NCBI GenBank assembly: GCA_020350565.1
Contig: CP070718.1
Location: 2,394,590 to 2,438,138 of the forward strand
Origin: Phycisphaerales bacterium
GTDB lineage: Bacteria; Planctomycetota; Phycisphaerae; UBA1845
Length of the DNA: 43,549 bases
Direction of reading: 5' to 3'
The notes under the pieces were generated by a model. The model saw only the letters and a list, made by a program, of their open reading frames with translations, had not been told where the DNA came from and made no database searches. The position numbers and the translations under genes are program-made. Below are positions 1 to 43,549 of the stretch, in pieces (the first letter of the stretch is position 1; every line of letters starts with the position of its first letter).

Positions 1-149
1 CAAGGAAAGGGGATGGGCTGGTCACATCGTGATACGTTAATCTCTGACAGGATCGCCTCATCGTAGTGCCCGCGCGGACCTCATTGTCATCGTGCCCGGC
101 GTGACCTCAAACCGCGGAGGATCGAGAATAGAAGTCCCTCCGAAGGGTG

Positions 150-635
150 TCAACCAAGTTGTTCCCTGAGTGCCGACAGGCAGCTTGCACTTAACCGCCC
201 GGTCGCCCGAAAGGAAAACCGCCGGGCTGAGGCGCCTGTGGGCGTCAATTCGATCCAGAGCGTATCGTCAGGCATGGCGGAGGCGACTCGATCTGCCCAT
301 TCGACAAGGACCGCCGTATCTGACCGGGGCAGTTCGTCAAAGCCAAGGGCTGTCAATTCGGCCGCACTTTTCAGGCGATAGGCATCGACATGAAACAAGA
401 TCAGCCGGCCCGGGTATTCATGGATGAGGGTGAACGTCGGGCTGGTGGCCACACAGCGATCTTCCCGCCGGTTGGCCGTCTCTATGCCTTTGACCAGTTC
501 GGTCTTGCCGGCACCGAGCGGCCCCGTCAAGGCGACCACCAATCCCCCCGGCAGACAGTCGCTCAGCGAGCGGCCGACGTCCCCGGTCGCTGCAACAGAG
601 GTCGATTCGATGATGAGCGTCTGTGCGGCGGTCAT
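150..635 (-). CDS. tsaE: tRNA threonylcarbamoyladenosine biosynthesis ATPase TsaE
   Basis: TsaE is the ATPase of the TsaB-TsaD-TsaE machinery that makes t6A37 on ANN-decoding tRNAs in the cytoplasm. The 161-aa product has the P-loop GPLGAGKTELVKG near residue 40, the SPTFTLIHEY segment, and the FHVDAYRL motif typical of the family. I use the ATG at 635 rather than the TTG one codon upstream, because the ATG overlaps the thiL stop by one base (TGATG), a classic coupled restart. It is the distal gene of a thiL-tsaE operon. Length and motifs are normal for the family. Confidence 0.95.
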   Translation of the reverse strand: MTAAQTLIIESTSVAATGDVGRSLSDCLPGGLVVALTGPLGAGKTELVKGIETANRREDRCVATSPTFTLIHEYPGRLILFHVDAYRLKSAAELTALGFDELPRSDTAVLVEWADRVASAMPDDTLWIELTPTGASARRFSFRATGRLSASCLSALREQLG

Positions 636-1546
636 CAATGGAGAAAGCCCCGTGGCTCCAGTGGCTCGGCTTGCCCGTCGACTCTGTAGAGGTATACCCC
701 ACGATCGGTAATGCGCCCAAGTGGGAAAACAGGAACCTCGCCCGATTCGATTTCGCCTTTCACGGTGAACAGCAGCTCGAAATCCTCGCCATCGGAAAGA
801 GCGTGATCGATTGCCGTTCGGCCGCTGTTTGCCGCTGCAGCCGTGGCCGCCTCACTGATCACTGCCTCGAGCCGCCGTTCCTCCACAATCGCGCCGACAC
901 CGGATGCCTGACAGAGTCGATGCAAGTCGAGCGCCAATCCGTCGCTCAGGTCCATCATGGCGTGAAGCCGCGAGCCCAAGGCCTCTGCCAGCGCGCGGGC
1001 TTCACGCACGCGCGGCGTGAACGTCAGATGGTGCCCACTGTGGACACTTCCACCGAGCGGCCCGGTGACGTACAGAATGTCGCCGACCCGGGCGCCACTT
1101 CGCGTGACCGGCTTGATCCCTTCATAGGGCACGCCGGCGATGGAAACGTCGATGGCCAGCGGTTGATCCCAGCTGACCGTATCTCCGCCGACAAGGGCCA
1201 GGCCGTATTCGCGGGCGATCTCATCCATCCCTTCGAAGAGCTTTTTCGCGTCGTCCGGCGAGCGATCGCGCGGCCAGGCAACGGAGACGGTGGACGCTAA
1301 AGGCTTCACCGCCATGGCCGCACAATCGCTCAGGTTGCACGCGACAGCCTTTCGCCCGATAAGTCGGAGGTCATGTCGGCTGCTGTCGAAATGGACGCCG
1401 TCCAGCATCATGTCGGAAGCGAGCAAAACCTGACCTGCCGACGTCTGCACGATGGCCATGTCGTCGCCGATGCCCAGTTCAACGGGCGACTCCCGGGGGC
1501 CGCGGGCTTGCAGCCACTGCACGAATTCGAGTTCGATGGCGGCCAT
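635..1546 (-). CDS. thiL: Thiamine-monophosphate kinase ThiL
   Basis: ThiL phosphorylates thiamine monophosphate to thiamine pyrophosphate with ATP, the last step of the pathway. The 303-aa protein shows the PurM/ThiL-fold signatures in order: IGDDMA (residues 26-31), SDMMLDGVHF (residues 44-53), GGDTVSW mid-protein, MMDLSDGLALDL, and SDGEDFELLF near the C-terminus. These hold the Mg-binding aspartates. No strong ribosome-binding site precedes the ATG; a GGAG lies too far upstream. Its stop overlaps the start of tsaE, so the two are co-translated. No other thiamine genes are in the window. Confidence 0.95.
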   Translation of the reverse strand: MAAIELEFVQWLQARGPRESPVELGIGDDMAIVQTSAGQVLLASDMMLDGVHFDSSRHDLRLIGRKAVACNLSDCAAMAVKPLASTVSVAWPRDRSPDDAKKLFEGMDEIAREYGLALVGGDTVSWDQPLAIDVSIAGVPYEGIKPVTRSGARVGDILYVTGPLGGSVHSGHHLTFTPRVREARALAEALGSRLHAMMDLSDGLALDLHRLCQASGVGAIVEERRLEAVISEAATAAAANSGRTAIDHALSDGEDFELLFTVKGEIESGEVPVFPLGRITDRGVYLYRVDGQAEPLEPRGFLH

Positions 1547-1827
1547 GAGGCACGCATCATAGCATGTCTCCGGGGCGTCGGAAGTCCTTATGGCGGCGGA
1601 GGTTGGGGATTTGGGCGGCCATGCGTCGGTCCGGGAGGGGGGGGCGATAATCCGGGGGACAACGTCGATGAGCCGGCTTTCGGGGCCAAGGGCCCGTGCC
1701 CAACGCGCCAGGCCACCCCCACTGAATCCACTCTGATGACGTCTGGTTCATCCGTGCTAATTCCATGGTGTCCTTTTGGCCGACACGGAAATGTCAGACA
1801 GATGGCATTTCAGACAGGAGACGTGCG

Positions 1828-2001
1828 TTGCTTGAGTGGTTCATAGAGTTGAGCCCGATTCTGCGGTATGGGGCGGCCTTTCTCTTTCTGGCGATTTCCA
1901 CAGCCCTGTTTTTCGCAGGGATACTCTGGCCCTGGGGCTGGGCAGTGGGCGTCGGTCTGCTGCTCTTTAACATTATCCTGGGCGGGTTGAGGGATTTTTG
2001 A
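1828..2001 (+). CDS. Small two-helix membrane protein, function unknown
   Basis: A TTG start at 1828 with AGGAG at 1816-1820 (7-nt spacer) gives a 57-aa protein made almost entirely of two hydrophobic segments (about residues 13-31 and 37-52) joined by a PWGW turn, ending LGGLRDF. The reading frame stays open upstream to an ATG at 1765, but the upstream part is charged and has no ribosome-binding site. The gene is divergent from thiL. It resembles the small hydrophobic proteins often found in planctomycete genomes, but I recognise no family, and function is unknown. The ribosome-binding site and clean hydrophobic pattern favour a real gene. Confidence 0.6.
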   Translation: MLEWFIELSPILRYGAAFLFLAISTALFFAGILWPWGWAVGVGLLLFNIILGGLRDF

Positions 2002-2418
2002 GGCCTCTGGCCCCGCACTGGGAGAGGTCAGGCACGAAAAGGGTGGAGTGCATCCCACTTTGGGTGACACGGTCCAACTCGTTAGACCATACCCCTGAGG
2101 ATTTCACTCCCCCGATCAGTCGGGGGACCATGCGACCCGCCGCACATTCCCTACATCTTGCGGGATACAGTCATGGGACACAGATTGTTTTTGGCGCGTA
2201 CGGGCCCGGCATGCCGACATCGCGTGCGACCAGCTTCTCCCGGCGCCCCGGGACTGAAGCGGCGCGTGACGGTCTGAGTTTTCTCGCCACTTAGGAGTTT
2301 GTTCTGTCTGCACGTCTCACGAATGAGAGCGGCTCGGCCCCGTCTTTCGCTCCACGGCTACTCACCACGGCCGGGCCTTCTTCTTTGCCTGAAAGGAAAC
2401 AGAACACAGTGCAGAGGA
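2002..2418. other. Intergenic region with one hairpin
   Basis: This gap lies between the small membrane protein and the 3' end of the FGE-like gene, which are convergent. The only clear structure is an 8-bp stem with a TCAG loop at 2108-2127 (TCCCCCGA/TCGGGGGA) without a T-tract, which could slow or stop transcription from either side. I see no convincing gene in it. Confidence 0.5.
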
Positions 2419-3765
2419 TTACGGATAGTCCAGGGCCAACCGAAACCCGTAGCCGTAGTGCCGGTTGATGGGCGGCCAGTGGGTGCGACTCGCCACGCGG
2501 CAGTAGTACGCATTGAGCTGCCAGCCGCCGCCGCGCACAACACGCCAGATGCCCGACGTCGGGCCGTGCGGGTTGTCGTACGGACTGCTGCCGTAGTACG
2601 TGTCCAGATACCAATCGTTGCACCATTCCCACGCGTTGCCCGCCATGTCGTGCAGGCCGTAGCCGTTCGCCCCGTTCTCCGTCTGATAGCTCTCCGGCAA
2701 ACCCGGCCAGTCCCAATCCGCCTTATACTGAAGCGCACCCGTAAAGAACCCCACGGGACTGGTGTTGGGGCCAGGCCCATAGAGCCAACACGGGTGGTGG
2801 CCGCTCGTTGGGCTCGTGTCGTACGAATAGCCGGCCTCACTGTAGTAGTTGCAGCGGGCGTGCTGAATCGTATCCTGGTCCGACCACGGGAACCGGTGCC
2901 CGGGCGTGCCGCCACGGGCCGCCTTCTCCCACTCCGCTTCAGTCGGCAGCCGATAGCCGCTGCCGAAGTTGCAGGTCCAGGTGTCGAGGTCGTAGCACGG
3001 CGGGCGCCCCTCTATGCCGCCGCGCCAGTTGGCATAAGCAACCGAGCCGTACCAGCTTACCAGCACTATGGGGTAGTCCTCCTTGCCTACGACCACACCG
3101 AACGTGCTGCCGTTCCAGGTGATACTGCTGTTCGACGAACTGGTGGTGGTGTCACAGTAAGGGTAGCTGGTCCCGCTGCCGTACTTGTACACGACGCCGC
3201 TGGTGACGGTGATGAGGTTGCCCTGGGCCCAAGCCCAGTTCAGCCCCGCGGCGTACTGGGCGTTGGTCACCTCGTAGCGGTCCACGTAGAAAGCATCAAC
3301 GTAGACCGCGTGCACGGGCCGCTCGGTGTAATCTCCATCGATGAAGGTGTCGCCCATCTCGAATTCGCCCTCGGGAATCAGCACCATCTCCGGGGGTACG
3401 GGGCAGGGATTGGGATCACAGCTCGTGCCGACGCCCTGCCAGAACGCTGTACACTGTGCCTCGGTTTCCATCACACAGACGCTGCCCGGATAGCAGCACG
3501 CCCCGATAGGCTCCGGCAGTTGACCGGTCATGTACTGCCGGAACAGAGCGAAGTCGTCCAAGTCGGTGTCGCAGTCTTTGTCGATGTCGCCCAGCGGACG
3601 CCCCTCGGCATCCACCGCGGTCCCCGGCGGCGTGTTGTCGCAGACGTCGATGGCGTCGTCCACGCCGTCGCCGTCCACGTCATCTGCCCACGCCGGGGTC
3701 ATGCCCCCGAACAGAATCAGCGCGGCCGCCAGAGCCAATACCCCCGCGAGGTTTCGCCTGGACAT
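2419..3765 (-). CDS. Exported FGE-sulfatase-fold protein with thrombospondin-3/dockerin module
   Basis: The 448-aa start at 3765 is set by GGAGG 7 nt upstream (3773-3777) and begins a clean signal peptide, MSRRNLAGVLALAAALILFG, with likely cleavage after AWA (residue 27). Residues 29-80 are a calcium-binding type: DVDGDGVDDAIDVCDN (thrombospondin type 3) then DIDKDCDTDLDDFALFRQYM (dockerin-like). Residues 88-122 are a Cys-rich GACC linker. Residues 123-445 are a formylglycine-generating-enzyme (SUMF1) domain: MVLIPEGEFEMGD, RLPTEAEWEKAARG, LHDMAGNAWEWCNDWY, VVRGGGWQLN. The paired cysteines of true FGE near GGSYMC...C are absent: only one Cys follows GGGW, so it is probably a structural or ligand-binding homologue rather than a sulfatase activator. 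It is monocistronic. Confidence 0.85.
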   Translation of the reverse strand: MSRRNLAGVLALAAALILFGGMTPAWADDVDGDGVDDAIDVCDNTPPGTAVDAEGRPLGDIDKDCDTDLDDFALFRQYMTGQLPEPIGACCYPGSVCVMETEAQCTAFWQGVGTSCDPNPCPVPPEMVLIPEGEFEMGDTFIDGDYTERPVHAVYVDAFYVDRYEVTNAQYAAGLNWAWAQGNLITVTSGVVYKYGSGTSYPYCDTTTSSSNSSITWNGSTFGVVVGKEDYPIVLVSWYGSVAYANWRGGIEGRPPCYDLDTWTCNFGSGYRLPTEAEWEKAARGGTPGHRFPWSDQDTIQHARCNYYSEAGYSYDTSPTSGHHPCWLYGPGPNTSPVGFFTGALQYKADWDWPGLPESYQTENGANGYGLHDMAGNAWEWCNDWYLDTYYGSSPYDNPHGPTSGIWRVVRGGGWQLNAYYCRVASRTHWPPINRHYGYGFRLALDYP

Positions 3766-4198
3766 GTCATGTCCTCCAGTAGACTTGTTGCCCGAGTTCG
3801 CAGGCGACGAAGGCACATGAGTCGCACCGGAGCCCCTCAGATTTGTAGCCGAGGCGCTATTATACCCCCCCCGGCGGGGCAATGCACAAGGGACTTTCGG
3901 ATCGGGTACTGAGACGTGGGGGGGGCCGTGACACAATCGGCGGGCGGCAACCGTTGCGGGCGAAAGCCAATGGGTTCGGGAGACACGCACAAGACCGCCC
4001 AGTTAGACTCTTCGATCGCGGAATGCTCGGCGTGAAGGTGGTCTTGTGCGTGCCACCCCGTTTACCGGCACCCCGCCGGGACTGTCATGGACCCCGTGGG
4101 GGGAAAGCTCGTTCGGGGGGCTTGCAGCCAGGCTGCGAGCACCTATAATCCGGGATTCTCGCGTGTCCGGTGCTCGGCACGCCCCGAATGGAAGAACC
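3766..4198. other. Divergent intergenic region with long inverted repeat upstream of rpmI
   Basis: This region holds the control sequences for the FGE-like gene (minus strand) and rpmI-rplT (plus strand). A perfect 13-base inverted repeat has arms at 3984-3996 (CACGCACAAGACC) and 4040-4052, separated by 43 nt. A well-formed promoter follows at 4122-4149. I see no protein gene here; a frame open from 4046 into rpmI lacks coding character before the rpmI start. Confidence 0.5.
4122..4149 (+). promoter_or_regulatory. Sigma-70-type promoter of rpmI-rplT with palindromic spacer
   Basis: A TTGCAG box (4122-4127) is followed after 16 nt by a consensus TATAAT (4144-4149), about 50 nt before the rpmI start codon. 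The spacer contains a perfect palindrome GCAGCC-A-GGCTGC (4124-4136) that overlaps the -35 box and could be an operator. Both are read directly from sequence; promoter activity is inferred. Confidence 0.6.
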
Positions 4199-4402
4199 AT
4201 GGCAAAAGTAAAGCTAAAGACGCACAAGGGCTTGAAAAAGCGGATTCGTATCACCGCGAGGAAGAAGGTGCGGATTCGGAAGGCGGGCGCCGGGCACTTG
4301 CTGAGCCACAAGAGTGGGGACCGGTGCCGCCGCTTGCGCCGGCCCAAGGTCTTCACCGGCAAGGTGGCGAGCAAGATGAAGGAGCTTTGTCCGGAGGCTT
4401 AG
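4199..4402 (+). CDS. rpmI: 50S ribosomal protein L35
   Basis: This 67-aa basic protein starts MAKVKLKTHKGLKKRIR and contains the L35 pattern of lysine-rich N-terminus, KKVRIRKAGAGHLLSHKS and RRLRRPKVFTGK. It is a component of the large ribosomal subunit. The ATG at 4199 is chosen by homology; a longer open frame upstream is not coding. It is followed by rplT after 52 nt, the common rpmI-rplT pair, but infC, usually first in this operon, is not upstream. Confidence 0.95.
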   Translation: MAKVKLKTHKGLKKRIRITARKKVRIRKAGAGHLLSHKSGDRCRRLRRPKVFTGKVASKMKELCPEA

Positions 4403-4454
4403 GAACGCGCCGGCGGCCTTCGGATCGGTCGCCGCATTCTTGGAGCAGGTCATC

Positions 4455-4829
4455 ATGCGAGCCACTTGTGGTGCCGCTCGACATCGAAAGAAGAAGCGGA
4501 TTCTAAAGGCCGCCAGGGGATTTCGCGGTGCGCCGGGACGGCGATGGCGCCTGGCGAAGGAGGCGGTGCGCCGTGCACGAGTCTTCGCTTATCGCGATCG
4601 TCGGACCCGGAAGCGCGATTTTCGCAGTCTGTGGGTAACGCGCCTGTCGGCCGCCTGCTCGATGCGCGGCGTGGCCTACAGTCGCTTTATCGCCGCGTTG
4701 CAGGAAGGTCGCATCGAGCTGAATCGCAAGATGCTCAGCGAGATCGCCATCCACTCGCCCGAGGATTTCGACGCCATTGTCGAGGCCGTCAAGGAGCACC
4801 TGCCCAAAAACAACAAGGAAGCGGCGTAG
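4455..4829 (+). CDS. rplT: 50S ribosomal protein L20
   Basis: L20 is a 23S rRNA-binding early assembly protein and, in many bacteria, the autoregulator of its operon. The 124-aa product has the family signatures ARHRKKKRILKAARGFRGA at the N-terminus, RRARVFAYRDRRTRKRDFRSLWVTRL, and YSRFIAALQEGRIELNRKMLSEIA. The ATG at 4455 is preceded by GGAGCAGGT. The N-terminus MRATCGAARHRKKK differs slightly from the usual MARVK start. A strong intrinsic terminator follows 50 nt after the stop. Confidence 0.95.
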   Translation: MRATCGAARHRKKKRILKAARGFRGAPGRRWRLAKEAVRRARVFAYRDRRTRKRDFRSLWVTRLSAACSMRGVAYSRFIAALQEGRIELNRKMLSEIAIHSPEDFDAIVEAVKEHLPKNNKEAA

Positions 4830-4876
4830 CGATCACCCTTCGTGCGGAGGTGACTTCGACGGAACATTCCGATCAT

Positions 4877-4911
4877 TCAAAAGCCCACGGGTTTCAACCG
4901 TGGGCTTTTTT
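4877..4911 (+). terminator. Intrinsic terminator of rpmI-rplT
   Basis: A perfect 11-bp stem AAAGCCCACGG / CCGTGGGCTTT (4880-4890 and 4898-4908) with a 7-nt loop is followed by a T-tract to 4911. The A-run on the left flank means it may also act on the convergent acetoacetyl-CoA synthetase transcript, whose stop lies 53 nt away. Confidence 0.9.
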
Positions 4912-4963
4912 GTCGGGCATGTTCGCGACGCTATGTGCGTCGGGTCGGCGTGTCGTTTGGGCG

Positions 4964-6901
4964 CTACACGATTCCCTTGTACTGATCCAGCGCCTGGGGG
5001 TTCTGAAGCGCGTCGCGGTTGAGGACGGCCTCACCGTGGATCATATTCGAAACGGCCATCTCGACCTTCTTGCCGCTGATGGTATAGGGAACCTCGGTTA
5101 CCTGCTTGATGTGCTTTGGCACGTGCCGCGGTGTGGCACCGGCGCGGATCCTGTCCTTGATGGTCTTGATCAGCGTATCATCGAGGGTCAGTCCTTTGCG
5201 GAGGACGACGAAAAGGCAGACCTCGACGTCGGCGTCAGCGGTCGTCTTGCCCACGACGACGCTGTCGACGATTTCGTCTATGGCTTCGACCTGGCGATAG
5301 ATTTCGGCCGTGCCGATGCGGATGCCTCCGGGATTCAACGTGGCATCTGATCGGCCGTAGACGATCACGCCGCCGCGCGGTGTGATCTCGACAAAGTCGC
5401 CGTGCCGCCAGATACCGGGATAGTGCTCGAAGTAGGCGGACCGGTACTTCTCGTTGTCCTCGTCGTTCCAGAAGCTGGTTGGCTGCGAGGGGAACGGTGC
5501 GCAGCAGACCAGCTCGCCTTTTTCGCCGATGACGGGCTTTCCGTTTAGATCATAGGCCTTGACGTCCATGCCCAGCCCGATGCACTGGATCTCCCCGGCG
5601 TACACCGGCAGGATCGAGTTGCCCAGCATGAAGCAACTGATGATGTCCGTGCCGCCGCAGATGCTCGAAAGTTGCAGGTCCTTCTTGATGTTGTCGTAGA
5701 CCCACTTGAAGTTCTCGATGGTGAGCGGCGATGCGGTCGAAAGGACGGCGCGGAGCTTGGACAGATCCTGCTGCTCTATCGGTTTGATCCCGGCCTTTTC
5801 GCAGGCGGAGACGTACTTGGCGCTGGTGCCAAAGACGGTCATGCCGATCCGCTCGGCGAACTTCCAGAGGTGTTGCATGTTCGGATAACCGGGGCTTCCC
5901 TCGAACAGGCAGACGGTCGCGCCGGCCCCGAGCGAGCTGACCAGCCAGTTCCACATCATCCACCCGCAGGTAGTGAAGTACATAATCTTGTCTTTGCGCT
6001 TCAGGTCGGTGTGGAGGACCAGCTCTTTCAGGTGTTGGATGAGCGTCCCCCCGGCCCCGTGGACGATGCATTTGGGCACGCCCGTCGTGCCGGAGGAGTA
6101 CATGATGTAAAGCGGGTGATCCCAGGGGAGCTGCTCAAAAACCAGCTCTCCGGATTGCGCGAGCAGCTCCGACCAGTGCATAGCGTTTGGAATCGGTGAG
6201 ATGTCCGGCGACTCTTCCATGAATGGAACAACGGCCACTTTTTCAATGCTCGGGATCTTCTCGACGATGCCTTTGATGCGTTCGAGTGAATCGATCTTCT
6301 TTCCGTTGTAGGAGTACGCGTCGGCGGCGATGAGGAGCCTCGGCTCAATCTGACCGAAACGGTCGAAGACGCCGTTGATGCCGAAGTCGGGCGAGCACGA
6401 GGACCACGTGGCGCCTATGCTGGCGGCCGCGAGCATTCCGATGATCGCTTCGGGGATGTTGGGGATGAAGGCGCCGACGCGGTCGCCGCGCTTGACGCCG
6501 AGGGCGCGCATGCCGGTCGCGCAGCGGGCCACCTGCTCGCGCAGCTCATGGAAGGTCATCGTGCGCGTTCTGCCGAGTTCGTCCTCGGCCTCGATCGCCA
6601 GGTGATCGTCATCAAAGCGGAGCAGGTACTCGGCGTAGTTGAACTCCAGGCCGGGAAACCACTTGGTGCCTAGCATGCCCTCGCCGGTGCGGACCGTCGT
6701 CGCCGGTCTGGACGGCTTGACCTCGGCGAACTCGAGCAACTCCCGCCAGAACTCATCGCAGTGATCGACCGACCATTGATGCAGCGCGGGCCATTCGGCG
6801 TCGAAGCCGTATTTCTCGGCCATGCTCTGCATGAAGCCGTACATCCGTGATCGCCTGATCCGCTCCTCACTGGGCTGCCAAAGTAGTTCCGCCTGCGTCA
6901 T
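4964..6901 (-). CDS. aacS: Acetoacetyl-CoA synthetase (acetoacetate--CoA ligase)
   Basis: This enzyme activates acetoacetate to acetoacetyl-CoA with ATP via an adenylate, linking ketone bodies or PHB breakdown products to central metabolism. The 645-aa length and the N-terminal LLWQPSEERIRRSRMYGFM and GTKWFPGLEFNYAEYLLR segments are typical of AacS rather than AcsA. The AMP-binding P-loop is YIMYSSGTTGVPK, the A8 hinge region is GRSDATLNPGGIRIGTAEIY, and the catalytic lysine region is TISGKKVEMAV near the C-terminus. The ATG at 6901 is preceded by AGAGGA at a 5-nt spacing; a longer frame upstream is not supported. It stands alone on the minus strand. Confidence 0.93.
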   Translation of the reverse strand: MTQAELLWQPSEERIRRSRMYGFMQSMAEKYGFDAEWPALHQWSVDHCDEFWRELLEFAEVKPSRPATTVRTGEGMLGTKWFPGLEFNYAEYLLRFDDDHLAIEAEDELGRTRTMTFHELREQVARCATGMRALGVKRGDRVGAFIPNIPEAIIGMLAAASIGATWSSCSPDFGINGVFDRFGQIEPRLLIAADAYSYNGKKIDSLERIKGIVEKIPSIEKVAVVPFMEESPDISPIPNAMHWSELLAQSGELVFEQLPWDHPLYIMYSSGTTGVPKCIVHGAGGTLIQHLKELVLHTDLKRKDKIMYFTTCGWMMWNWLVSSLGAGATVCLFEGSPGYPNMQHLWKFAERIGMTVFGTSAKYVSACEKAGIKPIEQQDLSKLRAVLSTASPLTIENFKWVYDNIKKDLQLSSICGGTDIISCFMLGNSILPVYAGEIQCIGLGMDVKAYDLNGKPVIGEKGELVCCAPFPSQPTSFWNDEDNEKYRSAYFEHYPGIWRHGDFVEITPRGGVIVYGRSDATLNPGGIRIGTAEIYRQVEAIDEIVDSVVVGKTTADADVEVCLFVVLRKGLTLDDTLIKTIKDRIRAGATPRHVPKHIKQVTEVPYTISGKKVEMAVSNMIHGEAVLNRDALQNPQALDQYKGIV

Positions 6902-7313
6902 GATGCGTCCTCTTACTGCTTGTGTCTCGGAAACCATCGAGACCTTGATTCAAAGCTGGATAGCAACATCATCATGGCGGCTGAGGGGGTGTTTTGCAAC
7001 GATTTCACGCGCGCAGGGCGTGGCTGCACCCTGATCCCGAGGTGAGGAAGTGGAAAGTCCGTTGAAAGGGGCTCGGATTCGCAGGCCATAGCCCCGCCCA
7101 CCAGCCGTGAAGGGCCGGCCAAAGAGCCCGCCTTCGGCAGGCGAAGAGCCGATGAATCGGCTGATCGTTGCCCCCCCGATCCTCGTGCACATACCTGCGA
7201 TGAGAACCTGGCGTCCGAACATCAATCTCGCTGAAGGCGCGTGCTGGAAGGTTCCTGCCGGCGCGCCGCCTCCGCCGCTCAATTCGCTACTCGCTATTCT
7301 GCATCGTTAATTC
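6902..7313. other. Intergenic region ending in a heptanucleotide repeat
   Basis: This 412-nt gap between the aacS start and the cysC-like stop holds the presumed aacS promoter. A weak 5-bp hairpin CGCCT/AGGCG sits near 7130. The end next to the cysC-like stop contains degenerate 7-nt repeats (7282-7309). I see no gene. Confidence 0.5.
7282..7309. repeat. Degenerate ATTCGCT heptanucleotide repeat, four units
   Basis: Four 7-nt units in register: ATTCGCT, ACTCGCT, ATTCTGC, ATCGTTA. The same motif and period occur at 27887-27914. Both copies sit just beyond or across the stop codon of a minus-strand gene. Confidence 0.6.
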
Positions 7314-7922
7314 TCAGAGATACCCCAGATCCGTCAGCCGCTTGCGGATCATCTCTTCTTCTTCTGGCGTGTAGGTGGCGGGTTCGATCCTCTCGATAAA
7401 GCCCAGGTCTTCGAGGGTGGTAACGACCTTACTGACCGCTTCATCGACGGTGCACCGGTCCGTATCGATGACCACTTCCGGATCGACAGGCTCCTCGTAT
7501 GGGGCGTTGATTCCTGCCACGTGCGTGATTTCACCGCGCTCGGCCCGCTCGAAGAGTCCCATATCGTCACGTTGCTTGAGCACTTCGATCGGGCAGCGGC
7601 AGTACACCTCGACGAATTTGCCGATTTCCTTGCGACAATGGTCCCGTGCATCCCGGTAGGGCGACACCGCGCCGACGACGGCCACCACCCCGTTGCGGTT
7701 GAGCATGCGGCACTCATAGGCCAGGCGGATCATGCTCATGGTGATTTCCTCGCGGGTGAAACCCAGGCTGCGGTTGAGCTCTCGGCGGATTCGGCCCGAA
7801 TCAAGCAGTTCGACGTGAAGCTGACGCTTGCGCAGGGCGTCGGTTACGCCGGCGCTGATCGACGACTTGCCGGACTTCGAGATGCCCGTGAACCAGATGG
7901 TGAATGCCCGTTGTGTCACCAC
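7314..7922 (-). CDS. cysC: Divergent adenylyl-sulfate (APS) kinase family protein
   Basis: Canonical CysC phosphorylates adenosine 5'-phosphosulfate to PAPS. The 202-aa product aligns along its whole length: P-loop GISKSGKSS (residues 13-21), LNRSLGF, VSPYRDARD, FVEVYCRCPIEVLKQRD, and NAPYEEPVDPEVVIDTD. Several usual substrate residues differ: the DGD box reads DSG, and the DxKGLYxKAR motif reads DDMGLFERAE, losing both lysines. It starts with GTG (7922), 1 nt after the stop of the upstream transporter, so it is translationally coupled; a second GTG at 7919 is possible. No sulfate adenylyltransferase lies nearby. Substrate may be APS or another phosphosulfate-like compound. Confidence 0.8.
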   Translation of the reverse strand: MVTQRAFTIWFTGISKSGKSSISAGVTDALRKRQLHVELLDSGRIRRELNRSLGFTREEITMSMIRLAYECRMLNRNGVVAVVGAVSPYRDARDHCRKEIGKFVEVYCRCPIEVLKQRDDMGLFERAERGEITHVAGINAPYEEPVDPEVVIDTDRCTVDEAVSKVVTTLEDLGFIERIEPATYTPEEEEMIRKRLTDLGYL

Positions 7923-7923
7923 G

Positions 7924-9339
7924 TCACCACACCTTGTGACCCAGCAGAGGCCACCAAAACGCCAGCACGATCAGCACCACAATGTAGGCGATCACGTTCA
8001 TCCGCCAGCCCATTTGTACCACCTCTCGCAGGCCGTAGTGCCCGGCGGAAAAGCTGATCGCATTGGGTGGCGAACTGATCGGCAGACTGAATGCCAGCCC
8101 GGCCGTGATCGTCACGGCGAGCGTCATGCTCAGCGCGTCCACGCCCGTCAATTCACCCAAGGAATACCCGATTGGCAGCATGATGGCCACCGCGGCCGAA
8201 TTACTGATCCCCTCCGTTAGAAGAATCGAGGCCAGAGCCATGATGGCCAAGATGAGAATCGTGGGGAATTGCGGGTCGATCACTTGCCCGGCCAGGTACT
8301 CCATGGCTCGCGTTTCGGTGAGCGCCTTGCCAAGCGCGACGGCTCCGCCATACATCACCAGGACACCCCAATTCACGTAGCCCTGGGCCTGCTGCCAGTC
8401 GACGATTCTGAGCGCGAAGAGCATGGTTGCCGAGCAGACGGCGATGACCGCCAGCCCCACCACATGGCCGATGGTGATCCACGCCAGAATGGTGGCGACC
8501 ATCAAGGCGGCCATCCGGCGCTCGCGCCAGGACATTGGTCCAAGCCGGCGGACGCGCTCGTCGAGCATGGCCGTGGCCGAGCGGATGTCATCCAGGTCGT
8601 CCGGTATTCGCCGACGAAGCAGAAAGATCGCAACGAGCACCATAAGAGCCACCACCGGAATGGCCGCGCCCATCCAGGAAAGGAAGCTGATGGAGGTATC
8701 AGGGTGCGATTGCCTCAGCAGACTTAGAGCGAGAGGTGCGCGGGCGCCCCCCAGGAACGTCCCCACTCCGCCGATCGTCGAGCCCCAGGCCAGTCCGAGG
8801 AAGAGCTTCTTGGCGTAATTGTGTCCCTTACGCAGGCTCAGGCTGTCGACGGTTTCCACCAGGATCGGATAGATCATGGCCGCGACGGCATGCTCGGGCA
8901 TCCAGAGGGATAGAAACGCCGCAGACACGACGACGCCGATCACGAGCCGGCCCGGGCTCCGGTCAAACCGCTGAAGGGCCACCAGCGTGATGCGCTTCGA
9001 GAGTCCGGTGGCGATGGTGGCCGCCGCCAGGAGGAACACGCCCAGCATGAAGAAGACGGCTTCGTTGCCGAACTTCTCGAAAGAGCTCTCCATGCTGATG
9101 ATGCCCAGAAGGGGGAGGAGCGCAAGGGCCAGCAGCCCCGTCGCGGCGAGCGGAATGATGTTCGTGACCCACAAGGCCAGGCAGATGGCGAAAACGGCCA
9201 GGCAGCGCTGGGGTGCGTGCTCCTCCATGTTCTCGGGGATATTGTGAGGCTTGATGAATGTGGAAGAGAAACACAGCCATAGCGCGATGGCGAGAGCTAC
9301 ACCGACGATCAGCAGTTTAAGCGGCAGCCTCTTGTTCAT
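7924..9339 (-). CDS. SLC13/DASS-family sodium-coupled anion (sulfate or dicarboxylate) transporter
   Basis: The 471-aa protein has about eleven to twelve hydrophobic segments and the DASS layout: an N-terminal scaffold, two re-entrant hairpins and matching C-terminal repeat. The second hairpin motif is clear (LLTEGISNSAAVAIMLPIG). The first, normally an SNT sequence, reads LSLWMPEHAVAAMIYPI, so SNT is replaced by PEH. This resembles a distinct subgroup of the family. Tight coupling to an APS-kinase-like gene suggests sulfate or another sulfur oxyanion as substrate, which is inference. The ATG at 9339 has only a weak ribosome-binding site. Confidence 0.85.
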   Translation of the reverse strand: MNKRLPLKLLIVGVALAIALWLCFSSTFIKPHNIPENMEEHAPQRCLAVFAICLALWVTNIIPLAATGLLALALLPLLGIISMESSFEKFGNEAVFFMLGVFLLAAATIATGLSKRITLVALQRFDRSPGRLVIGVVVSAAFLSLWMPEHAVAAMIYPILVETVDSLSLRKGHNYAKKLFLGLAWGSTIGGVGTFLGGARAPLALSLLRQSHPDTSISFLSWMGAAIPVVALMVLVAIFLLRRRIPDDLDDIRSATAMLDERVRRLGPMSWRERRMAALMVATILAWITIGHVVGLAVIAVCSATMLFALRIVDWQQAQGYVNWGVLVMYGGAVALGKALTETRAMEYLAGQVIDPQFPTILILAIMALASILLTEGISNSAAVAIMLPIGYSLGELTGVDALSMTLAVTITAGLAFSLPISSPPNAISFSAGHYGLREVVQMGWRMNVIAYIVVLIVLAFWWPLLGHKVW

Positions 9340-9788
9340 TTTTTGGGATTCGGCCTGCGATTCTTCGACGGACCTTGTCGATCAAGGCCGGATCGGGCGT
9401 ATTCCCCGGGCCCTGCCTCACGGACAAGATCGGTTCTTAGTACCGCAATGCATGAAGGCTGTCCAAAAGGACCGTGATGGTGGGGCAATCCGGCGTCTCG
9501 AACGGGGGGCGGGCTTACGGTCGGGCGCTCCCAAATTCAAGCCGGGAACGGGCAGGGCGACGGTCTGTTCGAAGGGCTTTTCGGCGGTTCTTGACCGCCG
9601 TCGTGGACTGACATACCGTAACGGCCGCTGGAGTGTCCGGGATTGGCGCGGATTCGGCACACGGCGTGCCAACGACCTAAGGTCGGGTGGCGTTGTTTCT
9701 GTTGCCGCCTATAGTCCATGTAGGCAGACGCCGCACGATCATCCCTTTTCACGATTACGGATAAGACCTGTAACGGGAGTGACTTACG
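9340..9788. other. Divergent intergenic region between transporter and gap
   Basis: Contains the presumed promoters for the SLC13-type transporter and for gap. Structures visible are a hairpin CGGCGGT/ACCGCCG near 9582-9600 and a short palindrome CGACC-TAA-GGTCG at about 9674-9686 that could be an operator. I find no consensus promoter and no gene. Confidence 0.45.
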
Positions 9789-10814
9789 ATGGCAATCAAG
9801 GTCGGAATCAACGGTTTCGGAAGGATCGGTCGCCTGGTCTTGCGCGAAATGGCGGCTCGGGGCGACCAGTTTGACATCCTGGCCATCAACGACCTCAGCG
9901 ATCCCGCGCTGCTGAAGACGCTGCTCAAGTACGACTCGGTTCACGGCCGGTTCCCGGGCACCGTCGAGTCCGGCGAGGATTGCCTGGTCATCGACGGGAA
10001 GAAAGTGAAAGTTCTGAGTGAGAGGTCACCGGCAAACCTTCCCTGGAAGACCATGGGGGTTGAGATGGCGATCGAGTCCACCGGTGTCTTCACCAAGCGG
10101 GAGACCGAGAAGGGCGGCTATGTTGATCACCTCAAAGCAGGGGCCCGCAAGGTCATCATCTCCGCTCCGACGAAGGACGATCCCGATTTGATGGTGGTCT
10201 TCGGTGTAAACGACGACAAGCTCACGTCAAACCACAAGTGCGTGTCCAACGCGAGTTGCACGACGAATTGCCTGGCGCCGGTCGTCAAGGTTTTGCACGA
10301 CCATTTCGGCGTGGTGGAGGGACTGATGACCACGGTCCACGCCTACACGAACGACCAGAACATCGCCGATCAGATACACAAGGACCCCCGTCGCGCTCGC
10401 GCAGGAGCCATCAATATCATCCCCACTACCACCGGAGCAGCCCGTGCGGTTGGCAAGGTGCTTCCGGACCTCAACGGTAAACTCAACGGTTTTGCCCTTC
10501 GTGTGCCGGTGCCGGACGGCTCAATCGTCGATTTTGTGGCCACGCTGAAGAAGTCCGCCACCGTTGCGGCGGTCAATGGCGCGCTGAAGGCCGCTGCCGA
10601 GGGGCCGATGAAGGGTATCCTGCAGTATTGTGACGAGCCGATCGTCAGCACCGACGTCATTCACAACCCGCACAGTTCCATCGTGGATAGTCTGAGCACG
10701 ATGACCATGCCGGCTGACGGTGGGAACATGGTCAAGGTCATCGCCTGGTATGACAACGAATGGGGCTATTCCTGCCGCACGGTGGACCTGGCGGTCAAAA
10801 TGGCGGCCCTGTAG
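9789..10814 (+). CDS. gap: Glyceraldehyde-3-phosphate dehydrogenase, class I
   Basis: The enzyme converts glyceraldehyde-3-phosphate, phosphate and NAD+ to 1,3-bisphosphoglycerate. The 341-aa sequence has the Rossmann [11 protein letters not shown], Asp35 after the second strand (AINDLSD), which points to NAD preference, and the catalytic [12 protein letters not shown] with Cys157 and His184 in TTVHAYT. The C-terminal [11 protein letters not shown] is intact. A GGGAG 9 nt upstream supports the ATG at 9789. It leads a plus-strand carbon-metabolism group (gap, pgk, rpe). I see nothing abnormal. Confidence 0.97.
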
Positions 10815-10985
10815 TCTGGGTGAGTGCTGCGTAATTCGGGCTTTCCGGGCGTCGCCCTGAAAGGTTAGAATTCGACCGGCCGCAGGGTCGGTCATCTGGT
10901 GATCTTCCTACGGCCCAATCGATTCGATGGGGCCGTTTTGCGTTTACAGGCGGACGAATGCCACAACGTTCCGAGGCAACCAGCC

Positions 10986-12221
10986 ATGAAGAAGACGGTT
11001 GAGGACATCGACGTACGAGGAAAGCGTGTTCTGGTTCGGTGCGATTTCAACGTCCCGCTCGATGGGTCAGGCCGTATCACCGATGACCGGCGAATCCGGT
11101 GTGCGTTGCCGACGATCAAGCGCCTGCTTGACGGCGGGGGGCGGCTGATCCTGATGAGCCACCTGGGCCGACCCAAAGGGGACGGGCCGGAGGATCGTAA
11201 GAAGTTCACGCTCGCGCCGGTTGCCAAGAGGCTCAGCGAGCTGATCGGCAAGCCGGTGGAACTGACAAGCGAATGCGTCGGCGAGGAGGTCTCGGCGGCC
11301 GTCGCTGCGATGAAAGAGGGCGATGTGGTCCTTCTCGAGAACCTCCGGTTCAATCCACCGGAAACGATCAAAGACAAGGCCGCTGCCGCCAACGCTGCCC
11401 TGCGCGAGCAGAAGGACAACTTCGCCGAGGCTCTCGCCGAGCTTGCAGACGTTTACATCAACGACGCCTTCGGTACCTGCCACCGGGACAACGCGAGTAT
11501 GCTCACAGTACCCCAGATGATGGAGGGCAAGCCGCGGGTGGTCGGCTATTTGGTGCGCAAGGAGCTTGAGTTTCTTGGGGGGGCGGTTGCCGATCCCGTC
11601 CGTCCCTTTGTCTGCGTGCTCGGGGGTGCGAAAGTCTCGGACAAGTTGGGCGTGATCCAGTCGCTGTTGGCCAAGTGCGACACCATTCTGGTTGGTGGGG
11701 CGATGGCCTATACCTTTTTGAAGGCTGACGGTCTGGAGGTCGGCAAGAGCCTCGTCGAGGAGGATCTTCTCGAGACCGCAAGGAGCCTACGGGTCGAGGC
11801 GGGCGACAAGCTCAAGTTGCCCGCTGATTCCGTCGTGGCTGCCGAGATCAAGGAGGGTGCGGTTGTTCAGGTCGTGGAGGGGGCGATTCCCTCGAATCAG
11901 ATGGGGCTCGACATCGGCCCGAAAACGGTAAGCCGTTACAGGGAAATAGTTTGCGGCGCGAAGACGATCGTGTGGAATGGTCCGATGGGTGTTATCGAGA
12001 CTCCGCCGTTCGATCGGGGTACAATGGCCATGGCCTCGGCGATGGCTCAGGCCACCGATGCGGGTGCGGTCACCATCATCGGAGGCGGGGACAGTGCCGC
12101 CGCCGTCGACAAGGCCGGTCTTGACGAAAGAATGAGCCACGTCTCGACCGGTGGCGGAGCGTCGCTGGAGTTTCTGGAAGGCAAGACCTTCGCCGCCATC
12201 GACGTGCTCGATGACGCATAG
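10986..12221 (+). CDS. pgk: Phosphoglycerate kinase
   Basis: Pgk transfers phosphate from 1,3-bisphosphoglycerate to ADP. The 411-aa protein has the N-terminal [16 protein letters not shown] motif, the HLGRPKG loop, [29 protein letters not shown] and the C-terminal [35 protein letters not shown]. The start at 10986 follows GAGG at 10973 and matches the family N-terminus; the open frame extends upstream but without homology. It lies 171 nt after gap and 18 nt before a very strong ribosome-binding site for rpe. Confidence 0.97.
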
Positions 12222-12296
12222 AGAGGAGGAGGTAACCCGATCGAACTGACGAGGGAACCGCAATCTGGCTTCGCTCTTTCCAGACGGGGGCTTTGG

Positions 12297-12992
12297 GTGG
12301 CGCCGTCGCTGCTGGCGGCGGATTTTTCGCGGCTGGAGGAGCAAGTGGCGGGCGTGGAGGCCGCCGGGGCCGAAGTGCTTCATCTGGATGTGATGGACGG
12401 TCACTTCGTGCCGAACATCAGTTTCGGGATCCCGGTCATCGCGTCGTTGCGCAAGCGGAGCAGGATGTTCTTCGACGCGCACCTGATGATCGTGGACCCG
12501 ATGCGATACGCCGAGCCATTTGTGAAGGCGGGGTGCGATCACCTGACCTTCCACATAGAAACGGTGGAGGCCCCGGACCGAGTGATCGAGCATTTTCGGA
12601 GCCTGGGGGTCTCGGTCGGCGTATCATTGAACCCGACGACGCCCGTCGAATCGATTGAGGCGATCGTCGACAACGTGGATATGGTGTTGGTCATGAGCGT
12701 TTGGCCGGGCTTTGGGGGTCAGACGTTCATCGCGGAAGTACTGCCCAAGGTTGAGATCCTGCGTGAGCGACTGGCTTCGCATCAGCGTCTGGAGATCGAC
12801 GGGGGCATCGATGTGGATACGGTTGCGGAAGCGGCGAGGGCGGGCGCGGACGTCCTGGTGGCGGGGTCAGCCGTTTTCGGGAAGCCCGATCCGGTTGGGG
12901 CGATGAAGGAGTTGCATCGCCTCGCTCAGGAAGCGGTCAAGGCCGGTGGCGGGCGGGTGGAGCCCCATGCCGCCAAACCGAGTGGAGATTGA
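12297..12992 (+). CDS. rpe: Ribulose-phosphate 3-epimerase
   Basis: Rpe interconverts ribulose-5-phosphate and xylulose-5-phosphate in the pentose phosphate pathway. The TIM-barrel signatures are present: [53 protein letters not shown] and [11 protein letters not shown]. The only standard start in frame is GTG at 12297, but it begins just one residue before the conserved APS and would trim the first strand. The frame is open upstream to 12222, and an ideal AGGAGGT (12227-12233) stands 6 nt before an ATC codon at 12240 in the same frame, so true initiation may be there (250 aa). I keep the conservative GTG. Confidence 0.9.
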
Positions 12993-13054
12993 AGCTTTTG
13001 ACGGTCCTCGGGACCGTCGGCGTCGAGTCTTACCAACTCGAGCGAGGTGGAACC

Positions 13055-13666
13055 ATGTCGAAGTTGGTGCTTATTCCTTGGGCACAGACGGACTGGAGTG
13101 CCCAGGGACGAATGGCTTCGCAGACCGCCCTTTCACTGAATGAGGAAGGGCAACGACAGGCGGAGGCTTGGGCTGAGGCCCTGGCAGGTTTGAAATTCAA
13201 GACCATCTTCTGTGGGGAGGAGCAGACGGCGCAGGAGACGGCGGGGGTTATGGCGTATCGGTCCGGGGCCCGGCAGAGGGTCGTGGAAGACCTGGATGAG
13301 ATCGATTTGGGCTTATGGGAGGGTCTCACGAAAGCCGAGCTTCAGCGGCGCTACCCCAAGATCTTCAAAACCTGGCAGGAGGACCCGGCCAGCGTCCGAC
13401 CGCCGGAAGGTGAGGGGGTGGCCGAAGGTGCGGCCCGAATCCGGAAACGTGTTGAGCGGATTGCGGCTGAAGCGGATGGCAAGACCGTCGGTTTGGTGCT
13501 CGGGCCGATTGCCTTTGCGCTGGCTCGCTGTGCCCTGGAGTCCGTCGGACTCGATCAGATGAAAGCGCTCATGGACGACTTGCCTCTTTGCTATGAGCTC
13601 ACGGATGGGGGTCAAGCGGAAAGGGAGCCCGAGCGGATCCAGGTGACAAGCGTATCCCACGCGTAG
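13055..13666 (+). CDS. Histidine-phosphatase-fold protein lacking all catalytic residues
   Basis: The 203-aa sequence aligns with phosphoglycerate-mutase-like phosphatases: LSLNEEGQRQAEAWAEAL, the TAQETA segment, DLDEIDLGLWEGLTKAELQRRYP, and PPEGEGVAEGAARI. The catalytic RHGET box reads PWAQT (residues 8-12), so Arg, His and Gly are gone; the second Arg (RAxQTA) is Thr, and the second His box (VSHGG) reads VLGPI near residue 150. It therefore cannot use the phosphohistidine mechanism. The rest of the fold is well kept, which suggests a binding or regulatory role. GAGGTGG upstream supports the ATG at 13055. It sits 62 nt after rpe and 29 nt before accD. Confidence 0.8.
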   Translation: MSKLVLIPWAQTDWSAQGRMASQTALSLNEEGQRQAEAWAEALAGLKFKTIFCGEEQTAQETAGVMAYRSGARQRVVEDLDEIDLGLWEGLTKAELQRRYPKIFKTWQEDPASVRPPEGEGVAEGAARIRKRVERIAAEADGKTVGLVLGPIAFALARCALESVGLDQMKALMDDLPLCYELTDGGQAEREPERIQVTSVSHA

Positions 13667-13695
13667 GTTACCGGCGGATCGAGCCTGGAAGCGTT

Positions 13696-14502
13696 ATGCC
13701 ACGAGATGAATCAGGTGTGCCGGCCGGCTTGTGGACCCGCTGTTCGAGATGCGGGCACATGCTGTATGAGAAGGAGGTGGTGGAGAACCTGCACGTCTGC
13801 CCGGAGTGCGGCTACCACCGGCGAATCGACGCTCGAACGCGGATCGCCCAGTTGGTCGACCCCGATTCCTTTGAGGAATTTGCGGAGGATCTGCGATCCA
13901 CCGACCCTCTGAAGTTCAAGGACCGTATCCCGTACAAGGAGCGGCTTCAGCAGGAGCAGGAGAAGACCGGGGAGGTTGAGGCCGTGGTCGTGGGCAAGGC
14001 CTTCATCAGGGGCCGCCCTGTGATCCTGGCCGTCATGAATCCTTCGTTCATCATGGCCTCCATGGGATCGGTGGTGGGGGAGAAGGTCACCCGGGCGATC
14101 GAGCGTGCGACAGCAGAGAACCTTCCGCTGGTGATCGTAACGGCCTCCGGTGGTGCCCGCATGCAGGAGGGGATGGTCTCGCTGATGCAGATGGCCAAGA
14201 CCTCGGCGGCGGTGGGCAAGCTCGATGAGGCGAAGGGGCTCTATATCGTCGTGGCGACCGACCCGACGACGGCAGGCGTGGCCGCCAGCTTCGCGAGTCT
14301 GGGCGACGTGATCCTGGCCGAACCGGAAGCGATGATCGGCTTCGCCGGCCCAAGGGTGATCGCGAATACGATCAACGCTGAGCTGCCAGAAGGATTCCAG
14401 ACGGCCGAGTTCATGTTGGAGCATGGCTTCGTCGACCGGATCGTCAAGCGCTGCGATCTCCGCCGAGAGATCGCTCGGACCATCGACTACTGCGGCAAGT
14501 GA
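13696..14502 (+). CDS. accD: Acetyl-CoA carboxylase carboxyltransferase subunit beta
   Basis: AccD with AccA moves the carboxyl group from carboxybiotin-BCCP to acetyl-CoA, committing carbon to fatty acid synthesis. The 268-aa protein has the four-Cys zinc ribbon (Cys16, 19, 35, 38), the FKDRIPYKERL linker, the SGGARMQEGMVSLMQMAKT oxyanion region and the GFAGPRVI and GFQTAEFMLEHGFVDRIV segments. accA is not next to it. It is slightly short at the C-terminus compared with E. coli AccD, as is common outside Proteobacteria. It follows the pseudo-phosphatase gene by 29 nt and is probably in the same transcript. Confidence 0.96.
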   Translation: MPRDESGVPAGLWTRCSRCGHMLYEKEVVENLHVCPECGYHRRIDARTRIAQLVDPDSFEEFAEDLRSTDPLKFKDRIPYKERLQQEQEKTGEVEAVVVGKAFIRGRPVILAVMNPSFIMASMGSVVGEKVTRAIERATAENLPLVIVTASGGARMQEGMVSLMQMAKTSAAVGKLDEAKGLYIVVATDPTTAGVAASFASLGDVILAEPEAMIGFAGPRVIANTINAELPEGFQTAEFMLEHGFVDRIVKRCDLRREIARTIDYCGK

Positions 14503-14755
14503 CGGCGAAGTGTCGGGATCATGACATCTCTGGCGACCCGCTAGATCTTGGGCTTCAGAACCTGCCTCGAACAAGGCGAAGCCGGAAGACGATGGCTCGT
14601 TCCGAGTCCTCTCAAGAAAAACCGCTAGAGTGGCTCCTGATCGGAAAGATTCCTGCAAGTATTCCTTTGCAGTGGGCCGATCAGTAATGTACAAACTGCT
14701 CGTAGGTTGGGTGGCGCAGGCCGCGAGTCGGATCTCGTAGTTCTCCTGGAATCTT

Positions 14756-15310
14756 ATGCAAGCGCGAACACGGATGTTCAAGGCGCTCGGTTGCCTGGTC
14801 CTGGCGATGACCGGCGCTTCCCTGCTTCTGGCCTGGATGGACCCCAGCCCCCCCATTATCAGCCCGCCGACGATCTCAGGTGATGAACGGCTTGCAGGGA
14901 TGCGCGGCGTCGTAGTGGAGCGCGTCGACGTCCGGGACGGACGCTGGAATTCGATCGAGATCGTCGCCGGGGCCTCGGCTGCGTCGGGGCGGTTGCTCCG
15001 GGCCTCCTCGCAACAGCGCGAAGTCCATTTCGTCGTTGACGACCTCGGCAAGCCACATCGTATCGGCCTGTGGGACGATCAACGGGGCGCGGCAGGTAAG
15101 GTCGGGACGGTCCGTATCGAGGTGGTGCAACCGCGTTCCGGTGAGCCGATGACGGCGGCTCAGTTGGCTACGCTGCAGGCGCTGATTCTCGCCATCAATG
15201 AGGAAATCATGCCCGGCGACTCCTCGCTCCCGATTCGGCTGGACGGCGCCTGGTCGCGTGTCTACGGTCTGCAGGAGGGCGACGTCTTCGATCTCGCGCC
15301 TCATCGGTAG
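14756..15310 (+). CDS. Exported protein with weak similarity to a degenerate amidase_2/PGRP domain
   Basis: The 184-aa product has an N-terminal hydrophobic segment (about residues 8-27, ALGCLVLAMTGASLLLAWM), a signal peptide or membrane anchor. The remainder loosely follows N-acetylmuramoyl-L-alanine amidase type 2: RWNSIEIVAGAS where active enzymes have WxxIVIHHSA, REVHFVVDDLG where they have YHFVIGNG, GTVRIEVVQ where they have GIGICLVGNF, then MTAAQLATLQALI. The zinc ligands are absent in this reading, so it would be inactive. The match is a weak pattern judgement. An ATG at 14774 is an alternative start. Confidence 0.55.
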   Translation: MQARTRMFKALGCLVLAMTGASLLLAWMDPSPPIISPPTISGDERLAGMRGVVVERVDVRDGRWNSIEIVAGASAASGRLLRASSQQREVHFVVDDLGKPHRIGLWDDQRGAAGKVGTVRIEVVQPRSGEPMTAAQLATLQALILAINEEIMPGDSSLPIRLDGAWSRVYGLQEGDVFDLAPHR

Positions 15311-15538
15311 GCCGCATTTCCTGTTGGTTTCCCCTCTTTTTAACCTCTCTTGATCCCCAGGAGCGCTGCAGGCTTTGGCGAGGCCATCGCATGAGCGTCA
15401 TTGCCGAGTGCTCTGTGGCGATACGGTCTTGCTCTCACACGGCGACGGGCGGTAGCTTGTCTGCTGCTTCTGATGTTCTGATCGCATCGAGTTTTCAGCC
15501 TCTTGCCGTTTCGGCAGTTCTGCCGCAGGAGTCGCGCC

Positions 15539-17257
15539 ATGAAACGCAGGATTTGGATTCTCCCTGTTGCTGCAGCTTTCCTGTCCCTGTCATGCCCGGT
15601 CACGCGCGGGGAGCAGCCGGCGTGGCTGGCTGAGGGCCGGCACGCCATGGTGGCCAGCGATTCGGCGGAGGCGTCCCAGGCCGGACTGGACATCCTGAAG
15701 GCGGGCGGCAACGCGATTGACGCCGCGGCGGCCACGTCCTTCGCGCTGGGCGTTACGCGCCCCTACAGCACCGGGCTTGGCGGTGGGGGCTTTATGATTA
15801 TCCGGTTCGTCGGCGGACGCACCGTGGTACTGGACTATCGAGAGACGGCCCCAGCGCGTGCCTCGGCAGAGATGTTTGTCGAAGCGAGAAAGCGCGGTGG
15901 TATAACCGAGTACCCAAGTCGATACGGCTACCTGGCGGCGGCGGTTCCCGGCGTGCTTGCGGGGCAGCATCGCGCGTTGTCGCAGTTCGGCACATTCGAT
16001 CTGGCGCGGGCGGTCGCCCCGGCCATTCGCCTGGCCGAGTCCGGCTTCGAGATCGATCAGCATTTCGTGGCGTCATCCAGAGAGGTCTTGAAAACGTACG
16101 AGAAGCATCCGGATCTCAAAGAGACCAGTCCCTTTATCTGGAAGAAGTACCTGGGCGGGGGCGCGCTTCCCAAGCCGGGCGATCGCCTGATCCAACCCGA
16201 GTTGGCGAAGCTCTTGAGGGAAGTCGCTGAACACGGGCCGCCGTTCTTCTACCAGGGTCCGGTCGCCGAGGCGATCGATCAGGCCATGCGGCGCCACGGC
16301 GGTGTGATGACCATGGCTGATCTCGGCCGGTATGAGGTGAGGCAGCGTGAAGCCTTGCGAGTGACGTACCGGGGACATGAGATCATCACGATGCCGCCTC
16401 CATCCTCGGGTGGCGTTGCCATCGCCGAGACACTCAACATCCTGGAGCAGTTCGATCTTCGGGGGTTGGCGCGGCAGGATCCGGCTTTGGCCGTCCATTA
16501 TCAGGTGGAGGCGATGAAACACGCCTTTGCGGATCGGGCGCGCTGGCTGGGCGATACGAACGATACGTCCGTATCGGCTTTCTACCTCACGTCGAAGTCG
16601 TACGCGGCCGACCTCGCCAAACGCATTGATGAGTTCCATGCCGCCGGTGTGGCCACGTACGGATGTTCGCAGCTTCCGGATGATGCGGGCACGTCCCATT
16701 ATTGCGTCGTCGATCGATGGGGCAACGTGGTCGTGGCCACGGAGACCATCAATACGGTGTTCGGTTCCCTGGCGACGATCGCGGAGTGGGGGCTGATCCT
16801 GAACAACGAGATGGACGACTTCTCAGCCGAGCCGGACCGGGCCAACGCGTTCCGTTTGATCCAGTCAGAGCGAAACGCCCCTGCGCCGGGCAAGCGACCC
16901 CTGTCGAGCATGGCGCCCACCATTGTGCTCAAAGACGGTGAGCCGCTTCTGATGCTGGGAGCATCAGGTGGTCCGAGAATCATCAGTTCGGTATTGAACG
17001 TCCTGCTGTGTGTGCTGGAGTACAATCTTCCGCTGGATCAGGCGATCGTCGAGCCCAGGCCGCATCATCAGTGGCAACCCGACGAGCTATTCTTCGATTC
17101 TGCCCCGCTGCGTCAGGTCGAGCGGGGTCTGGTGAATCGAGGGCACAAGATCTCGGATCAGCGTAAGACCGGTATTGTACAAGCGATCATGAAAGGGCCT
17201 TCTGGCTGGCTTGGCGCCTCCGATCCGCGGAAGGGTGGACGACCAGCGGGATATTAG
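15539..17257 (+). CDS. ggt: Gamma-glutamyltransferase / glutathione hydrolase
   Basis: This Ntn-hydrolase cleaves the gamma-glutamyl bond of glutathione and related peptides in the periplasm and self-processes into two subunits. The 572-aa protein starts at 15539 (AGGAG, 7-nt spacer) with a signal sequence MKRRIWILPVAAAFLSLSC; the Cys could be lipidated but the -3 residue is Ser, so this is uncertain. Motifs present are GGNAIDAAAA, STGLGGGGFM, the nucleophile in GTSHYCVVD (Thr385), SSMAPTIVLKDG and LGASGGPRIISS. It is likely active. It follows the degenerate exported protein by 228 nt. Confidence 0.93.
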   Translation: MKRRIWILPVAAAFLSLSCPVTRGEQPAWLAEGRHAMVASDSAEASQAGLDILKAGGNAIDAAAATSFALGVTRPYSTGLGGGGFMIIRFVGGRTVVLDYRETAPARASAEMFVEARKRGGITEYPSRYGYLAAAVPGVLAGQHRALSQFGTFDLARAVAPAIRLAESGFEIDQHFVASSREVLKTYEKHPDLKETSPFIWKKYLGGGALPKPGDRLIQPELAKLLREVAEHGPPFFYQGPVAEAIDQAMRRHGGVMTMADLGRYEVRQREALRVTYRGHEIITMPPPSSGGVAIAETLNILEQFDLRGLARQDPALAVHYQVEAMKHAFADRARWLGDTNDTSVSAFYLTSKSYAADLAKRIDEFHAAGVATYGCSQLPDDAGTSHYCVVDRWGNVVVATETINTVFGSLATIAEWGLILNNEMDDFSAEPDRANAFRLIQSERNAPAPGKRPLSSMAPTIVLKDGEPLLMLGASGGPRIISSVLNVLLCVLEYNLPLDQAIVEPRPHHQWQPDELFFDSAPLRQVERGLVNRGHKISDQRKTGIVQAIMKGPSGWLGASDPRKGGRPAGY

Positions 17258-17359
17258 CGCCTTCCGCGTTGAGGAGGTGGTGGCCCCCTCCGCCCGCTTT
17301 AAAAACCGCTCGGGTGGCTATGCGGACGAAAACCGATTTTCGAGGATAAACGCGGGAGA

Positions 17360-17388
17360 TTGGTTGGCGGCTGGGGTGGTCATATTTT
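17360..17388 (+). promoter_or_regulatory. Possible promoter of the candidate RNA
   Basis: TTGGTT (17360-17365), a 17-nt spacer and TATTTT (17383-17388). It is a moderate match to the sigma-70 consensus, and the predicted start is near 17395. Activity is inferred only. Confidence 0.3.
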
Positions 17389-17394
17389 AAGTTG

Positions 17395-17699
17395 AAATCG
17401 GTCCGCTGTAATGCGTGCATTGAAGCAGGTGATCGGAACGGCTCGGGGTGACCTTTCGGTCATCGAGCAGCAGCGGCCATGGGGCGGCTCAGATAGCTTC
17501 CGTGAGCCGCAGGCTCGCCTGTGGCGAAACCGGCATTGATGCTCGTGCGCGTGGCGGCAGTGCGATTGGGGGGAGCATGGCCGCGCAAGGGCGTGGTCGA
17601 GCACAATGGCCCAAGAAGCGTGCTTTCCGTGAGGGGAAAGAGGCTGTGAAGGCCGGTCCGACGGTCACCGTTGTGAGCGTCTGGTCGGCCTTGTTTTTT
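17395..17699 (+). ncRNA. Candidate structured non-coding RNA of about 300 nt
   Basis: Between a promoter-like pair and a strong terminator the sequence has consecutive hairpins: TGACC-TTTC-GGTCA near 17450-17465, an 8-bp stem GCGGCTCA / TGAGCCGC with 11-nt loop (17484-17510), an AGGC/GCCT stem straight after it, then the terminator. None of the open frames across it looks coding. I checked by eye for tmRNA, RNase P and SRP core motifs and saw none. It could instead be a long ggt 3' UTR. Identity is unknown. Confidence 0.35.
17649..17699 (+). terminator. Strong intrinsic terminator
   Basis: A 15-position stem (17649-17663 with 17678-17692) has thirteen Watson-Crick pairs, wobbles and one mismatch, and is followed by G and six Ts (17694-17699). 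It faces the plus strand, 390 nt after the ggt stop. Confidence 0.8.
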
Positions 17700-17887
17700 G
17701 GCGCGATCGGCCCCGGCATGCGTGCTGTTGCTCGGACACATTTCAAGCGTGTCGCGACTCGGATGGCGCAGGCTTTTCCCTCGGCGAATCACGTATGCCT
17801 GTGCAGTGAGGCCCGCCAATGCAAACGCCCGGTCACGTCGTGGCGCTGGGGTTGTGGCTGAATGGGGGCGGACGGCCTGTGTTGTTC

Positions 17888-18718
17888 TCAGGTCTTTGGG
17901 CCGTTGTGCGAAGGAGACGAGTTCGGAGATCGCCGTTTGGTCTGTGGCGTGCGTCGGCCGTTGTTTTTCCGTTCGTCCTCGTCTGTTTTTCCGTTGTCGT
18001 TTCCGTTGGAGCCCTTCCGCGGCGACAACAGGCCGTATCGATAGCAGATGTCCTCGCCGTTTCCGTGTATCGGGTACTTCCGGTTTCGGGAGAGCTTACG
18101 TTCGAGCAGTTGATGCGCCGTTATGACGTCGGCGCCTTTGGCGACGACTTGTCGAAGTGCAAGGTCGGCGGCCCCGCTGTCCCAATACCCGCATGCGTCC
18201 GTGATGATGCTCACCCTCCGATTTCTCGCCAAGAGTCCCAATGCAAGTACCTTGATGGATCGCTCGAGCCCGATGCCGAACAGGATGTACTCCTCCGTTG
18301 GAAGCTGGGTGAGAAAGCGATCCGCCTTGGGGTTGCCCAGGAGGTCGTCCTGGCGTTTGCGGAAAATGACCTGTTGATGAACGGTAAACAGATCGAGGGG
18401 AACCGAGAGCGTGTTATCGAATTCGACGATCGTATGACACGGCAGGACGGTGAAGTCGACTTTCTGTTGGCCCGCGCTTCCGTCGAGGCAGTTGACGGGC
18501 TCGTTGCACCCGAGCAGCTCGTAGGCGCGATGCGCGGCGATGGAGGAAATCACCGGCGCATAATTGCGTTTGGCCCAGGCGATGACGCAACGCAGCGCGG
18601 GAATAAGTTCGTTGGAGTTGGCGACGGGATAAGCACCGTTAAGATGGAGGAAGTCAGTTTGCGTGTTCAGGTCGACCAGAACACATTCAAGTGTCAGCGA
18701 CTTGGTACGCCTCACCAT
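17888..18718 (-). CDS. Isochorismatase-like protein with Ser in place of the nucleophilic Cys
   Basis: Residues 10-205 follow the isochorismatase/nicotinamidase fold: VLVDLNTQTDF with Asp16 as the first catalytic residue, VIFRKRQDDLL with the lysine around 121, and GIGLERSIKVLALGLLARNRRVSIITDACG, where family members read GxATDxCVxxTAxDA. Ser154 replaces the nucleophilic Cys, so hydrolase activity is doubtful. Residues 205-276 are a basic, Asn/Ser/Lys-rich tail of low complexity. The ATG at 18718 has GAGG close upstream. The antisense frame is also long, but carries no family signature. It is a single gene on the minus strand. Confidence 0.75.
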   Translation of the reverse strand: MVRRTKSLTLECVLVDLNTQTDFLHLNGAYPVANSNELIPALRCVIAWAKRNYAPVISSIAAHRAYELLGCNEPVNCLDGSAGQQKVDFTVLPCHTIVEFDNTLSVPLDLFTVHQQVIFRKRQDDLLGNPKADRFLTQLPTEEYILFGIGLERSIKVLALGLLARNRRVSIITDACGYWDSGAADLALRQVVAKGADVITAHQLLERKLSRNRKYPIHGNGEDICYRYGLLSPRKGSNGNDNGKTDEDERKNNGRRTPQTKRRSPNSSPSHNGPKT

Positions 18719-19801
18719 GCCTCATCCCCCCCATGCAGGCCCGACTGCGAGAATGCGGCCAAGACTCAGACTGTTATTTCACGAGCGAAGCGCGAAGCAT
18801 TGAGGCGTGAGGCTTCCCTCCTCCTCCCACTCCCCACGGTCACGGACGAATCGTCCGGACGCTTCGCTTTCGCCCCAAGTGTAGCCGCAAATCCGCACGA
18901 AGGCGACCCACTCAAAAAAAGTTCGTAACCTGTTTTTAAAAAATAGGTTAGGCGCAGACGCACGACCGATAAACTCTCCCCATTTGTCAATCTGAGCCCA
19001 CGACGCGCCGAAGGTTTAAGTGGCTTGCCAAGGTGCGGCAGTGTTGTTGTTGACAGGAGCCTGTCACTCGGTGTCCTGGGCTTACCTCGGGGAGCGACGG
19101 GGATGCGCAGAGGATTGTGAATTCTTGGCAGTACTGGCAGGGGCGACCTGCTCTTCGCTACGGACGTCGGGCCCATCTCTCGACCCCGCATGTACGTCGC
19201 TTGGGAGGCTGTCGAACGGGCGAAAGGCATGGGCGATATTGCCCCGTTTCAGCCGGCGCGGCTGGGATCTTCCAGACTTGCCGCGTGGTGTGCGGTGGGC
19301 TCGATTCGAGGGCCATATCAGCTCTGATCCTGCTTCGTGCGGTTGTCTGTCGAAGGTGTGAGAGATTTCTGGTGCGCAACGATGGCTTGTGATCTCTGGC
19401 ACGAAGGTGTAGGCGGGGCGGTCGCTGACTGTGGCGGAATAACGGGGGCAACCTTATCGGGCGGGTGTCGGCGGCGCGTCCGACATGGTTGTGTTCGCAC
19501 TCTCGCGGTAAGTAGGGCCGCTTGAATCGTCGTACCCTTCAGCCTGTGGCGCATGACTTGCGTGCGAAGCGGCGGAAGAGGCGCGAATGCTTTGGTGGAG
19601 CCGGTCCTGCTGAGAAGTCGATAATAATCGGGTTATCGGACAGTGCGCGGGAATTGACCGAAACTGGTCTGAGTCCTTACGGCAACCGATGAAACACGAG
19701 ACCCGTTCGACCGCGCGTTCCCGCGTGAGGAACGATGCGAGGTCGTGCGGGTTCCGTGTGCCAGGACATCTCCAGTCTCAAGAAGGAAAGCGCCGACTGT
19801 C
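18719..19801. other. Long intergenic region (1.08 kb) with palindromes
   Basis: This divergent region separates the isochorismatase-like gene from the propeller lipoprotein. Open frames on both strands lack a family match, ribosome-binding site or coding character. Visible structures are a 7+1+7 palindrome CGGACGA-A-TCGTCCG (18843-18857), a 12-bp AT-rich hairpin (18926-18950) and a palindrome TGACAGG-AG-CCTGTCA (19051-19066). It may hold promoters and operators, but I cannot assign more. Confidence 0.4.
18926..18950. repeat. AT-rich hairpin upstream of the isochorismatase-like gene
   Basis: TAACCTGTTTTT pairs with AAAAATAGGTTA to give about twelve base pairs in a GC-rich region. As DNA it is a near-palindrome; as RNA it forms a tight hairpin with a minimal loop. 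It lies 208 nt upstream of the minus-strand start. Its role is unknown. Confidence 0.5.
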
Positions 19802-20998
19802 ATGAGCAGCATCCTTTGCAAAGCGAATCGGTCTCGTGATTCGTGGTTGGGCATCGCCGTCCTGACTCTGTTGTGGACCGGCTGTGCGCACCATGATAAC
19901 GATCCCATGAAAACGGCCCGTGATGACCGTTCGGGGGGATCAGGACAATCACGCTCCGTGTTGGCGGCAATGAAGGCCGGGCGGGTCGACATGTTTGGCG
20001 AGGTTTCGGAAGGACTTGTCGGCGATTACTTCGCACGATCTGCTGTTTCCTTGCGCCAACACACCTTTATCGAAGAGGGCGGCGATTATGACCCTGACCT
20101 TTCGCCGGACGGCAAACGCATGGTTTTCTCGTCGACCCGGCATAACTTGAATCCGGATTTGTACGTGAAGAATGTCGACGGCGTCGCGGTGACGCAGTTA
20201 ACCAGCGACGCCAGCTCAGACGTTCAGCCGGCGTTCGATCCTTCGGGCCGGCTTGTCGCGTTCGCCAGTGATCGCGGTGGAAGCTGGGACATCTGGGTTG
20301 TTTCCGTCGACGGCAGCCGACCGATTCAGGTGACGAACGGTCCGGGGGATGAGTTGCACCCTAGCTGGTCGAATGACGGCCAAAGGCTCGTTTTTTGCAG
20401 TCTTCCTACCGGCGGAGGCCAATGGGAGTTGTGGATTGCCGACGCCATGGCCGGCGGGTCGCAGACGTTCATCGGCTATGGGCTGTTTCCGGACTGGTCG
20501 CCCAGGGATGACACCATTTTGTACCAGCGTGCTCGCGTCCGGGGGACAAGGTGGTTCAGCCTGTGGACGCTGGAGCTGATCGATGGGGAGCCGAGTTATC
20601 CGACCGAAGTTGCTTCAAGCTCGGCCCATGCGATGATCCTGCCGACGTGGAGCTCGGACGGGGAGTGGATTGCTTATACGGCGGTTGCCCCTGATCCCGC
20701 GGGCGTCATCGAGCGGCCCCAGGTTGGCGAAGTCTCCGACATTTGGATGATGAGGGCTGATGGGCGCTCGCGTACGCGACTCACCGACGGTTTCGCCGGT
20801 AATTACGGTGCGACGTTCGATAATCTGAGACGCATCTACTTTACTTCAGGACGAGCGGGGCATGAGAACGTCTGGTCCCTGGTGCCATCGAAGGCGGTCC
20901 CTTATATCCCCGAGTCCGGGCGAATTACAGGGACACCGGACCGGCGGAATATGGCATCGACGGTGATCGAGCCGACGACGGGGCAAGAAGGCGAATAG
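19802..20998 (+). CDS. TolB-like (PD40) beta-propeller lipoprotein
   Basis: The 398-aa protein begins with a charged N-region and LGIAVLTLLWTGC, a lipobox-like signal with the Cys likely lipidated. From about residue 85 it carries repeated PD40/WD40-like blades: DYDPDLSPDGKRMVFSST, DVQPAFDPSGRLVAFASD, ELHPSWSNDGQRLVFCS, LPTWSSDGEWIAYTA, GATFDNLRRIYFTSGR. This is the TolB propeller pattern, used for protein docking in the periplasm. The ATG at 19802 is 14 nt after AAGGA, a rather long spacing. It leads a group with a second lipoprotein, a small protein and xerC. No TolA/Pal genes are adjacent, so the Tol role is only a possibility. Confidence 0.8.
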   Translation: MSSILCKANRSRDSWLGIAVLTLLWTGCAHHDNDPMKTARDDRSGGSGQSRSVLAAMKAGRVDMFGEVSEGLVGDYFARSAVSLRQHTFIEEGGDYDPDLSPDGKRMVFSSTRHNLNPDLYVKNVDGVAVTQLTSDASSDVQPAFDPSGRLVAFASDRGGSWDIWVVSVDGSRPIQVTNGPGDELHPSWSNDGQRLVFCSLPTGGGQWELWIADAMAGGSQTFIGYGLFPDWSPRDDTILYQRARVRGTRWFSLWTLELIDGEPSYPTEVASSSAHAMILPTWSSDGEWIAYTAVAPDPAGVIERPQVGEVSDIWMMRADGRSRTRLTDGFAGNYGATFDNLRRIYFTSGRAGHENVWSLVPSKAVPYIPESGRITGTPDRRNMASTVIEPTTGQEGE

Positions 20999-21204
20999 AA
21001 GTGGCTGTTTGAATCCGGGGCTCTTTTCAGACGAAAGGCGTCCCGTCATTTGGACGATGAGGGGATAGGTGTCCGCGCGGGCGCTGCGGACCGGGCTGGA
21101 TGCCGGTCGCGGTGCGATGGCCGATAGAAGCGGCGGTGCAGCCCGGGTCATGGATGGCCGATATGAAGAGCGAGCGTGATATGGGGTGGAGGGGGACGCC
21201 CCCC

Positions 21205-21942
21205 ATGTCGATGCCAGCCGGCGTTGGCGTTTGGCTGGTCGTTGCGGGCATCATGACGGCGCTGGGGTGTGCCGGACGGGAGAAGGCCATCGGGCCTGTG
21301 AGCATCCCCAATCGGACGGTTGGTCCGATGACCGTTGCGGTGGCACCGGCGCTGAACCAGAGCGGGTCGCTGGACTTCGACTCGAGCCGGTTTGCGGACC
21401 TGATGGCCCGCGAATTGAGTTATGCCGAGGGGGTCAAGGTGGTGCCGGTGAATCGGGTGCTGGCCTTGCTCGGCGCGCAAGGGGTGGGCGAGGTTCGATC
21501 GCCCGAGCATGCCATGGAGTTGGCACGCCTTCTGGGGGTGGACGGACTTCTGGTTTTTGTGGTGACCGAGTATGACCCTTACGAGCCACCGATCATCGGA
21601 ATCACCTGTCAACTGTACGGAACGAGGCCTCTGGCGCCACTCGGGGGCATGGACCCGGTCGTTTTGTCACGTCAGGCGAGGGATTATACGCCTGCCGGGG
21701 AGACAAGGACGCGGGGACTTCTGGCAGAAACTCAGCGCTTTTTCGACGCCTCACACGAATCAGTCGTTGATGGGGTTCGAGAATTTGCCGAAAAACGAGG
21801 AGCGGGCGGCAGTCCCTACGGCTGGCGGCTGTATTTGGTCAGCCAACAGCATTTCATGGAGTACTGCTGCCACGCGACGATACGATCACTGCTGAGCAGT
21901 GACGATAGCCCGGCAGGCGAGTGTGCACGCCGCGAAGGGTAG
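21205..21942 (+). CDS. CsgG/LpoB-like lipoprotein, function unknown
   Basis: The 245-aa start at 21205 (GGAGGGGG, 9-nt spacer) gives a lipoprotein signal MSMPAGVGVWLVVAGIMTALGC. The body reads MTVAVAPALNQSG, FDSSRFADLMARELSYAEGVKVVPVNRVLALL, MELARLLGVDGLLVFVVTEYDPYEPPIIGITCQLY, which matches the alpha/beta pattern of CsgG, LpoB and GNA1162-type lipoproteins that read envelope state or dock to cell-wall enzymes. The frame is open upstream to 21100, but without a signal peptide. It precedes a 68-aa gene by 7 nt. The family call rests on fold-like pattern only. Confidence 0.7.
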   Translation: MSMPAGVGVWLVVAGIMTALGCAGREKAIGPVSIPNRTVGPMTVAVAPALNQSGSLDFDSSRFADLMARELSYAEGVKVVPVNRVLALLGAQGVGEVRSPEHAMELARLLGVDGLLVFVVTEYDPYEPPIIGITCQLYGTRPLAPLGGMDPVVLSRQARDYTPAGETRTRGLLAETQRFFDASHESVVDGVREFAEKRGAGGSPYGWRLYLVSQQHFMEYCCHATIRSLLSSDDSPAGECARREG

Positions 21943-21949
21943 GGAGGCC

Positions 21950-22156
21950 ATGAGCGTCATTCGTCAGCTTTCGCTGGTAAAGGGAGGTGACCGGTTCGTC
22001 TTTCGCTATCCGCCGGGGCATGAGGCGGAGGTGATTGACGCCTTCGCCGAACTGGCGGACGATCAGGAGAGCCAGTTTGACTGGTTTGACGCGGCCGTCC
22101 TCAGTTACCAGATGGGTCGACGATTGGAGACGGAGCTCGATCAGATAGCTAGGTAG
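21950..22156 (+). CDS. Conserved-looking 68-aa protein, function unknown
   Basis: MSVIRQLSLVKGGDRFVFRYPPGHEAEVIDAF continues into AELADDQESQFDWFDAAVLSYQMGRRLETELDQIAR. The protein is acidic, soluble and without a signal or membrane segment; the aromatic-rich DWFDAAVLSYQMGRRL ending looks conserved. The start is preceded by GGGAGG very close (2-nt spacing to the ATG), and it follows the lipoprotein stop by 7 nt, so it is coupled to it. It lies 83 nt before xerC. I think similar small proteins occur in other planctomycetes, but cannot confirm it here. Confidence 0.7.
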   Translation: MSVIRQLSLVKGGDRFVFRYPPGHEAEVIDAFAELADDQESQFDWFDAAVLSYQMGRRLETELDQIAR

Positions 22157-22239
22157 CTCTTTCACACGGGCCGGGGCTACCGGGTCCAGGACCGGGGCCG
22201 GCAAGAAGTGGGTGTTTCGCCGAATTGCAAGATGCGATA

Positions 22240-23262
22240 ATGACACAAAACCCATTGATCGACGAGTTCCTGAACTACTTGAAGTTCGAGCGGCACTTCT
22301 CGCCGCATACCGCGAAGTGTTACGCGGCCGACTTAGCGCAGTTCTGTGCGTTTCTCGTCGGGGCGAAGCAACAGGCGGGTGCGGGCCAGCGCTTCACAGA
22401 GGGCGGCGCGGCGCCATCGGCTCACCAGGCCGTCTCAGGCCAGACTCAGCAGCCGCCAACGGCGTCAACCGCCGTGATGGTCGAGGCTGACCTCGGTCAT
22501 CGCCTACGGGAGGTGACGCCCGAACAGGTGAAGTCCTTCCTGGCCTTCTTGGCGAGCCAGAGTTATTCCAAGTCCACCATTGCAAGAAAACTGGCTACGC
22601 TTCGCAGCTTCTACAAGTTCTGCGTGCGGCGCGAGTACGTTTCGACCCACCCGCTCACTACGATTCGCACGCCGAAACAGGAGAAGTCGCTGCCGCGGTT
22701 CCTCGAGGTTGAGCAGATCAACACGCTGCTGTCGACGCCGGATGCAAGCACGCTTCTGGGTTGCCGTGACCGGGCGATGCTCGAGGTGCTGTATTCGACG
22801 GGCGTCCGCGTGAGTGAGCTTGTGGCGCTCAACATCGAAGACGTGGATTTCAACGCACGGACCATTCGCGTGCGAGGCAAGGGTAAGAAGCAGCGGATTT
22901 CGCCGGTGGGTCCCACGGCGATGGCGGCGCTGAAGCGGTACCTGGAGATGCGTCGTGCGGATGCGCGCAGCGCGTCCTTTGACCAGCAGGCACTGTTTGT
23001 CAACAAGCACGGCCAACGGATCAGCACGCGAAGCGTCCGCCGCAAGCTGGACAAGTACCTGGCCGAGTGCGGTCTCGATCCGGCGATCAGCCCGCATACC
23101 CTGCGGCACAGCTTCGCCACGCATATGCTCAGCAATGGTGCCGACCTGCGGAGCGTGCAGGAGCTTTTGGGCCATCAGTCGCTTTCGACCACGCAAGTTT
23201 ACACACACCTGACGACACCGCGGCTGAAAGCCGCTTATGATGAGGCACACCCGAGGTCCTGA
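22240..23262 (+). CDS. xerC: Tyrosine recombinase XerC/XerD
   Basis: Xer recombinases resolve chromosome dimers at dif. The 340-aa product has the core-binding SAM-like N-terminal domain (LIDEFLNYLKFERHFSPHTAKCYAADLAQF) and the complete catalytic set: Arg190 (STGVRVSELV), Lys214 (VRGKGKK), His286 and Arg289 (HTLRHSF), His312 (LLGHQSLSTT) and Tyr321. It is about 40 residues longer than usual because of a Gly/Gln/Ala-rich insertion at residues 43-85 within the N-terminal domain. The ATG at 22240 is chosen over a TTG at 22225. No mobile-element features flank it, so a housekeeping role is likely. Whether it is XerC or XerD cannot be told. Confidence 0.9.
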   Translation: MTQNPLIDEFLNYLKFERHFSPHTAKCYAADLAQFCAFLVGAKQQAGAGQRFTEGGAAPSAHQAVSGQTQQPPTASTAVMVEADLGHRLREVTPEQVKSFLAFLASQSYSKSTIARKLATLRSFYKFCVRREYVSTHPLTTIRTPKQEKSLPRFLEVEQINTLLSTPDASTLLGCRDRAMLEVLYSTGVRVSELVALNIEDVDFNARTIRVRGKGKKQRISPVGPTAMAALKRYLEMRRADARSASFDQQALFVNKHGQRISTRSVRRKLDKYLAECGLDPAISPHTLRHSFATHMLSNGADLRSVQELLGHQSLSTTQVYTHLTTPRLKAAYDEAHPRS

Positions 23263-23599
23263 CGGGCACTTAGCCGCGAGAGACCGCTCGGTTTACATTC
23301 GATGAAACAATGCGGGCCGCAACCTTTCATGTTGCGGCCTTTCTCTTGCGCTCGGCTGGCATGCCCGGAGGCCGGAGCATGCCCACGTCCCGGTGCACCG
23401 GCACGCAGGCACGCCGTCCGCTTATACCGCGCCCGTCGCCAGACGATTTGGCATCTTACTTCTCCGTCGTATGATAGCGGCACCTGATGCGCTCTTTGAG
23501 TTCTGACGGCCCGGCCCTGTCCCGCGGCCTGTTGAGGCCCTTTGAGCGGCGTCGGGCGTTCAGCGGCGTGGTTTGTCCGCAGAGAGGAGCTGTCCATCC
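23263..23599. other. Intergenic region with xerC terminator
   Basis: Contains the terminator at 23315-23342 and then about 250 nt leading to the peptidase gene. GCCCGTCGCC-type GC-rich stretches are present, but I see no clear promoter or gene. Confidence 0.5.
23315..23342 (+). terminator. Intrinsic terminator after xerC
   Basis: A perfect 9-bp stem GGCCGCAAC / GTTGCGGCC (23315-23323 and 23331-23339) with a 7-nt loop is followed by TTT and a pyrimidine-rich tail. It closes the plus-strand group that ends with xerC. Confidence 0.85.
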
Positions 23600-25924
23600 A
23601 TGTTGCGTGTCTTCTGTTTGGTCGCATGCACGATCGCGCAGGTGGAGCCTTCTGGAGTTGGAGCAGGTGAGCCGGTCGCGCAGTCTACTTCGAACAGTGA
23701 ACGCCTGCCGACGGAGGTCGCTGACCCCTTGGCGGAGCGATTGAAGAATCCTTCGCCTGACGTGCCTGCGCAATGGCTGACTCTGGCCGAGCGGACCGGG
23801 TTTCGTCAGACGCCGCGTTACGAACCGACGATCGCGTATTGTCGTCGACTGGCGGATTCGTCCGAATGGATCGATTACCGGTCGTTTGGAACAAGCCCGG
23901 AGGGGCGCGAGATGCCGCTGCTCATTGCGTCCAAGGATCAGGCGTTTGATCCGGCGGCGGCCAAAGGCACCGGCAAGCCGATCGTCTTCGTACAAGCCTG
24001 TATTCACGCCGGAGAGTGTGCTGGAAAAGACGCCTGCCTGATGCTGCTTCGCGACATCGTGATCACCCAAACGCGCAGCGCGCTGCTGGATCATGTGACT
24101 CTGCTCGTTGTTCCTATCTTCAACGTCGATGGGCACGAACGTTTCAGCGCCCATTCTCGCATCAATCAGAACGGTCCCGACGCCATGGGCTGGCGCGTCA
24201 CTTCGCGGAACCTGAACCTCAATCGTGATTATATGAAGGCCGACGCGGCCGAGATGCGGGCGTGGCTGGCTTTGTGGAATGCGTGGCGACCCGATCTGCA
24301 CTTCGATCATCACTCGACCGACGGCGGTAACTGGCAATACGACATCTTGTTCGTAACGGACAGCCACGAAGCGGCCTCGCCGCACGTGGTGCGTTGGCTG
24401 AGGGAGGAAATCAAACCCAGGCTCGTTCCCGCCCTTGAGACCGATGGACACGTGCCGATGACCTATTTCGGTCTGCAGGATTCAAAGGACCCTTCCCAGG
24501 GGATTCGCTCGGGCGGGTTTGGGCCTCGCTATGCGACGGGGTATTGCACGATCCGCAATCGGCCGTCGTTTCTTGTTGAGACGCACTCGATCAAATCGTA
24601 CCGCACGCGTGTGATAGGCCACTACAACTTCATGCGGCATGTTCTGGAACTGGTGAACGGCAGCCCGGATTCGTTACTCGAAGCCGTTCGCCATGCGGAT
24701 GAGGAGACGAAGCAACTGGGATTGCGGTTCGATCCCGAACGCCGATTACCGGTGGCTATTGGCCGGACGGATCAGTCCGAGCCTTTCACCTTCAAGGGCT
24801 TCGCCCATCGTACGGAGCGGAGCGACATCTCGGGCGACGCCCGCATCATTTACGATGAGACAAAGCCGATTGAATTCGACACGATCTGGTACCACGGCAC
24901 GAAAGTCACGAAGGAAGTAGCGCCGCCGCTGGCGTACGTCATCCCGCTCCAGTGGAAGGAAGTGATCGAGCTTGCCGAGGCCCATGGGCTGCACGTGCGG
25001 CGACTCACCGAACCGCTGACCGCGGAGTTCGAGACTTACCGTTTCGAGGAAGTGGAGTATCCTTCCAGACCGTACGAGGGCCGCTCCGGACCGCGGTATA
25101 AGACGGTTCCTATCAAAGAGACGCGTACGTATGTGCCCGGATCGGCGCTCGTTCCGCTCGATCAAATGGACGCTAAGGTCGCGGTATTCCTCTTCGAGCC
25201 GGAAGCGCCCGATTCGCTCGTATCCTGGGGGTTCTTCAACGCGATCTTTGAGAGAAAGGAATACGCCGAACCTTACGTTCTCGAGACGCTCGCCCGGCGG
25301 ATGCTGAAGGAGGATCCCAAGCTGCGCGAGGAGTTCGAGGCCAGGCTTCGTTCGGATGACGAGTTCGCCTCGAATGCCCGGGCTCGGCTCTATTTCTTTT
25401 ACGAGCGTTCCCCGTATTGGGACGACCGCCAGAACATCTACCCTGTGGCACGGATTACCGAGCCGCTCGAGGTCTTGACCGGAGGGCCGGAGAAGGAGCT
25501 GGAGACGGTGGAAGTGCCTCCACCCGGGCCGGGAGAGGAGCTTTCGATCGTCGAGGATCGCTGGGAAGATGGCACGCTCCGCCTTCGCAAACATGCCCTC
25601 CGACAGGCGGATGGCAAGGTCGTTAATCATGGACGTTACACCCGTTGGCACAAGAACGGCCGGAAGGAGTACGAGGCTGTTTTCATTCGAGGCGATAAGC
25701 ACGGCGTTGCGATCAGTTGGCACAGAAACGCCCGGAAGTGGTCCGTGGAGCGCTACCGCGATGGCAAACGGCACGGCATCAGCACCACTTGGGATGAGGA
25801 AGGCCGCAAACGCAAGGAGGAGAGCTTCTACGACGGCCAACCTCACGGCACGTGGACCGTCTGGGACAGCAAGGGCCGGATCAAGTGGCAGGGCAAGTTC
25901 GAGCACGGCAAACCGAAGTCGTGA
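23600..25924 (+). CDS. Exported M14-family metallocarboxypeptidase with C-terminal MORN-type repeats
   Basis: The 774-aa start at 23600 has AGGAG 10 nt upstream and a short signal-like N-terminus. The M14 domain spans about residues 70-370: zinc ligands His136 and Glu139 (HAGE) and His237 or 238 (FDHHSTDG), substrate Asn208-Arg209 (LNLNRDY), and the catalytic Glu327 in FLVETHS. It should remove C-terminal residues from peptides outside the cytoplasm. Residues 676-774 hold four repeats of about 24 aa of MORN_2 type, each with a GxxxxW...GR/AR pattern ending in DGxxH or similar. This pairing is unusual. The peptide transporter gene follows 232 nt downstream. Confidence 0.88.
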   Translation: MLRVFCLVACTIAQVEPSGVGAGEPVAQSTSNSERLPTEVADPLAERLKNPSPDVPAQWLTLAERTGFRQTPRYEPTIAYCRRLADSSEWIDYRSFGTSPEGREMPLLIASKDQAFDPAAAKGTGKPIVFVQACIHAGECAGKDACLMLLRDIVITQTRSALLDHVTLLVVPIFNVDGHERFSAHSRINQNGPDAMGWRVTSRNLNLNRDYMKADAAEMRAWLALWNAWRPDLHFDHHSTDGGNWQYDILFVTDSHEAASPHVVRWLREEIKPRLVPALETDGHVPMTYFGLQDSKDPSQGIRSGGFGPRYATGYCTIRNRPSFLVETHSIKSYRTRVIGHYNFMRHVLELVNGSPDSLLEAVRHADEETKQLGLRFDPERRLPVAIGRTDQSEPFTFKGFAHRTERSDISGDARIIYDETKPIEFDTIWYHGTKVTKEVAPPLAYVIPLQWKEVIELAEAHGLHVRRLTEPLTAEFETYRFEEVEYPSRPYEGRSGPRYKTVPIKETRTYVPGSALVPLDQMDAKVAVFLFEPEAPDSLVSWGFFNAIFERKEYAEPYVLETLARRMLKEDPKLREEFEARLRSDDEFASNARARLYFFYERSPYWDDRQNIYPVARITEPLEVLTGGPEKELETVEVPPPGPGEELSIVEDRWEDGTLRLRKHALRQADGKVVNHGRYTRWHKNGRKEYEAVFIRGDKHGVAISWHRNARKWSVERYRDGKRHGISTTWDEEGRKRKEESFYDGQPHGTWTVWDSKGRIKWQGKFEHGKPKS

Positions 25925-26156
25925 GCGATCGCCGTGTGCCGGGATGGGCATGTTGAAGCGCGCGGAGTGCCGGCACACCTTCACGGCCCGTCCAGGCAGG
26001 GCCGCATTTGCCGCAAAAAGCTCCCTCATGGGCGCCGCCGCGAAATCCGTGTAGGATTCGCCGCGATTGCCGATGCGTCCGACCGTGGCGCGGCGGCGGG
26101 GGCATCGGTTGCCGGGGCCCCCGACTATCCCTTCAGAACAAAGGAAGCAGTGGAGG

Positions 26157-27857
26157 ATGGCCGACGACGTCGTGCAAACGCCGGAGAAATCGGGCTGGCG
26201 GTTTCCCGCAACTTTTTGGTTCGCCAACGGTGCCGAGCTGTGTGAGCGTGCGGCGTATTACGGCATGTTCATTACGCTGGTTCGCTATTTGAACCAGATG
26301 GTGGGATTCAGCGACGTCCAGGCTTTTTGGATCTCGGCGCTTTTTTCGTCGTTCCTTTACCTCCTGCCCACGTTCATGGGGATCATGGCCGACAAGATCG
26401 GCTTTCGGCAAGCATTGACACTTGCTTTTGCTCTCTTGTCAGCGGGTTACGGTCTGCTCGGCAGCTTCCAGCTTAAGTTCACCGCGATCATCTCCCTCGT
26501 CCTGATCATGTGTGGCGGGGCGATTGTCAAGCCGGTCATATCGGGGACTGCGGCCAAATGCAGCACCGAGGCCAACCGGGCCCGGGCGATGTCCATCTTC
26601 TACATGGTGGTCAATATCGGTTCCTTCAGCGGCAAATTCCTGGCCGGGGACCTCAATGACCGCCTGGGACTCCAATACATCAACTATTACGCGGCGGGGA
26701 TGGCGTTCGTGGCCCTCATTCTCGTTGCCGTCGCCTACCGCAATCCCGACACCAAAGGGACCGGCAAGACCATATCGGAGGCTTTCGAGGGGCTTGCCAA
26801 GGTCATGAGCAATTTCCGTTTCCTGGCACTAATCCTGATCGTCGCGGGTTTCTGGGCGATCCAGGGTCAGCTTTATGGTCTGATGCCGACGTATATGGAG
26901 CGGTTGATCGGTCTGGGCACCAAGCCCGAATGGCTCGCCAACATCAATCCTGCCGTCGTGGTGGTGTGTGTGGTGCCCATCACCCATCTGATCCGCAACT
27001 TCAAGCCGGAGAATGCGATCGGCATCGGGCTGTTCATCATCCCCTTCACCGCACTGGTCATCGCCCTGAGTCCGGTTTTCCAGGCGTGGTCGGGGTTCTC
27101 GGAGGCGAAGAGCATCACCACGATGATCTGCATCGGCGTCGGCTTGCAGGGGCTGGCTGAGTGCTTTCTTTCTCCTAAATTCCTTGAGTACGCCTCCAAG
27201 CAGGCACCGGAAGGGGAGGTGGGCCTGTACCTGGGCTACCAACACCTGACCACGTTCTTCGCTTGGCTTTTTGGTTTCGTCCTGGCCGGCTACCTGGTGA
27301 ATGCGTTCTGTCCCGATCCGCAGATCCTCACTGTGCAGGAGCGCAAGCAGTGGCGCCAGGCGATCAATCCGCAGTATCTTCTGACCGCGGAGGAACTCGT
27401 ACCGAAGCAGAGGCTGGAGCAGGCCATGACACTGGAATCCTTGCGGCCTGTCTTCGCCTCAGGCGGGGTTGAACTGGATGAATCGGCCTCCATCGAGTTG
27501 GAGGACCCGATTGAGAAGGAATGGCAGGTCACCACGGGCGACGCGACGTACACCGTCGTTGCGAAAGAGGTCAAATCCAAGGAATTAAAGAAGAAGCTTG
27601 GCAAGGGTCACCCGCCTATGATGGAGCTGGTGATCCGCACGGACGAGGCGCACGCGCCGCCGTCGCGCCAGGTTGAACTGCCGGCCGTATACGATCGGGC
27701 GCACTGGGCCTGGTATGCCTTTGCCATCGTGGGGTTCTGCGCGTTCTGCGCCTTGCTGGTGTTCAAGTTCGTTACCGGCAAGATCGACCGCCGCCCCGGG
27801 GCCACGGCTTGGAGAGAATCCACCGCAGAAAGTCCCGAGACCGCAGAGAATGACTGA
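26157..27857 (+). CDS. POT/PTR-family proton-coupled peptide transporter
   Basis: The 566-aa membrane protein carries the POT signature ELCERAAYYGM (ExxER motif) in the first helix, the IVKPVISGTAA helix-4 region with the conserved lysine, and about fourteen hydrophobic segments. Near residues 395-520 an unusually long hydrophilic part (KQWRQAINPQYLL to RQVELPAVYDRAH) interrupts the last helices. The ATG at 26157 has AAGGAAG 9 nt upstream. Its position after a secreted carboxypeptidase gene fits uptake of di- or tripeptides. Substrate is inferred. Confidence 0.88.
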   Translation: MADDVVQTPEKSGWRFPATFWFANGAELCERAAYYGMFITLVRYLNQMVGFSDVQAFWISALFSSFLYLLPTFMGIMADKIGFRQALTLAFALLSAGYGLLGSFQLKFTAIISLVLIMCGGAIVKPVISGTAAKCSTEANRARAMSIFYMVVNIGSFSGKFLAGDLNDRLGLQYINYYAAGMAFVALILVAVAYRNPDTKGTGKTISEAFEGLAKVMSNFRFLALILIVAGFWAIQGQLYGLMPTYMERLIGLGTKPEWLANINPAVVVVCVVPITHLIRNFKPENAIGIGLFIIPFTALVIALSPVFQAWSGFSEAKSITTMICIGVGLQGLAECFLSPKFLEYASKQAPEGEVGLYLGYQHLTTFFAWLFGFVLAGYLVNAFCPDPQILTVQERKQWRQAINPQYLLTAEELVPKQRLEQAMTLESLRPVFASGGVELDESASIELEDPIEKEWQVTTGDATYTVVAKEVKSKELKKKLGKGHPPMMELVIRTDEAHAPPSRQVELPAVYDRAHWAWYAFAIVGFCAFCALLVFKFVTGKIDRRPGATAWRESTAESPETAEND

Positions 27858-27886
27858 CGGCTGAGCGCGGCTGAGCTTTCTTCTTC

Positions 27887-27914
27887 ATTCGCTATTCGTC
27901 ATTCGCTATTCCGC
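27887..27914. repeat. ATTCGCT heptanucleotide repeat, four units
   Basis: Four units in perfect 7-nt register: ATTCGCT, ATTCGTC, ATTCGCT, ATTCCGC. On the minus strand the repeat supplies the TAG stop codon of the lipoprotein gene (27906-27908). A more degenerate copy occurs at 7282-7309. Confidence 0.7.
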
Positions 27915-29570
27915 AGTCGCCGGTGTCACCGTGAGCGTGCCTTCTCCCACGTTGTATTGGATCTCGGGGTTCCCAAACTCGTCGGTGACGATCGCACCTT
28001 CTTCGTCGACCTTGAGTTGGTTGTTCGTCCTTTCCACGGTAACGGTGATCGTGTCGCCGCAATTGAAGTGCGTGCCGAGCTGGAGCAGTCGGCCACGCAC
28101 GATGGCAAGCGATTCTTCGTCGAAACCCGCGGTGCCCGTGCCGTCGCCGGTGAGGACGACCGCGTGGTAGATGATGCCGCCGCCGCTGTCGAAGATCGTT
28201 CCGCCGCCAGTGGAGTAAGTGCTGTCCTGCGGCTGCAGGTGAGCCGCGGCGATAATGTACTCCTGGGCGCAGCTCTTAACGCCCTCGCTGGCTCCCAGCG
28301 GTGCGACGCGAACGTCGAATTCGCTGCTGACTTCTGATCCTCCACTGATGGCCAGGCTGCCGTTGCCGGTGGCGAAGTTCACTTGAATCGTGCTCTCGGT
28401 CTGGTTGACCACGCGCAGGGTAACGGCGGCGGTTTCCTCCTCTTCGTCGTCGGGCTGCTCGGGGTCCGGAAGGTCCGGTGCCGGGAGGGGTTCGCCTGCC
28501 GCGAACACGTTCACCGACCCGAGCGGCGTATTGCTGGTGCTCGCCCCGATGCCCGTCCCATCGTCCGTGATGCGAACCACGATCGACTGGCCGCATTGGT
28601 AGTGGTCCTCGAAGAGCAGGATACGTTCACCGTCAAAGCCGATGCTCGCGTCATCGAAGCCGGGCGTTCCCGTGCCGGCGCCCGTGAAGAGGATCTTGGA
28701 ATCCGTGCCGTCCTCGATCGTTCCGTCCACCACGAAGGTGCCACCGCAGGTGATCTCTCCGAAGGAGAATTGACCGGCAGGAACGCGGACGCTGGTTTGG
28801 TTCGAGCCTTCCTCCTGGCCGGCGTCTCCCGAGGAGCTCTGTGCGGAGATGCTGATGTCGGCCGGAGTGGCCGTGGCGTTCTCCAGGCGAAACGTGACCT
28901 TGGCGAGGTCGGTCGTCGGCGTCTCCTCCTCATCTGGCATGTCGACTCCGCCGGTCACGGGGGCAGGTAGCGGCGACCCCGCCGCTATAACCTCCAATTC
29001 GGCACGGTCGACGGCCAGAATCTTGATCAGGACCGCGTCGCCGCAGGCGAAATCCACTTGATGGATGAGGAATCGGTCGCCCGAAGTGCCGATGCTGCCG
29101 GAGTCAAAGCCGGGGGTGCCCGTGCCGGCGCCGGTCAGTTCGACCGCTGTTGACGAGCCCGATCCGACGACCGCGGAGACGGTGATTTCCTCACCGCAAA
29201 GCAATGTGCCGGAGGAGACGTTGCCGCTGGCGACACGCACGACGGCATTGGAGACTGGCGATCGGAGCTGGGCGGTGGTTGGATCGATCGTCTGACCTTC
29301 GGGCAGCTCCTTTCCGGCGTCCGGCGTCGCAGCGGACTGCTCCCCGGTCCGCGACATGGGGGCCATCTTCAACGTTGCCGGTGACGATGAGTCCCCCGCC
29401 GTGACGTTAATGGAGACCTCCGCCACATCTGGAGCTGCGTTTTCGATCCGGAAAGAAATGGTGCTCTCGGGGACAATTTCGATGTAGCCCAGGCCGCAGC
29501 CATGGAGCGTGACCGCCACCATGGCGATCAAGGCCACTAGGCCAATCCCAGGAAGCGCTCTTCGCCTCAT
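27906..29570 (-). CDS. Lipoprotein with three internal repeats, function unknown
   Basis: The 554-aa product starts at 29570 (GGGAGG upstream) with a lipoprotein signal and lipobox TLHGC (Cys25). It consists of three related units at about residues 38-205, 226-365 and 383-550. Each begins with a strand like TFRLEN or TLRVVN, has a cysteine near CGEEIT/CGGTFV/CAQEYI, then TGAGTGTPGFDxxSIG and a second cysteine near CGDxxxI; the Cys pairs are 125/176, 275/326 and 434/504 and could form disulfides. The units are joined by acidic Pro/Glu linkers (PLPAPDLPDPEQPDDEEEE). I recognise no family. It is divergent from the ParA-like gene. Confidence 0.8.
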   Translation of the reverse strand: MRRRALPGIGLVALIAMVAVTLHGCGLGYIEIVPESTISFRIENAAPDVAEVSINVTAGDSSSPATLKMAPMSRTGEQSAATPDAGKELPEGQTIDPTTAQLRSPVSNAVVRVASGNVSSGTLLCGEEITVSAVVGSGSSTAVELTGAGTGTPGFDSGSIGTSGDRFLIHQVDFACGDAVLIKILAVDRAELEVIAAGSPLPAPVTGGVDMPDEEETPTTDLAKVTFRLENATATPADISISAQSSSGDAGQEEGSNQTSVRVPAGQFSFGEITCGGTFVVDGTIEDGTDSKILFTGAGTGTPGFDDASIGFDGERILLFEDHYQCGQSIVVRITDDGTGIGASTSNTPLGSVNVFAAGEPLPAPDLPDPEQPDDEEEETAAVTLRVVNQTESTIQVNFATGNGSLAISGGSEVSSEFDVRVAPLGASEGVKSCAQEYIIAAAHLQPQDSTYSTGGGTIFDSGGGIIYHAVVLTGDGTGTAGFDEESLAIVRGRLLQLGTHFNCGDTITVTVERTNNQLKVDEEGAIVTDEFGNPEIQYNVGEGTLTVTPATAE

Positions 29571-30003
29571 TTTCTTAACCTCCCGTCCTACAGAAGCTTC
29601 CGTCGGGGCGGGTGCATCGGCGTCCCCGGTTCTCTGCCGCCGGGAGGCGCGCACCCGTTCCGTAATTCATCCATCGTCCAGGTGTGAGGGTGCCTACATC
29701 TCCAATTCGGCGGCTCGCCTGGTAATGCTGGCAAAAGGGGGAGTGAGCAGTAACAGCACTGGGAATGCGAACTCGTCCGATAAACGGCTCAAGTTTCTTA
29801 GCGTTGGCAACCGATACTCGGACTTGAGGACGAGCGTTGTCTTAGCGCCCACACCGGGGCGTCATGGCGCGGTACAATAGCGGCCAGGATGGCTGCATAG
29901 ATCCTCTCTATCTTCGGAACAACCGCTCGATGGGCGGCAGGAGGCGGCCCGTCGCGGCGGAGGAATAACACCGCCTCCCTCAGCAATTCTTGAGGGTTTC
30001 CAC
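29571..30003. other. Divergent intergenic region between lipoprotein and ParA-CBM gene
   Basis: This 433-nt region must hold promoters for both flanking genes. A small hairpin GGCGG/CCGCC or GGAGG/CCTCC is possible around 29957-29980 just upstream of the ParA-like ribosome-binding site GAGGG (29992-29996), where it could influence initiation. I see no gene. Confidence 0.45.
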
Positions 30004-31296
30004 GTGTACGTCATCACGGTTGCGAATCAGAAGGGCGGCTGCGGTAAGACTACGGTCGCGATCAATCTGGCTGCTTCCCTGGCAAAGCGGTCGCGACATG
30101 TCTTGCTGGTTGATCTTGATCCTCAAGCCCATTGTTCATTGGGTCTGGCTGTTCCTGACGAGCAGATTGATCTGTCGATCTACGACTGCCTGATCGGGCA
30201 GATCGAGGGCCAGCCGGTTGAGCTCTCACGAATCATCTGGCAGATCACGCCGAACATGGGGCTCGCACCTTCTCGTGCAAACCTGTCCACCCTTGAACCG
30301 CGTCTCGGTGAGCGGAAGGGTGTGGACACGCTGTTTCGCGATTTGTTGTGCGGCTACAGCGAACGGTATGACTATTGTGTGGTGGACTGCCCGCCGCATG
30401 CGGGGTTGTTGATGCGTAACGGTTTGGTGGCGGCGAACGAGATCGTCATCCCGGTAGACACCGGCTACTTTTCGCTGCACGGGCTGACGCGGCAGATGGC
30501 CTCGATCGAGCACCTCTGCGAGACCCACGAAACGTCGCCCCTGGTGTGCGTGCTGCCCAATCAGTACGACGTTCGCACGCGACTCGCACGCGAGATCCTC
30601 GCCGAACTTCGCAGCCGATTCAGGGATTCGGTCTATACGACGACGCTCAATTTCAACACCAAGCTGAAGGAGGGCGCAAGTTTCGGTCAGCCCATCACCG
30701 AATTCGCACCGACCAGTATGGGGGCCAAGGATTTCCAGAACCTGGCCGATGAGATCCTTGGACGAGAGCAGGAGCGCGCCGGGGACGACACGCTGCTGCG
30801 GCACGTGGAGAAACTGACGGCCGACGCTGAGCGGCTGCTCGCGACCACGACGACGCTGGTGAGCAGCCCCATGAGGGATGCGTCCGCACCGGTTCCGGTC
30901 GCGGATACGAATGCGGTTGAAGCCGCTACGCTGTGTGATTCGATGCCCTCCATTGAGCTTCCGGAAGTCGCCGAACCGGCCTCACATGAGGAAATCGAGC
31001 AGAAGCTCGAGGTGATCTACGGTGCGCGAGTGACGGGGGAGGAGGTCATCTTCCGCACGCCGCATCCCGAGGCCCAGGAGGTTCACCTGGCTGGTGACTT
31101 CAACGATTGGATGCCGCACAGAAACCCCATGAGGCGGCTCGAGGGCGGCGATTTCGAGACGCGCTTGGCGCTACCCTTCGGTCGCTATCGCTATCGCCTG
31201 GTGATCGACGGGCGCTGGTCGCACGATTTGCATAATCCTGACGCCGAAACGAACGAATACGGCGAACTGAACTCCGTGATCGAGGTCGGCGGATAG
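30004..31296 (+). CDS. ParA/MinD-type ATPase fused to an AMPK-beta-like glycogen-binding domain (CBM48)
   Basis: Residues 1-255 are a ParA-family ATPase: deviant Walker A KGGCGKTT (residues 10-17), VDLDPQ with Asp37/Asp39, and VVDCPPHAG with Asp128. Residues 256-328 are a linker. Residues 345-428 match the CBM48/AMPK-beta module: VIFRTPHPEAQEVHLAGDFN, DWMP, YRYRLVIDGRWSHD and a final LNSVIEV. The two sugar-stacking tryptophans (Trp369, Trp405) and the Asn (Asn423) that contact glycogen in AMPK-beta are kept. No ParB gene is adjacent. It starts with GTG (GAGGG, 7-nt spacer). Function is unknown; one option is positioning or counting of glycogen granules. Confidence 0.88.
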   Translation: MYVITVANQKGGCGKTTVAINLAASLAKRSRHVLLVDLDPQAHCSLGLAVPDEQIDLSIYDCLIGQIEGQPVELSRIIWQITPNMGLAPSRANLSTLEPRLGERKGVDTLFRDLLCGYSERYDYCVVDCPPHAGLLMRNGLVAANEIVIPVDTGYFSLHGLTRQMASIEHLCETHETSPLVCVLPNQYDVRTRLAREILAELRSRFRDSVYTTTLNFNTKLKEGASFGQPITEFAPTSMGAKDFQNLADEILGREQERAGDDTLLRHVEKLTADAERLLATTTTLVSSPMRDASAPVPVADTNAVEAATLCDSMPSIELPEVAEPASHEEIEQKLEVIYGARVTGEEVIFRTPHPEAQEVHLAGDFNDWMPHRNPMRRLEGGDFETRLALPFGRYRYRLVIDGRWSHDLHNPDAETNEYGELNSVIEVGG

Positions 31297-31335
31297 ATCG
31301 CGGTCCCTCAGCTTCTCCTTTTCATCTTCGTAGTG

Positions 31336-31365
31336 CCCGCCGCGCTTGTTTGCGGCGGGTTTTTT
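31336..31365 (+). terminator. Intrinsic terminator after the ParA-CBM gene
   Basis: CCCGCCGC / GCGGCGGG (8-bp stem, 31336-31343 and 31352-31359) with an 8-nt loop is followed by six Ts (31360-31365). It lies between convergent genes. Confidence 0.88.
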
Positions 31366-31381
31366 GTGGCCGCCCCGCGTT

Positions 31382-33091
31382 TTACGGCTTGACCCTCATG
31401 GGCGTGGTGGCCACCCGCTCCGCTATCAGGTCCTCAGCGGCTTCGTCGCCCCAGTGCCTCAGCAGTTGTTCGAGGATGTCCAGTGTCCGGTCGGCCGCGT
31501 ACCCTTCTCCGGCGTTGTGTGCCGCTTCAACCAGGCGGCGTGCATCCGGCCGGTCTCGATTGGAATCCCAGAAAGACCTGCTGATCAGGCTCAGAAGTTT
31601 GCGCTGCTGCAGCCGCTTCTCGTTTTCGGCGCTATGCTTGCTTCTGCTTGGGCACCTGCGTGCACGGTTGTATGCGGCACGATAGGTATGGGCTCGAATC
31701 ACAAGGAGGTCTTCACCTATCGTGTCGGCTCGCGGGTCGTCGGCGAGGGATTTCTGCAGTTGTTCGGTGAGGCGCGACAAGGCTTGGTAGTCTCGGACTC
31801 GGAAGCGGAGGCCACCGGCCGTGGTCAGTTTGTAGTAGAAGGAAACCAGCACACTGTTAGCCCTGACGAAAGTCCGGACTCTGCGAAGTGGCAGCCCGTG
31901 GTCCAGTTCCGCCGGATAGTCGAGGCTTTCGATGCCTTCTTCTTTGACGATCTCGTTACAACGCCGTTCGATGACTTTAAGTCCCTGGAGGCAGGCGTCG
32001 ACCCAACCCGCAATCTTCAAAAGATACGTATAGGCGAGACAGATTTGCAGACGTTCGGGAGCAAGCGGCTGCTGCAGTCGGGCCGCATCGAGGACGAACG
32101 GGCCTGCAAGGGCAAATGTTCGCTCGAGGTCTCCATCCCCCAGGGCCTCGCGGAGGCGGACGACCGACTGCATGAGTCGCTCGACGATCTCACGATCACG
32201 TGGGACTTCGGCCAGCTTGTACTCATCAAGCAGCAGGTCCACGGTCTCGTCGAATTCCGGAAGGTGCGGTGGCGCAACGCCCGGTGTGTCCAGATTCTCC
32301 GGAGCGAATCCAGCCGCCAGTGAACGGGCCAGATCAAACCCTTGCTGACGGAGGTCCAGTCCCGCGACCCCTTGTGGCCGGCTTGCGGCTAGCTTGCTCA
32401 GTTGTTTGTCGATGTTCCAGAATGCGGGTGGGACTCTTCGCTTCACTTTGGCGATGCTCCTCTCCGGGATCCTTTGGGACTCCCGCAGTTCCTTCGCTTG
32501 AAGTCCCGTGTACTTGGCGAGCTTCTTCAGGTTCAGCCTATCTCGGATTATATACGCATCTTTCAGGGGGGAAGAGTCCAGCCAATATAGCGCAAGAAGA
32601 ACAGCAAGCTTTGCGTTTGTCGAAAGAGCGGTTTTTTCGAGGGTAAGGAGGATCGGCGGCTCCTCCCCCACCGGCCTGTTGTGCCCGCCGATTTCCTCTG
32701 CATGCTGGCGAGCGGCCTGGGCGGTGAAAAGGGCAGCGCGTTTTTGCGTTCGGCGTGATTCTCCAAGCGCTCGGGCGCACGCTTGCCCCGTGTTGCGAAT
32801 AAAGATCGCTTCCATTCTTTCGGAGGGAAGATCACACTTGGCGAGGTGGCGAACCTCCCAGCCGAGTTTCGCCCTGGCGAGTTCAAAGAACTTCTTGAGG
32901 GTGGCCGTCTCGGAAACGTCACCGCCGTGCTTCGAGTGGTCCTCAAGCCATATCTGGGCTATAGCCTCGACGACGGTTTCGAACTCCTTGGTTCTGGCCT
33001 TGGCCTGAAGCGCAAGGCTTTGAATGCCTCCGACTTCCTTCGCCCGCAGAATCCTTCGAACCAGGTTTTGCCAGCAGGCCTCCGTCCCCAT
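31382..33091 (-). CDS. Unrecognised 569-aa helical protein
   Basis: The product is cytoplasmic, rich in Ala, Leu, Arg and Glu, and largely helical with no signal or membrane segment. A possible helix-turn-helix lies at about residues 190-220 (RLNLKKLAKYTGLQAKELR). The C-terminal half resembles helical repeats of TPR type (LQICLAYTYLLKIAGWVDACLQGLKVIERRC, RRLVEAAHNAGEGYAADRTLDILEQLL), by pattern only. GGGAGA 9 nt before the ATG at 33091 supports the start. It follows a small lipoprotein gene on the same strand. I do not recognise a family; a regulator or scaffold is possible. Confidence 0.65.
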   Translation of the reverse strand: MGTEACWQNLVRRILRAKEVGGIQSLALQAKARTKEFETVVEAIAQIWLEDHSKHGGDVSETATLKKFFELARAKLGWEVRHLAKCDLPSERMEAIFIRNTGQACARALGESRRTQKRAALFTAQAARQHAEEIGGHNRPVGEEPPILLTLEKTALSTNAKLAVLLALYWLDSSPLKDAYIIRDRLNLKKLAKYTGLQAKELRESQRIPERSIAKVKRRVPPAFWNIDKQLSKLAASRPQGVAGLDLRQQGFDLARSLAAGFAPENLDTPGVAPPHLPEFDETVDLLLDEYKLAEVPRDREIVERLMQSVVRLREALGDGDLERTFALAGPFVLDAARLQQPLAPERLQICLAYTYLLKIAGWVDACLQGLKVIERRCNEIVKEEGIESLDYPAELDHGLPLRRVRTFVRANSVLVSFYYKLTTAGGLRFRVRDYQALSRLTEQLQKSLADDPRADTIGEDLLVIRAHTYRAAYNRARRCPSRSKHSAENEKRLQQRKLLSLISRSFWDSNRDRPDARRLVEAAHNAGEGYAADRTLDILEQLLRHWGDEAAEDLIAERVATTPMRVKP

Positions 33092-33246
33092 GTTGCCGTT
33101 CTCCCTCGGCTTTGCGTCCGCAAGACGACGGATGGTTGCGGCTTCAGGCCGCGCCTCCCACGCGGCCGGGTCGTAGGATAGCGAGGGAAACCTCTACCTC
33201 GCCGATGTTGGTTTCGAGCACGTCCGATGAACCATGGCGACATCCT

Positions 33247-33528
33247 TTACGGGCCCGGGCCAAAGTGGAACCGACTGTCTGTGCGCTCCTCGATGTCGTC
33301 GGGCTCAGGACGGGCGGTCTCCATGGTCCAGGGCGGTGCGAACGAGGCAATAATTCTCCCTGGCCCGTCAGCTACCGCCTTGCTGGTCACTCCAAACGCC
33401 TGCGTCTTTCCGACCGAGTACGGGCTCGCAAAGCTGCTCATCAGCTCCGGATCGCAGCCCACAAGGAGGCTCGAAAGAAACAGAATCATCATTCCCGTAA
33501 GCAACGACTGAAGTGGGGCCGACTTCAT
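33247..33528 (-). CDS. Small lipoprotein, function unknown
   Basis: This 93-aa product has a textbook lipoprotein signal MKSAPLQSLLTGMMILFLSS followed by the lipobox LLVGC (Cys25), then a short mature part ending in a polar tail, EPDDIEERTDSRFHFGPGP. GGAGGAAG just upstream of the ATG at 33528 is a strong ribosome-binding site. It is 155 nt upstream of the helical-protein gene and could be in the same transcript. The plus-strand frame over the same bases has no such support. Function is unknown. Confidence 0.7.
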   Translation of the reverse strand: MKSAPLQSLLTGMMILFLSSLLVGCDPELMSSFASPYSVGKTQAFGVTSKAVADGPGRIIASFAPPWTMETARPEPDDIEERTDSRFHFGPGP

Positions 33529-34318
33529 GATGCTTCCTCCAACAAAATGCTGTGAGCGTGTTCAGACAAGACCTCTTGGGGTTACCCTCCCGTAGGCTAT
33601 AGACGTGCGCAAACCGTTCTTCTTATGGTGTCGGACGTGCTGCCAAGAAGGGATTTCCCAAAGCAGCGCCGGGCATCCCTGATAGGCAGTCCCCCCAAGG
33701 GCATGGGCAAGTAGCACTTGATGTGGCGATTATGCAAGGCGCTGTAAAACAAGATAAACCTAGCGATTCATCTTTTGTTTGCCTAATCGCTCATTTGGCC
33801 CTGCGTGACTAAGCTAGGACCGTCCTGGAGCCCCAAGTCCCTGACCGCATAAGGTCAGGACCTGCGAGACTTCGGTCGGGATCAGATCTACTCCTTGGCA
33901 GAAGCGGGGCCCTTCCGTTTGCGCATGTCTCCGAAAGGGTGAGGACTTCGAACGTCTGGCAGCTAACAGGGCTGCGTTTCACTGAGGCAGGTCGGGAAGA
34001 TGGCTCGAAGGGCGCCCGCCGCGTCCGAATCAACCAGGCGGGCGCTGAGAAGGCAGGTTCATTCGCCCAGGTGTCTGCGGTCTCATGGGGCCGAGCACTC
34101 GCCGGGTGGACATCTTTGGGTGATGGCGGGTTGCCGGTGGTGGTGCTTGGTGAAGGTGATTGCAGGCTGAACCCGCGCGGACATGCCCGAGCTCGGTCGG
34201 GCATGTCCGTTTATGTAGGACCGAACGTCGCGTGCTGAGCTTCAGAGCCTTGACCTCCCGGAGGGCAGCCGCGGCGGCTCTCGTGTCACTGCATTATGTG
34301 AGCGACGTCCTGGGCCCG
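33529..34318. other. Long intergenic region with structured elements
   Basis: This 790-nt stretch contains an AT-rich part near 33745-33785 with a 7-bp inverted repeat AGCGATT...AATCGCT, a hairpin CCTGACC-GCATAA-GGTCAGG (33840-33859) and a very stable 13-bp hairpin at 34178-34209. Open frames on both strands (33809-34204 minus, 33939-34238 plus) show no family features or ribosome-binding sites. It may encode an RNA on the plus strand. Confidence 0.4.
34178..34214 (+). terminator. 13-bp hairpin, possible terminator
   Basis: CGGACATGCCCGA (34178-34190) pairs perfectly with TCGGGCATGTCCG (34197-34209) around a 6-nt loop, followed by TTTAT. The T-tract is short, so termination is plausible but not certain. 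It is the strongest stem in this gap, and lies upstream of no plus-strand gene. Confidence 0.5.
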
Positions 34319-36778
34319 TCAATCCGTGGCGCGGCAACTTAGCATGGACGGGGGGATCGGCTGCTTTGCGATTCCTGGGCCGAGGTAGCTTACTTCGAGT
34401 GCCTTTCCGCCCGGCCCCTGGAAATAAAGGACGGTGATCGGATGCGTGCCGGCCTGGAGGGCAACCAGCCCGCGTTGCTCCCGTGGTCCGTGGAGACCGT
34501 CGTTGTCCGCGATCTCCTGGTCGCCGACGAACAGCTTCGCGCCGTCGTCCGAGGTGAGGAACAAGGCATACACGCCCGTAGTGGGAACGGTGATGAGGCC
34601 CTTGAATCTGAGGGCGAAGAACTGGTCACGTTGCGCGAAGTCCAGGTCGATTTGCCCGGCAATCGCCGTTGCCGTCGGTGTGAGATCGGCGAAGGCGGGC
34701 AGGGCCTCCCACTTGCCTTCATAGTAATCCACGCGCACACCGAGCCGCGTCGGTTCGACGTCAACCGGCGGAATCGGTTCGACTTTGCGAACAGTGATGG
34801 TTCGCGTGGGGCTTTGTTTTCCGTTGTACCAGAAGGCCCGAGCTTTGATGGCTGTTGTTTCCGTCAACCGGAATGGGCCCTCATACCGCAAGGACTGTCG
34901 GGTCGGCTCGCTGCCGTCGAGTGTATAACGAATCGTCGCGCCCTCTTTGACGCAGTCCAGCTCGATTCCCGTCTCATCCACGAAGATCTCCGACGGCCCC
35001 ACAAGCCGCGGCGGCATATATCCATCGTTCGCCGTGGCCACGCGATCCGCGTCGATCTTGACGACCGCCCGGTCGTACGTCAGCAAACCGTTGCTTTCAG
35101 TCTCGACGTCCGTCAACTGCGTATAGACGGCCGCACTGAGGCCCGGCTTTTTTCGCAGGCGGTAGATTTCTTCCAGCAGTTCCTCGTAGCGTGCTGCCAG
35201 GCCCTCACGGTCTTCGAGCAGCGCGTAGCCCCAACCTTCATCGTGCCACGAATGATCTTTTACGCGAAGTCCCAGTCCACCGAACTCACCGAGCACCGCG
35301 GCGCGGGATGGCTCGGGCTTCGGTGAATCCGGTCCTGGGTACGCGTGTATGTCATGCACGTCGCCGACACTCTTGTCGTGCCACCCGCTGGCATTGTTGA
35401 CCAACCGCGACGCGTCAATGCTTTTGATCAGGTTGACGATTCTCGATGTGTCGTATTGCCCCCAACCCTCATTGAAGGGAACCCACATGACGATGCACGG
35501 ATGGTTGTGGAGCCCCTCGATCATCCGCGTGAGTTCACGCTCGAACTGCTCCTTGTCGCCTATGCCTTCGTTGCGTGCGTTGGGCATGTCCTGCCAGACC
35601 AGAAGTCCCAGGCGGTCGCACCAGTAGTACCAGCGGTCCGGCTCGACTTTCACGTGCTTTCGGGCCAAGTTGAAGCCCATCCTCTTCGTGGACTCGACGT
35701 CGTATCGCAAGGCCTCCTCGGTGGGAGAGGTGTAGAGGCCGTCCGGCCAAAAACCCTGATCCAGAACGCCGATCTGGAAGAGGGGTTCCCCGTTTAGCAG
35801 CATGCGCGTAACGCCATGCTCATCCTGGCCAAGGGATATCTTGCGCATGGCGAAGTAGCTGTCGACCTGATCCAGTTGCTCGCCCTGCGGGGTTTTCAGG
35901 ATGACCCTGAGGTCGTACAGGAATGGCGAATGCGGCGACCAGAGCTTCGGCCGGGGAATGGATAGCCGCATGGCCGTACCGGGCCCTCCCGTCGTTCGCG
36001 CGATTTCGCGCCCATCGGATGAGACTATCGCTTCGACTCTCGACGATTCGCGTCCGCCTTCCGTCTTCGCATTCAGCATGAGACATGCGGCGTCGACATC
36101 CGGCGTCATGCGAAGAGAAGCTATGTAGGTAGTCGGCACGGGCTCGAGCCAGACGGTCTGCCAGATGCCGCTGGTCGGCGTGTACCAGATGCCACCGGGC
36201 TTGGTCTTCTGTTTGCCCACGGCTTGCCCGCCGACATCCGTAGGATCCCAGATGCTGACCACAAGCTCCTGCTCTTCTTGCTTTGTGAGGTGGTCGGAGA
36301 TGTCGAAATGAAATCCATCGTAGCCCCCGCGGTGGGTCCCGATGCTGTGGCCGTTGAGGTAGACGGTTGTTTCCCAGTCGGCTGCGCCGAAGTGCAACAG
36401 CACGTGGTCACTTTTCCATTCGTCGGGCAGGGTGAACATACGACGGTACCAGATTCGGTGATTCTCATCGATCCGCTTCATCATGCCCGAAAGCGCCGAC
36501 TCAACCGGGAAGGGAACCAGAATCCGCTCCGGAAATACCTTTGGACGCTGGACGTCTTTTTCGGTGATGGCGAACTCCCAGAGTCCATTAAGGTTGAGCC
36601 AGCGGTCGCGTACCATCTGTGGCCTTGGATAGCTCGGCAGGACGTTTGCGGGCGTGACGTCCCTCGCCCATTGGGTCATCAGACGCCCCTCGGCAGGTTT
36701 CCATTCGCCAGACGTGGCGCCGTTGGGCCAAGCGACGAAGGTAGCGCCAAGAATGATGCACACCGTTTTACGATTCAT
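34319..36778 (-). CDS. Exported glycoside hydrolase family 2 enzyme with chitobiase-type and PA14 modules
   Basis: The 819-aa protein begins with a signal peptide (to about residue 23). Residues 50-220 are the GH2 sugar-binding domain, 225-315 the Ig-like domain and 320-590 the TIM barrel, with acid/base Glu437 (VPFNEGWGQ) and nucleophile Glu498 (VLGEFGGLG). Residues 593-665 match the chitobiase/hexosaminidase C-terminal module (ATIRYTLDGSEPT), and 678-803 a PA14 domain (YALFLTSDDGAKLFVGDQ). It should hydrolyse beta-glycosides such as beta-galactosides, -mannosides or -glucuronides outside the cytoplasm; specificity cannot be read. GGAGAG 8 nt upstream supports the ATG at 36778 over the one at 36793. 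Confidence 0.92.
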   Translation of the reverse strand: MNRKTVCIILGATFVAWPNGATSGEWKPAEGRLMTQWARDVTPANVLPSYPRPQMVRDRWLNLNGLWEFAITEKDVQRPKVFPERILVPFPVESALSGMMKRIDENHRIWYRRMFTLPDEWKSDHVLLHFGAADWETTVYLNGHSIGTHRGGYDGFHFDISDHLTKQEEQELVVSIWDPTDVGGQAVGKQKTKPGGIWYTPTSGIWQTVWLEPVPTTYIASLRMTPDVDAACLMLNAKTEGGRESSRVEAIVSSDGREIARTTGGPGTAMRLSIPRPKLWSPHSPFLYDLRVILKTPQGEQLDQVDSYFAMRKISLGQDEHGVTRMLLNGEPLFQIGVLDQGFWPDGLYTSPTEEALRYDVESTKRMGFNLARKHVKVEPDRWYYWCDRLGLLVWQDMPNARNEGIGDKEQFERELTRMIEGLHNHPCIVMWVPFNEGWGQYDTSRIVNLIKSIDASRLVNNASGWHDKSVGDVHDIHAYPGPDSPKPEPSRAAVLGEFGGLGLRVKDHSWHDEGWGYALLEDREGLAARYEELLEEIYRLRKKPGLSAAVYTQLTDVETESNGLLTYDRAVVKIDADRVATANDGYMPPRLVGPSEIFVDETGIELDCVKEGATIRYTLDGSEPTRQSLRYEGPFRLTETTAIKARAFWYNGKQSPTRTITVRKVEPIPPVDVEPTRLGVRVDYYEGKWEALPAFADLTPTATAIAGQIDLDFAQRDQFFALRFKGLITVPTTGVYALFLTSDDGAKLFVGDQEIADNDGLHGPREQRGLVALQAGTHPITVLYFQGPGGKALEVSYLGPGIAKQPIPPSMLSCRATD

Positions 36779-37077
36779 CGTGTTTCTCTCCATGGGCCGC
36801 CGTTACGCCGGGCCAGCAGGTTTGTTGAGGCCGGGACCTCAGGTATGATGCCCCATCGTGGAAGTGAAAGCTACCACGACAGGCGTTGGACATGGGGCTA
36901 CCCGTGCGTTTCCGGCTGAATGCCTGTCCGCAATCCGGGGCCACCGATCCGAGCCCGAGCGCCGGAGCGGGCGCGACTACCGGTCGCTTGCGCTCCCGGC
37001 TCGGAAATGCAGTGCGTAGTTGCGCATACGGAAAAGGGGCGCGTGGTCGCGCACGGTCGTTCAGGAAGGACGTCGCG

Positions 37078-38025
37078 ATGCTTCGATGGATGCTTGCTGC
37101 CCTTCTGCTCTCGGTTGCCCTGTCATGCAGGACGGCGGCGGTCGGGCCGGTCAACGGAGTCGCCAAGATGGATACAAGCCCGTCATCCGTACCAGGGACT
37201 CGGGTCGTGCTCCTGGGAACCGGTACGCCCAACGCGGAGCCGGATCGATCGGGTTCGGCGTTGGCCGTTGTGGTAAACGGAAAGGCTTATCTGGTCGACT
37301 GTGGCCCGGGCATCGTGCGCAGCACGGTTGCCGCGTATCGGCGCGGTATTGAAGCGCTGGGCTCCGAAAAGCTCACACACCTCTTTATTACGCACTTGCA
37401 CTCCGATCACACGCTCGGTTATCCCGATCTGATTTTCACGCCATGGGTTCTTGGACGCGATGTGCCGCTGGAGGCGTATGGGCCCCCGGGTCTGGGCGAG
37501 ATGACCGACCACATCCTCAAGGCCTACGAGCAGGACATTCGCATTCGCATCGACGGTCTCGAACAGGCCAACTCCGAGGGATATAAGGTCAACGTTCATG
37601 AGATTGGCCCCGGACTCATCTACAAGGATGACAACGTTCGTGTCATCGCGTTTCCCGTGAAGCACGGATCGTGGGAACACGCGTACGGCTTTCGGTTCGA
37701 GACGGCCGACCGCACCATCGTCGTCTCCGGGGACACCGCTCCCTGCGAAAGCCTCATCGAGCACGCGAAGGGCTGCGACGTTCTGGTTCACGAGGTATAT
37801 TCACAAGCGCGTTTCAAGGAGCGCTCGCCCAAGTGGCAGGAATATCATCGTTCCTTTCACACCTCGACCGTTGAGCTGGCCGACGTTGCGCGTCAGGTGC
37901 GACCCAGGCTACTGGTTTTGACCCACCTGTTGCTCTGGGGCTCCTCGCCGGAGGAACTGGTGGCCGAGGTCCGGCAGTCATATGACGGCGAGGTTCGCTG
38001 CGGCAGCGATCTGGACGTGTATTGA
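37078..38025 (+). CDS. RNase Z-like metallo-beta-lactamase-fold lipoprotein
   Basis: The 315-aa start at 37078 (AGGAAGGA upstream) begins a lipoprotein signal LAALLLSVALSC (Cys17). The body shows the RNase Z-type MBL fold: VVLLGTGTPNAEPDRSGS, DCGPG, the zinc motif THLHSDH (His106, His108, Asp110, His111), HTLGYPDLI, VSGDTAPCESL, VHEVYS and a final THLLLWG. Export makes tRNA processing unlikely; an extracytoplasmic phosphodiesterase or arylsulfatase-like hydrolase fits better. Substrate is unknown. A longer open frame upstream lacks a signal peptide. Confidence 0.85.
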   Translation: MLRWMLAALLLSVALSCRTAAVGPVNGVAKMDTSPSSVPGTRVVLLGTGTPNAEPDRSGSALAVVVNGKAYLVDCGPGIVRSTVAAYRRGIEALGSEKLTHLFITHLHSDHTLGYPDLIFTPWVLGRDVPLEAYGPPGLGEMTDHILKAYEQDIRIRIDGLEQANSEGYKVNVHEIGPGLIYKDDNVRVIAFPVKHGSWEHAYGFRFETADRTIVVSGDTAPCESLIEHAKGCDVLVHEVYSQARFKERSPKWQEYHRSFHTSTVELADVARQVRPRLLVLTHLLLWGSSPEELVAEVRQSYDGEVRCGSDLDVY

Positions 38026-38030
38026 TGGTC

Positions 38031-38140
38031 GAAAAAGGGGGACATTCGATTCTTTCGCCTTTTATGCACCCATCGTGCCGGGAGGATTGCGTCGCGTGCC
38101 GAGCAGCGAGCGCATGAAAAAGTAAAATGTCGCGTTTTTT
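38031..38140. repeat. Imperfect inverted repeat, REP/MITE-like
   Basis: The arms AAAAAGGGGGACATT (38032-38046) and, reading the opposite strand, AAAAAACGCGACATT (38126-38140) match at 12 of 15 positions and continue with similar T-rich sequence. They enclose about 80 nt of non-coding DNA just after the MBL gene. A related AAAAAGGGGACGGG element starts at 43505. This looks like a dispersed REP-type sequence. Confidence 0.45.
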
Positions 38141-38193
38141 GTCGCCTTCTCCTCTCCACGATACAGCGGGCGTTCCTGGCGGCCGCCATCGCT

Positions 38194-38215
38194 GAACCGG
38201 CACGGAGGCCGGTTC
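38194..38215. terminator. Hairpin between convergent MBL gene and prfB
   Basis: GAACCGGC / GCCGGTTC, an 8-bp perfect stem with a 6-nt loop, in the convergent gap. It lacks a T-tract on either side, so it may be a rho-independent-like stop or a dispersed palindrome. Confidence 0.4.
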
Positions 38216-38247
38216 TACTGGGTGGTTTGCGGCGGGCGGAATCTGCG

Positions 38248-39379
38248 CTACTTGTGCCGCTGGGCGGCGCGGTGGCGGAGTTCGGCGTCGATGAAGGACT
38301 GGATGTCGCCGTCGAGGATGGCCTGGATGTCGAAGCGCGTGTGGCCCGTGCGGGCGTCCTTGCAGCGCTGCTCGGGGTAGAGGAAGTAGCTGCGAATGGC
38401 GTTGCCCCAGCCGATCTGGCCCTTGGCGTCGTAGATCTTGGCCAGCTCCGAATCGCGTTTGGCCCTTTCCAATTGATAGAGCCGAGCCATCAACATGCGG
38501 CGAGCGACCGCGCGGTTCTTGTGCTGCGAGCGCTCGTTCTGACATTGCACGACGAGGCCGGTCGGATGATGGGTCAGCCGGATGGCGGACGACGTCTTGT
38601 TCACGTGCTGGCCGCCGGCTCCGCTCGCTCGATACGTGTCCTCGCGGACTTCCTTATCCCAGTCGATCGCGATGGCGACGTCATCCACCTGGGGCTGCAC
38701 GTCGACCGACGCAAAGCTGGTTTCGCGTTTTCCCTGCGCGCTGAAGGGTGAGATGCGCACCAGCCTGTGCACCCCTGTTTCGCAGGAAAGGTATCCGTAG
38801 GCATACGGTCCTTTGACCAGGAGGTTGCAGGACTGGATGCCGGCCTCCTCGCCGTCGCGGATGGAGAGCTCCTCGGCTTCGTATCCGTTATCCTCGAAAT
38901 AGCGAAGGTACATGCGCAGGAGCATGGAAGCCCAGTCGCAGGCATCGGCGCCGCCGGTGCCGGCCTGGATGTTGAAATAACAATCGCTCGCGTCATCAGA
39001 GCCGGAGAGAAGCGTGAGCGTTTCCGTTCGATCAACCTCTCCGGCGAGCTCTTGCAGGCCTTGGGCCAGTTCGGTTCGGACCTCCTCATCCTCGGCTTCT
39101 TCGAGCAGCTCGATCATCGCCTTCAGTTCGTCGGCATGCTCCTGAAGGCGACGCGCCGGCTCGACGATGGCCTTGAGCGCCTTGAGCTCCCCAACCGTCT
39201 GCTGCGCGGACTCCTGGTCATTCCAGAAGCCTGGGGCCGCCATCTTCGCCTCGAGTTTCTTTAACGCCTCTTCCTTGGATGAGATGTCAAAGGGAGTCCC
39301 GAACGGCGACGATACGCGCGAACAGCTCACTGGAAAGGACGGGCAGGTTTTGGGTTTGAACGTGGTTGTCGCTGGGCAT
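38248..39379 (-). CDS. prfB: Peptide chain release factor 2, expressed by programmed +1 frameshift
   Basis: RF2 ends translation at UGA and UAA. The main frame holds the SPF stop-recognition tripeptide (LVRISPFSAQGK) and the GGQ catalytic motif (RASGAGGQHVNKT). The true start is the ATG at 39379: 30 codons (MPSDNHVQTQNLP to AVRDSL) lead to CTT TGA C (39292-39286), where the in-frame TGA is bypassed by a +1 shift to GAC, giving 376 aa. This is the classical RF2 autoregulation, in which low RF2 favours the shift. The spacing and homology to other RF2 (DISSKEEALKKLE) agree. The upstream SD-like stimulator is weak (CGGGA). prfB follows the PPIase gene by 37 nt. Confidence 0.93.
39286..39292 (-). 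promoter_or_regulatory. RF2 +1 frameshift site CTTTGAC
   Basis: CTT TGA C on the minus strand: CTT in frame 0, then the TGA stop, with GAC read after the shift. It matches the E. coli prfB slippery sequence exactly. The stop lies after codon 30. Confidence 0.9.
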
Positions 39380-39416
39380 CAGCCGATCGATCCGCTTCTA
39401 CGAGCCTTTGGGTGCA

Positions 39417-41138
39417 CTATGGCGCGGGCGTTGCCGGCTCGCGCCGCACGGAGGTTATGATGACCGCTTCCAGGGCAAAGTTCAAGCCGTTCCGGTTTTC
39501 TGTTTCAACTTGCTCGCTGATCTGATCCAGGACCTCCAGCCCCTCGATGACTTCCCCGAAGACGCAGTAGCCTGCCAGGTTCTCGGTGCCATCGAGTTGG
39601 GTGTTATCGGTGGTATTGAAATAAAACTGTGAAGTCGCGGAATCCGGGGCATTGCTGCGCGCCATCGCGAGGGTGCCACGCAGGTTGGACAAGGCGGTTT
39701 GCGCCTCGTTGGCGATCGGCGCATGCGGTGTTTTGACGTTCTGGTAGTCGGGCACCTCTTCGGCCGGGTAAGCGCCGCCCTGCACGACGCCGAAACTTCC
39801 CGTCTCGATGCGGTGGAAGACCAGGCCGTCATAGAACTGCTCATCCACATAGCTGAGGAAGTTGGCCACGGTAATCGGCGTCAGATCGGGCGTCAGGCGA
39901 ACGCGAATCGTGCCGTACTGTTCGACCTCGAACGCGACCACCGGCTCCTCTTCTTCAAGCGTGACCAGGAAGAGATCGGCCGTCTCGGTTCGCTGTGAAC
40001 CGGCCTCGTTCGTGGCTGTGACCTCGACCACCAGGTGCGTTGTGGTATCGGTGTTGATCGTAACGGTGGGCGAAAAGGAGGTTGGGTCGTCAATGTCGGG
40101 GTCGCCGGACTCCGCGCGCCATTGGTAGGTCAGATCCTCCAGTTCCGTCTCAACCGTTGCCGTGACCTGAATGGCCTGTCCTTGGGTGACCAACGTCGGC
40201 TGGTCGACGTCCACCGTGAAAGGCTCGACCGGCTCGGCCTCCTCGATGGTAATCGTGGCCTGAGCGATCGCCTGATCCTGGTCCTCGTTGTCGGTGACCT
40301 CGACCTCGATGATCGTTTCGCCGGTCTCTGGGGAGGTAAAGGTCACGGTGGCCTGATCGTCGCCTTCCAGCCCACCGGGGCCGGAAACGATCCGCCAGGC
40401 AAAACTCAAATCATCGCTGCCATTGACCACTTCCGCGGTCAATTCGATTGGGGCACCCTGCGTCGTGGTGGTTTCGCCGGTAATGGTGGCGATCAGCTCG
40501 TCCTCCGGTCGGACCTCGACGTTCAGGCTTGCGGTCGTCTCCTCGCCGGTGTCGATGTCGCGCATGATGATCTGGAGCGTGACGTCGCCCTCGGTCTCGG
40601 TGGTCAGCGTTGTGGTTTCACCGGTGGTCGGATCGAGATCCGCTTCGCCAGAGGCGATGAACCATTCATATTCGACGTCATGTGCGTACGTGGTTTGGGC
40701 GGAGTAGGTTGCCGGCTCGCCCGTGATGACGGTGACGGGGCCGTCAATGGATACCTCGAAGACGTCGCCCGGGGCGCGCTCGATCACGGTGATGGTGATG
40801 AAGTCGTAGGCCGTGAAGCCCTCGTTGTCCGTGGCCATCACTCGGAAATCGTACTCCCCCAGGGTGCCGAATGGCCCGGCCGTCACGGTTTGGGAAGTGA
40901 GTTCGGATAGCACCTCAATCTGATCGACGCCCGAGGGGGCGGCATGCAGGTTCCAGCGATAGATGTACGGATCAACACCTTTGGAGGCCACGGCCTGCAG
41001 CTCCAGGCTCTCGCCCTGGACGACCTCAGTTTGGGTTGCGACGGCCGTCACTTCGAGGTCGGTCGGCTTGGGCGGTGTGCAGGAGACTTGGACGAAAGCA
41101 AGTATCAAACCAGTTGCCATGACGCCGAGTCTGCTCAT
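39417..41138 (-). CDS. Lipoprotein with PKD-like repeats and a C-terminal cyclophilin PPIase domain
   Basis: The 573-aa protein starts at 41138 (GAGGGA, 8-nt spacer) with lipobox QVSC (Cys20). About residues 27-395 are four immunoglobulin-like PKD-type domains, each with a TQGxxIxLxA start, a W in the middle (FAWRIVSG, YQWRAESG, YRWNLHA, YEWFIASG) and VEVTDN-type ends. Residues 400-567 are a cyclophilin: TVANFLSYV, YDGLVFHRI, QGGAYP, LAMARSNAPDSATSQFYF, GYCVFGEVIEG. The active-site FHR and SATSQF residues are kept, but the usual spacing before QGG is lengthened. It should isomerise prolyl bonds or act as a chaperone at the membrane surface. It is co-oriented with prfB. Confidence 0.88.
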   Translation of the reverse strand: MSRLGVMATGLILAFVQVSCTPPKPTDLEVTAVATQTEVVQGESLELQAVASKGVDPYIYRWNLHAAPSGVDQIEVLSELTSQTVTAGPFGTLGEYDFRVMATDNEGFTAYDFITITVIERAPGDVFEVSIDGPVTVITGEPATYSAQTTYAHDVEYEWFIASGEADLDPTTGETTTLTTETEGDVTLQIIMRDIDTGEETTASLNVEVRPEDELIATITGETTTTQGAPIELTAEVVNGSDDLSFAWRIVSGPGGLEGDDQATVTFTSPETGETIIEVEVTDNEDQDQAIAQATITIEEAEPVEPFTVDVDQPTLVTQGQAIQVTATVETELEDLTYQWRAESGDPDIDDPTSFSPTVTINTDTTTHLVVEVTATNEAGSQRTETADLFLVTLEEEEPVVAFEVEQYGTIRVRLTPDLTPITVANFLSYVDEQFYDGLVFHRIETGSFGVVQGGAYPAEEVPDYQNVKTPHAPIANEAQTALSNLRGTLAMARSNAPDSATSQFYFNTTDNTQLDGTENLAGYCVFGEVIEGLEVLDQISEQVETENRNGLNFALEAVIITSVRREPATPAP

Positions 41139-41448
41139 ATGCTGGTCCCTCACACTCCAACTGGTGGATTCTCTAGAAAGATTGGGCGACCGATCTTCCA
41201 GTATCCAATCTTAACGCTCGTATAGAGGCCATCAAGGCATCAAAACACGCCGATCGATTGGTCGCTGTGGTCCGCGGAGGGCGTGTCCTTTCGGTCCAGC
41301 CGGGTCTCGGAGGCGCTCATATGGTGGTGGGGGGCCGATTTGTGGGGGTCGGTTTGAGGTGGCCGGGTTGGGGCTTATCGATAGAATGCGGCCAGCGGGA
41401 ACGGGTTTGCGGGCTCAGGCACCGGTTGGTCCGAACGTAGCGAATATA
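41139..41448. other. Divergent intergenic region with competing short inverted repeats
   Basis: Between the PKD-cyclophilin gene and purB. AAGATTGG (41178-41185) can pair with CCGATCTT (41190-41197, one mismatch) or exactly with CCAATCTT (41205-41212), two mutually exclusive pairings. The promoters for both genes are presumably here. I see no gene. Confidence 0.4.
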
Positions 41449-42879
41449 ATGGCCAAGCACGATGAGTACGAATCGCCGCTTGTGACGCGGAATGCCTCGC
41501 GTGAGATGAGCGAGCTGTTTGGGGCCAGGAGGCGGATTCTCACCTGGCGGCGTCTATGGCTGGCATTGGCCGAAGCCCAGCGCAAGGCCGGGCTGGACAT
41601 CTCCGAGTCTCAGATCCGTGCCTTGGAGGCGACGCTGGAGGACATTGATTTCGCGCGGGCGGCGAAACACGAGAAGAAGCTGCGTCATGACGTCATGGCC
41701 CATCTGCATGCCTGGGGCGATGTGGCACCGGAGGCCCGCGGCATCCTGCATCTCGGGGCCACCAGCGCGTACATCGTTGACAACGCCGACCTGATCATCA
41801 TGCGCGAAGCCCTGCGGCTTATCGCCGGCTGGCTGGCCAACGTGATCGACGCGCTGGCGACCTTCGCGAAGAAATACCGCTCGCTGCCGACGCTCGGCTT
41901 CACCCATTTTCAACCGGCGCAGGTAACGACCGTCGGCAAGCGGGCCGCTCTATGGTGCTACGACTTCGTCCGCGACCTAGAGGAGATTGAATATCGCATC
42001 GACCACCTCCGCTTCCGCGGTGTGAAGGGCACGACGGGAACACAGGCCAGCTTCATGGCGCTGTTCGGCAACGATGGGTCCAAGGTTGCGCGGCTCGAAG
42101 CGGACGTGGCCAAGGCGTTCGACTTCAAGCTTGTCGAGCCGATTACCGGGCAAACCTATTCCAGAAAGGTCGATGCACAGGTTGCCTCGGCGCTCGGGCA
42201 GATCGCGATCAGTGTCCACAAGTTCGCTAACGACATTCGCCTGCTGGCAAGCCTGAAGGAAGTGGAGGAACCGTTTGAGCAGAAGCAGGTCGGCTCAAGT
42301 GCGATGCCGTACAAGCGCAACCCGATGCGCTCTGAACGGGCGACCGGGTTAGCGCGATTCGTGCTCTCGTTAATGAGTTCGCCGTTCCAGACGGCGGCCG
42401 AGCAGTGGTTCGAGCGGACGCTGGATGATTCGTCCAACAAGCGGCTTTCGATTCCGGAAGCGTTTCTGGCCACCGACGGGATGCTTCGCATCGTGGCCAA
42501 CGTGGCATGCGGGCTGGTGGTTTATCCCAAGGTGATCGCGGCGCGATTGCGACAGGAACTGCCGTTCATGGCCTCGGAGAACATTTTGATGGCTGCTGCG
42601 TCAGCCGGCGGTGATCGACAGGAATTGCACCAGCGCATTCGCGACCACGCCCAGGCCGCCGGTCAGCGCGTCAAGCAGGATGGGGCGGAGAACGACCTGG
42701 TCGATCGCCTGCGGGCCGATCCGGCCTTTGCGGGCGTTGATCTGGACGACGTACTCGATCCCAAAAAGTACGTGGGTCGCGCACCGCAGCAGGTGGACGA
42801 GTTCATCCGCGAGTTTGTTGCCCCCATCCGGCGGCGGTACCGCAAGGCCCTGGGGAAGGAAAGTGATTTAGACGTCTGA
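41449..42879 (+). CDS. purB: Adenylosuccinate lyase
   Basis: PurB splits SAICAR to AICAR and adenylosuccinate to AMP, both with release of fumarate. The 476-aa protein has the aspartase/fumarase-superfamily signature GSSAMPYKRNPMRSE, THFQPAQVTTVGKR and GVKGTTGTQASF with the active-site residues intact. The start at MAKHDEYESPLVTRNASREM matches the family; there is no clear ribosome-binding site, and the sequence TATAAT overlapping the start codon is only a coincidence. It is followed by pyrE after 90 nt, so both nucleotide genes may be transcribed together. Confidence 0.95.
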   Translation: MAKHDEYESPLVTRNASREMSELFGARRRILTWRRLWLALAEAQRKAGLDISESQIRALEATLEDIDFARAAKHEKKLRHDVMAHLHAWGDVAPEARGILHLGATSAYIVDNADLIIMREALRLIAGWLANVIDALATFAKKYRSLPTLGFTHFQPAQVTTVGKRAALWCYDFVRDLEEIEYRIDHLRFRGVKGTTGTQASFMALFGNDGSKVARLEADVAKAFDFKLVEPITGQTYSRKVDAQVASALGQIAISVHKFANDIRLLASLKEVEEPFEQKQVGSSAMPYKRNPMRSERATGLARFVLSLMSSPFQTAAEQWFERTLDDSSNKRLSIPEAFLATDGMLRIVANVACGLVVYPKVIAARLRQELPFMASENILMAAASAGGDRQELHQRIRDHAQAAGQRVKQDGAENDLVDRLRADPAFAGVDLDDVLDPKKYVGRAPQQVDEFIREFVAPIRRRYRKALGKESDLDV

Positions 42880-42969
42880 TCCAATGCAGTCGTGTTCCGT
42901 TCCTGAGCGGCATTTTTGGCGGAGGAGCGGAAGGCCCTGAGCGTTTTCAATGAACAGGAAGAGGAGAAG

Positions 42970-43494
42970 ATGAACCGAAGCGAGCTGGCCGGACGAATTC
43001 GTGAGGCGGCGTATCTCGAGGGAGATTTCACGCTGCGCTCGGGTCGCAAGAGTAAATACTACCTGGACAAGTACCTCTTCGAGACGCAGCCGGATATTCT
43101 GCACGCCTTGGGCGAGATGTTCGCCAAACATGTGAAGGGTTCGACGACGCTGATTGCCGGGGCGGAGCTGGGCGGCGTCTCCCTGGCAGCGGCCACCTCG
43201 ATGGCGTCCGGCAAACCGTTCGTCATCATCCGCAACACGAAGAAGGACTACGGCACGGCCAAGCCTTTCGAGGGCAAGCTGACGGACGGCGACAGCGTTC
43301 TGGTGGTTGAGGACATCGCCACTACCGGCGGCCAGGTGTTGGAGGCCGCCAAGCTGATCACCTCCGTGGGCGCGAAAGTCGAGCGTATTGTCGCCGTGAT
43401 CGACCGGCAGGAAGGGGCGCGTGAAAACATCGAAGGCGCCGGCTATACCTTCGAATCACTGTTTAACAAGGCGGACCTGGGTATTACCTCCTGA
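42970..43494 (+). CDS. pyrE: Orotate phosphoribosyltransferase
   Basis: PyrE joins orotate and PRPP to give OMP in pyrimidine synthesis. The 174-aa protein shows the PRPP-binding VLVVEDIATTGG motif and TLRSGRKSKYYLDKYLFE at the N-terminus. The ATG at 42970 has AGGAA 9 nt upstream; a TTG at 42916 would add 18 charged residues and is less likely. The C-terminus LFNKADLGITS is intact and ends 55 nt before the window edge. It is shorter than E. coli PyrE but similar to many other bacterial ones. Confidence 0.95.
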   Translation: MNRSELAGRIREAAYLEGDFTLRSGRKSKYYLDKYLFETQPDILHALGEMFAKHVKGSTTLIAGAELGGVSLAAATSMASGKPFVIIRNTKKDYGTAKPFEGKLTDGDSVLVVEDIATTGGQVLEAAKLITSVGAKVERIVAVIDRQEGARENIEGAGYTFESLFNKADLGITS

Positions 43495-43498
43495 CTGT

Positions 43499-43545
43499 CC
43501 GTTGAAAAAGGGGACGGGCACCTCGCCGGACGGCGTTTTCACGGG
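43499..43545. repeat. REP-like element or terminator after pyrE, partly cut by window end
   Basis: CCGTTGAAAA near 43499-43508 and TTTTCACGG near 43537-43545 form an inverted repeat around AAAAGGGGACGGGCACC. The AAAAAGGGGAC core is shared with the element at 38031. It may also serve as the pyrE terminator. The window ends 4 bases after it. Confidence 0.4.
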
Positions 43546-43549
43546 TGCG

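Follow-up and report, generated by a model that had tools for sequence, protein, structure and literature searches.

A ParA-type ATPase joined to an AMPK-beta-type CBM48 module in Phycisphaerae: a possible positioning system with a probable alpha-glucan-binding tail

A single gene of a Phycisphaerales bacterium encodes a complete ParA-type ATPase which runs on, in one reading frame, into a carbohydrate-binding module (CBM48) of the AMPK beta type, and homologous loci were found by a scan of genome contigs in 80 cases, the fusion being full length in 79 of these and interrupted by the end of the contig in the other (L074). The reading that we favour, at a little under even confidence, takes the protein for a positioning ATPase of the ParA/MinD family with its own alpha-glucan-binding module, whose job may be to position or share alpha-glucan particles or to couple another cargo. 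The fusion is not described in the titles, abstracts and term counts on ParA with CBM48 or glycogen granules that were covered, a body of literature which is incomplete, and it is best read as a variant of the ParA/MinD positioning systems not previously described.

The fusion gene and its surroundings

The window, by which is meant the whole analysed stretch of 43,549 nucleotides, contains the fusion gene with the following features:

30004..31296, + strand: coding sequence of the ParA-CBM48 fusion, 430 aa, GTG start, one frame open for 430 codons, with full-length homologues
29992..29996, + strand: GAGGG, a possible ribosome-binding site judged by sequence inspection only, with the GTG 7 nt on
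30862..30969, + strand: linker, aa 287-322, of low confidence in the AlphaFold2 model (pLDDT < 50) and probably disordered
31335..31360, + strand: terminator-like hairpin of 10 pairs with a T run, 3' of the fusion gene

The search for hairpins returned three, against 1.5 expected in shuffled sequences, and the two besides that at 31335-31360 have five pairs. With GAGGG in front of it and a good terminator behind, the gene probably stands alone in the window. The length of the fusion protein differs among family members (family alignment, n=80), and the linker of several relatives (L123, L124, L125 and L100) carries a short helix-like motif, RAAELxxRxxEL, which is retained even where the CBM is absent.

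Two further genes of the window were noted. The prfB gene (RF2; 38248-39330, - strand) contains CTTTGAC at 39286-39292 (- strand), and the preceding frame reads SELFARIVAVRDSL-stop, so that RF2 is probably made by a programmed +1 frameshift, a mechanism known for this factor. A divergent lipoprotein-like gene at 27906-29654 (- strand) has no Pfam match, and in L005, L009, L010 and L057 homologues of it likewise lie upstream of the fusion in divergent orientation.

The ATPase half

30004..30777, + strand: ParA/Soj-type ATPase domain, aa 1-258 (AAA_31, Soj 1wcv, AlphaFold2 model)
30025..30054, + strand: deviant Walker A, NQKGGCGKTT, aa 8-17, with signature K10 and K15 (sequence, family alignment)
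30646..30687, + strand: loop, aa 215-228 (LNFNTKLKEGASFG), at the position of the ParA/Soj DNA-contact loop IxRNxxLAEAPSxG (alignment)

AAA_31 is matched at aa 3-174 with 145 bits against a cut-off of 27 (E 3e-42; hmmscan, Pfam) and the Soj structure 1wcv aligns to the N-terminal half with E 4e-41 (phmmer), whilst the AlphaFold2 model predicts a Soj/ParA fold for this half, with 9a6n found by Foldseek at E 1.7e-26 and a TM (target) of about 0.93. The motifs KGGCGKTT, VDLDPQ and VVDCPPHAG, picked out by an earlier sequence-only reading of this DNA, lie where that reading had put them. In the family alignment (n=80) K10, G11, G12, G14, K15, T16 and T17 are invariant, with C13 in 79 of 80, as are D37, D39, Q41, D128 and P131 in and around the Walker A' (VDLDPQ) and Walker B (VVDCPP) motifs. 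The ParA-type positioning mechanism which the same reading proposed is likewise supported by homology, under which the ATPase half would dimerise on ATP and bind a matrix, probably the nucleoid.

The loop at aa 215-228, which we presume to be equivalent to the DNA-contact loop of Soj, departs from the usual pattern: the Soj-type IxRNxxLAEAPS has become NFNTKLKEAAS in most fusion proteins, with F217 instead of Arg/Lys in 68/80, K220 retained in 67/80, and a Lys or Arg gained at 222 in all 80. With a basic residue exchanged for Phe, K220 kept and a basic residue added at 222, DNA binding is plausible but altered, and the Arg-to-Phe change leaves the matrix of the ATPase uncertain.

The CBM48 half

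31018..31287, + strand: AMPK-beta-type CBM48 module, aa 339-428 (PF16561, PF02922, 1z0n)
31108..31110, + strand: W369, counterpart of AMPK beta-1 W100 (80/80, 1z0n alignment)
31216..31218, + strand: W405, counterpart of AMPK beta-1 W133 (80/80, 1z0n alignment)
31270..31272, + strand: N423, counterpart of AMPK beta-1 N150 (73/80, 1z0n alignment)

The AMPK1_CBM family (PF16561) is matched at aa 356-428 with 47 bits (cut-off 26.8, E 2.9e-12) and CBM_48 (PF02922) with 34.6 bits against a cut-off of 22.4 (both hmmscan), the AMPK beta-1 CBM structure 1z0n aligns to the C-terminal half with E 5e-11 (phmmer), and LSF1, a plant CBM48 protein, also matches this module by sequence. With both domains above their Pfam cut-offs, the earlier claim of an ATPase and a CBM48 in one frame is borne out, and W369, W405 and N423 are in place and conserved as it had stated. 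Residue R398, present in 79/80, aligns with K126 of AMPK beta-1 (phmmer, 1z0n), and AMPK L146 and T148 are replaced by an aromatic residue and Glu; the AMPK numbers W100, K126, W133 and N150 follow what we take to be the standard numbering. Positions F366, N367, W369, Y397, D402, W405, D408, N411 and G420 are invariant (n=80). Judged by alignment, the CBM keeps its predicted sugar-contact residues, and the module is probably alpha-glucan-binding. A profile search found PF16561 once in the window's genome, which is estimated to be 67% complete, and that match is the fusion itself.

Distribution and origin

The contig scan was queried with peptides from both halves of the fusion, and the set of 80 loci is thus biased towards proteins that resemble the query. 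By their titles nearly all loci come from Phycisphaerae or other Planctomycetota, with three from Omnitrophota (L075, L078 and L080) and one from 'Actinomycetes' (L079); in the fusion tree the L079 contig is nested among planctomycetes, and it is probably misbinned. The search for both domains in one protein across genomes, as the sequence-only reading had suggested, found the fusion in the Phycisphaerae, the class of the window, in 92 or more of the 150 genomes sampled, and besides in one further planctomycete, G054, and in the three Omnitrophota. The 92 carriers comprise 85 with a profile match reaching the end of the CBM and seven confirmed by reading of the sequence, six of these from families f91 and f98 plus G387. 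Most genomes of families f92, f97, f90 and f6 in the class sample are without the fusion, and G054 is the sole confirmed case outside the class among 294 genomes of the phylum.

In an unrooted IQ-TREE phylogeny of the ParA half (60 sequences, including 19 ordinary ParAs), the fusion proteins all lie on one side of a single branch, which has support of 100/97 and occurs in every bootstrap tree. The carrier genomes hold separate, ordinary ParAs in another clade; that of the window genome, at 564708-565622, groups with the ordinary ParAs and apart from the fusions. The single clade of the ParA half makes the fusion look old, of single origin and mostly vertically inherited, although an unrooted tree is no proof of this.

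A candidate partner gene

Clustering of open reading frames over the 80 loci revealed a same-strand gene of 386-666 aa directly behind the fusion, in two clusters over 26 loci plus singletons. The encoded proteins share an N-terminal motif, [IL]xx[IL]AxLFL[ST], a linker rich in proline and a folded core; most also have a C-terminal domain, and none contains a Pfam family above cut-off. The core is well predicted in the AlphaFold2 model of the L040 protein and resembles FlhG (4rz2, Foldseek E 7.7e-9, with a low TM across the whole chain), and a comparison of the partner with the ParA-family profile in hhalign gave 82%. A P-loop is absent from all 29 partners inspected, so that the likeness to MinD and FlhG is one of fold only. 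The N-terminal motif occurs in 23/29 partners vs 1/2083 background open reading frames, figures which are indicative since the pattern was written after the partners had been seen. We found no description of this family.

The profile A1 matches the gene immediately adjoining that of the ATPase in 50/150 class genomes. Comparison of two lists of coordinates showed all A1 matches above about 71 bits to be neighbours of the ATPase gene, whilst weaker matches away from it resemble FlhG-type genes. The absence of a ParB or kinase gene next to the fusion, reported from the sequence, holds within the window, where neither these nor a glycan gene adjoins it (open reading frames plus Pfam scan), but the picture of an ATPase gene without a partner does not extend to the family, given those 50 genomes. 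No adjacent partner gene occurs in the window, and its near relatives are likewise without one next door. In the window genome A1 has a single match, of 46 bits, which is the flagellar FlhG adjoining flhF/flhA, and elsewhere in the window the motif was met only in one chance match, at an internal start inside the open reading frame of a membrane protein; both candidates were rejected.

Neighbours of other kinds were seen in the more distant carriers. The gene upstream of the fusion in all three Omnitrophota encodes a membrane protein, unrelated to the partner, with an N-terminal motif of like kind, YEHLAKIYLD, and the gene behind the fusion in G054 starts MMKRKKLGRGIEDFIGAFVS, which to our eye resembles the ParA-binding peptides of ParB. 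In the Omnitrophota the fusion is followed by a lysine-rich protein with an end like EF-Tu domain 2 (L075 3457-3891, L078 2185-2637, L080 4034-4414, all + strand).

In published ParA/MinD partners a disordered N-terminus docks on the ATPase and the remainder binds cargo (PMC10241942, PMC12462528). The layout of the neighbour gene product agrees with that of these partners, and it is therefore read as an activator or cargo adaptor; by this analogy, the gene adjoining the fusion is likely to encode its ParA/MinD-type partner.

Alpha-glucan metabolism in carriers and non-carriers

In the window genome a gene for a GT4/GT5-like glycosyltransferase adjoins one for a GH57 enzyme, and alpha-glucan phosphorylase is also present (TIGR02094, 837 bits). 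Phosphorylase matches were obtained in 21/21 carriers tested, a test confined to carriers, and many carriers have GT5-like/GH57 or GT3 synthase genes. An argument that glycogen could be excluded for want of a synthase (GlgA, TIGR02095, in 3/150 class genomes at 1e-40) was dropped after a wider search with PF08323, PF00128, PF00343 and PF03065, plus reading of loci, had yielded GT5-like/GH57 pairs, alpha-glucan phosphorylase and, in genus g2, a GT3 glycogen synthase. From the GT/GH57 pair, the GT3 synthase and the phosphorylases in carriers, an alpha-glucan ligand is probably available. GH57 and GT5-like genes also occur in non-carriers, which rules out that glycogen genes track the fusion, and no glucan gene adjoins the fusion in the window or is among the recurrent neighbours inspected at the 80 loci.

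Three arrangements of these genes were recorded in their own right. A GH57 gene adjoins a GT4/GT5-like glycosyltransferase in L129 (4372-7099, - strand), a pairing which recurs in many Phycisphaerae, carriers and non-carriers, and which may be the alpha-glucan synthesis pair of the class. A eukaryote-type GT3 glycogen synthase (562 bits) adjoins an alpha-glucan phosphorylase in genome G002 (L133 6357-10259, - strand). In two genomes of family f6 without the fusion, a GlgA-like gene lies near a stand-alone CBM48 protein of 109 aa (G274 C1:232350-236765 and G289 C1:1041292-1045711).

The module is also missing from some relatives: G409 and G262 have the ATPase and the partner and no CBM, G202 has no CBM, and G102 has lost both CBM tryptophans. 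Some lineages can thus do without the CBM, conserved as it is, a pattern of loss which fits an attachment for cargo or for sensing better than a core role. On the proposal of glycogen or another alpha-glucan as matrix or cargo, made from the sequence, the evidence points both ways: carriers have alpha-glucan enzymes, but non-carriers have several too, none was seen beside the fusion, and the CBM is sometimes lost. Its mention of carboxysome-like bodies found no support.

Discussion

With the ParABS systems (Soj/ParA) the fusion has in common the ATPase domain, the deviant Walker A with its signature lysine, the Walker A'/B motifs and the predicted fold, and it differs from them in the CBM48 tail, the altered DNA-contact loop, the lack of an adjacent ParB and another likely partner. 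In McdAB carboxysome positioning, ParC, PomXYZ and MinDE the ATPase likewise has a partner of its own which docks on it by an N-terminal peptide (PMC10241942), a layout that the fusion and its candidate partner would share. In contrast to these, the likely partner of the fusion is a MinD-like protein without a P-loop. To our knowledge, none of these four systems has a carbohydrate-binding module on its ATPase. The partner shares its predicted core fold with FlhG, FleN and MinD, but has no P-loop, an additional N-terminal motif and C-terminal domain, and no Pfam family above cut-off. The CBM resembles those of AMPK beta and LSF1 in sequence match, the two stacking tryptophans and the Asn, but it sits on an ATPase with no kinase and has Arg in place of K126.

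In the mechanism that we propose, the CBM48 on its flexible linker would tie the ATPase to alpha-glucan, and the partner, in many relatives the product of the next-door gene with its peptide, disordered linker, P-loop-less FlhG/MinD-like core and C-terminal domain, would trigger ATP hydrolysis and release through its short N-terminal peptide. The most likely single job would be the placing or dividing of alpha-glucan (glycogen-like) particles, or the linking of another cargo to them. The narrower version, in which a ParA-type system spaces glycogen-like particles and shares them between daughters, the ATPase holding the glucan through CBM48 and a pseudo-MinD partner acting as the switch, we consider unlikely, and the glycogen particle as cargo is a guess.

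The protein could instead serve another cargo, such as the divisome, a chromosome region or, in Omnitrophota, a membrane complex, with the CBM sensing alpha-glucan as a gauge of the energy store and so tuning the ATPase or its position. This would suit the AMPK-beta type of the module, as AMPK beta senses alpha-glucan, the likeness of the partner core to FlhG and MinD, which regulate flagella and division, the membrane protein next to the Omnitrophota fusions, and the two genomes which have ATPase and partner without CBM, as expected of an add-on regulator. However, division, flagellar and chromosome-partition genes are not among the recurrent neighbours inspected at the 80 loci, and we regard this reading as somewhat unlikely. 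A loss of sugar binding, with the CBM48 turned into a protein-interaction or dimer-stabilising module of the positioning system, appears quite unlikely: the exchange of K126 for Arg and of L146 and T148 for an aromatic residue and Glu would agree with it, as would the distribution of alpha-glucan genes, which does not follow that of the fusion, and CBM48 folds are structural in many enzymes, but the constancy of both tryptophans and, in 73/80, of the Asn is unlike the drift of an unused site.

The Soj-type fold and motifs might also suggest that the fusion is simply the usual chromosomal ParA of its hosts, bearing a decorative domain. This is very improbable, as carriers, the window genome included, own separate ParAs in another clade, the fusion has no adjacent ParB and an altered IxRNxxLAEAPS loop, and it is missing from many members of the class. 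An artefact of frame, assembly or prediction, for which nothing speaks except the 67% estimate for the window genome, is refuted by the 79 full-length homologues in other assemblies.

ParA/MinD ATPases position DNA, carboxysomes, chemoreceptor arrays, flagella and the divisome by means of protein partners. Here a conserved family bears a module for polysaccharide on its own ATPase, which suggests that a polymer kept for storage can act as cargo, matrix or signal. The idea is made testable by the partner gene and its motif, which name a likely activator, a short peptide and two tryptophans. If the particle-sharing reading is true, a carbohydrate store would be handled as inherited cargo. The fusion also hints at a way of organising the cell that is peculiar to one bacterial class, a deep one that has been little studied.
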